Positions 1 to 64,000 of a stretch of DNA of 64,000 bases are shown here, piece by piece (the first letter of the stretch is position 1; each line of letters starts with the position of its first letter). The translations under genes and the position numbers were made by a program. The stretch is from Acidobacteriaceae bacterium. GTDB lineage: Bacteria > Acidobacteriota > Terriglobia > Terriglobales > Acidobacteriaceae. The notes below the pieces were generated by a model. That model was given only the letters and a program-made list of their open reading frames with translations, did no database searches and was not told the origin of the DNA. The DNA is taken from positions 1 to 64,000 of the forward strand of contig JARLFY010000062.1 of the NCBI GenBank assembly GCA_031296325.1, read 5' to 3'.

Positions 1-270
1 CGGCCCGATGGCACGTGGGTCGATTATCTATATCTCGACGGAAGGCGGGTGGCGGCGATCGGTAAGTCGGATGCAACTTATTATGTCGCCGATCCGCTGG
101 GGATGACGCGCATGGAGTTGTCGGCCACGGGAGATATTCTGACGCAGAGCGATATGACGCCGTTCGGCCAATTAATTAATCGCAGATCCGACGCCGACGA
201 GGTTCCGTTTACCGGCGGCGAGCACCAGTGGAGAAGACCTCCAGCAACAAGCAGTCGCCGAAAGATATAA
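1..270 (+). pseudogene. RHS-repeat protein C-terminal fragment (5' part outside the window, truncated 3' end)
   Basis: Frame +1 reads RPDGTWVDYLYLDGRRVAAIGKSDATYYVADPLGMTRMELSATGDILTQSDMTPFGQLI, typical of the RHS core; the frame then leaves RHS-like sequence and stops at 268-270. Confidence 0.7.
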
Positions 271-291
271 ATCCAGAGCCATAAACCGCGA

Positions 292-420
292 TCAGATCAC
301 GATCCGCTCGACCTCGTCGAGGTTCATCTCGTCCCGCCGCCGGTCGTAAAGCTGAGTCGTCCGGGTGCTGGCGTGGTTGGCCATGGCTGCGGCCCGCACC
401 CCAGTGAGATGTGGTCTTTG
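292..420 (-). pseudogene. Tyrosine recombinase/phage integrase C-terminal remnant
   Basis: Minus-strand frame reads RPHLTGVRAAAMANHASTRTTQLYDRRRDEMNLDEVERIVI*, matching the HxxxxTTxLYDRR...LDEVERI tail of tyrosine recombinases; no catalytic core upstream before the tRNA. Confidence 0.7.
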
Positions 421-448
421 GGAGCCTACAGGTATTACTATGGTGATT

Positions 449-525
<77 letters not shown>

Positions 526-876
526 TTCTTACATCAGGAGCAACTTGCCACAATTCTGTTTCCAAAGGAAGTGTCCCTGTGACCGAATATGCAGTGAGTA
601 CTTCCTTCGGACTCCTCAGTTGCTCTCTCGGAGTCTGTCGAATGCAAACGGCACGGTTCCGCAAAACTGGATGAACCTATTGTTCTGAAACCGTTACACT
701 CGAATGCCCAGCGACACTCTTGATTGTAAACGAATTGGCACATGCTTCCTTAAGTCGAGTGAGGAAAGGTTGGCGAGGAGTGCGCTGGCGACAGCTCTTC
801 CTCTGATCGCTTTCAGGCCACGGTCGATGACGCGATTTGTAATGCTCAATGGTCGGTCGCTCGATAGACTGTTCTA

Positions 877-3777
877 ATGGACGACCTAAAGAATATCGAA
901 TCGGAAAGATATTTCATTGTGCGAAGATCTGCGCTCAGCGTGATTGCCCTGTTGCTGACCTCTCCGCTCGTCTTGGCGCAACAGTCGGCTGCGACGCTGG
1001 ATGCTGCCGGACGCCTGAATCTGCCTTCGAGCAAGCAGCTTGGTTCTGTTCCTGGAGACCCGCAGAGGCTGAATTCGTTGCCCATTTCGATGGCCGTGTC
1101 GCCGGATGGGCGCTATGTCGTGACGGTGAATGCCGGGTATGGTACGTATGAGTCGAAGTATCTCCAGTCGCTTGCTGTGATGGACGCAAGGACTGGGAAG
1201 GTGATGGATTTCCCTGACGACCGGACGGCCAGGACGGGCAAGCAAACTCTATATTCCGGGCTGGCCTTCAGCCGAGATGGAAGACATATCTACGCCAGTA
1301 TGGCTTCGCTGACCGATCCAGGTGAGGACGGAAAGACGAATATCGGCAACGGTGTGGCCGTCTACGGCTTCAGCGATGGAAGAATCACGCCGGAGCGGAT
1401 GATCCCCATTCTACTACAGCCGTTGGCGGGCTCGCGCAGAACGAAGCTGATCGGCGACGTGGATGGTGCAAAGGGTGTACCGTATCCGGCGGCCATCGCA
1501 GTGCTGGGCCATGCGGACTCCGAGCGATTACTGGTGGCGGACAACCTGTCGGATGACGTGTTGCTGATCGATGCTACGACGGGCAAGGTGGTAACCCGTT
1601 TTGACCTTGCCGAGAGCGATGCCGTGCCTTCGACCTATCCCGTGGCGGTGGCCGCGTCGCCGGATGGAAGGCGAGGGTTCGTGGCGCTGTGGAACGCGAG
1701 CGAGGTGGTGGAACTCGATCTGGTCAAGGGATCGGTGGGGCGAAGGCTTGCGCTGCTGAAGCCCGCAGATCCGGTAAAGCCAGGGACGCATCCCTGTGCA
1801 TTGCAGATGAGTCCAGATGGGCGGACGCTGTATGTTGCTTTGTCGAACCGAGACGCCGTGGCTGCACTGGATATTTCCGGCAGCGGAAACGCCACGAAGT
1901 TTGCGGTGAAGGGATACTTCGACACTCGTTTGCCGGGGCAGAGCTACTTTGGCGCTGAGCCGGTCGCCCTGTCGCTTGGCGGCGATGGCGGTCGACTGTA
2001 TGTCGCGAACATGGCTTCGGATGCCGTGGCCGTGATCGACCCCAGAAAGCTGACGTCGAGCGCTGCAAAGCACGGGATGGTAGAGCCGCTGGGCTTCATT
2101 CCGACGGAGTGGATGCCCATGTCGATGGCTCTGATCGCTTCGGATGGTGGTTCGAGCCGGTCGCACGGAAAGCTGGTTCTGGCGACCGCGAAGGGGCGTG
2201 GCGCGGGGCCAAACAATTTTTTTCGGTCGGCGGAAGCTGCAAAGAATCAAGAGGAGAACTTTACCTATATTGCGACGCTTCTGTATGGATCGCTGGCCGC
2301 AATCGATCTGGATTCGATCGATTTGAAGAAGGCCACCGAGGAGGTGCTCGTCTCGAACCGAATGAAGGCTGCGCAGGAGAAATTGGCGTTTGCAGCAGGC
2401 GGAGATCCAATCAAACATGTGATCTACATCATCAAGGAGAACCGTACCTACGATCAGGTCTTCGGCGACCTGAAGCAGGACGGCAAACCGGTTGGCAACG
2501 GCGATCCGAGGCTTGCGATGTACGGCGAGAGCGTGACTCCGAACCAGCACAAACTGGCGCTACAGTTCGGAGTGCTGGACAACTTCTTCGATTCGGGAGA
2601 GGTATCGGGCGATGGACATGTCTGGTCGAATGCTGCGATTGGAACCGACTATCTGGAGAAGACCTGGCAACAGAGCTATCGCAACGATCAGCGAACCTAC
2701 GACTACGAGGGTGTGGTGGCGAACGGCTATCCCCTTCAGCAGAAGATTCCCGATGTGAATGAGCCGTCGAGCGGGTATATGTGGGGCAATGTGGCCGCTC
2801 ATGGCAAGACGCATTACAACTTTGGCGAGTACATCGCCTCGACCTTCTGCGATGCGAAAAAGAGTCGTCCGCAGGATGGGCCTCTGCTGGCCGGTGCGCA
2901 TTGCAGGCCGGACGCGATTCAGCCGGGTGAGGCGATTCCCGAAGAGTGGGGCGGGGGAGTGAACAAGTGGGCCTGGCCGATTCCGCTGCTTGCCCGCAAT
3001 GTTGCCACCAAGCCGGAGTTGGTCGGACACTTTGCCGCCGAGTCGCCAGACTTCAATCTGAGCGTTCCCGACCAGATTCGGGCAAGCGTTTTACTGAAGC
3101 ATCTACAGGGATGGATTGCGGATCGCACGGCGGGCACCGACACGATGCCGAACTACATTACCGTTCGCATGGGCAACGATCATACGGCAGGAACTAGACC
3201 CGGCGGCCCCACTCCCAAGTCTTCGGTGGCAGACAACGATCTGGCGATCGGGCGCATAGTGGAGGCCGTCTCGCACTCGATTTTCTGGGACGATACGGCG
3301 ATCTTCATTCTGGAGGACGACGCGCAGAACGGCGCGGATCATGTGGACGCGCATCGCAGTCTGGCGTTGGTCATCAGCAAGTACGCGCCGCGCGCCGTGG
3401 ATGGAGGCCCCTTTGTGGATAGTCGGTTCTATTCAACGGTCAGTGTGGTTCGAACCATGGAGACGCTGCTGCAACTGCCTCCCATGAATAATAACGACGC
3501 TTTGGCTCCGATGATTGGATCAATGTTCACTGGGCCGGGAGATCAGAAGCAGTTCGTAGCGGACACCATGAATCGGGACAATGGATTGATCTATACCGCG
3601 AATAAGGCCAACGCTGTGGGAGCGCAGGAGTCGATGAAGATGGACTTCACCCACGAGGATCGCGCAAACCCGCAAAAGCTGAACGTGATTCTTTGGCGCG
3701 ATGCGATGGGGAATTCTCCGGTTCCATTGCAATTGATGCAAAAGCAGAAGAAGGCCAAGAAGGACGATGACGACTAG
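877..3777 (+). CDS. YVTN beta-propeller / phosphoesterase (alkaline phosphatase-like) fusion protein, secreted
   Basis: Signal peptide; repeated SPDGR.LYVA blades; C-terminal HVIYIIKENRTYDQVFGDL phosphoesterase (PF04185-type) motif. Confidence 0.85.
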   Translation: MDDLKNIESERYFIVRRSALSVIALLLTSPLVLAQQSAATLDAAGRLNLPSSKQLGSVPGDPQRLNSLPISMAVSPDGRYVVTVNAGYGTYESKYLQSLAVMDARTGKVMDFPDDRTARTGKQTLYSGLAFSRDGRHIYASMASLTDPGEDGKTNIGNGVAVYGFSDGRITPERMIPILLQPLAGSRRTKLIGDVDGAKGVPYPAAIAVLGHADSERLLVADNLSDDVLLIDATTGKVVTRFDLAESDAVPSTYPVAVAASPDGRRGFVALWNASEVVELDLVKGSVGRRLALLKPADPVKPGTHPCALQMSPDGRTLYVALSNRDAVAALDISGSGNATKFAVKGYFDTRLPGQSYFGAEPVALSLGGDGGRLYVANMASDAVAVIDPRKLTSSAAKHGMVEPLGFIPTEWMPMSMALIASDGGSSRSHGKLVLATAKGRGAGPNNFFRSAEAAKNQEENFTYIATLLYGSLAAIDLDSIDLKKATEEVLVSNRMKAAQEKLAFAAGGDPIKHVIYIIKENRTYDQVFGDLKQDGKPVGNGDPRLAMYGESVTPNQHKLALQFGVLDNFFDSGEVSGDGHVWSNAAIGTDYLEKTWQQSYRNDQRTYDYEGVVANGYPLQQKIPDVNEPSSGYMWGNVAAHGKTHYNFGEYIASTFCDAKKSRPQDGPLLAGAHCRPDAIQPGEAIPEEWGGGVNKWAWPIPLLARNVATKPELVGHFAAESPDFNLSVPDQIRASVLLKHLQGWIADRTAGTDTMPNYITVRMGNDHTAGTRPGGPTPKSSVADNDLAIGRIVEAVSHSIFWDDTAIFILEDDAQNGADHVDAHRSLALVISKYAPRAVDGGPFVDSRFYSTVSVVRTMETLLQLPPMNNNDALAPMIGSMFTGPGDQKQFVADTMNRDNGLIYTANKANAVGAQESMKMDFTHEDRANPQKLNVILWRDAMGNSPVPLQLMQKQKKAKKDDDD

Positions 3778-3804
3778 ACCGTTTTCCGAATTGCCAGAGA
3801 CCAA

Positions 3805-3847
3805 TTTGTTTGTCATTCCTTTGCTGCGCTGCGGAATGACAAACAAA
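3805..3847. repeat. R1-type palindrome
   Basis: tttgtttgtcattcc / ggaatgacaaacaaa 15-bp perfect arms. Confidence 0.8.
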
Positions 3848-3977
3848 GTTGCTCTATAGCAATAGTGAACTGCTTTAAAGGGCCAACGGCCCGCGCTATA
3901 GTCTTTGCGCAAACCTCCAGACGCCCGCCCCGGCTATATATCGATACGGCTTAAGTATCTCGATCCAAGCAAATCCG

Positions 3978-4877
3978 CTATATTTTGTAGCGTAGGCGGC
4001 ACTGGAAGGCGCGACGTGTAGCGTCGGCGTGTGCGGCAAATCGCAGAGAAAGTTGCGCCGAGGCTCCCAACTCGACGGTTGCGAACTCTGCGAGAATCAG
4101 CCAGTCGTGCCAGAGGCCGCCAGCCTGCTGTAACACTGTAAATCGCGCAGCGAGGCGGTGGGCCTTCAGGAAAGACTGCGGAGCGGACTCGGCAAGATAG
4201 CGTGCCAGCTTGGCGCGCTTGCGTATCTCGTGCAACTCCTCTGTCGTCTCTGGATGAGCCGCGGCAGATGGCTGGGACACGTGGCGATTGCGGTAGCACG
4301 CGCGTGTCAGCGCGATCAACTCGGATTCACTGAGCGCGATCGACTGTGCCGGAGCCAGCGCCTTCAGCAACTCTTCAAAGACAAGAGTCAGCCGCGCTTG
4401 CTGCTTGTGGAGCAGTCGAAGCAGATGGTCTTCCGCCTTCTCCGCCTTGCGCTTGAGCGGGCTTAAAAGATGGCGTGCCTCGCTGCGCAGTTTGTGATCC
4501 GGGAGCGGCGATCCCTTGTGCGCTGCAACTTCGCTGCGAACCAGATCGCGCTGCACGTCGATGTCGCGCAACCGACCGGCGGCCTGACGAAGCTGTTTCA
4601 GCAGGCGAACCGCCTTGCGGGTCTGTCGCTGGCACGGGGGAAGTTCAGGGAGCATGGAGAGCAGTTCAAACTGGGCTTCCGCGCGGCGGGTCGAGGTGCG
4701 CAGGCGATGAACTGCAACCGTTCCCGGCTTGGTCAGGCAGAGTTGCACTGATGCTTCAAGAGACGCGACGGCCTCGCGAAGCTGTTGTACCGGGTGCGCC
4801 GATGGATTTGATCGGGCCATGAAAGTTGGATGCCTGTTCCTCGCTGATCTGGCGATCTCTCTGACAGCATAAATCAA
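3978..4877 (-). CDS. CHAD domain-containing protein (alternative start MARSNPS at 4820)
   Basis: VHRLRTSTRRAEAQFELL...LRQAAGRLRDIDVQRDLV...HEIRKRAKLARYLAE: conserved His/Arg-rich helices of CHAD. Confidence 0.85.
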   Translation of the reverse strand: MIYAVREIARSARNRHPTFMARSNPSAHPVQQLREAVASLEASVQLCLTKPGTVAVHRLRTSTRRAEAQFELLSMLPELPPCQRQTRKAVRLLKQLRQAAGRLRDIDVQRDLVRSEVAAHKGSPLPDHKLRSEARHLLSPLKRKAEKAEDHLLRLLHKQQARLTLVFEELLKALAPAQSIALSESELIALTRACYRNRHVSQPSAAAHPETTEELHEIRKRAKLARYLAESAPQSFLKAHRLAARFTVLQQAGGLWHDWLILAEFATVELGASAQLSLRFAAHADATRRAFQCRLRYKI

Positions 4878-5238
4878 ATCAGTAGAGATTTTTCGCTCTT
4901 ACATAGACTCAAATTATTGAAAAGATTGCTTTAGATGATTTGCGCCGAAGACGAGTTCAAACATCTCTGGTCGGTATCTGTGTCGATGCATCGCGCGGGA
5001 AGTCTGCGATCACGATGAGGTATGTCGTGGATTACGCCTTTAGATGTGGAGAGTCAAGAGTTTGTTTCTGTTCAAGCCTGCGCTGGCGGATGGCTGCGCT
5101 CTTGATGTGCCTGAGCAAAACAAGTAGGTGGAAGTTTGCAGCGAGTCGAGTAAACTGTACTGGCAGCAGTGTGCGTCTTTCCATGCGATGTAGCAGAAAA
5201 TACCGCACTAACAGGTTTCAGGACAGGAATTCGATCTC

Positions 5239-7854
5239 GTGGATTTATTGAGCAAGAGTCTATATCGTAAGGAAAACCGGTTGTTTCTTCAGCTTCTTCG
5301 TGTTTGTTCCGTCGCTTCCCTTATGGGTGGGATGATGCACGGACAAGATTCACAGACGCTGAGTGCATATAGTCTTGATCAAACTTCTGGCAATGCTCAG
5401 TCTAGCGGTGGGTTGTCGACTGCGGATTCAAATTCCTCGAACGGGGATACTTCTGCGTCATCGCTGAGTTCGAGCCGATCCTCTCGGGCAGGGGGAGATA
5501 TCGACATTTCATCTCCACGCACGAAGGATTCGTCGCAGAGTATCGCTCTGGATCAAAATAGCCGCGGATTGATCTCGCGCCCTGCGCCGCCGACGGAGTT
5601 TCAGAAAGTCGTGGCCGCCAGCGCGGGCAAGATGCTGCCAATCTACGGGGCGGGACTGTTTACTGCAAGACCATCAACCTTTGCTCCGGTCAGCAATATT
5701 CCGGTTACGGCAGACTATGCCATCGGCCCAGGCGACGAGCTGCGCATACAGATCTGGGGGCAGGTGAGCCAGCACGGAACCTTTGTGGTGGATCGCACGG
5801 GTGCCATCTCCATGCCAACGGTGGGCGCGATTCATGTGGCCGGAGTGCCGTATTCCCACCTGAGTGACTTTCTCAAGACGCAGATCGCTCGCGTCTATCG
5901 CAACTTTGACCTGAACGTAAATCTCGGCCAGTTGCGCTCGATTCAGGTCTTTGTCGTGGGTCAGGTGAAGCAGCCGGGCAGCTATACGATCAGCTCGCTG
6001 AGTACCTTGGTCAATGCGCTTTTCGTCTCCGGCGGGCCGCTTCCGCAGGGAACTCTGCGCGACATTCAGGTGCGGCGCAACGGCGAGACGATCTCTCACT
6101 TTGACCTCTACGACCTGCTCCTGCATGGAGACAAGAGCAAGGATGTCCGTCTGCAAGCGGGAGACGTGATCTTTGTTCCGGCGGCAGGGCCGCAGGTCGC
6201 TGTTCTGGGCAGCGTCAACACCCCCGGCATCTATGAACTGCGCGCAGAAAAGAGCTTCCATCAACTCATGGAGTTGGCTGGAGGCGAGTCCAGCACAGCG
6301 TCCGATGCGCACCTTCGCGTGGAGAGAATCTATAACCACTCCGAACGCAGCGAGATTGAGATCGATCTGGCGAACGACAACTCCGCCAACGCACAGGATG
6401 GAGACATCGTTAATGTCACCTCGATCCTTGGCCGGTTCCAGAACACGGTGACTTTGCGTGGCAATGTGGCAAACCCAGGACGCTACGTCTGGCATCAGGG
6501 AATGCATGTCTCCGACCTGATTCCCAACCGGGAGGCTCTGGTCACTCGCAGCTACTATCAGAGGCTGAATAAATTGGGGCAAGTCCAGTCCGAATACGAC
6601 GAGCCTGTTCCGGTTGCAGGGGGCGTTAGAGCCTCATCTGCATCGAACTTGAGCACCAATGGTCTCTCGTCCGGCTTGACCTCAGAGAACGCTTCCTCGG
6701 CTTCAAACTACGAAGGAACTCGGCAAGAGGGGGCGCTGGGATTAGGTGCGGCGGCAGCTGAAAGCGCTGCAAACAGGAATCAGCAGGACTCGACAAGCGG
6801 GGGGGGGAACTCGTCGATTGGCTCCATGTTGACGGCTAATTCCAATACCTTTGAGGCCAAGACGGACGTGGTTCTGAATGCCCCTGACATTGATTGGGGA
6901 TATGCGGTGATTGAACGGCAGAATGCTGCTGATCTCACGACCTCGCTGGAACCCTTCAATTTGGGCAAGGCGGTAATCGACAAGGATCCTGCGCAAGATC
7001 TGGAACTGCTCTCGGGCGATGTCGTAACCATCTTTTCGCAGGCTGATATTCATGGGCCAAGCTCGCAGCAGACGAAGTTCGTCAAGCTGGAAGGAGAATT
7101 CTTCAGCGCGGGAATTTATAGCGTTCGACCGGGAGAGACGCTACGCCAGTTGGTGAGGCGCGCCGGTGGATTGACCCCCGACGCGTACCTCTTTGGTTCG
7201 GAGTTCACCCGCGAGTCGGTTCGCCGACTTCAGAGGCAGAGAATTCTGGAGTACGCCGATACCTTGGAGTCGCAGGTTTCAGCCAACACTTCGGCGGCGG
7301 CGGCAAGCTCCATTTCTGCCGCCGATGCTGCGGCGGCAGAGGCCTCGGCAAAGGCTGCGCAAAGCGCTGTAGCTCATCTGCGTCAGGCTCGTCCGTCAGG
7401 ACGAATTGTGCTGGAACTCAAGCCTGACAGCAAGGATGTGGACTCCCTTCCCAACATCGAGCTTGAAGACGGCGACCAGTTTATCGTCTCCAAAACCCCC
7501 GCTATTGTCGCCGTTCAAGGGCAGGTTTATAGCGCAAACTCCTTTATCTACAAGAAAGGAAAGAGGGTGAAGGACTATGTGTTTCTGGCCGGAGGCCCAG
7601 ACCGGATGGCCGACCATAAACGGGAGTACATTCTGCGCGCCGATGGATCTGTCTTGAGCTATCAATACGGAGATCGCGAAAAGCACTCTATCTTTGTCAG
7701 CAACAAATTTGATGAACAAACCGTTCTCGCCGGAGATACGATCGTTGTTCCTCCCGTACTCATGCAGGGATCGCTCATGCGCGATATTCTCAACATCTCC
7801 ACCGTCGTTCAGGGATTCGGTCTGGGAGTGGCAGCCATCAACGTATTGCAATAA
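5239..7854 (+). CDS. Polysaccharide export / SLBB-domain outer-membrane protein (GTG start)
   Basis: DYAIGPGDELRIQIWGQVSQHGTFVVDRTGAISMPTVGAIHVAG (poly_export) plus several SLBB-like segments (VFVVGQVKQPGSYTISSLSTLVNALFVSGG); Ser/Gly- and Ala-rich linkers. Confidence 0.9.
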   Translation: MDLLSKSLYRKENRLFLQLLRVCSVASLMGGMMHGQDSQTLSAYSLDQTSGNAQSSGGLSTADSNSSNGDTSASSLSSSRSSRAGGDIDISSPRTKDSSQSIALDQNSRGLISRPAPPTEFQKVVAASAGKMLPIYGAGLFTARPSTFAPVSNIPVTADYAIGPGDELRIQIWGQVSQHGTFVVDRTGAISMPTVGAIHVAGVPYSHLSDFLKTQIARVYRNFDLNVNLGQLRSIQVFVVGQVKQPGSYTISSLSTLVNALFVSGGPLPQGTLRDIQVRRNGETISHFDLYDLLLHGDKSKDVRLQAGDVIFVPAAGPQVAVLGSVNTPGIYELRAEKSFHQLMELAGGESSTASDAHLRVERIYNHSERSEIEIDLANDNSANAQDGDIVNVTSILGRFQNTVTLRGNVANPGRYVWHQGMHVSDLIPNREALVTRSYYQRLNKLGQVQSEYDEPVPVAGGVRASSASNLSTNGLSSGLTSENASSASNYEGTRQEGALGLGAAAAESAANRNQQDSTSGGGNSSIGSMLTANSNTFEAKTDVVLNAPDIDWGYAVIERQNAADLTTSLEPFNLGKAVIDKDPAQDLELLSGDVVTIFSQADIHGPSSQQTKFVKLEGEFFSAGIYSVRPGETLRQLVRRAGGLTPDAYLFGSEFTRESVRRLQRQRILEYADTLESQVSANTSAAAASSISAADAAAAEASAKAAQSAVAHLRQARPSGRIVLELKPDSKDVDSLPNIELEDGDQFIVSKTPAIVAVQGQVYSANSFIYKKGKRVKDYVFLAGGPDRMADHKREYILRADGSVLSYQYGDREKHSIFVSNKFDEQTVLAGDTIVVPPVLMQGSLMRDILNISTVVQGFGLGVAAINVLQ

Positions 7855-7882
7855 TTCTGCGGGGAGAAGATACACTGGAAGC

Positions 7883-8221
7883 ATGCTAGACGAAGCCGAC
7901 TTCCGCCGCAGATCCGACCAAGCTCTGGAATCCCTCAAGCAGGCACTCATTGTCGCCGAAGACGCCTTTGGCGGCTTTGAGTTCGAGGATAACAACGGGG
8001 TGATGAACGTTCTCTTTGAGGACGGGTCGAGCAAATTCGTCGTTACACCCAACACTCCCGTGCGCCAGATCTGGATCTCTGCGCTCTCCACCAGCTTCAA
8101 GCTCGACTGGTCCGATTCTGCGGTTGCGTTCGTGCTGGCAAAGACCGGCGAGTCTTTGATGCCGCTAACCCAGCGCCTGCTTCGCGAACAACTCAACGAC
8201 TCAACGATCACTCTGGTCTAA
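7883..8221 (+). CDS. cyaY: Frataxin-like iron donor protein CyaY
   Basis: MLDEADFRRRSDQALESLKQALIVAEDAFGGFEFEDNNGVMNVLFEDGSSKFVVTPNTPVRQIWIS matches frataxin/CyaY; internal ATG of the listed 7694..8221 ORF. Confidence 0.85.
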   Translation: MLDEADFRRRSDQALESLKQALIVAEDAFGGFEFEDNNGVMNVLFEDGSSKFVVTPNTPVRQIWISALSTSFKLDWSDSAVAFVLAKTGESLMPLTQRLLREQLNDSTITLV

Positions 8222-8248
8222 ACCGCCGCGAAGCCGCGCCTTACTCTC

Positions 8249-9439
8249 ATGCACTACCATCAAGCAGTGAGCCAATTCTCTACACGAACCTCCTGGGACT
8301 CCACCGAGAGTTCCTATGCCGCTGCTGTCCGCGAGGCGCGCTCGTCGGGCCGTCGCATCTACGACCTGACGCTCTCGAATCCTACGCGCTGCGGATTCTC
8401 CTACAATGCCGAAGCTCTGCTCTCTCCGCTGGTCGATCCCCGCGCCCTGATCTACGACCCTGATCCAAGCGGAATGGGGTTGGCTCGTGAGGCTATCGCT
8501 GACTATTATGCCGATCATAAGGCTAAGGTATCGGTTGATGATATTGTTGTAACGACAAGCACCAGCGAGAGTTATAGTTTTCTGTTCCGCCTGCTCTGCA
8601 ACCCGGGCGACGAGATTCTGGTCGCGCAGCCCAGCTACCCGCTCTTCGACTTTCTGGCCGACCTCGACGACGTACGACTGCGTCCCTATCCGCTCTTCTA
8701 CGATCATGGATGGTGGATCGACATGGCCGAACTGAAGCGCGCCATCACGTCGCACACTCGGGCGATTCTCGTCGTTCACCCCAACAATCCCACCGGCCAT
8801 TGGACCGGCGCGAGAGAGCGAGAGCAACTCGAAGAGCTTTGCGTTCGCCACGGACTCGCGCTCATTGTGGATGAGGTCTTTCTGGACTATCCATTACGCG
8901 AAACTCCGCAGGCCCCGCCGCGCAGCTTTGCCACCGGTTCGCATCCCGCGCTCACCTTCGTTCTCAGTGGACTGAGCAAGATCGTCGGTCTGCCGCAGAT
9001 GAAGGCTGCGTGGATCGCTACCCTCGGGCCAGAACTATTGCGCACTGAGGCACTTACTCGGCTGGAGATTATCGCCGACACCTTTCTCTCGATGAATGCG
9101 CCAGTGCAGTTGGCCTTGCCAACCTGGCTCGCCACGCGCGCCTCCATCCAGACGCAGATTCTGGATCGCGCCCGTGCCAACCTCGCCACGCTACAGCGAA
9201 TCTCCAAGGATTCGCCTGACAGACTGCGCCTCTTGGAGTTGGATGCAGGCTGGAGCGCCGTACTCTCTCTGCCGAGATGCGTAGGCGAAGCCGACTGCGT
9301 CGAGCGGCTAGCCCGAGAGCGCGGCGTCCTCCTCCACCCCGGATCCTTCTACGCCATGGCGGAGTCCAACCGCATGGTCGTCAGTTTGATCGGCCCTACA
9401 GTCAACTTTGAAGAAGGAATTAAACGCGCCATTGACTAA
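8249..9439 (+). CDS. PLP-dependent aminotransferase class I/II
   Basis: HPNNPTGHWTG, LIVDEVFLDYPL and SGLSKIVGLPQMKAAWI (Schiff-base lysine context). Confidence 0.9.
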   Translation: MHYHQAVSQFSTRTSWDSTESSYAAAVREARSSGRRIYDLTLSNPTRCGFSYNAEALLSPLVDPRALIYDPDPSGMGLAREAIADYYADHKAKVSVDDIVVTTSTSESYSFLFRLLCNPGDEILVAQPSYPLFDFLADLDDVRLRPYPLFYDHGWWIDMAELKRAITSHTRAILVVHPNNPTGHWTGAREREQLEELCVRHGLALIVDEVFLDYPLRETPQAPPRSFATGSHPALTFVLSGLSKIVGLPQMKAAWIATLGPELLRTEALTRLEIIADTFLSMNAPVQLALPTWLATRASIQTQILDRARANLATLQRISKDSPDRLRLLELDAGWSAVLSLPRCVGEADCVERLARERGVLLHPGSFYAMAESNRMVVSLIGPTVNFEEGIKRAID

Positions 9440-9561
9440 TTTCTACATCGTAAATATTGGGAGTTTTAGATGGATATAGCGAAGGAATGGAGACTCGCGT
9501 TACATCATCTATCGCTTTCAAGTATTTACGTATGCCTATGTAAATATGGCACATGTGTAAT

Positions 9562-10188
9562 CTAAGCTAGAAACGGATTTGTCTTGCGTTCTTCGCCAAT
9601 CGTCGTCTTCGGCCCATGGCCGGCGATCACCACAGTTGAGTCGGGAAGTGGAAGCAGCTTGTTATGGATCGAGCGGATGAGGGCTGCTCCATTGCCGCCG
9701 GGAAGGTCGGTGCGGCCAACCGAGCCGGCAAAGAGCGTGTCTCCGGCGAGCAGCAGTTTATGCGCGGGGATGTAGAGGCAAACGCTGCCCTGAGTGTGGC
9801 CCGGTGTGTGCAAGATGCTGCCCGTAAGGCCTGTGATGGAGATGATGCGGCCGTCCTCCAGCGTGTCGTCGGGCGGGCGAACGTCGGGCGTGGCAATGCC
9901 CAGCCAGCCAGCCTGCACGTCCATCATCTTTACCAGTGGCAAGTCGTTCTGGTTGTATAGGATGGGCGCTCCGGTTACGGCCTTCAGACGCGCTGCTCCG
10001 GCGATGTGGTCGATATGCGCATGGGTGATGAGGATCTGCTTGACGGTGAGCTTGTGCCGCGCCAGCACGGCGAGGATGCGCGGGATGTCGTCGCCGGGAT
10101 CGACGACGATGGCTTCGCCGGAGGTCTCGTCGCCCAGGATTGAGCAGTTACATTGCAGTGCGCCGACGGTGAGGATCTCGTGAATCAT
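9562..10188 (-). CDS. MBL-fold metallo-hydrolase (glyoxalase II-like)
   Basis: ILITHAHIDHIAGAARL and HTPGHTQGSVCLY motifs; overlaps the upstream gene by 4 bp. Confidence 0.9.
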   Translation of the reverse strand: MIHEILTVGALQCNCSILGDETSGEAIVVDPGDDIPRILAVLARHKLTVKQILITHAHIDHIAGAARLKAVTGAPILYNQNDLPLVKMMDVQAGWLGIATPDVRPPDDTLEDGRIISITGLTGSILHTPGHTQGSVCLYIPAHKLLLAGDTLFAGSVGRTDLPGGNGAALIRSIHNKLLPLPDSTVVIAGHGPKTTIGEERKTNPFLA

Positions 10189-11345
10189 TTGGCCTCCTGA
10201 ACTGCGGCTGGCGCTGCGGCAACTGGTGCTGCTGCGGGAGTTGCAGGGGGAGCTGGCACGAGTGCATTCAGGCGGTCGTACTCGGCCTGAGTGATCTGGA
10301 CGAACGATCCGTGGCGCATTCCGGCGGGGAAGCTGATCTTGTTGAGAGCGTCGGACCAGTGCGTGAGGTCGGGCGAGAAAACGGCTCCGTAGTGCTGTCC
10401 CTGCGAGTAGTGGTCGTAGTAGGCGAGGTAGCCGGCAGGTGAATCTGCGGTTGCGCGAACGGGAATAATCGCCGCGCCCTCGCTCCAGGTCTCGGAGATG
10501 GGCTGGCTGAGGTTTGACCAGGGGCCTTCGATGCTGGGGCCGGTAGCGGTCAGCAGGTGCTTCTGGAGCGGAGTCTTGCGCTCGTCTTTATAGATGAGGA
10601 CAAAGCTGTCGTGGGGCTTGGTGGGCGGTAGAATCGTGGCGTCAATGACGCTGTATCCGGGGTCGAAGAAGAGCTTGGCGGGCGTGAAGCTCTTGAAATC
10701 CGTGGTGGTGGTCGAAAAGATGCGATGGTTGAGCGGGGAATTGCCCGCCTTGTCGCCAGAGTCGTCGCCGGAGAAGCGTCCGGGAACAGTGGAAGACCAG
10801 AAGATCAGCCAGCGCTTCTGTGCGGTCTCATAGTAGAGCGCAGGAGCCCAGACGTTGACTGCGGTCGGCTCGTTGGCGAAGACATCGAGTTGGCGGTGTG
10901 GCGTCCACGTGAGCAGATCCTTCGACTCCGAGTAGCCGATCACCATCGGCTTGTACCAGGACCAGGTCCAGACCATGCGGAAGCCTCCGTCGGGTGCGCG
11001 CTGGATGAAGGGGTCGCGCATCAACTCCTTGGGGTCGGTCGGCGGGACGACCGGCTTGCCGCCGTTGGCCAGCTTCCAGTGGTATCCATCCAGCGAGATC
11101 GCGTAGTAGATGCCGTCCTTGCTGTCCTTCTTGAAGCCGACAAAGAGCCATGGCGACGAAGGCGCAGCATCTTTTGCTTGCGTCGCGGCGGGCTTGCCAG
11201 CCTGAGATTGAGCTGCGACGGGCTGGAGTGACAGAACGGTGAGCGGAAGGAGCAGCGCGAGAGCGACGCGACGGAAAAGCTGGAAAGTCTGCATCTGTCG
11301 ATTATCGCCGCACACAGAAAATACGCAAGTCCGACTCGTCCGCAA
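10185..11345 (-). CDS. Secreted glycoside hydrolase, GH43/five-bladed propeller-like (likely start MQTFQL at 11294)
   Basis: Signal peptide; PWLFVGFKKDSKDGIYYAISLDGYHWKLANGGKPVV...MRDPFIQRAPDGGFRMVWTWSW. Confidence 0.7.
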   Translation of the reverse strand: MRTSRTCVFSVCGDNRQMQTFQLFRRVALALLLPLTVLSLQPVAAQSQAGKPAATQAKDAAPSSPWLFVGFKKDSKDGIYYAISLDGYHWKLANGGKPVVPPTDPKELMRDPFIQRAPDGGFRMVWTWSWYKPMVIGYSESKDLLTWTPHRQLDVFANEPTAVNVWAPALYYETAQKRWLIFWSSTVPGRFSGDDSGDKAGNSPLNHRIFSTTTTDFKSFTPAKLFFDPGYSVIDATILPPTKPHDSFVLIYKDERKTPLQKHLLTATGPSIEGPWSNLSQPISETWSEGAAIIPVRATADSPAGYLAYYDHYSQGQHYGAVFSPDLTHWSDALNKISFPAGMRHGSFVQITQAEYDRLNALVPAPPATPAAAPVAAAPAAVQEAK

Positions 11346-11538
11346 TCGTTAGCGCTTCACCATTGTTGTAGTAGAAGGAGAACCATCATCCTGAGCGAGC
11401 GCAAAGCGAGAGAACATTCAGTTATCGATCTCGAACAGATAAGAGACTGCGAGAGAGTTACTCGATTTGATGGAGATTCTGACCAAAACTACATACGACT
11501 CCATACTCTGTGATAGATTCATATAGGTTCCAGTTAGC

Positions 11539-11626
11539 GGAGAGATGGCCGAGTGGCTGAAGGCGCACGCTTGGAAAGCGTGTATACCGCAAGGTATCCA
11601 GGGTTCGAATCCCTGTCTCTCCGCCA
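11539..11626 (+). tRNA. tRNA-Ser(GGA)
   Basis: ggagagatggccgagtggctgaaggcgcacgcttGGAaagcgtgtataccgcaaggtatccagggttcgaatccctgtctctccgcca; long variable arm. Confidence 0.95.
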
Positions 11627-11879
11627 TTACTTTTTAAGCTACAGAGAAGTAAGCTAAATAATAGATAGCAGGCGGCTTAGGCCAAGTCTGCGGATTCCAT
11701 TTAGTCTGCGAAAAGCCCTCCTTTTTCCTGCTTTCTACGCGAAAGTCGTACCACGGGGCTTCGGTCCGGAAGTGTGCGGATTTCGCACAAACGCCCACGG
11801 TTCCCCGACAGCCCAGAACGAGCAACAGTCGCCCAGTGAAGGGCGGTTGCGGAGGGACGCCCTAGAGACTGCTGTTACT

Positions 11880-11975
11880 GCTATTTTGGCAACAAGTGGG
11901 GGCAGGGCAGTGACGGCTAAGAGCTCCACTGGAAACGGAAGCGAGTTTTGGGTAACGCTGCCGCAGGGTAGATGA
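11880..11975 (+). pseudogene. Possible histidine-kinase C-terminal remnant
   Basis: Frame reads SGGRAVTAKSSTGNGSEFWVTLPQGR*, resembling the G2-box tail GGxVxxxSxxGxGSxFxxxLP of HATPase_c; nothing kinase-like upstream. Confidence 0.35.
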
Positions 11976-11998
11976 TTATTCGTACCTCAAATTGAGAT

Positions 11999-13279
11999 CT
12001 ACTTTCTGTTGCTCGCGGCTACTTCATCTTCTTCCATCACGCCTCTGGTTGGGCGATCCAGACTTTCCAACTTGCGCAGGTCGGGGAAGCCTTTCATCCA
12101 GATCAGGGCGATCACGATGCTGCCAATACCTCCGATAATAGTGGAAGGAATCAGTCCAAACCAGGAGGCGGTCACGCCAGACTCGAATTCGCCGAGTTGG
12201 TTCGAGGTTCCGATGAACAGGGAATTGACGGCGCTTACGCGGCCTCGCATCGCATCGGGAGTCTCCAACTGCACCAGCGAGGCGCGCACAACAACGCTGA
12301 CCACGTCGGCGCATCCCAGAACGATCAGGATCAACATGGAGAGAATCATGGATCGCGAAAACGCAAAGGCGATGGTGGCCAGTCCGAAGACGATGACGGC
12401 GGTAAACATGCGTCGCCCCGCAGCGTGCCGGATCGGGTAATGCGCCAGATAGATTGATGTAATCAGTGCGCCGACGGCGGGGGCCAGTCGCAGAAGGCCC
12501 AGACCCCACGGTCCGGTATGCAGCAGATCGCGCGCATAGGCGGGAAGCAGCGCGGTGGCTCCGCCAAGCAGCACAACGAAGAGATCCAGCGAGATGGCCC
12601 CAAGAATATTCTTGCGCTCGCGAATGTAGTGGATGCCGGAGAAGAGGGATGTTGCCGTAACCGGGGTCTTGCTGGGGATCTCTCGTCTTGAATGAATCGC
12701 CGCCGACAAGATCGAAGCAGAGAGAAACAGCGCCGCGCACAGGCCGTAAGGAACATGCGCGCCAAAGGCGTAGAGGAGTCCGCCGAGAGCGGGGCCGACG
12801 ATGCAGGAGGTCTGATTCGCCGAAGAGGTCCATGCAATCGCAGCGGGCACCATGGAGTCCTCCACCAACCCGGGTACAATCGCCTGCGTTGAAGGGCTCT
12901 CGAACGCCCGCGCCACGCTAACCGCAAACACGGCACAATAAATCCCCGCTGTATGCAGCCAGCCGAGGTAGCTGCACAGGGCCAGCGACGCCATCGTCAG
13001 CCCCTCGATAAGCTGGCAGACGCTCAGAATCTTCTTGCGGTCGAAGCGATCCGCCACATGGCCAACCACCAGCATCAACAGCAGCATGGGAAGAAACTGC
13101 ACCAGCCCAACCATGCCTAACGCAAACGTACTGTGGGTCAGAGCGTAGATCTGCCAGCCGACCGCCACGCCAACGATCTGAAACGATATCGTCGAGCAGA
13201 TTCGCGCAAACCAGAATCGTTTGTACGACGGAACTTGAAAGACCAACCGCGAGCTTAAGGGATCTGATGCATCCGACAT
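11999..13279 (-). CDS. MFS transporter (MFS_3/EntS-like)
   Basis: 12-TM-type hydrophobic profile; VGHVADRFDRKKILSVCQLIEG loop motif. Confidence 0.88.
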   Translation of the reverse strand: MSDASDPLSSRLVFQVPSYKRFWFARICSTISFQIVGVAVGWQIYALTHSTFALGMVGLVQFLPMLLLMLVVGHVADRFDRKKILSVCQLIEGLTMASLALCSYLGWLHTAGIYCAVFAVSVARAFESPSTQAIVPGLVEDSMVPAAIAWTSSANQTSCIVGPALGGLLYAFGAHVPYGLCAALFLSASILSAAIHSRREIPSKTPVTATSLFSGIHYIRERKNILGAISLDLFVVLLGGATALLPAYARDLLHTGPWGLGLLRLAPAVGALITSIYLAHYPIRHAAGRRMFTAVIVFGLATIAFAFSRSMILSMLILIVLGCADVVSVVVRASLVQLETPDAMRGRVSAVNSLFIGTSNQLGEFESGVTASWFGLIPSTIIGGIGSIVIALIWMKGFPDLRKLESLDRPTRGVMEEDEVAASNRK

Positions 13280-13478
13280 ATTAAAACCCTATCAAATATG
13301 ACGCGTCCAAAGAAGATTGTCGCCACGTTGTATTGCTCCCCCGTAATTCCATCTCCTCAATATCGGGTATACTTGCGTAAGTAGTTCTCATTCGATTGCC
13401 CCTGTCGAATATGCCGATGTCGATCAGCCCAAAGTTGATCGAGCCGAGAGTCGATCCGGCACAAGGTAGATCGATACA

Positions 13479-13555
13479 GGGCGGTTAGCTCAGCTGGTTA
13501 GAGCGCCTGCTTTACACGCAGGATGTCGGGGGTTCGAATCCCTCACCGCCCACCA
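13479..13555 (+). tRNA. tRNA-Val(UAC)
   Basis: gggcggttagctcagctggttagagcgcctgctTACacgcaggatgtcgggggttcgaatccctcaccgcccacca. Confidence 0.95.
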
Positions 13556-13634
13556 AGACCTTGTTTTATACCGCTCACTGCAAATGGATTTGTTCGCGAG
13601 TCCGCTTGGGACTTTGACGAGGAAATGGCGGCGA

Positions 13635-14390
13635 TCACTCTTTGGCGACGAGGCTGGTGATGTGCAGGTTTCTGATCTGCATGTGATTTTTGGTTGTGCG
13701 TATGCCAAACCAGCCTCGCGTATACGGGGCGGCATCGGCCATCTCGAAGATCTTCACCCCGTCGCGCCAGTACTGGATGAGTCCGCCATCGGCGATCAGC
13801 GTTACGGTCTGCGTCTTGTTGGCGACGATGCCTTTGTCGGGATGCTCGGCGACGGAGATGTCGTTCTCCGGCAGTAACGGGCGATCGATTGTATTGCCGA
13901 TATAGCGACGAAAGCGCGTCGTCTTGTTGCTGTTGCCGCCGAGTCCGACGTAGTACAGGTGCAGCGAGTTGTAGCCGGCGAAGGCTCCCGTACGCGGGTG
14001 TGCGAAGAGGTCGTCGGGCGAGGCGGGATCGGTCGCCATCCAGAAGCTGTTCAGGTCGCTTACGCGGTCGTTTGGCCCTCCTGCTGCGATCACCGTCGCA
14101 TCGTAGGAGATCATCACCGGCCCATCGAGTTTGTGGCAAAACCACACCGTCACGCCCGCCGGTACGTCGATGTCGAGTACGCCATCCTTGGTCGATACCG
14201 AGCCAGGGCGTTCCATCTCGATCTGCCAGTTGGCAAGGCCATTGCGAAAGTCATCCGAGTAGAGCAGCTTTCCGGCGTGGTAGCGCTTGTCGGCCGGAGC
14301 GAACGGGGTAGTGGCTGTTTGAGACCATCCGGCAGTCGCAAACGTCATAAGTAGAACGACACACACGATCAGGCAATGAGTCCTTTTCAT
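13635..14390 (-). CDS. Secreted DUF6250-like concanavalin-type protein
   Basis: Signal peptide; LLYSDDFRNGLANWQIEMERPGSVSTKDGVLDIDVPAGVTVWFCHKLDGPVMISYDATV. Confidence 0.65.
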   Translation of the reverse strand: MKRTHCLIVCVVLLMTFATAGWSQTATTPFAPADKRYHAGKLLYSDDFRNGLANWQIEMERPGSVSTKDGVLDIDVPAGVTVWFCHKLDGPVMISYDATVIAAGGPNDRVSDLNSFWMATDPASPDDLFAHPRTGAFAGYNSLHLYYVGLGGNSNKTTRFRRYIGNTIDRPLLPENDISVAEHPDKGIVANKTQTVTLIADGGLIQYWRDGVKIFEMADAAPYTRGWFGIRTTKNHMQIRNLHITSLVAKE

Positions 14391-14488
14391 ACGAAGAGTG
14401 TTTCATAAAGAAGAGAGTTTTATAAAAAAGTTTGCCGAGTGTATCTTTGGATGGCTCTCGGCATAGAATCGGCTCGGAGATCTTTCCT

Positions 14489-16420
14489 ATGCGAATTGAT
14501 TTGTCATTTTTGCGCGGAAGTCATTGGCTGCGCACGGCGTTCTTACTGCTTGCACTTGCACCCGTTTGCGGTCTGCGCTCGTTTGCCGCCGATCCCGCAG
14601 TGACGCTGACCAGAACCGATGCGGGGTTCACGCTTGCCAATGGCATCGTCACCGTACAGATTGACGCGCAATCGGCGGCGATTCTCTCGATCGCATACAA
14701 GGGCGTGGAGATGCTGGGCGTCGGCGACCGCGAGAATGGCTACTGGTCGCTGCCCGGAACCGAGATGCACTTTGGGCCGAAGCCCGTCGTCACCGTGATC
14801 GACGATCCGGCGAGCAATAATGGCGAGCGCGCGACGATCTCCTGCCGCTTCTCCTACGACGGCGGACCGCGCACGATTCCGGCGAACGTCGATATTCACT
14901 ACTCGCTGGCACGCGGTGTCTCGGCGGTGTATCTCGAAGCTGTATGGGAGCACAAGCCCGGCTTCCCCGAGCTGTCGTTACCCGTCGGACGCTTCGCCGC
15001 CAAGCTGAACGACGATCTCTTCGACTGGGTGACGGTGGATGCCCGGCGCAACATGCAGATGATTACCGCCAGCGACTGGAACCACGGCACGACCATGAAC
15101 ATGAAGGAGACGCGGTTGATGAACACCGGCGTCCTGAAGGGACAGGTCGAGCACAAGTACGACTACAGCGCGGTACAGTTCGATACTCCGGCCTATGGAT
15201 GGAGCAGCACGAAGCAGCACGTTGGGCTGTGGGTCGTCACGGCCAACCCCGACTACATGAGCGGCGGGCCTACGAAGCTGGAGTTGGTGACGAATCGCGA
15301 CGCCACGTTTACCGACAGCCTGACGGCTCCTGCGCCGCCAACGCTGCTCTATGTCTGGAAGGGGCCGCACTACGGAGGCACCGATCTGGTTGTAGCGAAG
15401 GGCGAGCAGTGGTCGAAGACGATTGGCCCGTTCCTGATCTACTGCAACTCTGGCGCGACGCCCAACGCAATGTGGCACGATGCTCTGGCCGAGGCCGCGC
15501 ACGAGTCGCAGCAATGGCCGTATGTCTGGGCTGCTGGAGCGGAGTATCCCGGAGCAGGCGAACGCGGCGGACTTGCGGGGCAGATCGTTCTGCATGATCC
15601 ACAGGCTCCCGATGAGAAGATGTCTCATCTGCTGGTCGGCCTCACCCATGCAGACTATACGCTGCCCTCGGGCGAACTCGTCGACTGGCAGCACGACGGC
15701 AAGTTCTATCAGTATTGGACGCGCGGCGATGCACAGGGAAGGTTCACAATCGCTGCCGTTCGTCCTGGGACTTACACGCTCCATGCCTTCGCCGACGGGG
15801 TTCTGGGTGAGTACGCGCAGGCCAACGTAACGATTGCTGCGGGAAAGATCGTCAACGCTGGCGCAATTATCTGGACTCCCGTTCGCTATGGGCGACAGCT
15901 CTGGGAGATTGGCGTTCCCGACCGCACCTCGGGCGAATTTCTACACGGCGATCACTACTGGCGATGGGGAATCTACAACGAGTATCCCAAGGACTTTCCC
16001 CATGACGTGAACTTTGTCATCGGCAAGAGCGATTTTCACAAGGACTGGAACATGATGCAGGTGCCGCACGCCAGCGACTCCAGCGGCAAGTCGCGCGGCA
16101 CGGCGACGACCTGGTCGGTCATCTTCGATCTTCCCAAGGCGGAGCGGGGCAAGGCGACGCTGCGGCTTGCCTTCGCTGGAACCGAGGCGCGCAGCTTGAC
16201 CGTCGCGGTCAATGGGAAAGAGGTTGGGACGCTCACCGATCTGCCCAACACCAGCGCAATCCATCGCGATTCAGACCGCGGATTCTGGCAGGAGAAGGAC
16301 GTTCCCTTCGATGCATCGCTCTTGAAGCAAGGCAAAAACGTCTTGCAACTTACGGTCCCAGCCGGGCCGGTGATGAACGGAGTCCAGTACGACTATCTCA
16401 GGCTAGAGGTCAACGAGTAG
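14489..16420 (+). CDS. Rhamnogalacturonan lyase-like protein (PL4 family)
   Basis: Signal peptide; VTLTRTDAGFTLANGIVTVQID, rhamnogalacturonate-lyase middle region RFTIAAVRPGTYTLHAFADGVLGEYAQA, and C-terminal WEIGVPDRTSGEFLHGDHYWRWGIYNEYPKDFP. Confidence 0.85.
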   Translation: MRIDLSFLRGSHWLRTAFLLLALAPVCGLRSFAADPAVTLTRTDAGFTLANGIVTVQIDAQSAAILSIAYKGVEMLGVGDRENGYWSLPGTEMHFGPKPVVTVIDDPASNNGERATISCRFSYDGGPRTIPANVDIHYSLARGVSAVYLEAVWEHKPGFPELSLPVGRFAAKLNDDLFDWVTVDARRNMQMITASDWNHGTTMNMKETRLMNTGVLKGQVEHKYDYSAVQFDTPAYGWSSTKQHVGLWVVTANPDYMSGGPTKLELVTNRDATFTDSLTAPAPPTLLYVWKGPHYGGTDLVVAKGEQWSKTIGPFLIYCNSGATPNAMWHDALAEAAHESQQWPYVWAAGAEYPGAGERGGLAGQIVLHDPQAPDEKMSHLLVGLTHADYTLPSGELVDWQHDGKFYQYWTRGDAQGRFTIAAVRPGTYTLHAFADGVLGEYAQANVTIAAGKIVNAGAIIWTPVRYGRQLWEIGVPDRTSGEFLHGDHYWRWGIYNEYPKDFPHDVNFVIGKSDFHKDWNMMQVPHASDSSGKSRGTATTWSVIFDLPKAERGKATLRLAFAGTEARSLTVAVNGKEVGTLTDLPNTSAIHRDSDRGFWQEKDVPFDASLLKQGKNVLQLTVPAGPVMNGVQYDYLRLEVNE

Positions 16421-16656
16421 GCCTCGCCGGTTTATAGCCTTTTTACTGGAGCCGTGATGCCGTAATGGTGTATGCCGTTACGGCAACTGCTCCAGTGTGC
16501 GTCATCAAACCAGCCCGGAGCAGTTTCACTATTGCTATATGAGGTATGAGATTTGTCCTCCTGCGCGAGTCGAAGGATCTGCGGTTTCTGCGCGCCGCGA
16601 CAATCTACCCCATTGATGAAAAGGCTATGAGTTGACTGGATGCAGATACGAGTTTC

Positions 16657-19380
16657 TTACTTCGGGTCGTAGTTCAGGTTTGGGCCGAGCCATCGTTCAA
16701 CTTCGGTAATGCTCATCGCCTTGCGTGCGCTGTAGTCTGCAACCTGATCGCGATCGATCTTGCCCAGCGAGAAGTAACGCGAATCGGGATGCGCAAAGTA
16801 CAGCCCGCTGACGCTCGATCCCGGCCACATGGCAAACGACTCGGTCAGCAACATTCCGGTCTTCGCCTGCACGTCGAGCAAGTGCCAGAGCGTGCCCTTC
16901 TCGGTGTGATCCGGACAGGCCGGATAACCCGCAGCGGGACGGATTCCGCGATATTTCTCGTGAATCAGATCCGCCGGACTCAGTCCTTCGTCGCGACCGT
17001 AGCCCCACTCGTCGCGCACCCGCTTGTGCAGACACTCGGCGAAGGCCTCGGCGAGACGGTCGGCGAGCGTCTCAGCCATGATCGCGTTGTAGTCGTCGTT
17101 CTTCGCACGAAAGCGGTCGCACAGTTGCTTCAGACCGATGCCGCTGGTCACGGCGAAGGCTCCGAGGTGGTCGGCGAGTCCCGTCTCGCGCGGCGCGATG
17201 AAGTCTGCCAGCGAGCGGCATGGCTCCTTGCCTTCGCGATCCGATTGTTGACGCAGGAAGTGGAATCGCTCGATCACTTCTTTGCGCGTCTCGTCGCTGT
17301 AGAGTTCGACGTCGTCGCCCACGGCATTTGCCGGAAAGAGTCCATAAACGCCGCGCGCGGTGAGCAAATCTTCCGCAATGATGCGGTCGAGCAGGGCATT
17401 GCCTTCGGCAAAGATCTGCTGCGCCTGCGCTCCGTGTTTCTCGTCTTCCAGAATGCGCGGATAGATTCCCTTCAGTCCCCAGGCGTGGAAGAACGGCGAC
17501 CAGTCGATGTACTCGCGCAGCGTGGCCAGAGGAAAGTGATCGAGCACGCGTACGCCGGTGAACTCCGGCGAGGGAAGGGTATTAGGATCGGCGCGCCACT
17601 CGATCGGCGTTCGTCGCGTGCGCGCCGTCTCCAGCGGCACAACTGTCTTCTGTGGCGCGGAGTGTGCCTTGCGCAGCACCTCGTACTCGGCGCGAAGTTG
17701 CGCGACGAACTCCGCCTTGCCATCGTCGCTCAGCAGGCTGGTGGTGACAGGCACGGCGCGGCTGGCGTCCAGCACATGAACCACCGGCTGGCTGTAGTGC
17801 GGTGCAATCTTGACCGCCGTATGCGCGCGGCTGGTCGTCGCTCCGCCGACCAGCAACGGCAGCTTGAAGCCCTGCCGCTCCATCTCCTTGGCAACGTGCA
17901 CCATCTCGTCGAGTGAGGGCGTAATCAGCCCGCTCAGCCCGATCAGGTCAGCCTTCTCCTCCTTCGCGCGCTCCAGAATCTTTTCGCAGGAGACCATCAC
18001 GCCTAGATCGATCACCTCGTAGTTATTGCAAGCCAGCACTACGCCGACGATGTTCTTGCCAATGTCGTGTACGTCGCCCTTGACGGTGGCGAGAATGATC
18101 TTTCCCTGCGCCTTGACCGCCTGACCCGCCGCGATCATCGCGGCCTTTTCGGACTCCATGAACGGCGTCAGATGCGCGACGGCCTTCTTCATTACGCGCG
18201 CGGATTTGACTACCTGCGGCAGGAACATCTTGCCCGCGCCGAACAGATCGCCGACCACGCTCATGCCCGCCATCAGTGGGCCTTCGATGACCAGCAGAGG
18301 GCGTCTCAGTTTGACGCGCGCCTCTTCCGCATCGATCTCGATGTATGCGTCGATGCCCTTGACCAGAGCGTGGGTGAGTCGCTGCTCGACCGTGCCACTG
18401 CGCCACTCCTCGGCCTTCTTTTCGATTGCGGTTTCGCCTGCACTCGCGCCCATTGCCTTCAGCTTCTCGCCAAACTCCACCAGCCGTTCGGTCGCATCCG
18501 GTCGGCGATTCAGCAGAACGTCTTCAACCAGAACCTTCAGCTCTGGCTCAATCTCCTCATACACCGCAAGCATTCCGGGATTGACGATGCCCATGTCCAT
18601 GCCCGCCGCAATCGCGTGATACAGAAAGGCTGCATGCATTGCCTCGCGCACCGTATTGTTGCCGCGAAAGCTGAAGGAGATATTTGATACTCCGCCCGAG
18701 ACCTTGGCGTGTGGCAGGTTGGTCTTGATCCAGCGCGTGGCGTTGATGAAGTCCACCGCGTAGTTGTTGTGCTCCTCCATGCCGGTGGCGACGGTGAGAA
18801 TATTCGGGTCGAAGATAATGTCTTCGGGAGGGAAGCCCACCTCGTCGACAAGAATGCGATAGGCCCGCTCGCAGATGCGAATCTTCTCCGCGTAGCTGGC
18901 GGCCTGACCGTTCTCGTCGAAGGCCATCACAACGACCGCCGCGCCGTACTTCAGCACCTTGGCGGCGTTAGCGCGAAACTTCTCTTCGCCTTCTTTGAGC
19001 GAGATAGAGTTGACGATGCCTTTGCCTTGCAGGCACTTCAGCCCCGCCTCAATGACCTCCCACTTGGAAGAGTCCACCATGAAGGGAACCTTCGCAACCT
19101 CCGGCTCGCTGGCCAGCAGTTGCAGGAAGCGCGTCATTGCGGCGACCCCGTCGATCATCCCTTCGTCCATGCAGATGTCGATGACGTTGGCGCCATTTTC
19201 CACCTGTTGGCGCGCCACGCTGACGGCATCTTCGTACTTTCCTTCTTTAATGAGTCGTGCGAACTTCGGCGAACCGGCCACATTGGTTCGCTCGCCCAGC
19301 ATGATGAAGACGCCCTCCTGCTGGGTGAATGGCTGCGATCCAGAGAGTCGTAGCGGCTTGAATTTAATTTCTTCGCTCAT
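16657..19380 (-). CDS. metH: Methionine synthase: pterin-binding, cobalamin-binding and AdoMet-activation domains
   Basis: [50 protein letters not shown] (DxHxxG); C-terminal [19 protein letters not shown] activation motif. Confidence 0.95.
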
Positions 19381-20486
19381 GCTCTGACCTCAAACTTCCG
19401 TGGAGCCTTGCCCTCGAGAGCCCGCGCAATCGCCGCAATGTGTTCCGGCGTATTGCCGCAACATCCGCCGGCGATGTTGATGAGTCCCGCGTCGGCAAAC
19501 TCGCTCAGGTAGCGCGCCATGTCCGGCGGACCCAGATCGAAGCCCGTCTCCGAGAGAGGATTCGGCAGGCCAGCGTTGGGGTAGCAGGAGATTGCGACGT
19601 CTGCCTTCTCCGCCAACTCGCTCAGAAACGGATACATGAGATTCGGCCCCAGCGAACAGTTCAGCCCCACCGAGAGCGGACGCACATGCTGCACTGCATT
19701 CCAAAAGGCCTCGGTCGTCTGCGCCGAGATCAGCGTCTCGCCGCCTCGCCCCACCGCCGCCGAGATCATGATCGGCAGCTCGGTCCCCTTTGCTGCAAAG
19801 CCGTCCTCGTCGAAGACCTCGCGGATGGCGACCAGCGCGGCCTTGGCGTTGAGCGAATCGAAGATCGTCTCCACCAGCAGCACATCGACTCCGCCCGCAA
19901 TCAGCGCGCGCACCTGCTGCTTGTAGGCCGTCTTCACCTGATCGAAGGTCACCACGCGAAAGCCCGCATCGTCGGCGTCGGGAGAGTTCGACAGAGAGAC
20001 AGTTAGCGGCCCAATCGCTCCGGCTACGAAGCGCTGTCTTCCGGTCTGGTTTGCCACGCGGTCGGCCCACTCGCGGCACTGCTGCGCCGAGGTCTGGTTG
20101 ATCTCCCACGCCAGATCGCCCAGCATCGCATCATCGATAATCTTCTGGTAGAACTCAGGATCCTTGCGCCCGCCGTGCTCTCGTGGATCGTTAACAAAAA
20201 ACTCGCTCTGCGTGATGCTGGTGGCGCCAAAGGTGTTGGTCTCCAAAATGTCTGCGCCCGCCTCCAGAAACCGGCGATGGATGTCGCAGATCATCTTCGG
20301 CTGGGTGAGCGAGAAGAGGTCGCCATTGTTCAGCAGGTCCTTGGTCGAGTCCTTGAATCGCTCCCCGCGAATGTCGGCTTCCTTCATGCCGTAGGTGCGG
20401 ATCGTCGTGCCCATCGCCCCGTCAATAATGGCGATCCGGCTCTCAATTATCTTTGCAAGTGGATGATTCTGCTGAGTTTTCGTCAT
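19377..20486 (-). CDS. metH: Homocysteine S-methyltransferase domain of split methionine synthase
   Basis: [51 protein letters not shown] zinc-binding motif; ATGA overlap with the downstream metH part. Confidence 0.93.
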
Positions 20487-21022
20487 GTCTCCCTAGTGAC
20501 CTGAAGCGTGGCAATGGCAACAAGAACCCAAATCAAGCCGGAGGCGCATGGCTGGAATGAACCCATCGCAATAGGTGCGCGTTTGCTTTATCTATGCGAC
20601 ATTGTGACGCCATCACACCTGATCCATTATAGCGATAGAGCCAACGTCCAAACTCTCTCCCATCAGATCGTTTGCGCAATCATGATGCCGATAATCCCGC
20701 AGCGAATCCCTCTACCTCTGATTAAAGATGGGAGGAAAAATGATTCCGCCCAAAGGGTGTACAAGACCACTCTTTTCGTGCAATATCGTCTGTGACAGCG
20801 GACACAGACAAGCGTTGCTCCGTAGTCCGATTTGTAGTATCGAATTATGAATTATCGCGAGACGAAGTCAAGTGCAATGGATGACCCGCAAGGCAGCCGG
20901 ATGCATGGATGACCAGCACGCGCTCAGTCGATTGGCCAGTGGTACCTTGGACGACTGAAGCGACGTACCCCGCCACCCTCACATAGGATCCGCACTGCGG
21001 TTCTACCTCTGGAGGAGTACCT

Positions 21023-23788
<2,766 letters not shown>

Positions 23789-23805
23789 CCGCACCATAAA
23801 CCACG

Positions 23806-23852
23806 CAGGCCCCACTTCGTCGCGCAAACTCTCACGCGGCGAGTGGGGCCTG
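23806..23852 (+). terminator. Hairpin downstream of ppdK (possible terminator)
   Basis: caggccccact ... agtggggcctg inverted repeat immediately after the stop; weak T-tract. Confidence 0.5.
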
Positions 23853-24016
23853 TGTGTTGCTTATCACCAATCTTGAATCGCAATAGTCCAAACTGAATTG
23901 TCATTCCGACCATCGAACGAAGTGAAGGGTAAGAATCCCCGTATCTTACTCGCTCCAGGATGGTCTATACCATTACCGAAACGCTATAAAACTGCACAAA
24001 CTGCTGATTCAGAATG

Positions 24017-25222
24017 CTAGTTTCCGGCGTAGTAGCCGTCGCGGGTCTGAATGAAGAAGTCCTTGAGATTGGACTTGGTCATGGTCAGTCCGATGCGGTG
24101 GTAGCCGTCGGAGGCGGTGTCCTTGTCCGGGGTGTAGCCCAGCCGGTACTGCCCGCGCAGCTCTTCGCCAATCTGTTTGTAGATGTCGGCGACGGTCTGC
24201 TTCTTGCTCACCTCGAAGAGCCGTCCTCCGGTCTCGTCGGCCATGCGCTGAAGAATCTTCTTGCCATCGACGGCGCGATTCTCCGGCTGCTTGCCCTGTC
24301 CACCGCCGCGTCCGCCGCTACCTCCTCCGGGGTAGCCACCACCGCTACCGGGAAAGCTGATGCCGCCACCGCGGCTGCCTCCGCCGCCGGGAAATCCTCC
24401 GCCTTGGCGGTTGCGATCCTGATAGCCTCCGCCCTCCTTGCCCTTGAAGTAGATTGCGTAGACGATGGTGTCGGCGCGTTGCGCGGCCTCGATGGACGAG
24501 GCGAGCGACTCCTTGCTGCCGTTGTCTACGCCGTCCGACAGGATGATGACGGCCTTGCGTCCGTGCAGTTTGTGCATCAGCTCGTCGCTGGAGAGGAAGA
24601 GCGCGTCGTAGAGCGTGGTTCCGCCGTGGCGCGGTCGTCCGTTGCCGCCAGCGTCGGAATCGGAGCTGGCGGCGGGGCTATTGGCTCCGGCATCGCCGCC
24701 CGAGGCTGGCGTTTCCAGTTGCTTGAGTCCAGCCTGTAGCTTGGGCTTGGAACTGGTCGTGTCCTGAAGCAGGTCGGTCTGCCGCGCAAACTGAACGACG
24801 AAGGCCTTGTCGCGCTCTGCCGAGCCGGTCAGCATGTCGTCAAGGAAGGCGAAGCTGGCCGTGCGCTCCTCGTCGATTGCATCGCGCTGGCTCTGGCTAA
24901 CGTCGACCAGTAGGCCAAGGGTCAGCGGCAGATCGCGATCCAGATCGAAGTAGTGAATCGTCTGCGTGTGTCCGTCCACCGACAGGGCAAAGTTGTCCTT
25001 GGTCAGCGTCTGCACCAGCGCGCCCTTCTTGTCGCGCACGACGACGGGAATGTTTACCAGACGCACGTCAACATTCAACGTGGCTGTGGCGGACTCCGAC
25101 GCGCTGGCCGTCGAAGTTGCGGCAGTCGGTTGCGTGGTTTGCTGCGCAGACAAGGGGCTGGCGATCGCCGCAGCCAGCAGCATCGACACAAGGGCAGAGC
25201 AAAGAAGCCGCGAATCTCTCAT
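24017..25222 (-). CDS. VWA domain protein (VWFA-related, acidobacterial type)
   Basis: VNIPVVVRDKKGALVQTLTKDNFALSVDGHTQTI...LTLGLLVDVSQSQRDAIDEER...AVIILSDGVDNGS; Gly-rich insertion inside the domain. Confidence 0.85.
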   Translation of the reverse strand: MRDSRLLCSALVSMLLAAAIASPLSAQQTTQPTAATSTASASESATATLNVDVRLVNIPVVVRDKKGALVQTLTKDNFALSVDGHTQTIHYFDLDRDLPLTLGLLVDVSQSQRDAIDEERTASFAFLDDMLTGSAERDKAFVVQFARQTDLLQDTTSSKPKLQAGLKQLETPASGGDAGANSPAASSDSDAGGNGRPRHGGTTLYDALFLSSDELMHKLHGRKAVIILSDGVDNGSKESLASSIEAAQRADTIVYAIYFKGKEGGGYQDRNRQGGGFPGGGGSRGGGISFPGSGGGYPGGGSGGRGGGQGKQPENRAVDGKKILQRMADETGGRLFEVSKKQTVADIYKQIGEELRGQYRLGYTPDKDTASDGYHRIGLTMTKSNLKDFFIQTRDGYYAGN

Positions 25223-25339
25223 CGTACAAAGATAGACGGAATAGCTAGCGAAGAGTTGTCACATGGCGGAGAAATTCTTGCCATGCGACAACTCTTCAGC
25301 ATTCTGCATCTCCTCCACAGAGAGCGGGGCAGGGAAAAC

Positions 25340-26305
25340 CTACTCCTTGTAGGGCTTGACTGCGGCGCCCTTGGCGGAGAGGTCGTCGGCCAAGGGGTTG
25401 GGCTTCAGCGCCTTCAGTCCGGCGATGACGCACTCGGCATTCAACTCTGCTCCGGCGCGGCTGGTGTGGGTGTGGGGATCGCCGAAGAGCGGCTCGACGG
25501 CGGCCTGTCCCAGGGCGTCGTAGCGTCGTGCGATGATCTCGTTGAGGTCTACGAAGCCGATCTTCTCCTGCTTGGCGACCTGACGCGCCCATCCGCCGTA
25601 GTTGTCGGCGTTGCGCACGGTTCGACCATCCTTCCATGCCTTGCGCGGGATCGGCGAGCAGATAATCGGCGTCGCTCCCTTGGCCTTGATGTCGTCGACG
25701 AGCTTGCGCAGATACCAGCCGTAGGAGTGTACGGTTTCGTGCATCTTGAGGATTGGGTTTTCGATCTCCATCTTGTCGTTGCCCACGCCGGGCAGCGAGG
25801 CGCGCGCGCGAGTTGGTTCGTCGGGCTTGCCCCCGTCGTTGTGGCCAAATTGGATCAGCACAAAGTCTCCGGGCTTGATCAGAGCCAGCGTCGCCGCCCA
25901 CGGTCCGCCGTCGGGAGCGTTCTGGTAGGTCCGGCTGCTCAGTCCGCCGATGGCGCGGTTGACCACGTTGATCTTCGCGGTGTCAAAGTCATCGACGAGC
26001 GGCTCGCCCCAGCCCCACTGTCCGCCTCCACCATCGCCTCGACCGTTGCGCACCGTCGAATCGCCGATCAGAAAGAGCGTTGGCAACTTCGGGTTGGCGG
26101 GGACGGGAAGCTGTAGCTTCTCGCCGCGCTTGGGGTCGGTCGGGGAGCCAACCTCGGCGGGCTGCACCTGCGGAGCCTGCGCCTGCGGAGTCTGCGCTCC
26201 CTGCGCCGGAACCGGCTTTCCGGCGAAACACGATGCTGCTGCCAGCACCAGCGAAAATCCAATTGCAAGAGGCTTACGGAGCGAAGTACTCGATGCAAAA
26301 TTCAT
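25340..26305 (-). CDS. SGNH-hydrolase, rhamnogalacturonan acetylesterase-like
   Basis: LFLIGDSTVRNG; NRAIGGLSSRTY; FVLIQFGHNDGG; GDPHTHTSRAGAELNAE catalytic blocks. Confidence 0.88.
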   Translation of the reverse strand: MNFASSTSLRKPLAIGFSLVLAAASCFAGKPVPAQGAQTPQAQAPQVQPAEVGSPTDPKRGEKLQLPVPANPKLPTLFLIGDSTVRNGRGDGGGGQWGWGEPLVDDFDTAKINVVNRAIGGLSSRTYQNAPDGGPWAATLALIKPGDFVLIQFGHNDGGKPDEPTRARASLPGVGNDKMEIENPILKMHETVHSYGWYLRKLVDDIKAKGATPIICSPIPRKAWKDGRTVRNADNYGGWARQVAKQEKIGFVDLNEIIARRYDALGQAAVEPLFGDPHTHTSRAGAELNAECVIAGLKALKPNPLADDLSAKGAAVKPYKE

Positions 26306-26454
26306 ATCTAAAGAAATACGTTTCTCGATGCATTTTCGTCAAGCGACTGTGGTTGTCGTACGGCTCGATTCGACCATGCCTCCCGCCAGATGCTACGATT
26401 TCCTCGGTCAGAATTAAACTTTACGCAACCCTCGCAACACCAAGGATTCCCTTC

Positions 26455-27762
26455 ATGCGTTCACAGCACGGCTCTCTTCTTGCTCTTGCCTTCACTCTTA
26501 TCGCGGCCTCGCAGATGCCAGCGCAGAGCTTTACCTGCGGCACTGCAACGGCTCACGCCAGCGCGCTTACGTCTTCCACGCTAGCTATGGACAAGGCTAC
26601 AGGCTGGGATCTCAACAGCGTTCCCACCATCGCGGGCGGCGTTTGTTCGTCCAGCAAGCCCTTCTATCTCTCCATCCCGCTGGCTGAGGGCAACTACCGC
26701 GTCACGGCGGTTCTGGGCGGCGCGCAGGCCTCGGTCGTCACGGTTCGCTCCGAGGCTCGTCGCCTGATGGTTGAAAAGCTCTCCGTCGCGGCCAACGCCT
26801 CGGTCACACGCAGCTTCGACGTCAACGTTCGCATCGCCGACTTCGTCAAGCCAGACGGAACCGCAGGCCGGGTCAAGCTGAAACAGCGCGAGATCGGCAA
26901 TGTGGACTGGGACAACAAGCTGACGCTGGAGTTCAACGGCACCAATCCCAGCCTGCGTTCGCTCAGCATCGAGCCGCTGACCGGAGCCAAGGCTGAGCCG
27001 ACGCTCTACATGGCGGGAGACTCCACCATGACCGATCAGGACACCGAGCCTTGGGCCTCTTGGGGACAGATGCTGCCGCGCTTCTTCCTTCCCGGCATCG
27101 CTATCTCCAACCACGCCGAATCCGGTGAGTCGTCTGGATCTTTTTTGGGCGAGCAGCGCTTCGCCAAGATTATTTCCATGATTAAACCGGGCGATTTCTT
27201 TATCGTGCAGTTCGCCCACAACGACCAGAAGGTCAAAGATTTTCTGCCCAGGTACAGCGTCATTATGACCCAGTTCGTCACCGAGGTTCGCGCCAAGGGA
27301 GCGACTCCGATCATCGTCACCTCAATGAACCGCGATAGCTTTGACGAGTCGGGCCATATCAAGGACACCTTCGCCGGCTACATTCAGGCGGCGCAGGAGG
27401 TTGCCAAAAATACCAACACAACGCTGATCGACCTGAACGCCATGAGCAAGACGATGTTCGAAGCCATGGGGCCAAAACAGACCGACCACGCCTTCATGCA
27501 CTTCGCCGCCAACACCTTTCCCGGACAGACTACGGCGATCAACGACAATACCCACTTCAACAACTACGGTGCCTACGAACTGGCTCGTTGCGTAGTTCAG
27601 GCGATCCGCGATCAGAAGCTTCCCCTCGCCAAATATTTAGACCCCACGGTCGCCGACTTCAACCCGGCTAAGCCCGATGCCTTCGAGAAGTTCAGCCTCC
27701 CCTTCACCCCGATTCAGAAGGTTGAGGACACAACCAAGATTCCTCAGGCTGATCTGAAGTAG
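26455..27762 (+). CDS. SGNH-hydrolase, rhamnogalacturonan acetylesterase-like with N-terminal jelly-roll-like region
   Basis: Signal peptide; LYMAGDSTMTDQD; NHAESGESSGSF; FFIVQFAHNDQK; DNTHFNNYGAYELA. Confidence 0.88.
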   Translation: MRSQHGSLLALAFTLIAASQMPAQSFTCGTATAHASALTSSTLAMDKATGWDLNSVPTIAGGVCSSSKPFYLSIPLAEGNYRVTAVLGGAQASVVTVRSEARRLMVEKLSVAANASVTRSFDVNVRIADFVKPDGTAGRVKLKQREIGNVDWDNKLTLEFNGTNPSLRSLSIEPLTGAKAEPTLYMAGDSTMTDQDTEPWASWGQMLPRFFLPGIAISNHAESGESSGSFLGEQRFAKIISMIKPGDFFIVQFAHNDQKVKDFLPRYSVIMTQFVTEVRAKGATPIIVTSMNRDSFDESGHIKDTFAGYIQAAQEVAKNTNTTLIDLNAMSKTMFEAMGPKQTDHAFMHFAANTFPGQTTAINDNTHFNNYGAYELARCVVQAIRDQKLPLAKYLDPTVADFNPAKPDAFEKFSLPFTPIQKVEDTTKIPQADLK

Positions 27763-27767
27763 GACGG

Positions 27768-27965
27768 CTGTATCGACATATATCCGAACACTGCGTTTTG
27801 ATCCGCAGCAGAGCTATAGGTCGGGCCTTCGGTCCTTGCCAGACAACGGCCGGGGGCCCCGTCCATCGCGGTTTCATCAGCGATGGGTGGGGGGAATACA
27901 GTTCGCACCATAAGTCGCTGCTTTTGCCGTTGTCGTTGCCTATCTTTTGTTGAACACGCCCTAGC
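27768..27965. repeat. Interspersed repeat R2, copy 1
   Basis: The part around 27863-27951 is nearly identical (about 4 mismatches in ~90 nt by eye) to the reverse complement of 31037-31127; 27770-27835 nearly identical to the reverse complement of 54057-54128. Confidence 0.85.
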
Positions 27966-27974
27966 TGGGAGCAC

Positions 27975-28979
27975 TCATGCGGATTGCTTGAGTAGTTCGA
28001 GGGCACCGTGGGCTTTCAGGTCTTTGGCGACCTCCAGGCCGAGGGCTTGGGCGGTGATTCCAACGGAGGGTTCGGAGGTGTGGCAGATCATGTGTTCGCC
28101 GTCGGGGGCTACGACCTGCGCGTGAATCTTCCACGCGATGGGCGCGTTGGCATGGGTTGGGTCTGCAACATCGTGGACCGGGGCGCAGTGGACGCCGATG
28201 GGAAGCTGGCAGCCTCCACCGAGAGCGTCGAGAACCGTTCGTTCGGCTTCGACCGAGAAGCGCGTCTCGGCGTGGTCGAGCGTGGCGACGATGTTGCGAA
28301 TCTCCTGATCGCGCACGGGATCGGTTGCGGCGGAGCCGACGGCGCGAACTTCCAGCGCGAGTGCTCCCTGACCGGGGGCGGGGCATATCTCTTCGATGGT
28401 GAAGCGTTGGTGCAGCCATTCGGTGCGGCCGAGGCGGTCGAGACCGGCGGCGGCGAGGATGAGTGCGTTGCACTCTCCGTCGGCCAGCTTGCGCAGGCGG
28501 GTGTCGATGTTGCCACGCATTTCGACGAAGTGCAGGTCGGGGCGCAGAGCCAGAATCTGGGCGCGGCGACGCGGGCTGGTGGTGCCGACGCATGATCCGG
28601 CGGGAAGCGTGTGCAGAGCCTTCTGGCGCGGGCAGACGTAGGCGTCGCGGGCGTCGGCTCTCTGCGGAATGGCGGCCAGAGTGAAGCGCGCGTCAATCTG
28701 GGTGGGAAGATCTTTGAGCGAGTGGACGGCGAGGTCGATGCGACCGGCGGCGAGCGCCTCCTCAATCTCCTTGATGAAGATTCCCTTGCCGTCGGGCGTT
28801 GGTGCGAGAGAGGACGGCGCGTCGGGAGCGAGCGCTTCCGTCTGCATGCGGTCGCCAGTAGTGTGGATGATCTCGATCTCGACGGCGTGGCCAGCGGAGC
28901 GGAGAGCTTCGGCGATGTGATTCGCCTGCCAGAGTGCGAGTTGGGAGCCGCGGGAGCCGATACGAATAGAGTTAGTCAT
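27975..28979 (-). CDS. hemC: Hydroxymethylbilane synthase (porphobilinogen deaminase)
   Basis: IRIGSRGSQLALWQANHIAEAL; HSLKDLPTQ; CVGTTSPRRRAQILALRPDL; LGGGCQLPIGVH. Confidence 0.97.
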   Translation of the reverse strand: MTNSIRIGSRGSQLALWQANHIAEALRSAGHAVEIEIIHTTGDRMQTEALAPDAPSSLAPTPDGKGIFIKEIEEALAAGRIDLAVHSLKDLPTQIDARFTLAAIPQRADARDAYVCPRQKALHTLPAGSCVGTTSPRRRAQILALRPDLHFVEMRGNIDTRLRKLADGECNALILAAAGLDRLGRTEWLHQRFTIEEICPAPGQGALALEVRAVGSAATDPVRDQEIRNIVATLDHAETRFSVEAERTVLDALGGGCQLPIGVHCAPVHDVADPTHANAPIAWKIHAQVVAPDGEHMICHTSEPSVGITAQALGLEVAKDLKAHGALELLKQSA

Positions 28980-29271
28980 AGTCTCGTCAAGGATACGGTA
29001 AATAAACTACGTGTATGTGATTATCGGCGATGGGGGCAGTGGTGCGCTTGGATTTACTTCCACCCATCCCCGTAGTTAAGTTCTAAAGTATTCAATAAAT
29101 ATGGCTTAAGTCTGGATTCGGTATGGGTACTTTGGGCAAAGTTTTGAATATGTACGGATTACATTGTAAGGCCTCTGTAATCAATATTCTGTGAACACAA
29201 CGCGAATTGTATTGTCTTTTGGGGGATGAAATAAGTATCTTGCCCCTCTACATTAATCGGAGGGAATCCGC

Positions 29272-29442
29272 ATGGCGCCATCATACTTTATAGGTCGCGG
29301 CAAGATTGGCTGCGAAAAATCGGTTTTGGCACGGGGAGTAAAAAACACGCGGATTTACAGGCTACGAAAAACCTCTGTTTTTACTTTTCGGAGGGAGCGG
29401 TGGGCCTTCTTCTCGCCGTGCCCAAATCGAGCTTTTCCATAG
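29272..29442 (+). CDS. Candidate small basic protein, 56 aa (below the supplied ORF cutoff)
   Basis: ATG preceded by cggaggga at SD spacing; MAPSYFIGRGKIGCEKSVLARGVKNTRIYRLRKTSVFTFRRERWAFFSPCPNRAFP*. Confidence 0.3.
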   Translation: MAPSYFIGRGKIGCEKSVLARGVKNTRIYRLRKTSVFTFRRERWAFFSPCPNRAFP

Positions 29443-29468
29443 TCTGAATACGCCTCATTGCCGCGTCG

Positions 29469-30743
29469 TCAACCCCGCTCCATCAGACTGCGGCGTACCA
29501 GTTCCAGCGTGTGCTGGCTTGCCCACCAGCGAATCTTCTCGCGATCGCCGTTGATCTGTAGCTCCGTCACTACCGTCTCCTCGGCAGCATCGCCGAACGA
29601 GATTCCCACATAGACCAGCCCAATCGGCTTGTTCGCATCGGGACCCGCAGCTCCGCCTCCCGGTCCCGCGATTCCGGTGATTCCCACGCCGACGGAAGCT
29701 CCTGTCCGGCGGCGAATCCCCACGGCCAACGCTCTCGCCACGGCCTCGCTCACCGGGCCTTCCGTGCGCAGCATCTCTTCGGGAACGTCGGCAAAGCTGG
29801 TCTTCAGTGAGTCGGCGTAGACCACCGCGCCGCCCAGAAAGTAGCGTGAGCAGCCGGGAACCGCCGTCAGCCGCTGGGCCAACAGGCCTCCGGTGCAGCT
29901 CTCCGCCGCAGCCAGCGTCATGTGGCGCAGGCCCAGCATCAGCAGCACAACCTCCTCCAGCGATTCGCCGTTGAACGAATAAATTGCCTCGCCCATCTCC
30001 TGCTCCACCGCCGTCGCCAACTCGTCTACCCGAGCCTGCGCCTCTTTCATCGTCGGCTTGGCGCACTGAAAATGCAGTTGAATCTCCGCTGCTCCAGCCA
30101 GAATCGTCGTCTCCACATCGCTGTACAGGTTGTAGATGGGAGCGGTTCGCGCGTCCACCTGCGACTCCGGCACCAGAGCCATGCGCAGCATCCGCTTGGC
30201 GATGTGCCGCTCCGGCAGCGTCGCCGCCAGCCGCGACCGGCACTGGGCATCGAACAGCGGCTTCAACTCCTTGGGCGGCCCCGGCAGCAGGATCACGATC
30301 TTGCGATGCCCGCCCACCACCGTGTCAATGTACTGCCCTGGCGCGCTGCCGTTGACGTTCTCCAACACCTCGGCCCCGTCGATCACGTCGGCCTGCCGCT
30401 CGTTGTTCAGCGGAACCGCCATGTGTCGCAGCGCGAAGCGCTTGTACATCGCGGCCAGAATCTCCGCGCTCCGCGTCATGCCGACGCCCAGCGCCGCCGA
30501 AGCCGCCTCGCGCGTTCGGTCGTCCTCGGTCGGCCCCAGCCCGCCAGAGAAGATGACGATGTCCGCCCGTCCCAGCGCAATCCGCGCCGCTCCGGTCAAG
30601 TGGTCGAGGTTGTCGCCCACAATCGTCTTGAAGGCGACGGAGACTCCCATCTCATTCAGCCGCTCCGTCAAGTACAGCGAATTTGTGTCCTGCCGGAAAG
30701 GCGTCAGCATCTCCGACCCAGCAGCAATAATCTCAGCAATCAT
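29469..30743 (-). CDS. cinA: CinA family protein (nicotinamide-nucleotide amidohydrolase / competence-damage inducible)
   Basis: AEIIAAGSEML...VIFSGGLGPTEDDRTREA; C-terminal AAAESCTGGLLAQRLTAVPGCSRYFLGG. Confidence 0.95.
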   Translation of the reverse strand: MIAEIIAAGSEMLTPFRQDTNSLYLTERLNEMGVSVAFKTIVGDNLDHLTGAARIALGRADIVIFSGGLGPTEDDRTREAASAALGVGMTRSAEILAAMYKRFALRHMAVPLNNERQADVIDGAEVLENVNGSAPGQYIDTVVGGHRKIVILLPGPPKELKPLFDAQCRSRLAATLPERHIAKRMLRMALVPESQVDARTAPIYNLYSDVETTILAGAAEIQLHFQCAKPTMKEAQARVDELATAVEQEMGEAIYSFNGESLEEVVLLMLGLRHMTLAAAESCTGGLLAQRLTAVPGCSRYFLGGAVVYADSLKTSFADVPEEMLRTEGPVSEAVARALAVGIRRRTGASVGVGITGIAGPGGGAAGPDANKPIGLVYVGISFGDAAEETVVTELQINGDREKIRWWASQHTLELVRRSLMERG

Positions 30744-30979
30744 CTCTTAGGAACCTTTGCAAAAGTCGACGTTTTGAAAGGGCGGGACTTCAGTCCCGCC
30801 GCAAGCCGAACAAAATTAATGGGGCTTTAGCCCCCGAGGGAATGCTAAGAACCTGTTCAGACCTTCTCTTAGTTTTACGCTGTCAACCCCACTTCGCTCT
30901 ACCCCCTCCTAAATCCATCAACTAGATTAGTGACCGGAACGCCGTTTAGGGCGGTTTAGCTGTTGTTATAGAGCAACAT

Positions 30980-31044
30980 TATTTGTCATTCCTCCGCTGC
31001 GCTGCGGAATGACAAACAAAAGGCTACGGAATGACAAACAAACG
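30980..31044. repeat. R1-type palindrome plus extra half-copy
   Basis: atttgtcattcctccgctgcgctgcggaatgacaaacaaaaggctacggaatgacaaacaaacg. Confidence 0.8.
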
Positions 31045-31208
31045 ATAGGCAACGACAACGGCAAAAGCAGCGACTTATGGCGCGAACTGTATTCCTCCCA
31101 CCCATCGTTGATGAAACCGCGATGGATGGGGCACCCAGCTATATACTCCTACTTCACACTTAAAAACCGCGTCGCAAAGCAACGTGTATATGTCGATACG
31201 GCCTAGAG
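31040..31208. repeat. Interspersed repeat R2, copy 2 (inverted relative to copy 1)
   Basis: ataggcaacgacaacggcaaaagcagcgacttatggcgcgaactgtattcctcccacccatcg...tgtatatgtcgatacggcctagagca; inverted match to 27863-27951 and end match to 54105-54130. Confidence 0.85.
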
Positions 31209-31355
31209 CAATGCTATCTTTTGCCACTAGACTGCTTATGCTTGCATTTCAACCGGCACAAGACATCCACTCATCCGCTGCGAGTCATGCACTCCATCAC
31301 GGGAAAAGGTGTTATCGGCGTGTGTCGGTGTTAAGCCTTTCCTCTTGCTGTCCGC

Positions 31356-32501
31356 TCAGACCAGCTTTCGGCCCTCAATATTCAATGACACATGGTACAG
31401 CGCGTCGCGTGTGGCCAGCGCGGCGCAGCCGTCTTCTAGGAAGGCCAGTCCGACCAGATTATTGCCGGAGAGGGCAAGCGTGGCTTCTTGCTGCGGCGTG
31501 ATGCGCACGATGCCGCGCTGCCCACGCAAGGATGCGGCGACGTAGAGATTTCCGTCCACGTCGAAGGCCATTCCTTGCGGTCGCCCCAGCCCCTGATAGT
31601 AGACCGAGGTTCGCCCATCGCGGTCGATGGCGTAGATCGACTGATTGCTGGAGGTTGACGGCGCGCTGACGAAGAGCGTTCCCTCGTCATTGAAGGCCAG
31701 GTGGTAGGCCGCGACGCTCGGCTCCAGCGTGGCGTAGACGAAGATCTCGCGGTCGCCCAGTTCGCCGCCCGTCTGCTCGCCGGAGACCTGTCCGCCGCTG
31801 GCCAGCGATCCGCTGATGCGGCCCTTCTCCGGCCCGACCTTGAAGATCGTCCCCGAGCGGTCGCCGACGAAGAGGTTTCCCTCGCGATCAAAGGCGATTC
31901 CGGTGGCGATGCCCATGCCGGTCGCGTAGGTCGTCACCGCTCCCTGCGGCGAGACGCGGTAGAGCGTTCCCTCGGCCCGCGAACTGACGTAGAGAAAGCC
32001 ATCCGGCCCAAAGGCCAGCCCCGTAGCATTCAGAATGCCGCGTACAAACGGTCGCTTCTGAAGATCCGGGGAGATTGAAAACAGCGAGACCGGAACGCTC
32101 TGCCCACGCGTTCCCGATACGGTTGTGTAGATCGTTCCATCGGCTCCCACCACCGGATTCGCCACGGGATGCAGCTCATCGCCCATCAACGAGGCGACGC
32201 GTAGTTGCAGCGTGTTGCTCGCCTTTACCCCTGTGCGTTGCACCATGACATCGCCGGAGGTCGTTCCCTCCGCGACGCGAATCACTACCCGCTCAGACCG
32301 ACTCAGCGAGAGCGTCGCCGGAACTCCTGCCACCGTCACCTGTGGCAACGCCGAACTGCTCTCTGCCCCCGCGCCCATCAGTCCCGATCCGCGCAGTTCC
32401 ACTTCGCCGCCCGGCATCACCGCCGACGGAGTCAGCGAGACCAACTGCGGCCCGCTGCTCTTCGATCCTTTTGTCCCCGTTCCACGCAACAATGCACTCA
32501 T
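31356..32501 (-). CDS. IPT/TIG plus NHL/SMP-30-like beta-propeller protein
   Basis: LTPSAVMPGGEVELRGSGL (TIG-like) followed by propeller repeats GIAFDREGNLFVGDRSGTIFKV, GMAFDVDGNLYVAAS. Confidence 0.75.
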   Translation of the reverse strand: MSALLRGTGTKGSKSSGPQLVSLTPSAVMPGGEVELRGSGLMGAGAESSSALPQVTVAGVPATLSLSRSERVVIRVAEGTTSGDVMVQRTGVKASNTLQLRVASLMGDELHPVANPVVGADGTIYTTVSGTRGQSVPVSLFSISPDLQKRPFVRGILNATGLAFGPDGFLYVSSRAEGTLYRVSPQGAVTTYATGMGIATGIAFDREGNLFVGDRSGTIFKVGPEKGRISGSLASGGQVSGEQTGGELGDREIFVYATLEPSVAAYHLAFNDEGTLFVSAPSTSSNQSIYAIDRDGRTSVYYQGLGRPQGMAFDVDGNLYVAASLRGQRGIVRITPQQEATLALSGNNLVGLAFLEDGCAALATRDALYHVSLNIEGRKLV

Positions 32502-32540
32502 ATTATCCCCAGCCTAGCCTGCGCCGCGCCGCAGCGCAAA

Positions 32541-33053
32541 CTAAACCCATCTGGCCGCCGCCAGTCCGCAGAGCAGGGCCAGCACACCCGCCGCCACATC
32601 GTCCAACATGATTCCAGTCCCCTCGGGCAGTTGCTCCAGCCGACGGATCGGCCACGGCTTCCATATATCGAAGAGGCGAAAGAGAAGCAGCGCCAATGCG
32701 GCATGCTTCCAGTCGGGCTTGATGGCGATCAGCGCGATCCACTGTCCGGCCACCTCGTCGATGACGACGAAGCCTGGGTCCTCGCGCCCCGACTCGCGCG
32801 CCACAATCGTCGAAGCGGGAATGCCGATCAGTGTGACCGCCAGCGCAGCCAGAGCCGTCGCCGCAGCCAACTCGCCGCGCCCCGGCAAGAGCCAGTGCGC
32901 CGCGCCGATCCAGATCAGCACTGCCGCCACTGAGCCATAAGTTCCCGGTCCGGGTTTCATTCGCCCCGCGCCGAACCACGTTCCCAGCACCCACGCCCAG
33001 CGAGTCTTTTTCTCGCTGACTGGCCCGACGACTCCCTTGCTATGCGCCATCAT
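32541..33053 (-). CDS. pgpA: Phosphatidylglycerophosphatase A
   Basis: WFGAGRMKPGPGTYGSVAA...DPGFVVIDEVAGQWIAL...LFRLFDIWKPWPIRRLEQLPEGTGIMLDDVAAG. Confidence 0.95.
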   Translation of the reverse strand: MMAHSKGVVGPVSEKKTRWAWVLGTWFGAGRMKPGPGTYGSVAAVLIWIGAAHWLLPGRGELAAATALAALAVTLIGIPASTIVARESGREDPGFVVIDEVAGQWIALIAIKPDWKHAALALLLFRLFDIWKPWPIRRLEQLPEGTGIMLDDVAAGVLALLCGLAAARWV

Positions 33054-33292
33054 TTACCGCCCTTGCCGCTGTCGCCGGAGGACGAGCGATTGTTCTGCGC
33101 CTCTATCTCGTTGAGCCGATCCAAATCTTCGGGATCAACGTCGAAGGCCGGAGAACTGATAACGTACTCGCCCGAGGCCCACTTGCCCAGATCGATCAGC
33201 CGACAGCGATCCGAACAGAACGGCACATTCTCGCTATCGATCGGAACAGTCGCCCGACAGGTCGGACATCGCAATTTAGAAGATTCCGCCAT
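33050..33292 (-). CDS. yacG: DNA gyrase inhibitor YacG-like zinc protein
   Basis: CPTCRATVPIDSENVPFCSDRCRLIDLGKWASGEYVI; 4-bp ATGA overlap with pgpA. Confidence 0.93.
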   Translation of the reverse strand: MAESSKLRCPTCRATVPIDSENVPFCSDRCRLIDLGKWASGEYVISSPAFDVDPEDLDRLNEIEAQNNRSSSGDSGKGGK

Positions 33293-33297
33293 ATTGC

Positions 33298-33416
33298 CCC
33301 CTAGAGCAGTTCGCGTAATTGTGTATGCCGACGAGCAACGAGCAAAAACAGATTCCTCCGCCCGCGCTGCGGAATGACAAATAAATGGGTCTACAGAAAT
33401 TCAACAAATGCTATAG
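33298..33416. repeat. R1 repeat copy
   Basis: agagcagttcgcgtaattgtgtatgcc...agattcctccgcccgcgctgcggaatgacaaataaatgggtctacagaaattcaac. Confidence 0.75.
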
Positions 33417-33418
33417 CC

Positions 33419-34294
33419 TTATAGCCCATAGACCGCAATCGCGGTTCCGCCAAAGACTGCATCCTGCTCGTTCTGGCTGAATCCGGCGAAGTAGCTGCGC
33501 AGCACCTCGAACCACTGCGCATACTCGCTGGCCAGCAGACAGATCGGCCAGTCGGAGCCAGCCATCAGCCGCTCCGGCCCAAAGACCTCGACCGCCAGAT
33601 CAAGATAAGGCTTCAGCGTTTCTGGAGTCCAGCTCTTCCAATCGGCCTCGGTCACCATTCCCGAGAGCTTGCAGCAGACATTCTCGCGCTGCCCCAGCTC
33701 GCGCATCCGCGAGGCCCACGGCTCCAGCTTACCTTTCGCAATTCGCGGCGTAGCCAGATGATCCAGTACGAACAACTGCTCTGGATGCTCGTCCACAAAG
33801 TAGATTGCATCGTCCAGTTGGCGAGCATGGATCAGAATCTCGTAGACCAACCCGCTCCCTTGCAGGGTGCGAATCCCAGAGTTGAAGTCTTCGCGCAGGA
33901 TGTAATGCTCGTCCTTCTCGTCGCGGATCAGATGGCGCAGCCCCTTCAGCTTCTCGCGCCCGTCGAACTTCTCCATTACTCCGGGAAATTCTTCGCCCGC
34001 AATCGGAGCCCAACCCACCACGCCGCGAATCGCGTCGGTCGTATCGGCCAGGTCGAGCAGCCAGCGCGTCTCGTCCATGGTCTGCCGCGTCTGCACGGCA
34101 ATTGTTCCATCGATTGCTGCGGTCGCCATCGCCGCTGTCAGGTCGTCGACCAGAAAGTCCCGTCGCAGAGCCTTCATCGGCTCCTCAATCCACCCATACT
34201 CTTCCACCGAGTAACGCCAAAGCTGGTGGTGCGCATCAATCTTCTCTACCCGTCCCGCTTCGCTCACTCGAACTCCTCCGGCAATCCCATCCAT
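33419..34294 (-). CDS. Amidohydrolase-family protein (fucono-/rhamnono-lactonase-like)
   Basis: EKIDAHHQLWRYSVEEYGWI...FVLDHLATPRI...CCKLSGMVTEA...RLMAGSDWPICLL. Confidence 0.87.
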   Translation of the reverse strand: MDGIAGGVRVSEAGRVEKIDAHHQLWRYSVEEYGWIEEPMKALRRDFLVDDLTAAMATAAIDGTIAVQTRQTMDETRWLLDLADTTDAIRGVVGWAPIAGEEFPGVMEKFDGREKLKGLRHLIRDEKDEHYILREDFNSGIRTLQGSGLVYEILIHARQLDDAIYFVDEHPEQLFVLDHLATPRIAKGKLEPWASRMRELGQRENVCCKLSGMVTEADWKSWTPETLKPYLDLAVEVFGPERLMAGSDWPICLLASEYAQWFEVLRSYFAGFSQNEQDAVFGGTAIAVYGL

Positions 34295-34445
34295 GCCACC
34301 GATCCAGTTTACCGCTGACCGGCCTCATGTTGAGTGCTTCTAACCACTGTAAAAACAATCCTAGCGACAGAATCATTTATTGATAACGAACTAAAGCAGA
34401 TAGAGTCTACTATGCAACACCCAATCCTCTGGCACTGGAGTCATC

Positions 34446-34997
34446 ATGAAAGTTGCAATAACCCTTGTTCTGTTGCTCTCTACCCTTGGAGCCGCTTCCG
34501 CACAGAAAGCCACTCTACCCGCCAAAGCTCCCTTTGTTGTTGCCGTCGATACGCTCCGCACAACAATGCTTCAGCTCTCCTCAAAACACACCATCACGGC
34601 AGAAGATGGCACAGTATTGCCCTACAACGTCTCCGTCATCGATGTCTCTGCCAATCCTTCAACCTGCACCGTTACCTGGAAGAATCGGGTCGATCTTGGA
34701 AGCGGGAGCAGGATCGACACTGTTGCGGTCAATGTCAGAGGGATTCAAAAGGTGAACTCGCTCTCCTCAACACATACAAAGATGAAGGCCGATCCAGCCA
34801 TTCAGATCGTCCAGATCCACATGAACCCGGAGACTCCGCTCTCTCGCACAACGGAACGATTCGATGCGGAGGGAAAACCGATGGGAACTCCTGAGACGAA
34901 TCAGGGGCCTGTGGCAACCATCTTCGCCAACTCGGAGTCTGAAGGCACGGCTGTCATCAAGGAATTTACCGATGTAATGACGACGTGCGGCCAGTAA
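34446..34997 (+). CDS. Hypothetical secreted protein
   Basis: Clean signal peptide MKVAITLVLLLSTLGAASAQ; no recognised domain. Confidence 0.6.
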   Translation: MKVAITLVLLLSTLGAASAQKATLPAKAPFVVAVDTLRTTMLQLSSKHTITAEDGTVLPYNVSVIDVSANPSTCTVTWKNRVDLGSGSRIDTVAVNVRGIQKVNSLSSTHTKMKADPAIQIVQIHMNPETPLSRTTERFDAEGKPMGTPETNQGPVATIFANSESEGTAVIKEFTDVMTTCGQ

Positions 34998-35068
34998 AAG
35001 CTAGTCTGTAGCAGAGACAAACGCCCTCAATCTTGCCTCGGAGATCGTGGGCGTTCTCTGCTTGTAAT

Positions 35069-35248
35069 CTGTCTAAAAACTCGACATTTATCTTCTGTCG
35101 TACGCGATGTATTGCCGAACGAAATCCGAGTCCCGGGGGCTAAAGCCCTTTGTGAATGTGCTGACTCTGTTGTCCGGGCTAAAGCCCGGACCTATCTCAG
35201 AGGCCAAGCAGGAGCAGAAACTGTGAAATTCCTACAGTTTTTAGACAG
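35069..35248. repeat. 180-bp segment bounded by 13-bp perfect inverted repeats (MITE-like candidate)
   Basis: ctgtctaaaaact (35069-35081) and agtttttagacag (35236-35248); interior has ggctaaagccc-type palindromes. Confidence 0.5.
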
Positions 35249-35279
35249 CTTCTTATGAAGTCGGAGCGAAGGAATGCCT

Positions 35280-35498
35280 CTACTTCTGCGTATAGAGCAG
35301 GTCTTTGATCGCCTGCCGACGGGCGGCGTTGGCCTCGCGCGAACTCTTCAGTTCATCGGCGTCCATGCGTTCCTTGCCGGTTGGCTCTTCGGCCTCTGGC
35401 GCGCTGCACTTCGGACAGCGGTTGGCAAAGCCGGGCTTGTCCGGCTTCAGTTCGAACTCCTCTTCGCACACCACGCAAACTTTGATTGGAAATGGCAT
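35280..35498 (-). CDS. Small zinc-ribbon-like protein
   Basis: MPFPIKVCVVCEEEFELKPDKPGFANRCPKCSAPEAEEP: CxxC...CxxC. Confidence 0.6.
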   Translation of the reverse strand: MPFPIKVCVVCEEEFELKPDKPGFANRCPKCSAPEAEEPTGKERMDADELKSSREANAARRQAIKDLLYTQK

Positions 35499-35744
35499 CG
35501 TCTGTACATCATACGATGCTCAATCCACAAACTGAAAGCACTCCGGTATCTGCGGGAACTTGCCACAAGCGAGTGGGATTCCTATAATCACCCTCATGTG
35601 GGTCGCGGCCGTCGATATGGCGCGGGGCAGATGATTTCACGCAAGTTGCAGAGAATTGAAGCATTGCCCGCAAGAGCCACTGGGTGGTGAGAAGCTTTAA
35701 ATCGTGGTGAGCAATTTTATTTATTAATGACTGAGGAGTCTTGA

Positions 35745-37160
35745 ATGAAGAAGGTAGTCTTAGCCTCTCTCCTGGCGTTTGCCGTCGTTGTCCCCAATCT
35801 TCCTTCTGCGTTTGCGCAGACCCCAGTCCAACTGGGATCGCAGCCTGCGGGTCAGGTTCAGATGCCAGAGGCCGAGTACTCGGCCTACAGCAACGCCATG
35901 AATCAGTCGGATCCAAGGGCTAAGGCCTCCGGCATTGAGGCATATCTGACGGCCTATCCAAGCTCTGCGGTTAAGCTGGATATGCTGGTCACGTTGATGG
36001 CTACCTATGGAACCTTCGACACGACAGGGACGAAGATTCTGGACGCCGCCGATCGTGTACTGCAGATCGATCCTACGAATCTACGCGCACTCACGTTTGA
36101 GACGTATCTTCGCAAGACAAACTCCGACTCTCTGACCGACGCCGCCGCCAAGCAGGCCGCGCTGGATGCGGCCGCCGGATACGCGCAGAAGGGACTGGTC
36201 GCACCGAAGCCAACCGCTACGGCGGATGCCGACTTCAAGGCAATGCAGGCACAGGCCTTCCCCATCTTCTACAGCACAATTGGAGCTGCGGCCCTGAACA
36301 AGAAGGACAGCGCGACCGCCATTGATGCCTATAAGAAGGAACTCGCCAACGCTCCCATCGCGAAGACGCAGGAGCCTGGACAACTGCTACAGGATACCTA
36401 CTATCTGGGCGTTGCCTACCAGCAGTCCACGCCCAGCGATCTGCTGAACTGCACCTTCTACGTCACGCGCTTCGTGACCTTCGCGCCGGAGCCGTACAAG
36501 ACCCAGATGACTCCGCTGGCCAAGTATTGCTACAAGAAGTATCACGGTGGAGATGACGGCTACGATGCAATCGTGGCTTCCGCAACGGCAAATCTGAATC
36601 CTCCCGCGGCTCTCTTCTCCTCGATCAAGGCTGCGCCAACCCCGGCGGAGAAGATTCACAGCTTCATCAGCACCACGCCGGATCTGGCCACGCTTGCCAT
36701 CGCCGACAAGGAGATGGTCTTCCAGTACGGATCGCAGGAAGACATTGCCAAGGTCTGGGACACGATCAAGGGCAAGTCGGTTCAGATTCCTGACGCCACC
36801 GTCATCGAGTCCACTCCGACCGTGTTGAAGGTTGCTGTAACCGAGGACGCAAAGCAGGCCAAGACCGCCGACTTTACCTTCAACCTGACTCCGGCCGAGG
36901 TGATCGCAGAGCCAGAGGCGAGCGCAACTCCAGCGCAGAAGGCTGCATACAAGAAGGCAGTCGCGGACGCCGCGAAGAAGGCGGATCAGATTGCTGCGGC
37001 GACGGCCGTCGGCAAGACCGTCACCCTGACCGGAACCTACGACTCGTTTGTCTCCAATCCCGTTCAGATCATCATGAAGGACGGCGATGTGGTGTTGAAG
37101 GTGGCCAAGGCTCCGGCTGCCGCAGCACATCATCCCGCCGCTCACGCTGGACACAAGTAA
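35745..37160 (+). CDS. Hypothetical secreted TPR-like protein
   Basis: Signal peptide MKKVVLASLLAFAVVVPNLPSAFAQ; helical repeats; strong coding character and SD-like gaggag upstream. Confidence 0.7.
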   Translation: MKKVVLASLLAFAVVVPNLPSAFAQTPVQLGSQPAGQVQMPEAEYSAYSNAMNQSDPRAKASGIEAYLTAYPSSAVKLDMLVTLMATYGTFDTTGTKILDAADRVLQIDPTNLRALTFETYLRKTNSDSLTDAAAKQAALDAAAGYAQKGLVAPKPTATADADFKAMQAQAFPIFYSTIGAAALNKKDSATAIDAYKKELANAPIAKTQEPGQLLQDTYYLGVAYQQSTPSDLLNCTFYVTRFVTFAPEPYKTQMTPLAKYCYKKYHGGDDGYDAIVASATANLNPPAALFSSIKAAPTPAEKIHSFISTTPDLATLAIADKEMVFQYGSQEDIAKVWDTIKGKSVQIPDATVIESTPTVLKVAVTEDAKQAKTADFTFNLTPAEVIAEPEASATPAQKAAYKKAVADAAKKADQIAAATAVGKTVTLTGTYDSFVSNPVQIIMKDGDVVLKVAKAPAAAAHHPAAHAGHK

Positions 37161-37180
37161 ACACCATACTCCTCAGTGAG

Positions 37181-37217
37181 AGAAGAGGCAGCCTTCGGGC
37201 TGCCTCTTCTGCGTTTG
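37181..37217 (+). terminator. Hairpin terminator-like
   Basis: agaagaggcagc-cttcgg-gctgcctcttct downstream of 35745..37160. Confidence 0.6.
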
Positions 37218-37263
37218 CATCCTCTACGGAGAACTGCACAAGGAGGTGGTTGGGAGAGGCGGG

Positions 37264-38094
37264 CTACGAGCCGTCTGCAATGCGGTTGGGAGGCTCGAAG
37301 CTGGGGTATTCGACCGAGACCAGAAAGAGGCCTGTGGCGGGAGCGGTCGGTCCGGCGACGGCGCGGTTGCAGGCGGCGAGCAGAGCCGGGATTGAGTCGG
37401 GGGCGATGCGATGCGCGCCAGCCTGAACGAAGGTTCCCACCAGATTGCGAACCATGTGATGGAGAAATCCGTTGGCCGTGACTCGATAGATGTAGAGTCC
37501 GTCGGCGGTGTGCCATTGCGAGTGGTCGATGGTGCGAAGGTTGCAGGGTGGCTCCGGGGTGGTGCGGGCTGTCAGATCGGGGTCGCTGGCGGCGAAGCTG
37601 GTGAAGTCGTGCGCACCAAGAACGTGGCGGGAGGCCTGATTGAGAGCCTCCAGATCGAGCGGCCAAGGGCAGGGCCAGACGAAGGGGGCAAGCATCGGCG
37701 GGCAGATGCGCTCAGTTGCATGGGCATCGGCGGGGGATGGCTTGAGCGGGAAGATGCGGTACTCGTAGGTCTTGCGGCGGGCGGAGTGGCGGGCGTGGAA
37801 CTCCGGCGGAACCGCCTCGACCGAGAGGACGCGGATGCTGGGCGGAAGGCAGCGGTTGAGCGCGCGGTGGAGATTGGCTGCGGGAATATGCGCGTCCAGC
37901 GCGAAGCTGGCGACCTGCGCATGGGCGTGGACTCCGGCATCGGTGCGGCCAGAGCCTTGCGGCAGGACGCGCTCGCCCACGGTGCGGTGGATGGCGTCGG
38001 CGAGAAGGCCCTGCACGGTGAGCAGGCCGGGCTGAACCTGCCAGCCTCGGTAGGGCGTTCCGTCGTAGGCGAGTGTAATCTTCCAATAAGTCAT
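37264..38094 (-). CDS. truA: tRNA pseudouridine(38-40) synthase TruA
   Basis: ITLAYDGTPYRGWQVQPGLLTVQGLLADAI; GSGRTDAGVHAHAQVASF; ARRKTYEYRIF. Confidence 0.96.
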   Translation of the reverse strand: MTYWKITLAYDGTPYRGWQVQPGLLTVQGLLADAIHRTVGERVLPQGSGRTDAGVHAHAQVASFALDAHIPAANLHRALNRCLPPSIRVLSVEAVPPEFHARHSARRKTYEYRIFPLKPSPADAHATERICPPMLAPFVWPCPWPLDLEALNQASRHVLGAHDFTSFAASDPDLTARTTPEPPCNLRTIDHSQWHTADGLYIYRVTANGFLHHMVRNLVGTFVQAGAHRIAPDSIPALLAACNRAVAGPTAPATGLFLVSVEYPSFEPPNRIADGS

Positions 38095-38366
38095 GCTGTG
38101 AATTGCACGTTATCACGAATGAGGGGGGCAAGGCGCGGCGTTATGGTACCGACTGGTATACTTAAATCTCCGCTGCGGCGCAAAGCCGGGGCGGGGAAGT
38201 GAATTGGAACTGGATGGGCTACGCTTTCGTAGGTACTTGAAGGCCGGGTGCGGCTGATTTCAACTTGGCAGTTTGTCTGCGGGATTCTGTTGGTGCCTTG
38301 AATCATCATGTCGTCGATAACCGTTTTACATAGACCTTGAGCAGGAAGAGTTTGGAGAAGATAAAC

Positions 38367-40454
38367 GTGAGATTGAGAGATCTGCAGGCTACGGCGGCGA
38401 TTGCGCTGCTTCTGGTTCAGACGGGCGGCTCCGCGCAGTTGGCAGGGGCGCAGACGGGGGCGGCTCCGGTTGCCGCAACTCAGGGAACACTGCCCGCGGC
38501 TCCGACTTCGGCTTCAAGGCCGATGGAACCAAAGCTGATGGGGCCGCTGTATCTACGCGATACGGACAAGGACTACACGCAGTTGAAGCCGATGTTCAGA
38601 AATCCTCTGAAGCCGTATACGGCGACCGATGTGCCGTTGCCACGGCTGGGAAATACTCCCCGTCTGGACTCTCTGGTGCGCGATGGCAAGATCTATCTGA
38701 GCCTGTCGGACGCAGTGGTTCTGGCGCTGGAGAACAACTTCGACATCGCCATTGCGCGGATCAATCTGGACATTGCGGACACTGACATCCTGCGCGCCAA
38801 GGCTGGTTCGAGCCTGCGCGGAGTCTCGACCGGCGTAGTTGAAAATACGCTGGGTGGATCGGGAACCACGGTGACCGGCGGCGGCGGGCCGGGCGGTACG
38901 ACGGAAGGAACGGGAGGCACGGGTTCGGGCGCGTCAGGTCTGGTGCTGAGTACCAACGGCGGCGGGCCGGAACCTGAGACTCTTGATCCGACGTTGAGCG
39001 GGACTGGCGAGTTCGAGCGTGCAACGACCCAGCAGACCAGCGTGTTTTCGCCGGCATCGACGAGCAACACCTTGACCGGAAATATCGCTTACAAGCAGGG
39101 ATTCCTGACCGGTACAGAGTTGGCCGTAACCTTCGATAACACGCGGGCGACGACGAATAATGCGTTCAGCACCTACTCTCCGTTGCTGAATACCTCCTTT
39201 CGTGCGCAGGTGACGCAGCATCTATTGCAGGGCTTTGGCCCGGCGATCAACGGGCGGTTTATTGTGCAGGCCAAGAACGATCGTCGGATTACTGACTCTG
39301 CCTTTCGCCAGCAGTTGTTGTACACGGTCAATCAGGTGGAGAACATCTACTGGGGACTGGTGAGCGCCTACGAGGACGTACAGGCGAAGGAGCGCGCGCT
39401 GGCGCAGTCGTCGCAGTTGACGGCGGACAATCGCAAGCAGTTGGAGATTGGCACGCTGGCTCCGCTGGATGTGGTCAACTCCGACGCAGCGGTGGCGACC
39501 GACAAGCAGGCTCTGGTGGCCTCGCAGTCGAATCTGGAGTATCAGCAGTTGATTATGAAGCAGGCCATCGCACGCTCGCTGACCGATTCGACGCTGATCA
39601 ACGCTCCGGTGATTCCGACCGATCGCGTGGCTCTGGATCGTTTGGCGGAGGAGGACGCCTCGCAGGACGAACTGGTGCAGCAGGCCTACGCCAACAATCC
39701 GCAGATCGAGCAGGCGGTTCTGAGTATGAAGAACAACGAGATCACCATCAAGGCGGAGAAGAATGGACTGCTGCCAACGGTGGACGCGTACGGCTTCTAT
39801 GGCACGGGTTCTGCGGCTGGCTCGATCAACTCGAATGCGGAGACGATCTGCCTGTCGAGTCCTTGCGCGGCGACGGTCAGCACGATTCCGGCAGGCTACG
39901 GCGGGGCTCTTGGAAACATCTTCAAGGGAACTTCCCCGGACTACGCGGTGGGAGTGAACGTCAGCATTCCGCTGCGCAATCGCGTGGCGCAGGCCGATCA
40001 GGCTCGCTCGCAGATGGAGTATCGTCAGGCGCAGATGCGCTTGCAGCAGCTTTATACGCAGGTGCGCATTCAGGTCATCAACGGGCAGTTCGCGCTGACC
40101 AATGATCGCGCTCAGGTGAAGGCGGCGCAGGCTGGGCGAGACTATGCGACGCAATCGCTGGACGCAGAGCAGAAGAAGTTCAGGCTGGGAGCTTCGACCT
40201 CGGCGCAGGTCTTGCAGCAACAAAGGAATCTGGCGACGGCGGAGAATACTCTGATCTCGGCGACGGCGGCCTATGCGAAGGATCGCGCGGCTCTGCTGCA
40301 ACTGCTATCGAAGACGCTGGATCGCTACAGCATCAGCATTACGGATGCGGCAACTGGCGTGGTGACGACGGCTCCGGTGATTCCCGGGCTGACGGCTCCG
40401 ACGGATCCGGCAGCGGCCAAGCCGATTGCGGTGGAGATGGCTCCGGCGCAGTAG
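38367..40454 (+). CDS. TolC-family outer membrane efflux protein (GTG start preceded by ggagaag)
   Basis: LSLSDAVVLALENNFDIAIARINLDIADTDILRAKAGSSL...QAQMRLQQLYTQVRIQVINGQFALTNDRAQVKAA...TLISATAAYAKDRAALLQLL; Gly-rich insert. Confidence 0.88.
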   Translation: MRLRDLQATAAIALLLVQTGGSAQLAGAQTGAAPVAATQGTLPAAPTSASRPMEPKLMGPLYLRDTDKDYTQLKPMFRNPLKPYTATDVPLPRLGNTPRLDSLVRDGKIYLSLSDAVVLALENNFDIAIARINLDIADTDILRAKAGSSLRGVSTGVVENTLGGSGTTVTGGGGPGGTTEGTGGTGSGASGLVLSTNGGGPEPETLDPTLSGTGEFERATTQQTSVFSPASTSNTLTGNIAYKQGFLTGTELAVTFDNTRATTNNAFSTYSPLLNTSFRAQVTQHLLQGFGPAINGRFIVQAKNDRRITDSAFRQQLLYTVNQVENIYWGLVSAYEDVQAKERALAQSSQLTADNRKQLEIGTLAPLDVVNSDAAVATDKQALVASQSNLEYQQLIMKQAIARSLTDSTLINAPVIPTDRVALDRLAEEDASQDELVQQAYANNPQIEQAVLSMKNNEITIKAEKNGLLPTVDAYGFYGTGSAAGSINSNAETICLSSPCAATVSTIPAGYGGALGNIFKGTSPDYAVGVNVSIPLRNRVAQADQARSQMEYRQAQMRLQQLYTQVRIQVINGQFALTNDRAQVKAAQAGRDYATQSLDAEQKKFRLGASTSAQVLQQQRNLATAENTLISATAAYAKDRAALLQLLSKTLDRYSISITDAATGVVTTAPVIPGLTAPTDPAAAKPIAVEMAPAQ

Positions 40455-40471
40455 ATCGATCGCAATACAAG

Positions 40472-40504
40472 AAAGGCCCGGGCAAACGCCTCGGGCCTTT
40501 TTTG
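40472..40504 (+). terminator. Rho-independent terminator
   Basis: aaaggcccgggcaaacgcctcgggcctttttt: GC stem plus T-tract. Confidence 0.88.
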
Positions 40505-40595
40505 TTGCTACTTCTACATCTGGCCAGTTCTTTTGGAATGGAGCCGCATCTAAAAACCTGTCAACAAACTCTGCGCGCGGACTGGCGGGCGTGAC

Positions 40596-42866
40596 ATGCA
40601 GAGCAGTGACGGGACGGCGGTGAGTGTGGCGCAGGCAAAGAGTTCGAGGGAGCGGCGGTGCAATACGCTGGCGGGTGCGGCTTCGGCCTATCTGCGCTCG
40701 GCGATGCGGCAGCCGGTGGAGTGGATGGAGTGGGGCGAATTGGCCTTCGAGCGCGCTGCGACGGAGGATAAGCCGATCCTGCTGGACATTGGCGCGGTGT
40801 GGTGCCACTGGTGTCATGTGATGGATCGCGAGTCGTACGAAGATGCAGCGACGGCGCAGATTATCAACCAACACTTCGTCGCAGTGAAGGTGGATCGCGA
40901 CGAGAGGCCGGATGTGGATGCGCGTTACCAGTCTGCGGTGGCGGCGATCAGCGGGCAGGGTGGCTGGCCGTTGACTGTGTTTCTGACTCCCGAGGGCAAG
41001 CCGTACTTTGGCGGAACGTACTTTCCTCCGCAGGATGGGTACGGTCGGCCCAGCTTTCAGCGCGTGTTGCTGACGATGGCGGAGGTCTTCGCTAGTCGCC
41101 GCGCTGAGGTGGACGAGTCCGCAGCGAGCGTGATGAGGGCGATCGAACACAACGAGTCCTTCTCGGGACGGGCGAGCAATCCGGGACAAGAGTTGGTGGA
41201 GAAGATGGCCGTGGCGGCACTGAAGAGCGCGGATCTGCGCTACGGCGGCTTCGGATCGCAGCCGAAGTTTCCCCATTCGAGTGCGCTGGATTTGCTGTTG
41301 GATCTGGCCTCGCGAGCGACGAGCGTTCCGGTAAAACTGGCTGGCGTGGGGGAGGGAACTGCGACGTTGGATGAGGCGGCAAAGCTCGTCGTGCAGCTTA
41401 CGCTGGAGAAGATGGCGCAGGGAGGAATCTGCGACCAGCTTGCGGGAGGTTTTCATCGCTACTCGGTGGACGAGCACTGGGGAGTGCCGCACTTCGAGAA
41501 GATGGCATACGACAACAGCGAGTTGCTGAAGAATTATGTTCATGCCTGCCAGACGTTTGGCAATGCGGAGTCTGCGCGAGTGGCGCGAGAGATTCTGCGC
41601 TGGATGGAGGAGTGGTTGAGCGACCGCGAACGGGGCGGCTTCTACGCCTCGCAGGACGCGGACATCTCGCTGGACGACGATGGCGACTACTTTACCTGGA
41701 CGCTGGAGGAAGCGTCCGAGGTATTGACGGCGGAGGAGTTGGCGGTTGCGGCTGCGTACTATGGCATCGGCGTGATCGGCGAGATGCAGCACAACACGGC
41801 GAAGAACGTACTCCATGTGAAGAGCGGGATCGATGCGGTGGCGCGCAGTGCAGGGGCAAGCGTCGATGAGACGCGGCGGCGTCTGGATGCGGCGAAGCAA
41901 AAGCTGTACGCGGCACGGCTGAAGCGACCGACTCCGTATATCGACAGGACGATTTATGTCGCGTGGAATGCAATGTGCATCTCGGCTTACATCCTCGCCG
42001 GACGTGTGCTGGACGAGCCTGAGGCGCGGGCCTTTGCGCTGAAGTCGCTGGATCGCGTACTGGCTGCGGCGTGGAGCAAGCAGAACGGGCTGGCGCATGT
42101 TGTTGCCTATGGCGAGAGTACGGATGAAGAAGCGGATTCCTCCGCTACGCTGCGGAAGGACAAGCAAACTGCGCTGCGGAACGATAAACAGAGGAGCGTG
42201 GCAGGGGTGTTGGACGACTACATCTTCCTCGGACACGCGGCGCTGGATGCGTGGGAGGCCTCTGGCGAGATGCGCTACTACGAGGCCGCAACGGAGCTGA
42301 TGGAGTGCGCTCTGGAGCGTTTCTATGATGCGACCGGCGGCGGTTTCTTCGACACCGAAAGACCTGCAGAGGGCGAGCGCAGGTTGGGCGCGCTGGGGAC
42401 GCGGCGCAAGCCTTTGCAGGATGCACCGACCCCGGCGGGAAATCCCATGGCGGCAGCTCTGTTGTTGCGCTTGCATGCGCTGAGCGGGCGCGAGGAGTTC
42501 GCTACGAGGGCGCAGGAGACGCTGGAGTCCTTTGCCGGAGTCGCCGAACAGTTTGGCTTGTATGCCGCGACCTATGCGCTGGCCTTGCAGCGGAGCGTGT
42601 TGCCTCCGGTGCAGGTCTGCGTGGTTGGCGACGACGCGACGGCGCGCGTTCTGGAGTCGGCTGCTCTGCGGCGCTATGCGGTCAACAAGTGCGTAGTGCG
42701 ACTGGGGCGCGCACAGCTTGCCGCGTTGCCGCCGGAGTTGGCTGCAACGCTGCCGCATCTGGCGCGGATCGAGGGAAGTTTTGCGGTGGTCTGTAGCGGC
42801 CAGTCCTGCCAGCCTCCAGTGCGAACGGTGGAGGAGATGCTGGCTGCACTGCGGCGGAGTTCGTAG
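40596..42866 (+). CDS. Thioredoxin-domain protein, YyaL/DUF255 (SPATA20) family
   Basis: CNTLAGAASAYLRSAMRQPVEWMEWGELAFERAATEDKPILLDIGAVWCHWCHVMDRESYED; GQGGWPLTVFLTPEGKPYFGGTYFPP. Confidence 0.92.
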   Translation: MQSSDGTAVSVAQAKSSRERRCNTLAGAASAYLRSAMRQPVEWMEWGELAFERAATEDKPILLDIGAVWCHWCHVMDRESYEDAATAQIINQHFVAVKVDRDERPDVDARYQSAVAAISGQGGWPLTVFLTPEGKPYFGGTYFPPQDGYGRPSFQRVLLTMAEVFASRRAEVDESAASVMRAIEHNESFSGRASNPGQELVEKMAVAALKSADLRYGGFGSQPKFPHSSALDLLLDLASRATSVPVKLAGVGEGTATLDEAAKLVVQLTLEKMAQGGICDQLAGGFHRYSVDEHWGVPHFEKMAYDNSELLKNYVHACQTFGNAESARVAREILRWMEEWLSDRERGGFYASQDADISLDDDGDYFTWTLEEASEVLTAEELAVAAAYYGIGVIGEMQHNTAKNVLHVKSGIDAVARSAGASVDETRRRLDAAKQKLYAARLKRPTPYIDRTIYVAWNAMCISAYILAGRVLDEPEARAFALKSLDRVLAAAWSKQNGLAHVVAYGESTDEEADSSATLRKDKQTALRNDKQRSVAGVLDDYIFLGHAALDAWEASGEMRYYEAATELMECALERFYDATGGGFFDTERPAEGERRLGALGTRRKPLQDAPTPAGNPMAAALLLRLHALSGREEFATRAQETLESFAGVAEQFGLYAATYALALQRSVLPPVQVCVVGDDATARVLESAALRRYAVNKCVVRLGRAQLAALPPELAATLPHLARIEGSFAVVCSGQSCQPPVRTVEEMLAALRRSS

Positions 42867-42993
42867 CTCTCGGCTAAGGCGGAGGCGATCTGGATTGCCC
42901 CGCTGTCGCTCGCAAGCGGCTCGCTTGTTATACTCAAAACTGTTCGGGCTGCATCCGCGAGTGTCCTAGACGGAGTGGCACTGGAGAATCTTT

Positions 42994-43890
42994 ATGAGCG
43001 TTACCCAGCTTCGCACCAGCACAGACACGCCTATCCGCCGAGTCACCTCCGACTCGCTCCTACAGAAAAAACTTGCGCACCAACCCATCTCCGCGATCAC
43101 TGCGTATGATTACCCCACCGCGCGACTTACCGACGAAGCGGGAATCGACATGATCCTGGTCGGCGACTCGCTGGGCATGGTCGTGCTTGGCTACGAGAAC
43201 ACGCTTCCGGTCACGCTCGATGAGATGCTGCACCACACCAAAGCCGTCGCCCGCGGTCTGCGCCGAGCCTTTCTGGTCGCCGACATGCCCTACGGCAGCG
43301 ACCACACCGGAACACGCGACGCCGTGCGCAACGCCCTGCGTCTGGTCAAGGAGGCTGGAGCGCAGGCGGTCAAGATCGAGGGCGGAGCCGAGCGCGCCAA
43401 GCTCGTTCGCCGCCTTACCGACGCGGAGATTCCCGTCGTCGCGCACATCGGACTCACGCCGCAATCGGTTCACAGTATGGGCGGATACCGTGTGCAGGGC
43501 AAGAGCCTTGAAGCCATCGACCGCCTCTGCGCCGACGCGCGAGCCCTGGAAGAGGCTGGAGCCGTCGCCATCGTTTTGGAGGGCATTCCGCGCGAACTGG
43601 CCGCCGTCATCACTACACAGAGCGGCATTCCCACTATCGGCATCGGAGCCGGCCCGGAGTGCGATGGACAGATTCTGGTCTTCCACGATCTGTTCAACCT
43701 CACCTTCTCTCCGTCGGCAAAGTTCACCCGCCAGTACGGCGACGGCGCGGCCTTCTTCTCGCAAGCGCTCCAGCAGTATCGCGAAGACGTGACTGCACGC
43801 AACTTTCCCAGCGACGCCGAGAGCTACCATCTCTCTCGCGAAGTTCAGGCTGAGTTTGAAGCCGCGCGCACACGAACCCGAAACGCATAA
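42994..43890 (+). CDS. panB: 3-methyl-2-oxobutanoate hydroxymethyltransferase
   Basis: ISAITAYDYPTARLTDEAGIDMILVGDSLGMVVLGYENTLPVTLDEMLHHTKAV; MGGYRVQGK; IPTIGIGAGPECDGQILV. Confidence 0.97.
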   Translation: MSVTQLRTSTDTPIRRVTSDSLLQKKLAHQPISAITAYDYPTARLTDEAGIDMILVGDSLGMVVLGYENTLPVTLDEMLHHTKAVARGLRRAFLVADMPYGSDHTGTRDAVRNALRLVKEAGAQAVKIEGGAERAKLVRRLTDAEIPVVAHIGLTPQSVHSMGGYRVQGKSLEAIDRLCADARALEEAGAVAIVLEGIPRELAAVITTQSGIPTIGIGAGPECDGQILVFHDLFNLTFSPSAKFTRQYGDGAAFFSQALQQYREDVTARNFPSDAESYHLSREVQAEFEAARTRTRNA

Positions 43891-43898
43891 GGATAACA

Positions 43899-44744
43899 AT
43901 GCTCATCTGCAAAACTCCCGCCGAGATGCACTCCGCCTGCAAGAACCTGCGCAACGCCAACAAGACTCTGGGGCTGGTTCCCACCATGGGCGCGCTGCAC
44001 GACGGCCATCTCTCGCTGATCGCAGCCGCCCGCGCCGAGTGCGACGTCGTAGTCGTCAGCATCTTCGTCAACCCGACGCAGTTCGGCCCCAACGAGGACT
44101 ACGCCGCCTACCCGCGCACCTTCGCCGCAGACTGCGAAAAGCTGGAATCCGCCGGGGTCCACGTCGTCTTTGCTCCCTTGGCCGATGAGATGGTCACGCC
44201 CGATACCACCACCTTCGTCGATACCGGCGAACTGGGTTCTCGTCTCGACGGAGCCTCGCGGCCCATTCACTTTCGCGGGGTTGCCACGATCGTTGCGCGA
44301 CTGTTCAACATTGTCCAGCCCGATCGCGCCTACTTCGGCCAGAAGGACGCGGCGCAGGTCGCCGTGCTGCGGCGCATGGTGCGCGACCTCAACTTTCCGG
44401 TGCAACTCACCGTCTGCCCCATCTACCGCGAGGCCGACGGCCTGGCCATGAGTTCGCGTAATCGTTACCTGTCGCCGGAAGAGCGGCAACGCGCCTTGAT
44501 CCTCTCGAAGGCACTCGCCGTCGCCCAGAGTCTGGCACAGCAAGGCGAGAGCAACGCCGAAGCGCTGCGTAGCGCAATCCTTGAGACCTTCACCACCGAC
44601 CCACAGCTTCGCCTGGACTACGTCGCTGTCGTCCACCCCGACACGCTGCTCCCGCTGGCTGACACCTCGCACGGTGCGCTGATCGCTGTCGCCGCATGGA
44701 TCGGCACGACGCGCCTGATCGACAACCTGCTGCTTCCTGCGTAG
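43899..44744 (+). CDS. panC: Pantoate-beta-alanine ligase
   Basis: LGLVPTMGALHDGHLSLI; IFVNPTQFGPNEDY; FGQKDAAQVAVLRRMV; MSSRNRYLSPEER. Confidence 0.97.
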   Translation: MLICKTPAEMHSACKNLRNANKTLGLVPTMGALHDGHLSLIAAARAECDVVVVSIFVNPTQFGPNEDYAAYPRTFAADCEKLESAGVHVVFAPLADEMVTPDTTTFVDTGELGSRLDGASRPIHFRGVATIVARLFNIVQPDRAYFGQKDAAQVAVLRRMVRDLNFPVQLTVCPIYREADGLAMSSRNRYLSPEERQRALILSKALAVAQSLAQQGESNAEALRSAILETFTTDPQLRLDYVAVVHPDTLLPLADTSHGALIAVAAWIGTTRLIDNLLLPA

Positions 44745-44902
44745 AGCATTATCGCCGTGGCATAGAGCGTCGCGGTGCAAAGAAAATGCGGGGATTCTTC
44801 GCTTCACTCAGAATGACAAATCGTTTCTAGTCGATAGCGATTTCTAAAACGATCCACGGATCTGTTCAGTTCAAAACATCTCGGAGGCCGTATACTGCAA
44901 CC

Positions 44903-45760
44903 GTGCCTTCGCCGCACCAATTCGTCCTGCTCGGCTTCCTTCCTGGGCTGCTCTTTGGCAGCTTTCTGAACGTCTGCATCTCGCGACTTCCTGCGCACCA
45001 ATCCATCGCCAAGCCGCGTTCGCACTGTAACTCCTGCGGGCGGCTTATTCGCTGGTACGACAATATTCCCGTTCTCAGTTGGCTTGTCCTGCGCGCCCGT
45101 TGCCGCGACTGCGCTGCGCCGATTCCCTGGCGCTACCCGCTGGTCGAGATCGCCGTAGGACTGTGGTTCGCCCTCTGCGCCAACAAGGTTCTCTCGGCGC
45201 TGGACGGCGTTTCTCCGCCAGTTCTTGGCCGATCAATCTTCGCCAGTGAAGCCGTCGCCGCGCTTGGTCTCGCCATCCTCGGCTTTTTGCTGCTCGGCCT
45301 GATGGTGATGGACTGGCAGACGCAGCGATTGCCAGACGCCTTCACTCTTACTGGGATAGTCCTTGGCTTCGGCGTGACCTGTATTCAGGCGTTTTTGCTC
45401 GCCCCGGTCGAGAGCCCTGCGGAGCTTATTGTTCCCCGCATCGCTGCTATCGCCGTCGCCGCGTTTCTTCTGCTGGCCATCCGCTGGCTCTACAGAATTC
45501 TGCGTAGGCAGGACGGCATGGGGCTGGGCGACGTCAAGATGCTGGCCATGATCGCGGCCTTTCTCGGGCTGGATCAGACGCTTCTAACGCTTCTGGCCGG
45601 AGTTCTGGCCGCCAGCCTCTATGGTCTCGCCTTGCTGGCTCTGCGTCGCGCCAATGCCGCCAGTAAACTTCCCTTTGGCAGCTTTCTGGCTGCTGGAGGC
45701 CTGTGTAGCGCGCTGTTCGGCCAGCCCATCGTCGCCTGGTACCTGAGCCTCATGCGCTAA
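44903..45760 (+). CDS. Prepilin peptidase (type IV leader peptidase)
   Basis: GSFLNVCISRLPAHQSIAKPRSHCNSCGRLIRWYDNIPVLSWLVLRARCRDC; GMGLGDVKMLAMIAAFLG. Confidence 0.93.
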   Translation: MPSPHQFVLLGFLPGLLFGSFLNVCISRLPAHQSIAKPRSHCNSCGRLIRWYDNIPVLSWLVLRARCRDCAAPIPWRYPLVEIAVGLWFALCANKVLSALDGVSPPVLGRSIFASEAVAALGLAILGFLLLGLMVMDWQTQRLPDAFTLTGIVLGFGVTCIQAFLLAPVESPAELIVPRIAAIAVAAFLLLAIRWLYRILRRQDGMGLGDVKMLAMIAAFLGLDQTLLTLLAGVLAASLYGLALLALRRANAASKLPFGSFLAAGGLCSALFGQPIVAWYLSLMR

Positions 45761-45765
45761 ACTGG

Positions 45766-46275
45766 CTAACGCTTGAAGGAGAACTTCTTGTGTGCGAAGT
45801 AGCTGTAGAGCGCGATGAAGGAAGAGTTGACCAGTCCAGCAAGATATGGCGCGTAGGAGTGCAGAAGATGGACGTGCAGGAAGATGCCGGTGGCAATGGG
45901 AAGGATGATTAGTTCCGCCGGAACGCTGACTCCATAGACCGCAAAGCAGCGCAGCCATTCCTTGATGTAGCTTCCGTGAGTGCGAAAGACGAAGTGCTTA
46001 TAGCAGAGAAAGGCTACGGTAATGCTGATTGGCTTGGAGGTAATCGAGGCAATATCTGCGATCAGCGGCTTGCCGATGTGGGGCATCAGATGGCTGTACA
46101 GAATCACGCAGGCCGAGTAGAGGCCGAACGAGAAGATTGTGTTCGAGACGCCAACCATCAGAAAACGAATGACCTCGGTCGAAGGCAACATGCGACGAAT
46201 GGAGGCAAAGGGGCCGTGCGCCTTGGGGTTGGGAGGCTTTTCGTCAGTGAGAATGGAATGCTTGTGATGAGACAT
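45766..46275 (-). CDS. GtrA-like membrane protein
   Basis: VIRFLMVGVSNTIFSFGLYSACV...SKPISITVAFLCYKHFVFR; four TM segments. Confidence 0.85.
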   Translation of the reverse strand: MSHHKHSILTDEKPPNPKAHGPFASIRRMLPSTEVIRFLMVGVSNTIFSFGLYSACVILYSHLMPHIGKPLIADIASITSKPISITVAFLCYKHFVFRTHGSYIKEWLRCFAVYGVSVPAELIILPIATGIFLHVHLLHSYAPYLAGLVNSSFIALYSYFAHKKFSFKR

Positions 46276-46384
46276 ACAATTCTGATTGTACCGTTGAGCA
46301 TCGTCTTCGCGTAGCGAGACTCTGCAAAGGGATAAAGAAAATATTGATGCGGATGACGCGGATAGAAGCATCTTCTGAATGGGT

Positions 46385-46545
46385 ATAGCCCCATTTGGTT
46401 GTCATTCCGTAGCGAAGCGGAGGAATCTGCTTTTGCTCGCTGCGCGATGGTCTGTACCATTGGAGGATTTTCTCCAATGGTATAGACCGTGACATCGCGA
46501 GAAAAATGAGGGGATTCTTTGCTGCGCTCAAAATGACAATTCATT
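46385..46545. repeat. Head-to-head pair of R1-type repeats (BIME-like)
   Basis: tgtcattccgtagcgaagcggaggaatctgcttttgctcg... central ggtctgtaccattggag-gatttt-ctccaatggtatagacc ...aggggattctttgctgcgctcaaaatgaca. Confidence 0.8.
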
Positions 46546-46578
46546 CTTGATTTATGGCACATAAAGAATGTTCTGGAG

Positions 46579-48492
46579 TTACTGGTTCAGGGCGATTCCT
46601 TCTCCTGCTGGAAGCGTTGTTGTTGCGGGTTCGTGGAGCAGGTCGATGACGCGCTGGTAGAGGCGATTGCGCATCTCAAAGCGCTGCGCCGCTCGCGTTA
46701 CATAGCGCACCAGAATGTCGATTCCGGCTCCCGACGGGCGCAGATTCACAGTAGGATCTGCGCTGAAGTTGCTCAGCCCATTCTGTCGCGTACCGCGCTT
46801 CCACTCCGTCTCCGCTGTTCGTGCAGACTTTTCGGTCTCCTCCAGCATCGCCTTGTGAATACGCTCCACCATCGCGGAGGTGTTGGCCGAGGCGGGAAGG
46901 TTGACCGAGATCTCGTCCCACATCCACTGCCCGGTCGTGGAGAAGTTGAAGTATTGTCCACGGATGGCAAAGCTGTTGATGAACGAGACGCGGCGCCCGG
47001 TCTGATGGCCCAGATCGGTCCAGTCGCCCATCTCCAGCAGGGTGGTGCGGATGATGCCGATCTCGGTGACCTCTCCTCCGACGCTGTTGATCTCGACCCA
47101 GTCGCCGACGCGAATGCCGTTCTTGCCCATCAGGACGAACCAGCCGAAGAAGGCCAAAATGAAGTCCTGCATGACGATGGTGATGCCTGCGGTGGCCAGA
47201 CCCAGAATCGTCGGCATCTGGTTCGGCGTGCCGAAGACGATCAGAAGGATCACGAGTCCGCCGGTCAGTTGAACCCCCAGTTTGAAGACCGTGCGCAGGG
47301 TCTGCATCTGGCGGCGGTCGAGCGAGGGATGCCGCAGCAATTTTTCCACCAGCGCATCGCAGAGAAGGATGCAGAGAAGGATGAAGGCGATCCAGGCCAG
47401 CGATTGCAGGGTCAGGTGAACCAGAATGCGGTGCTGCAACTGAACCTGTGTGCCCCACGCACTATAGACCTTGGCCAACTGCTGCTCAGTCTGGATGCGG
47501 TCGGCGTAGATGCTGAGCAACTGGCGCTCGGCGCTCTTCTCCTTCAGACTGGCGAGTTGGATGGAGTGGTCTGTAGCGGCGTCCGCCGTTGGCTGATCGG
47601 CGTTGACTCCCCCGTTGGTCTCCGCCGCCAGAGCTTTGCGCTCGCCGGTCAGAGTGTTCCCGTCGCTCTGCGCCTGCACCAGAGCCTGCTGGATCAACTG
47701 CTGCCGCTCGCGCTGGTTCTTCCATGCCTGAATGCGTGCGGCTAGGGTTCCGTGGTGCGAGACTGAGACGACGGCGACCTCGCCCCCGCCGTGCGAGGAC
47801 TTGTCGAACTCGCGCATCGCCGATTCATGTTCGGTGAGTTCGGCCTGAATCTGGGTGCGATTATCACCCACGGCGTGAGCCAGATTCTCCTGCGCATCGT
47901 CCAGAACGTCGGAGTCCAGCGAGAGCTGCGCCTGCGCAATATCCAGATCGTCGTTGCCGGTCGAAGAGGATGCGTCCTTATCTGCCTCGTTAGACTTTGA
48001 GGTTGCCGCCTTGTCGTCGCTGGTTGAGCCACCCAGACTGTGTACCAACGCCTGATCCTGCTGTACCACCAGCTTCATCTGCGCGACCTTCTGCGAGAGC
48101 GCAAGAGCATCTCCGGTCAGCACACGCCGCTGCACCTGCGCGCTGGCCTTGCGCAATGCCGTTGCAAAGGCCTGATCCACCTCGTGATCGGCAAGCTGTT
48201 CCGCCTGCAATGCGTAAGCGTTCTCCTCCGCCGTGACGGCCAGCGGAGCCAAGGCCTGCGCCGTCTGCCACGGTCCCAGATCCACCAGCGACTTCTGGCC
48301 CGCAGCGTTGCCCGCAGCCCCTTTTCCCTTCAGAAAGGGAAGATGGGCCATCGAGTCGCGCGTGGTCCAGGAAAACGCCAGACACAAGCAAAGCAGAGCC
48401 AGAGAGACGAGCAGGCAGGTCATTCTTCTCCGTCCGAAGATAATAGAAGTAGCGCCTTCGGCGGAGTGCGGAGAGAGGTGCATATTGGCCAT
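46579..48492 (-). CDS. Mechanosensitive ion channel, MscS family, with long coiled-coil N-terminus
   Basis: GLATAGITIVMQDFILAFFGWFVLMGKNGIRVGDWVEINSVGGEVTEIGIIRTTLLE; start chosen at MANMHLS. Confidence 0.88.
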   Translation of the reverse strand: MANMHLSPHSAEGATSIIFGRRRMTCLLVSLALLCLCLAFSWTTRDSMAHLPFLKGKGAAGNAAGQKSLVDLGPWQTAQALAPLAVTAEENAYALQAEQLADHEVDQAFATALRKASAQVQRRVLTGDALALSQKVAQMKLVVQQDQALVHSLGGSTSDDKAATSKSNEADKDASSSTGNDDLDIAQAQLSLDSDVLDDAQENLAHAVGDNRTQIQAELTEHESAMREFDKSSHGGGEVAVVSVSHHGTLAARIQAWKNQRERQQLIQQALVQAQSDGNTLTGERKALAAETNGGVNADQPTADAATDHSIQLASLKEKSAERQLLSIYADRIQTEQQLAKVYSAWGTQVQLQHRILVHLTLQSLAWIAFILLCILLCDALVEKLLRHPSLDRRQMQTLRTVFKLGVQLTGGLVILLIVFGTPNQMPTILGLATAGITIVMQDFILAFFGWFVLMGKNGIRVGDWVEINSVGGEVTEIGIIRTTLLEMGDWTDLGHQTGRRVSFINSFAIRGQYFNFSTTGQWMWDEISVNLPASANTSAMVERIHKAMLEETEKSARTAETEWKRGTRQNGLSNFSADPTVNLRPSGAGIDILVRYVTRAAQRFEMRNRLYQRVIDLLHEPATTTLPAGEGIALNQ

Positions 48493-48659
48493 ACTGTGAT
48501 TCTCACAGGGATTGCAAAATTCTGCATCCCCTCGTGCCACAGGAGATAAAGATCGGGGGCTGTTTGCGACAGAAACGCCTCCTGCGCCTGAAAGAATTTA
48601 GGATTGAGAAGAAGACGCAACGGCGCAGTCGAATCGGCCCTGCGATGGAGCGGTGAGCG

Positions 48660-50561
48660 TTGGGGAGATTGGCCGTAGAGGATGAATTGCAGCTCGCGAC
48701 GGAGCGATACCAGCCGATCGTGCAGCCGCAGCGGATCGATCGGCCTGAGCCGTCAGCCCGCAGCCAGCGACCCTGCGAACGCGTCTTTGCCGCAGCGTTG
48801 GTCAGCGCGCTGACCCTCTTCTCCGTCATCATCAACGGCTACCACCCCTACGCGGAGGACGGAGGGCTGTATCTTGCCGGAGTCAAGCGGCTGCTCGATC
48901 CTGCGCTCTATCCTCACGGCACGGCCTTCGTTCTGGAGCCGATGCGGCTCTCCTTCTTTGCGCCCACTCTTGCGGCTCTGGTGCGGTTGCTGCCCATGAC
49001 GCCCGATGCGGCGCTACATCGAGGTCTTCCGGTCGTGCTTCTGGCGTTGCATCTGGCCAGCATCTGGGCAACTCTGTTTGCCGCATGGCTGCTTGCCACG
49101 CGCTGCTGGACGACGCGTGCTGCGCGCGCAGGAGCGGTAACCCTGCTGGCCTGCTGGCTGTCGTTGCCGGTCGCCGGAACTGCGTTGCTCATTATGGATG
49201 CGTACGTCACGGCGCGCAGCCTCTCAACACCTGCGCTGTTGCTGGCGCTGATCGGCGTACTGGACTGGACCGAGCCGGATCGGACAGAGCGCAGCGCGGC
49301 GATGACGCGGCGACGACGCGGCTTCTACCTCTGCGCCGGAAGCCTTACTCTGGCTACAGTCATGCATCCTCTGATGGCCGCCTACGCTCTGGCTGCGACG
49401 CTGATGCTGCTCGCCACGCGAGCGCCCCGGCGCTCCAGCAGAGTTGGCTGGACACTGACGCTGGCAGTTACCGCGCTGGTTTTGGCTGCACTGCTGCAAG
49501 CTGTGGCGAGGCCGGAGAGCGCAGAGTACCTCCGCGTAGCCCTGACCCGCACCTACTGGTTCATCGCGCAGTGGCGCTGGTTTGAGTGGGCAGGTCTGGC
49601 CGCGCCGTTGGCAATCCTGTCTGCGATGGCGTACTCCGCCGCGCCCCGGATCTACGTCTCCAACTCGCTAGAGCATCTCTCGAATTACTGTAGACCCATT
49701 TGCTTGTCATTCCGCAGCGAAGCGAAGGAATCTGCTTTTGCTCACTCCACGACGGTCTACCCCATTACCGAAGACGCTCTGTGGCCTCCGCTGACGTATG
49801 ATCCGATCCTGCATCGCAAGGTGGAACTGGCAGACGGCCAGTCCGTGCAGGCCGAGGACGCAAGACGCGCTCTGTTGCGGATGGCCGTTGCCGTGGGTGT
49901 AATCGCCTGCCTGATTGCCGCACTCTTCGCCCGCGCTGCGGCGGCGACGCATCTGGTCGCACGTTTACAGCCTCTGCGCGCCTTTCAATGCGTCTATCTG
50001 GTGCTTGTGCTGATCCTCGGCGCGCATTTGGGGGAACGCATACTGCGACGAAGCGCATGGCGCTGGGTGGCGACGTTGCTTCTGCTTGGCGGTGTCATGC
50101 TGGGCGCGGAACGAGCGGCCTTCCCCCACTCAAACCACTTGGAACTGCCAGCCTTTGCCTCGTCCGGCAGCCAACAGTCCGAAGTGCGCAATCAGTGGGT
50201 ACAGGCCTTTCTCTGGATTCGCGAGCACACGCCAAAGGACGCTCTCTTTGCTCTCGACGCGGACTACATCAACGCTCCGGGAGAAGACGCGCAGTGCTTC
50301 CGCGCTATCGCCGAACGCAGTTCTCTGGCCGACTACTCCAAGGACGGAGGCGAGGCATCGATCGCGCCCGATCTAACCGCAGCGTGGGCCGAGGGGCAGG
50401 CGGCACAGCAGAGATTGAGTTCGCCCGCTACCACCGACGCCGAGCGACTGGCTACGTTACGCCCTCTGGGAGTCTCCTGGCTGGTGCTGCAAGCGTCCGC
50501 GACGACTAGCCTCAACTGTCCCTTCAGCAACGCCGCAGTAAAGGTTTGCCAGCTCCCGTGA
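48660..50561 (+). CDS. Hypothetical multi-TM membrane protein; carries an internal R1 repeat
   Basis: Multiple hydrophobic segments; residues ...LEHLSNYCRPICLSFRSEAKESAFAHSTTVYPITEDALW derive from repeat sequence. Confidence 0.7.
   Translation: MGRLAVEDELQLATERYQPIVQPQRIDRPEPSARSQRPCERVFAAALVSALTLFSVIINGYHPYAEDGGLYLAGVKRLLDPALYPHGTAFVLEPMRLSFFAPTLAALVRLLPMTPDAALHRGLPVVLLALHLASIWATLFAAWLLATRCWTTRAARAGAVTLLACWLSLPVAGTALLIMDAYVTARSLSTPALLLALIGVLDWTEPDRTERSAAMTRRRRGFYLCAGSLTLATVMHPLMAAYALAATLMLLATRAPRRSSRVGWTLTLAVTALVLAALLQAVARPESAEYLRVALTRTYWFIAQWRWFEWAGLAAPLAILSAMAYSAAPRIYVSNSLEHLSNYCRPICLSFRSEAKESAFAHSTTVYPITEDALWPPLTYDPILHRKVELADGQSVQAEDARRALLRMAVAVGVIACLIAALFARAAAATHLVARLQPLRAFQCVYLVLVLILGAHLGERILRRSAWRWVATLLLLGGVMLGAERAAFPHSNHLELPAFASSGSQQSEVRNQWVQAFLWIREHTPKDALFALDADYINAPGEDAQCFRAIAERSSLADYSKDGGEASIAPDLTAAWAEGQAAQQRLSSPATTDAERLATLRPLGVSWLVLQASATTSLNCPFSNAAVKVCQLP
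49669..49781. repeat. Full-length R1 repeat inside a CDS
   Basis: gagcatctctcgaattactgtagacccatttgcttgtcattccgcagcgaagcgaaggaatctgcttttgctcactccacgacggtctaccccattaccgaagacgctct. Confidence 0.8.
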
Positions 50562-50632
50562 ATACACAATAGCCTGCACGCTCGTATGATAGAACGTAGC
50601 AGACGGGGTACTAACCGTCTTGAAGGAGCAGT

Positions 50633-51424
50633 ATGAGCAGCACTCCAGCATCGATCTCCCCGAGCCTCAAGATCGTCGAACCCACGCCTTTTGACGCCGC
50701 CGCCTTTGCCGCACATGCGTTCTCGTCTCCCGCCACGCTGGCCGCTCTCTTCGACCACACGTTGCTGAAGCCCGATGCCACGCGCGCTCAGGTCATTCGC
50801 CTCTGTCACGAGGCGGCCGAGCATCGCTTTGCCTGTGCCATGGTCAATCCCACATGGCTCGCCTGCGCGGTCGAGGCACTGGCCGGAACCGGCATTCCGG
50901 CGGGAGTCGTCATCGGCTTTCCGCTGGGCGCGTCACTTGCCGCCTCCAAGCGCGACGAGGCCGCTCGCGTCCTCAAACTCGGCGCGCACGATGTGGACAT
51001 GGTTCTCAACATCGGCCTGCTCAAATCCGGCACTAAAGAGGATTACGAGGCGATCAAGCAGGAGATTCGCGCGGTGGTCGAGTTGGCACACGGCGCGGGA
51101 GCCATCGTCAAAGTCATTCTGGAGACCTGTCTGCTTACCTTTGAAGAGAAGTTGCGCGCCTCCGAACTGGCTCTGGCCGCCGGGGCCGACTTCCTCAAGA
51201 CCTCCACCGGCTTCTCTTCGGGCGGAGCCACAGCCGACGACATCGCGCTTCTGCGCGGCGTGGCCGGACGACGCGCCGGAGTCAAAGCCTCGGGAGGAAT
51301 CCGCTCGCTGGCCGACGTTCGCGCCATGCTGGAAGCCGGAGCCACGCGCATTGGAGCCAGCGCCAGCCTGAAGATCCTCGCCGAATTCTCCAACCAATCC
51401 ACGACTTCTGCCAGCGAGGCCTGA
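50633..51424 (+). CDS. deoC: Deoxyribose-phosphate aldolase
   Basis: LFDHTLLKPDATRAQV; VVIGFPLGASLAASK; FLKTSTGFSSGGATADDIALLRGVAG...VKASGGIRS. Confidence 0.97.
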   Translation: MSSTPASISPSLKIVEPTPFDAAAFAAHAFSSPATLAALFDHTLLKPDATRAQVIRLCHEAAEHRFACAMVNPTWLACAVEALAGTGIPAGVVIGFPLGASLAASKRDEAARVLKLGAHDVDMVLNIGLLKSGTKEDYEAIKQEIRAVVELAHGAGAIVKVILETCLLTFEEKLRASELALAAGADFLKTSTGFSSGGATADDIALLRGVAGRRAGVKASGGIRSLADVRAMLEAGATRIGASASLKILAEFSNQSTTSASEA

Positions 51425-51556
51425 ACCTTGATCCAGTATTCGTTTGTCATTCTGAGCGAAGCGAAGAATCCCCGCATTTCGTTCGCGGTGGCAATGGAGT
51501 GCAGCAACAGGGGAACCGCTCTAGCCCTCTGCCGCAGACTGGCGCGTAAGTCACTG

Positions 51557-52432
51557 ATGCAAAAGAAAAATGCAGAGAAGGATAGAATGAGGACGATGCT
51601 GCGGACTCTGCGTTGCTGGATGATCGTCGTGCTGCTGGGGTTCTTGGGCCAAGTGGCGCTTGGGGAGTCGGTGGCGACGATGCCTGCGCCGACCGGCTAT
51701 GTGAGCGATCTGGCCGGGCTGTTGACGCCGGAGACGAAGGCCAGTCTGGAAGAGCTTTGCACCGAGGTCGATCATCAGGCCCACGCGCAGATCGCCGTCG
51801 TAACGGTGAAGAGTCTCGAAGCTGATCCGGTAAAGAATCAGAAGGCGAGCGACGCTCTGCCTGCGCCCTCAATCGAGGAGTTCACTACTGCCCTGGAAGA
51901 CAAGTGGAAGGTCGGAGCCAAGGGAACCGATCGCGGAATTCTGCTGATCGTATCGCTGAATCCCAGAAAGTATCGGATCGAGGTTGGATACGGACTCGAA
52001 GGAATTCTGAACGACGCCAAGGTGGGCGACATCGGGCGCGAGATGGCTCCGCTGCTGCACTCCGGCGACTATAATCAGGCGATTCCGCTGGGCACTCGCG
52101 AGATCGCGCAGGACATTGCCGCCGATGCAGGAGTGGCGCTGTCTGGGGCGGATGCACCGGTTCAGCGTATCTACCGCGAGCAGCCGGCACAGCCGCAGGT
52201 CAGTCCGATTGGCGCGCTGATTGTGGGTGTGATTCTGATGGTGGTGATCGGGGTGCTGATCCGCACCGGACACATCGGGCTGCTCTTCTTTCTGCTCTTC
52301 AACCTGCTGGGCGGCGGAGGAGGAGGACGCGATGACGATGATCGCGGCGGCGGCTTTGGCGGAGGCGGAGGTGGTTTTGGAGGTTTCGGCGGCGGAAGCT
52401 CGGGCGGTGGCGGGGCAAGCGGAGATTTTTAG
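51557..52432 (+). CDS. TPM-domain (YgcG-like) protein with Gly-rich C-terminus
   Basis: GYVSDLAGLLTPETKASLEELCTEVDHQAHAQIAVVTVKSLE...GILLIVSLNPRKYRIEVGYGLEGILNDAKVG; ORF-track start at 51428 lies in R1-like repeat. Confidence 0.9.
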   Translation: MQKKNAEKDRMRTMLRTLRCWMIVVLLGFLGQVALGESVATMPAPTGYVSDLAGLLTPETKASLEELCTEVDHQAHAQIAVVTVKSLEADPVKNQKASDALPAPSIEEFTTALEDKWKVGAKGTDRGILLIVSLNPRKYRIEVGYGLEGILNDAKVGDIGREMAPLLHSGDYNQAIPLGTREIAQDIAADAGVALSGADAPVQRIYREQPAQPQVSPIGALIVGVILMVVIGVLIRTGHIGLLFFLLFNLLGGGGGGRDDDDRGGGFGGGGGGFGGFGGGSSGGGGASGDF

Positions 52433-52485
52433 GCAGTAGAAAAATTCGCAGCGACGTATCTATCGAAACGGAGAATTGAGAGACG

Positions 52486-53070
52486 ATGAATAAGACTTTG
52501 TGGATTGTGCTGGGCGTGGTTGGGCTGATGTTTCTGGGGCTGCTGGCGGTTGGCGGCAGCTATGTAAGCTCGAAGAACCAGATGGTCGCGATGAACGCGG
52601 AGGTGGACTCCTCCTTCTCGTCGATCGACGTGGATCTACAGCGGCGGGCCGACCTGATCCCGAATCTTGTGCAGACGGTCAAGGGCTATGCCAAGGTCGA
52701 GGAGACCGTTCTCACCGCTATCGCCAACGCGCGCGCCGGTTTGATGACGGCCAGAACTCCAGATGAGAAGCTGGCTGCGAACGACCGGCTGAACGTGGCG
52801 ATCCTGCCGCTGATGCGGATGCAGGAGAACTATCCGCAGTTGAAGAGCAACGAGCAGTTCATGCGCCTACAAGACGAGTTGGCCGGAACAGAGAATCGGA
52901 TTGCCGTAGCGCGGCTGCGCTATAACGCGTCGATCAAGGACTACAACGTCTTCATTCAGCAGTTCCCCAACAGCATCTGGGCGAGCTTTGCTGGCTTCCA
53001 GCCGAAGACGGGATACTACAAGGCGGATGACTCCTCGAAGACGGCCCCGAAGGTGGACTTCTCAAACTAG
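52486..53070 (+). CDS. lemA: LemA family protein
   Basis: VDSSFSSIDVDLQRRADLIPNLVQTVKGYAKVEETVLTAIANARAG...RIAVARLRYNASIKDYNVFIQQFPNSIWA. Confidence 0.95.
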   Translation: MNKTLWIVLGVVGLMFLGLLAVGGSYVSSKNQMVAMNAEVDSSFSSIDVDLQRRADLIPNLVQTVKGYAKVEETVLTAIANARAGLMTARTPDEKLAANDRLNVAILPLMRMQENYPQLKSNEQFMRLQDELAGTENRIAVARLRYNASIKDYNVFIQQFPNSIWASFAGFQPKTGYYKADDSSKTAPKVDFSN

Positions 53071-53275
53071 AAATTTTTACTGACGGACGCGCCGAGAATC
53101 GCCGAAGGCAGCCTGACGCACTGCAAGCCTCTCTGCGCATTTTGCGCGGAGACGATGGGGTGCTATCGTTGGAATCGCTTGTTCTTCGGCTTGCGAGCAA
53201 GGTTGCAGAGATTTGCTTGACGGGGACGAACACTTCGAGCCGGCAGAGGCACAGGAAAATGAGACGGTGGTAAAG

Positions 53276-53923
53276 ATGACAAAGCAGAAGAAGGCATTGA
53301 GTCAGGCGATTCGGGAGCGGAGGGCTACGCCCAGCTTCGACGGAGCGCCGATCCCTGCCGAGGATTTGCACGAGATTATTCATGCCGGCTTGTGCGCGCC
53401 CAGCGGATTTAACATGCAACCATGGCGCTTCATCGTGGTGCAGAGCGAGGAGCAGAAAAAACGTCTGCGTGCGGCTTCCTACAACCAAGGCAAGGTGGAG
53501 GAGGCCTCGGCTGTGATTGTGGCCTGCGGAGACGCCGATGGCTGGCGCAAGGATCTGGAGCCAATGCTGTATCGGGGGATCGAGGGAGGAATGCCGGAGG
53601 GATATGCGGCGCAGGCACGCAATATCGTTCCAAAGTACCTGTCGAACTTCTCCAGAGACGAGATGCATGGATGGCTCAACAAGAATGTGATGATCGCAAC
53701 CACCCAGATGATGTTGACCGCCGAGGTGATGGGCTACGATACCGCGATGATGGAGGGCTTCGAGCAGGAAAAAGTGCGCGAGGTGCTGCGTCTGCCGCTG
53801 AGCTATTGGACCGTGGCTCTGCTGGCCGTGGGACACTTGAAAGGTCCCGACAAGTTCGACGGAGGCCGATTCGAGATGGGGCATACCGTCTTCGGCGAAG
53901 AGTTCGGCAAGCCGCTGAAGTAG
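53276..53923 (+). CDS. Nitroreductase family protein
   Basis: MTKQKKALSQAIRERRATPSFDGAPIPAEDLHEIIHAGLCAPSGFNMQPWRFIVVQ. Confidence 0.9.
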   Translation: MTKQKKALSQAIRERRATPSFDGAPIPAEDLHEIIHAGLCAPSGFNMQPWRFIVVQSEEQKKRLRAASYNQGKVEEASAVIVACGDADGWRKDLEPMLYRGIEGGMPEGYAAQARNIVPKYLSNFSRDEMHGWLNKNVMIATTQMMLTAEVMGYDTAMMEGFEQEKVREVLRLPLSYWTVALLAVGHLKGPDKFDGGRFEMGHTVFGEEFGKPLK

Positions 53924-53957
53924 GCGGGGGCTTACCGGCTGCGGCAAAATTCCTGTT

Positions 53958-54040
53958 TTTCCGGTAATGGTGTAGACCGCCGTGGAGAGAGTCAAAGCGG
54001 ATTCCTTCGTTTCGCTACGGAATGACAAACAAATGATGCT
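53958..54040. repeat. R1 repeat copy
   Basis: ttccggtaatggtgtagaccgccgtggagagagtcaaagcggattccttcgtttcgctacggaatgacaaacaaatg. Confidence 0.75.
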
Positions 54041-54056
54041 ATGGAATGCCAACAAG

Positions 54057-54130
54057 GGCTGAAGGCCCGCCCTATAGCTCTGCTGCGGATCAAAACGCAG
54101 TGTTCGGATATATGTCGATACGGTCTAGAG
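54057..54130. repeat. Interspersed repeat R2, copy 3 (partial, inverted relative to copy 1)
   Basis: cctatagctctgctgcggatcaaaacgcagtgttcggatatatgtcgatacggtctagagc is the near-perfect reverse complement of ~27770-27825. Confidence 0.85.
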
Positions 54131-54214
54131 CAAAAGTGAAAAGGTTCAGAGATAAACAATCCTCTACAATGAACAGCGAACGGTAGATGTGTGTGAGTAC
54201 GGTTTAAAGGAGCG

Positions 54215-56401
54215 ATGAGCATGGGGAGAGTTTTGCGGATGGCGACGATCACGGTGGCAGGTGCGGTGTTGATGGGGGCTGGAGGAATGGGCGCGGCGGG
54301 TCAGGCTGCGGCGGGAAAGCCTGCGGCTGATGCTGCGGCGGCGTTTGGGCCAAAGAATCCTTTTTATACCGAGAGTTCGTTGCCGTATCATGCGCCGCCG
54401 TTCGACAAGATCAAGGACTCGGACTATCAGCCCGCGATCGAGGCCGGAATGGCTGAGCAGATCAAGGAGGTTGAGGCGATTGCCAATAATCCAGCCGCTC
54501 CGACCTTTGAAAATACGTTGGTGGCGTTGGAGAAGACGGGGCGGCTCTACAACCGTGCGGCGGAGACCTTCGACGGCGTGAGTCAGGCCAACACCAATCC
54601 CGTGCTGGAGAAGGTGGACGAGATCGAATCGCCCAAGCGGGCTGCGCACGACGACGCGATCTATCTGAATGCGAAGCTGTTTCAGCGCGTTGCTAAGATC
54701 TATGCGCAGATGGATTCGCTAGGGCTGGATGCAGAGTCGCGGCGGCTGGTGGATGTGTACTACAAGCATTTTGTGCATCAGGGCGCGAAGCTCTCGGTGG
54801 AGGATCAGAACAAGCTGCGCAAGCTGAATGAGGAGGAATCGACGCTACAGAACAGCTTTCGGACGAAGCTGTTGGCGGCGACCAAAGAGGCTGCGTTTAC
54901 CGCTAAGGATAAGGCAGCGTTGAAGGGGTTGACGGCGGCGCAGGTGGAGGCGGCGGTCGAGGCGGCCAAGGGACGCAAGGTGGAGGGCTACGTTTTGCCG
55001 TTGCAGAATACGACGCAGCAGCCGTTGCTGGCGTCGCTGGAGGATCGCGCGACGCGGCAGGCGCTCTTTGAGGACTCGTGGAATCGCGCAGAACGAGGCG
55101 GGGCGAACGACACGCGGGAGACGGTTCTGCGTCTGGCCAAGGTGAGAGCGGAGAAGGCGAAGCTGTTGGGCTTTGACAACTACGCGGCGTGGAATCTGGA
55201 AGACCAGATGGCCAAGACTCCTGAGGCCGCGATCAAGTTTATGGACGCGCTGGTTCCGGCGACGACGGCCAAGGCTGTGGTCGAGGGCAAAGAGATTCAA
55301 ACGGTGATTGATGCTCAAAAGGGCGGGTTCCAGTTGCAGCCGTGGGACTGGGAGTTCTACTCCGAGCAGGTGCGCAAGGCAAAGTACGACATAGACGAGG
55401 CGCAGGTGCGGCCTTACTTCGAACTCAATAATGTTCTGGAAAATGGCGTGTTTTATGCGGCAAGCCAGCTCTATGGGCTGAGCTTCAAGGAGCGTAAGGA
55501 CATTCCGGTATACAACCCCGACGTGCGCGTCTTCGAGGTCTTCGAGGCGAACGGCAAGCCGCTGGCGCTGGTCTACTTCGACTACTTCAAGCGCGATAAC
55601 AAGAGCGGCGGGGCGTGGATGAGCAACTTTGTCGATCAGTCGAAGCTGTTGGGAACGCTTCCGGTGATCTATAACGTGGCGAACTTCAGCAAGCCAGTCG
55701 CAGGGGAGCCGGCGCTGATCAGCTTCGACGACGTGACGACGATGTTCCACGAGTTTGGCCACGGGCTGCATGGAATGTTCTCCAGCGTGGAGTATCCGCG
55801 GCTGTCTGGGACCGACGTGCCGCGCGACTTTGTGGAGTTTCCCTCGCAGTTCAATGAACACTGGGCCAGCAATCCGGCGGTCTTCGACCACTTTGCCAAG
55901 CACTACAAGACGGGGACGGCGATGCCTCCAGAGCTGGCCGCAAAGCTGCGCAAGGCTGCAAAGTTCAATCAGGGATACATGCTGACCGAACTGCTGGCGG
56001 CGGCGGAGTTGGACATGCAGTGGCATACGATCTCCGCGACGAGTACGGTGGAGTCGCCCGACGCCTTCGAGAAGGCCGCGCTGGAGCGCAAGAAGCTGGC
56101 TCTGGCGACGGTTCCGCCGCGCTACCGTACGAGCTACTTTCAACACATCTGGGGAGGCGGATATGCGGCGGGATACTACGCGTATCTGTGGAGCGAGATG
56201 CTGGACGACGACGCCTACCAGTGGTTTGAGAATCACGGCGGGCTGACGCGCGCCAATGGCGAACGATTCCGCTCGATGGTGCTGTCGAAGGGCAATACCG
56301 AGGAGCTGGGAAAGATGTACGCGGCGTGGCTGGGAGCCGAACCAAGCGCCGAGCCGATGTTGAAGCAGCGCGGTCTGGTAGAGGATGGAGCAAAGAAGTA
56401 G
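54215..56401 (+). CDS. M3 family metallopeptidase (peptidyl-dipeptidase Dcp-like)
   Basis: DVTTMFHEFGHGLHGMFS (HExxH); SGTDVPRDFVEFPSQFNEHWA. Confidence 0.95.
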   Translation: MSMGRVLRMATITVAGAVLMGAGGMGAAGQAAAGKPAADAAAAFGPKNPFYTESSLPYHAPPFDKIKDSDYQPAIEAGMAEQIKEVEAIANNPAAPTFENTLVALEKTGRLYNRAAETFDGVSQANTNPVLEKVDEIESPKRAAHDDAIYLNAKLFQRVAKIYAQMDSLGLDAESRRLVDVYYKHFVHQGAKLSVEDQNKLRKLNEEESTLQNSFRTKLLAATKEAAFTAKDKAALKGLTAAQVEAAVEAAKGRKVEGYVLPLQNTTQQPLLASLEDRATRQALFEDSWNRAERGGANDTRETVLRLAKVRAEKAKLLGFDNYAAWNLEDQMAKTPEAAIKFMDALVPATTAKAVVEGKEIQTVIDAQKGGFQLQPWDWEFYSEQVRKAKYDIDEAQVRPYFELNNVLENGVFYAASQLYGLSFKERKDIPVYNPDVRVFEVFEANGKPLALVYFDYFKRDNKSGGAWMSNFVDQSKLLGTLPVIYNVANFSKPVAGEPALISFDDVTTMFHEFGHGLHGMFSSVEYPRLSGTDVPRDFVEFPSQFNEHWASNPAVFDHFAKHYKTGTAMPPELAAKLRKAAKFNQGYMLTELLAAAELDMQWHTISATSTVESPDAFEKAALERKKLALATVPPRYRTSYFQHIWGGGYAAGYYAYLWSEMLDDDAYQWFENHGGLTRANGERFRSMVLSKGNTEELGKMYAAWLGAEPSAEPMLKQRGLVEDGAKK

Positions 56402-56420
56402 GCCGCAACAAAGCCAGCAG

Positions 56421-56460
56421 AGGCCCAACTCCCGATTACGGGAGTTGGGCCTTTGCTTTG
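56421..56460 (+). terminator. Rho-independent terminator-like hairpin
   Basis: aggcccaactccc-gattac-gggagttgggcct followed by ttgcttt. Confidence 0.75.
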
Positions 56461-56507
56461 GCGGACTATATGAAGCTCGATACATACCGGCTTATCTAAC
56501 TAAATTT

Positions 56508-56622
56508 GAGTGTTTTCGGCATTGGTGTAGGCCATTGTGTCGCGAGCAACAGCAGATTCCTTCGCTTCGCTACGGAATGACAAACAAAGCGGTCTACAGT
56601 AATTCAGGAACTGCTCTGAAAT
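56508..56622. repeat. R1 repeat copy
   Basis: gtgttttcggcattggtgtaggcc...cagattccttcgcttcgctacggaatgacaaacaaagcggtctacagtaattcaggaactgctct. Confidence 0.8.
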
Positions 56623-56687
56623 GCTCTAACTCGTCTGATTTGAAATATTTGTTGTGAGACAGGTCTGGATCGTGTAGTCTGGCTGCC

Positions 56688-59120
56688 ATGAAATCCAGCC
56701 ATGTTTTTCTCCCCGTGTTGTTGATGACGGTCTGCGCGTTTGCGCAGAGTTCGGCTAAGCCCATTGATCCAACTGGGCCAGCGGAGGCTCCCAACTCGCA
56801 GAAGACTTACGCTGCGTTGCGCGCGGACCTTCCGGGAACCGACGGCGTGGCGGTGAAGGAGTTCACGCTGGAGCGCGAGGGAGGAAGGTTCTACTTCGAC
56901 CAAGGCAGCTTCTACTTCTACGCTCCGGTGGAAGGCCATGTGACCGGCGCGGTCTTCATCGGCAAGGGGCGCTTTGAACTGAAACCGAAGGGGGCGGGCG
57001 AGCAGCGTTCGCTGGCATTGCTGACCAAGAGTGACGCGCTCTCGCAGGAGTTCTCCACCCTGGTGCTGCGCTTCAGCGATAACACAGCGGAGGAGATTCG
57101 CAAGGCTTCGGCTGGAACCGCTCCCGCGACGGATCGACGTGTGCGAGCGGCAGCCGAAGATTTGGCCAGAAACTATCGCAAAAATATGAGCGACAACGTT
57201 GAATTGCGGATTCTGGCCGACCTGCTGGGCGGCAGCGGTCTGGGACACTATTTTCTGGCCTCGCTGCGCATGGGGAATATGCTGACGGGGAAGAATCTGC
57301 TCTTCCTGATTGATCCCGAAGGAACCGCGCACTCCTCACCCGACGAGGTGGAGTTGACGACCTGGAGCGATGTTGACTTGCAGCCGTGGGTGGCTTACCA
57401 GATGCAAGCTGCTGATGAGAAGGAGCGCGGCAAACGCATTCAGGTGAGCGACGAGAAGCTCGACGTGACCTTCGACAAGGGCGGCATGATGAAGGCTTCG
57501 GCTGAGACGAGGTTTACGATGAAGCGCGATGGAGTGCGCGTGGTGCGGCTTAATCTTTATCCCACGCTGCGCGTCTCGGGAGTCTACAGCGAGAGCGGCG
57601 TTCCGCTGGACTTTGTGCAGGAGGATAAGGCGCTCGATCCAGAGTTTGCCGTAATTCTGCCCGAGCCGGCGAAGAAGGGCGACACGGTACGCTTGTTGAC
57701 GGTCTACAGCGGCAAGGACGCACTGCGCGCCGACGGGAATGAGACCTACTACCTGATGAGTGGCGCGCGTGAGAGCTGGTATCCATCGGGCGCGGGCGAG
57801 ATGGGCGACTTCGCCAACTTCCACATGACCTTCCACCTTCCCAAGAACCTGCAGATCGTAGCCACTGGCAAGCAGGTGAGCGTGGTCCCGGAGAGTGGAG
57901 GGATGATAAAGGCAGTGTGGGAGACCGATGCGCCGATCCCGGTAGCTGGCTTCAACTTGGGAAACTTCAAGTCGAATGCCACGAAGACGCCGCAGGGATT
58001 TGGGGTGAGCGCTTATGCCGACATCGGCCTGCCGGATAAATTTGCCCATCTGTCGGAGGCTGCGGAGGACGAAGGCGTTGCCGCACTGGGAAATCTGTCG
58101 TCCGTTCCGGCGCTGGCAAACGAGGTCTCGCAGGGAGTTGCTGCGATTCAGATCTACTCGGACTTCTACGGCAAGCTGCCCTACGACCACGTCGCGCTGA
58201 CCGAGCAGACCGCATGCAACTACGGCCAGAGCTGGCCCATGCTGGTCTATCTGCCGCTGTGCGGATTCTGGGACAAGACGGTGCAGCATCAGTTGGGACT
58301 GCTCGACGGCGACGCCAGCTACTGGCGCGAGGTGACGCCGCATGAGGTCTCGCATCAGTGGTGGGGAAATCTGGTTGGTTTCAACAGCTATCGCGATCAG
58401 TGGATGAGTGAGGGATTCGCCAACTTCTCGGTGGGAATCTTTCTGCTGAATACATCGCCGAATATGGACTTGTACCGCGCCTTCTGGAAGGAGCAGCAGA
58501 AGAACCTGCTACAGAAGAATGCGCAGGGCGTGCGCGCGATCGATGCCGGTGCGCTGACCATGGGAGGACGCGTTTCCAATTCGAAGAACGGCGATGTCTA
58601 CCAGTTGCTGATCTACAGCAAGGGCGCATACGTCCTGCACATGCTGGAGATGGCCTACTGGACGCCGCAGGGACAGGAAGCCGCGTTCAAGCGGTCGATG
58701 CAGCAGTTCGTCAAAGACTACGCGGGCAAGGCCGCGACGACCGAGGACTGGAAGGCGTCGATGGAGAAGACCATGCCTAAATCGCTCGACCTGCGCGGCG
58801 ATGGCAAGCTGGATTGGTTCTTCGACGAGTACGTCAATGGCACTGAGCTACCGCACTATGCGATTGCCTCGGACTTTACCGTCGACGCGGATGGTGTCAC
58901 CAGCGCGCATATCAAGCTGACCCAGAGCAATGTCTCGAAGAGCTTTGTAATGGTCATTCCAATCTATCTGCAAATGCAGAACGGCAATACCGTTCGTATG
59001 GCGAATATGGTGGTTCACGGCAGCGATTCGGTCGAACACACGTTTACGCTGGGCAAGCTGCCCTCACCCGCAAAGACCGCGTTGGTCAACTACAACGCGG
59101 ATGTGCTGAGCGACAACTAA
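56688..59120 (+). CDS. M1 family aminopeptidase-like protein, secreted
   Basis: Signal peptide; VTPHEVSHQWWGNLVGFNSYRDQWMSEGFANFSVGIFL (HExxHxW...E). Confidence 0.9.
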   Translation: MKSSHVFLPVLLMTVCAFAQSSAKPIDPTGPAEAPNSQKTYAALRADLPGTDGVAVKEFTLEREGGRFYFDQGSFYFYAPVEGHVTGAVFIGKGRFELKPKGAGEQRSLALLTKSDALSQEFSTLVLRFSDNTAEEIRKASAGTAPATDRRVRAAAEDLARNYRKNMSDNVELRILADLLGGSGLGHYFLASLRMGNMLTGKNLLFLIDPEGTAHSSPDEVELTTWSDVDLQPWVAYQMQAADEKERGKRIQVSDEKLDVTFDKGGMMKASAETRFTMKRDGVRVVRLNLYPTLRVSGVYSESGVPLDFVQEDKALDPEFAVILPEPAKKGDTVRLLTVYSGKDALRADGNETYYLMSGARESWYPSGAGEMGDFANFHMTFHLPKNLQIVATGKQVSVVPESGGMIKAVWETDAPIPVAGFNLGNFKSNATKTPQGFGVSAYADIGLPDKFAHLSEAAEDEGVAALGNLSSVPALANEVSQGVAAIQIYSDFYGKLPYDHVALTEQTACNYGQSWPMLVYLPLCGFWDKTVQHQLGLLDGDASYWREVTPHEVSHQWWGNLVGFNSYRDQWMSEGFANFSVGIFLLNTSPNMDLYRAFWKEQQKNLLQKNAQGVRAIDAGALTMGGRVSNSKNGDVYQLLIYSKGAYVLHMLEMAYWTPQGQEAAFKRSMQQFVKDYAGKAATTEDWKASMEKTMPKSLDLRGDGKLDWFFDEYVNGTELPHYAIASDFTVDADGVTSAHIKLTQSNVSKSFVMVIPIYLQMQNGNTVRMANMVVHGSDSVEHTFTLGKLPSPAKTALVNYNADVLSDN

Positions 59121-59126
59121 CAACCT

Positions 59127-59159
59127 CCTCCTGCGCGGTTCTGTTGGAAACGCGCAGGA
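59127..59159 (+). terminator. Hairpin between convergent genes
   Basis: ctcctgcgcg...cgcgcaggag inverted repeat. Confidence 0.5.
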
Positions 59160-59190
59160 GAAGGCCGTTTATCTATCTAAAATAATTACG

Positions 59191-60618
59191 CTAGAAGCGA
59201 ATCTCTTCGCGGGCGATCTCGCGGCGATCCTCGGCGAGGATGGTTCCGCGTTCCAGCACATGAGCCAGTTCGCGCACGTTGCCTGGCCAGTTGTGCTCCA
59301 TCAGACGCTTTGCTGCGCCGGATGAGAGCCGCTTGATCGGCATCTCCTCGCCCAGCCGGCCCAGCAGATACTCCGCCAGTGGAAGAACGTCTTCCATGTG
59401 ATTGCGCAATGCTGGCACTGAGACCGGAAAGACGGCCAGCCGGTGATAGAGGTCCAGACGGAAGGCTCGTTCCGAGACGCGTTGCAGCAGCGGCTGATGG
59501 GTCGCCGCAATCACGCGCACGTTCACGCGAATCGTCTCGTTGTCGCCGACACGTTGCAGTTCGCCGGACTCCAGAAAGCGCAGCATCTTGGCCTGTAGAG
59601 CCAGCGGCATCTCGCCAATCTCGTCCAGCATCAGGGAACCCCCATTCGCCGCTTCGATCCTTCCTGTGCGCGACTGTACGGCTCCGGTAAACGCTCCACG
59701 GGTGTGTCCGAAGAGTTCGGCTTCGAGCAGCGCCTCGGGAATCGCCGCGCAGTTCAGCACCACGAAGGGCTTGCTCGATCGCGCGCTCAGACTATGCACA
59801 GCCTTGGCCACTAACTCCTTGCCCACGCCAGTCTCGCCCTCAATCAGCACGGTCGAGGAGCGCGGCGCAACCAAGCGTATCAGGCGCGCCATCTCCAGCA
59901 TTGCGGGACTCTCGCCGACCATCTCTGGCAGAGGCTGCGCCTGCCCACGCCGATGCGTCTCTTGCCTGACTTCCTCCTTGAAGATCAACGTCTGTAGAGG
60001 ACGCTTGCTTGTAGCAGGAGCCGACTCGGAAGGCAGCGCTACGGCTATGTCCGCAGCCTGCGCTTCTTTTTTCTGGACGAATGTATGCCCGTTTTCCTCG
60101 GACCAAACTGAGTGGTGCGAGTACAGCGACTCCGCCATCTCCTGCGCGGCAATCGCTCGCTCTGCCTCGGGACCAAGCCTCTTTGCAGCCGAAAAGTGCG
60201 GTGTAGAGATAGGGAATAGATTTCTCTCCACTCGCTCACCGAAGTCGCTCACATTCTGCGAGCTTTCCTGCGCCTGACGCAGAGCGTACAGCAATTCGTT
60301 TCTTCGCGGGCTGTGCGCTTCCAACTCGTCCACTCCTTCATTGATCCACAGCAGATCCATCACGGGATAACGCAGACGCATCTCTCCGGCAAATTCGCCG
60401 ACCTCCAGATCGGGAAGAACACTGTCCAGCACCATTGCCTCGGCGTTCTGCAACTCCAGCAGAGCCATTGCTTCGGCGCCTCCAGAGGCCTCGCGTACCT
60501 GCCAGCGCATCGCCGTCAACTCCCGCCGCAATCGTGCGCGAAAGTCTACATCTGCGCTGGCCAACAGTACAGTGCGCACCTCGGCCTTGTTTTCCAGACT
60601 GCTTAATCCGTATCCCAT
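59191..60618 (-). CDS. Sigma-54-interacting AAA+ activator with degenerate receiver-like N-terminus, no C-terminal HTH
   Basis: GETGVGKELVAKAVHSLS; ELFGHTRGAFTGAVQSR; WPGNVRELAHVLERGTILAEDRREIAREEIRF*; ends directly after the AAA+ module. Confidence 0.9.
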   Translation of the reverse strand: MGYGLSSLENKAEVRTVLLASADVDFRARLRRELTAMRWQVREASGGAEAMALLELQNAEAMVLDSVLPDLEVGEFAGEMRLRYPVMDLLWINEGVDELEAHSPRRNELLYALRQAQESSQNVSDFGERVERNLFPISTPHFSAAKRLGPEAERAIAAQEMAESLYSHHSVWSEENGHTFVQKKEAQAADIAVALPSESAPATSKRPLQTLIFKEEVRQETHRRGQAQPLPEMVGESPAMLEMARLIRLVAPRSSTVLIEGETGVGKELVAKAVHSLSARSSKPFVVLNCAAIPEALLEAELFGHTRGAFTGAVQSRTGRIEAANGGSLMLDEIGEMPLALQAKMLRFLESGELQRVGDNETIRVNVRVIAATHQPLLQRVSERAFRLDLYHRLAVFPVSVPALRNHMEDVLPLAEYLLGRLGEEMPIKRLSSGAAKRLMEHNWPGNVRELAHVLERGTILAEDRREIAREEIRF

Positions 60619-60731
60619 GAATACTCCCTGTCGGCTGCTGCTCTGTGTAGTGCCGCTCTTTCAGGATGTATGAGTAATAAAGCGTAAAAGCTGACGCTCT
60701 GCCCTGGTGTTGCCAGAGCAGAGCGCAGCTT

Positions 60732-61478
60732 CTAGGCGCACGCTTGCCTGGGAGCTGCGTACGACCTGTCAATTTTATTTGTCAACGATATACTCGTCGG
60801 GCCACCCAGCCTATATCCCGATCCGCGCACCGTCTCGATCAAACCTGTCTTGAGGTTGTGAAGATCGTCTCCATCCAACTTGCGGCGCAGGTAGTTGATA
60901 TAGACATCGACGAGGTTGGTTCCCGTTTCGGTTGGCATCTGCCAGACTTCAGTGAGCAACTGGCTGCGAGACACGCACTCGCCGCAATGCATCATCAGAA
61001 ACTCCAGCAGGGAGAACTCCTTAGCCGTTAGCTCGATGGATCGGCCTCCACGGACGACCTTGTGTTCAATCCTGTGTAACATCAGATCTCCGTGCCGCAG
61101 CACGGGATCGGAGAATTGCTCGCGCCGCCGCAGAAGCGCTCTGCACCGCGCCGTTAGTTCATAAAAGCTGAAGGGCTTCAATAGGCAATCATCCGCGCCA
61201 ATGTCCAGACATTGCACTCGGGAGTTCAGATCGCTGCGACCAGTCAATACCAGTACGCAGGTGTTGTCATGACGCGCCCGCATCTCCGCCAGAACCTCCA
61301 TCCCGTCGCGCTTGGGTAGGCTAAGATCCAGCAGAACCAGATCTGGATGATCGGATGCGCTGTGAGCCAGAGCCGCCTCTCCATCCTCGACCCACTCCAC
61401 ATGGTGACCTTCCAACTCCATCCCCGTTTTCAAAAATGACCCCAGGGCCTGATCGTCTTCCACTATCAGTACGCGCAT
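60732..61478 (-). CDS. OmpR/PhoB-type response regulator
   Basis: MRVLIVEDDQALGSFLKTG...DLVLLDLSLPKRDGMEVL...LKPFSFYELTAR; winged-helix C-terminus TNLVDVYINYLRRKLDGD. Confidence 0.95.
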   Translation of the reverse strand: MRVLIVEDDQALGSFLKTGMELEGHHVEWVEDGEAALAHSASDHPDLVLLDLSLPKRDGMEVLAEMRARHDNTCVLVLTGRSDLNSRVQCLDIGADDCLLKPFSFYELTARCRALLRRREQFSDPVLRHGDLMLHRIEHKVVRGGRSIELTAKEFSLLEFLMMHCGECVSRSQLLTEVWQMPTETGTNLVDVYINYLRRKLDGDDLHNLKTGLIETVRGSGYRLGGPTSISLTNKIDRSYAAPRQACA

Positions 61479-61822
61479 AGAATTCCTCTGAATAGTATTC
61501 TGTGCAATACAGATGGGAAGTGACGGAATGATTCCTTGTCTCCGCTTCAATAACAATCCTGAACGGGTATGTATAGGTTCCACTATCAGATACATGATTG
61601 GTACAAACTAATGAAACAAATTTTTTGCGATGTCCCAAAAAGGGAATAATATTCGCAGAAAAATCGGCAGCTAATTGTATTTAGAGTTTTAGTTTTCAGT
61701 AATTTGGAAAGCATTTACCAAACCGTCACACGATCTCTTCTGTCTGCGAAGATAATAAAAGCCTCATTAGATTTTCTGGTGAATCTGCCAGTTTATTCTT
61801 CCGCCATAAGAGTTGAACATAA

Positions 61823-63880
61823 ATGGAGCGTCTTCTAATGCAAGTCGTCCGGTTTCTCGCACTGCCCTTGCTTATTGCCACGTCCGCTTGTTCCCCGGCA
61901 CAAAGCGCGACCGCCAAGTCGCCGATTACTGCGCGCCGAGCGCCAATTGCCGCGCCGATCACGGAGATTGCTCCACTCTCCAGTTCCGCAGTGAAGAGCC
62001 AGACCCTGTCCGCCGCCAGCGAGCCTGTACTCTCGCAGGCGGCCAAGCTCCGACTCTTGCGAGAGAAGATCAAGTACATCTTCGTTCTGTTTCAGGAGAA
62101 CCGCTCCTTCGACTTCTACTTCGCCACCTATCCCGGCGCTGAGGGACTGTACTCGCATTCACCCAATGAAATCGCTGGATATACACAGCCCATCGTGAAT
62201 GTGGACGGATCTGTCAGTCCAATATCTCCCTTCAAGATCCCCTTCGCCGTGGTTGATGCCATGGGCAATACGGTTCCTCTTTATCCATCGGACATTGCGT
62301 CGGTGAATCACAATCACACGGCCATTGCGAACAAGCTCGACCTGGACAGCAACCTTGTTGCGCGCAACGATCGTTACGCGCTTACCGAGGAGGGCGTGAC
62401 GCTGAACGCGAACGGCAGGCCCAGCAAAGCTCCCTCGCTTGAGCGCAAGCAGTTCGGCGAACTGGTTCTGGCCCACATCGACTGCGATGCTGCGCCTTTT
62501 CTGTGGCGTTATGCCGACCGTTTTACCCTCTTCGACCACTTCATGGATACGGTCATCGGGCCGTCCACGCCGAACGCCATCGCCATGATCTCCGGGCAAT
62601 CCGGCGAGACGCAGTGGATGCTTCACCCCGAGTTGGGCGAGAAGGGGCAACTGCCGGTCGTCGGCGACCCCGTTCCCTACTGGGGATCGTTGCTGGACAC
62701 CAAGGGCGACCACCCGCGTCAGCCGAATCCCGCTCCCAAGGCGAAAGCCTCCGGTAGCAAGAAGCCCGACCCGCGCAGCAATCCCGCTCCCAACCTGACC
62801 TTTGCCACGCTGCCGCTCTCTTTTATGGGGAGCGATATAGAGAAGACTACTGCCGCAGACTACGATCCAGCCTTCGATCTGGCCGACGTGCAGTCCGACA
62901 TCAAGAAGATTGCGGGCCACGGAGTCGCCGCCACCAACTGGGGTTGGTATCAGCAGGGCTACGACCACGAGCCGACCGACCCGACCGCCGTCGCCTCGCA
63001 TGACAACTACATCGTCCATCACAACGCGCCGCAGTACTTCGGCTACGTTGCCAACAACCCGGACGTGAACACCCACATGCACGGACTGGGCGACTTCTTC
63101 GCCGATGTCGCGGCACAACGGCTTCCTGCCTCCGGCGTCTTCTACGTTCGCGGCGGCTATGGCAACATCTTTGGCGACAAGCCGCTCGACCCCAACCCAA
63201 ACCTCGCTGCGGTCTTCAACGGAGACGACGACCACCCCGGCTACTCCGACTCGCAGCTCTCCGAGGCTCTGCTGGCGCGCGAGATCAACGCTATCGCCTC
63301 CAGCCCCTACTGGTCGCAGTCGGCGATCCTGATCGCATACGACGAGTCAGATGGACTCTACGACCACACCCGTCCGCGCGTCCGCTCACACGACGCCGCT
63401 GGTCTGCCGCTCGATCAGGGGCCGCGCATTCCGGCGATCCTCATCTCGCCCTATGCCGTTGTCCACGGAGTGTCGCACGAGCCCGCCGAGCACAGCTCCA
63501 TCATCAAGCTGGTCGACGAACTCTTCGGCCTGATTCCGCTCGCTGATCTGCCGGACGAGGAGCGCGCCCGCGCCATCGGCGTCACCAAGTTTGGCCAGAA
63601 AGATCTGGGTCCGGCAGACGACAAGGTCGCGGGCGTCGGCGACCTGCTCTCCGGCTTTGACAACCTTAGACTGCTGGGCCGAGCCAAGCCGCTTCCCGCC
63701 AGCTACGCCGAGATTCCCGAGGCGGAGATCAACTCCTTCCCGCACGACAATGCGCAGGGGTGCAGTGTTTTACAGATCCGCCCCACCGACGCTGGCCGCT
63801 CCAACCCCATTCCCGCCGACTTCAACCCTCGGCCCGACACAACCCCCGGAATCCCAACCTCCGGCCACTGGATTCCATGA
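61823..63880 (+). CDS. Phosphoesterase / phospholipase C-acid phosphatase-like protein (PF04185 type)
   Basis: YIFVLFQENRSFDFYFATYPGAEGL; PNAIAMISGQSG; YDESDGLYDHTRPRV; lipoprotein-like N-terminus. Confidence 0.9.
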   Translation: MERLLMQVVRFLALPLLIATSACSPAQSATAKSPITARRAPIAAPITEIAPLSSSAVKSQTLSAASEPVLSQAAKLRLLREKIKYIFVLFQENRSFDFYFATYPGAEGLYSHSPNEIAGYTQPIVNVDGSVSPISPFKIPFAVVDAMGNTVPLYPSDIASVNHNHTAIANKLDLDSNLVARNDRYALTEEGVTLNANGRPSKAPSLERKQFGELVLAHIDCDAAPFLWRYADRFTLFDHFMDTVIGPSTPNAIAMISGQSGETQWMLHPELGEKGQLPVVGDPVPYWGSLLDTKGDHPRQPNPAPKAKASGSKKPDPRSNPAPNLTFATLPLSFMGSDIEKTTAADYDPAFDLADVQSDIKKIAGHGVAATNWGWYQQGYDHEPTDPTAVASHDNYIVHHNAPQYFGYVANNPDVNTHMHGLGDFFADVAAQRLPASGVFYVRGGYGNIFGDKPLDPNPNLAAVFNGDDDHPGYSDSQLSEALLAREINAIASSPYWSQSAILIAYDESDGLYDHTRPRVRSHDAAGLPLDQGPRIPAILISPYAVVHGVSHEPAEHSSIIKLVDELFGLIPLADLPDEERARAIGVTKFGQKDLGPADDKVAGVGDLLSGFDNLRLLGRAKPLPASYAEIPEAEINSFPHDNAQGCSVLQIRPTDAGRSNPIPADFNPRPDTTPGIPTSGHWIP

Positions 63881-64000
63881 GGGCAGGCTCTTTCAGGTCT
63901 CGCGCAGGAAGGCTCTTGCTGGCAGGAGTCTGTTTTGCTATCCATCTTCTGCTCGCCATCTCGGTTCATGCGCAGACGCTGGCCCACATTCGTCAGAGCA
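63877..64000 (+). CDS. Secreted protein, 5' part only (runs off window)
   Basis: ATGA overlap with preceding gene; MRAGSFRSRAGRLLLAGVCFAIHLLLAISVHAQTLAHIRQS signal peptide. Confidence 0.6.
   Translation, partial: MRAGSFRSRAGRLLLAGVCFAIHLLLAISVHAQTLAHIRQS

Follow-up and report, generated by a model that had tools for sequence, protein, structure and literature searches.

A 109 bp repeat, R1, was found in frame within the gene of a multi-spanning membrane protein in the 64,000-nucleotide stretch of Acidobacteriaceae DNA that was analysed (the window). As a whole, the data are best explained (probability about 0.85) by R1 being a MITE moved by an IS630-family transposase, which entered the gene in frame at a TA dinucleotide in a tolerant loop and left the reading frame intact, selection having spared insertions of this kind.

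The R1 element and its host gene

The features of the host gene and of the element are as follows.

48660–50561, + strand: host gene, multi-spanning membrane protein, 633 amino acids as listed
49669–49670, no strand: TA, presumed target site, left copy (direct reading)
49671–49779, + strand: R1 element, 109 bp, MITE-like (nhmmer E 2.6e-34, direct reading); in-frame peptide EHLSNYCRPICLSFRSEAKESAFAHSTTVYPITEDA
49671–49696, + strand: left terminal inverted repeat GAGCATCTCTCGAATTACTGTAGACC (family consensus; matches the ends of IS630 elements in congeners)
49697–49753, + strand: core with TTGTCATTCCG(C/T)AGCGAAGCGAAGGAATC, also occurring alone as a short repeat
49754–49779, − strand: right terminal inverted repeat, reverse complement GAGCGTCTTCGGTAATGGGGTAGACC (family consensus; matches the ends of IS630 elements in congeners)
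49780–49781, no strand: TG, presumed decayed right copy of TA (direct reading and inference; CTA to CTG, synonymous for Leu)

The nhmmer match extended over 49670–49780, and the boundaries of the element proper were GAGC...GCTC. All 633 codons of the ORF were uninterrupted on direct reading, the repeat included, and the 109 bp of R1 together with one TA of the presumed duplication amount to 111 bp, or 37 codons gained by the host ORF. The original prediction, of a unit of about 111 bp, a multiple of three, lying inside an unbroken frame and adding about 37 residues, was borne out in each respect. Alignment of copies from the same genome gave the family consensus TTAGAGCATTTTC.GAATTGCTATAGACC.ATTTGTTTGTCATTCCGTAGCGAAGCGAAGGAATCTGCTTTTGCTCGCTCCACGACGGTCTACACCATTACCGAAAATGCTCTAA, with inverted ends of about 26–28 bp (TTAGAGCATTTTC...GAAAATGCTCTAA). 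When the consensus is translated in all six frames, just one is free of stops throughout, namely the sense frame beginning TTA GAG, and this is the frame read in the host gene; the window copy has about 12 differences from the consensus, yet contains no stop.

The window copy showed no sign of a long stable hairpin: as DNA, it folded no better than shuffled sequences (z 0.10), and hairpin folding was rejected as the explanation. Two other copies gave z values of 0.06 and 0.71, and only the copy at 46360 folded well (z −4.3). A search of Rfam over positions 46300–57000 returned nothing beyond one sub-threshold chance match. Codon positions were not used to argue that the insert itself is under selection, as the changes were too few and several were polymorphic in the family.

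The host gene was found in 59 of 62 congeneric genomes. Its product matched the Pfam family DUF6798 below the cut-off, and the structure model (mean pLDDT 75) gave AglB (E 7.9e-4) and ArnT (E 3.8e-3) as the best PDB matches, both with low TM-scores, so that the predicted fold weakly resembles the GT-C membrane glycosyltransferases. The true start is probably nearer residues 26–40, since the alignment with orthologues begins only there. Relative to the orthologue in genome G026, dN/dS was ~0.24 upstream of R1 (5′ half) and ~0.13 downstream of it (3′ half); with G043 or G045 as the outgroup, 14–17 unique replacements in the 3′ half fell on the window branch compared with 16–24 on the sister branch. 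Neither a stop nor a frameshift was present in the parts flanking R1. Judged from these comparisons, both halves are constrained by purifying selection and form a single conserved gene that shows no decay, rather than two ORFs split at the repeat. Given the purifying selection on both halves and the lack of any excess of replacements downstream of R1, the gene with its insert is very probably still made as one protein.

R1 lies within residues 304–351 of the model (48 residues), where pLDDT is below 50, between helices at 278–297 and 353–396; the R1 peptide is therefore predicted to occupy an unstructured loop between two transmembrane helices. The length of this loop differs among species. 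It comprises about 10 residues in distant congeners, than which the window protein is ~65 residues longer at this point, 37 of these being R1 and ~28 non-R1. None of the ~30 aligned congeneric orthologues had R1 at the site. In the three nearest MAGs (Granulicella sp. palsa_287, bog_404 and bog_405) the loop was lengthened by another dispersed palindrome, likewise in frame and with 40 or more matches in each of these genomes.

G028:C192:20441–20575 (L064; also L061, L062 and L063): GGTGCCCCATCCATTCCGC...GCGGAATGGGTGGGA palindrome in the loop of the sister proteins

In place of the expected clean gap of ~37 residues, the ~30 orthologues lack R1 but differ in the length of the loop, and the three sister MAGs carry a different repeat there. 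No allele of the same species without the insert was seen.

Copy number and probable mobility of R1

R1 was counted with nhmmer in 464 kb, comprising the window and twenty 20 kb stretches (L100–L119) taken from long contigs known to carry R1, a choice that introduces a mild bias. This yielded 107 matches to R1 or its core, short and dispersed and with no transposase gene inside, of which 98 lay between predicted genes, one overlapped a gene end and eight were within genes. Insertions within genes were strongly depleted relative to the 83 % of the sequence that is coding (P about 1e-65 for eight or fewer under random insertion). The eight fell in seven predicted genes and all were stop-free, a proportion (8/8) that is biased upward, partly by construction, as the crude gene caller used detects only uninterrupted frames and genes broken by R1 would have appeared intergenic and gone uncounted. 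Some of the core-only matches may belong to a short repeat family of their own. Apart from the copy in the membrane-protein gene, the following intergenic copies were located in the window by nhmmer.

33303–33413, − strand: intergenic R1 copy
46366–46473, + strand: intergenic R1 copy, absent from the original prediction
53957–54044, − strand: intergenic R1 copy, model positions 20–107
56508–56617, − strand: intergenic R1 copy

Those previously reported at 33298, 53958 and 56508 are thus real. Intergenic copies were over-represented between convergent genes (33/91, compared with 35/216 gaps of at least 100 bp; P 2.5e-4), as expected for elements at transcript ends. Longer repeat pairs in the window, 27849–27965 with 31023–31139 (89 %) and 27770–27838 with 54053–54121 (96 %), belong to other repeat families.

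Four IS630 elements (PF13358) with R1-like ends were identified in three congeners (G027:C156, G043:C149, G043:C28 and G031:C1), their inverted ends, of the type TAGAGCATTTCC..., flanking the transposase at a distance of 1027–1033 bp. These ends matched those of R1 at 19–23 of 28 positions, a score reached by shuffled ends in at most 1e-5 of cases, with the qualification that the first 11 positions had served in the pattern search and are not independent. The end pairs of G027:C156 and G043:C149 were also recovered by a blind inverted-repeat search. Among the 22 R1 copies that retained both inverted repeats, TA flanked the left end in 11, the right end in 13 and both ends in seven, the background being 3.9 % per site. 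Taken together, these features support the classification of R1 as a non-autonomous, TA-targeting MITE of the IS630 type. No IS630 or PF13358 transposase was detected in the window's own genome, an 88.8 % complete MAG, and the putative mobiliser is for this reason deduced from congeners; IS elements are often lost during MAG assembly.

In-frame repeats in other conserved proteins

The seven genes with R1 or its core inside were the window gene and those encoding GlmS (an enzyme of cell-wall precursor synthesis), PgeF/YfiH, an EamA transporter, a prolyl oligopeptidase, a DUF255 protein and a symporter/beta-lactamase/NamZ fusion, the last with two copies. The EamA transporter has gained 47 residues in a segment missing from four congeners, and PgeF/YfiH contains a 39-residue segment missing from seven. 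Three further cases are listed below.

L104:10875–12902, + strand: GlmS gene with the R1-core peptide LLSSRSEAEGS in a loop
42128–42175, − strand: R1 core, read in the antisense frame (EEADSSATLRKDKQTAL), in the DUF255/thioredoxin-like gene at 40704–42866 (+)
L118:15239–19663, + strand: fusion of a sodium:solute symporter, a beta-lactamase-like domain and NamZ, 1474 residues

The GlmS loop with the R1 core has 41 residues, compared with four in Escherichia coli GlmS; orthologues without the loop segment were found in part, and the loop was short in most of the family members examined. Elsewhere the same loop was occupied by RHSERSEEPPHFA in G006, by NNVVILSGARSAQSKGP in G027 and G028, and, in another genus (G092), by GAPHLASEMWDQ, which is encoded by a GGTGCCCCACATCTC...GAGATGTGGGAT palindrome. 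The DNA of the loop segments of G028, G006 and G045 matched repeats dispersed in their own genomes, whereas the repeat origin of the G092 loop rests on the palindrome itself. The insert in the DUF255 protein was common to three species, being present also in G043 and partly in G045 (LRNDKQ segments), which suggests that this insertion predates these species. The symporter/beta-lactamase/NamZ fusion was present across the genus, with an R1 copy at each domain joint. Since the GlmS loop and others hold different repeat-derived peptides in different species, the sequences compared indicate that separate repeats have entered the same tolerant loops. Whether this extends to a broader pattern, in which unrelated palindromic families (the IS630 MITE, a GGTGCCCCA...TGGG palindrome, a repeat encoding LSGARSAQSK, and others) keep supplying in-frame linker peptides to conserved proteins of the Acidobacteriaceae, is judged at about even odds. 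The loops of GlmS, prolyl oligopeptidase and the GT-C-like protein and the joints of the symporter/beta-lactamase/NamZ fusion, each filled differently according to species, would then reflect a genome-wide and ongoing remodelling of linkers in free-living bacteria.

The mobility of the repeat and its in-frame insertion, both anticipated in the original prediction, agree with the IS630-like inverted ends, the TA flanks, the absence of R1 from ~30 orthologues and the existence of orthologues of EamA, PgeF and, in part, the GlmS loop that lack the segment; the further proposal, that new peptide segments arise from the repeat, is upheld as far as the reading frame goes.

A recent insertion into a gene that is now a pseudogene, with the frame open by chance, has in its favour that a single fully open frame in the consensus makes the chance about one in six, that the length is divisible by three once the TA is duplicated, and that intergenic full R1 elements have on average 32 % of their frames open. 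The gene nevertheless lacks any stop or frameshift around the insert, shows normal constraint in its 3′ part and has no excess of replacements on the window branch; moreover, the window R1 has remained stop-free at ~12 sites from the consensus and the seven other in-gene repeats are likewise open, so that this explanation is very unlikely. It is also improbable that R1, instead of being a transposon MITE, belongs to the REP-like hairpins and owes its spread to gene conversion or to a RAYT (Y1) transposase. The core does occur alone as a short repeat, Y1 transposases are present in congeners, and the preference for convergent gene pairs is shared with REPs (PMC3733652), but full R1 is 109 bp rather than 20–40 bp long, has TA ends and long terminal inverted repeats in common with IS630, and in the window copy folds like shuffled sequence, while no Y1 transposase (PF01797) was found in the window's own MAG. 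These objections apply to the full copies; the core-only copies may be REP-like. The R1 peptide might, finally, have been kept for a useful property of the protein or mRNA, such as a longer linker, RNA structure or regulation, instead of being merely tolerated. Repeat-derived peptides in loops of several conserved proteins and several species, and the DUF255 insert common to three species, point in that direction, yet the identity of the peptide in a given loop varies from species to species and most relatives have none, for which reason tolerance is the better fit and a useful role seems improbable.

Under insertion of an IS630-type MITE into a tolerant loop, the preferred reading, an IS630-family transposase would act in trans on the terminal inverted repeats of R1 and insert it at TA. 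A copy would have entered a TA at positions 2–3 of a loop codon (xTA), and the host gene would have stayed in frame, because R1 and one TA make 111 bp and R1 is stop-free in the frame used, gaining 37 residues in a loop that was already unstructured. Selection would have purged nearly all insertions within genes, the survivors being in frame, stop-free and situated in tolerant loops or domain linkers. The translation of the insert and the neutrality of the added peptide are inferred.

Comparison with known repeat elements

In the literature library searched there was no paper on the R1 repeat, its DNA or its peptides, and none joining MITEs, IS630 and Acidobacteria. Palindromes in coding sequence are best known from the intracellular Rickettsia; here the same outcome is encountered in free-living soil bacteria and in conserved enzymes such as GlmS. 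With a probable IS630 mobiliser and many related genomes at hand, the frequency at which repeats become protein, the sites that tolerate them and the rate of turnover can be tested. For annotators, differences in loops or linkers between orthologues of Acidobacteriaceae can be repeat insertions.

In anatomy, R1 corresponds to RUP of Streptococcus pneumoniae, a 107 bp element associated with IS630-Spn1 (PMC2229807). Both target TA, share their terminal inverted repeats with an IS630-family element and are proposed to be mobilised in trans, and RUP was, at the time of that paper, the sole element for which matching IS ends had been reported. RUP, however, has stops in all six frames, whereas the sense frame of R1 is fully open and is found in frame within genes. 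In behaviour, R1 resembles the RPEs (Ogata et al. 2000, 2002), described in the cited accounts as repeats of 105–146 bp in conserved genes of Rickettsia which encode peptides in frame (PMC10969869, PMC2229807). It differs from them in its soil Acidobacterium host, in the identification of a probable mobilising IS and in the lack of a strong hairpin in the window copy, and the likeness is not a claim of membership of the RPE family by sequence.

The enterobacterial units RU-1/ERIC, RU-2 and RU-3 are also MITE-like, with open frames fused to host genes and, in RU-1, TA ends (Delihas, PMC2759123), although their sequence and phylum are different. GTAG and CGTC REPs, by comparison, are hairpins of 20–40 bp, those with GTAG being tied to RAYT transposases (Di Nocera et al., PMC3733652). 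Different REPs occupy about the same site in recB of two Xanthomonas species (PMC3733652); such intragenic REPs resemble R1 in lying in frame inside conserved genes but differ from full R1, which has IS630-type ends. In-frame mobile repeats as such are therefore already known from RPEs, RU elements and intragenic REPs, and what stands out here is that an IS630-type MITE has an open frame and, in combination with this, that several repeat families have used the same loops.
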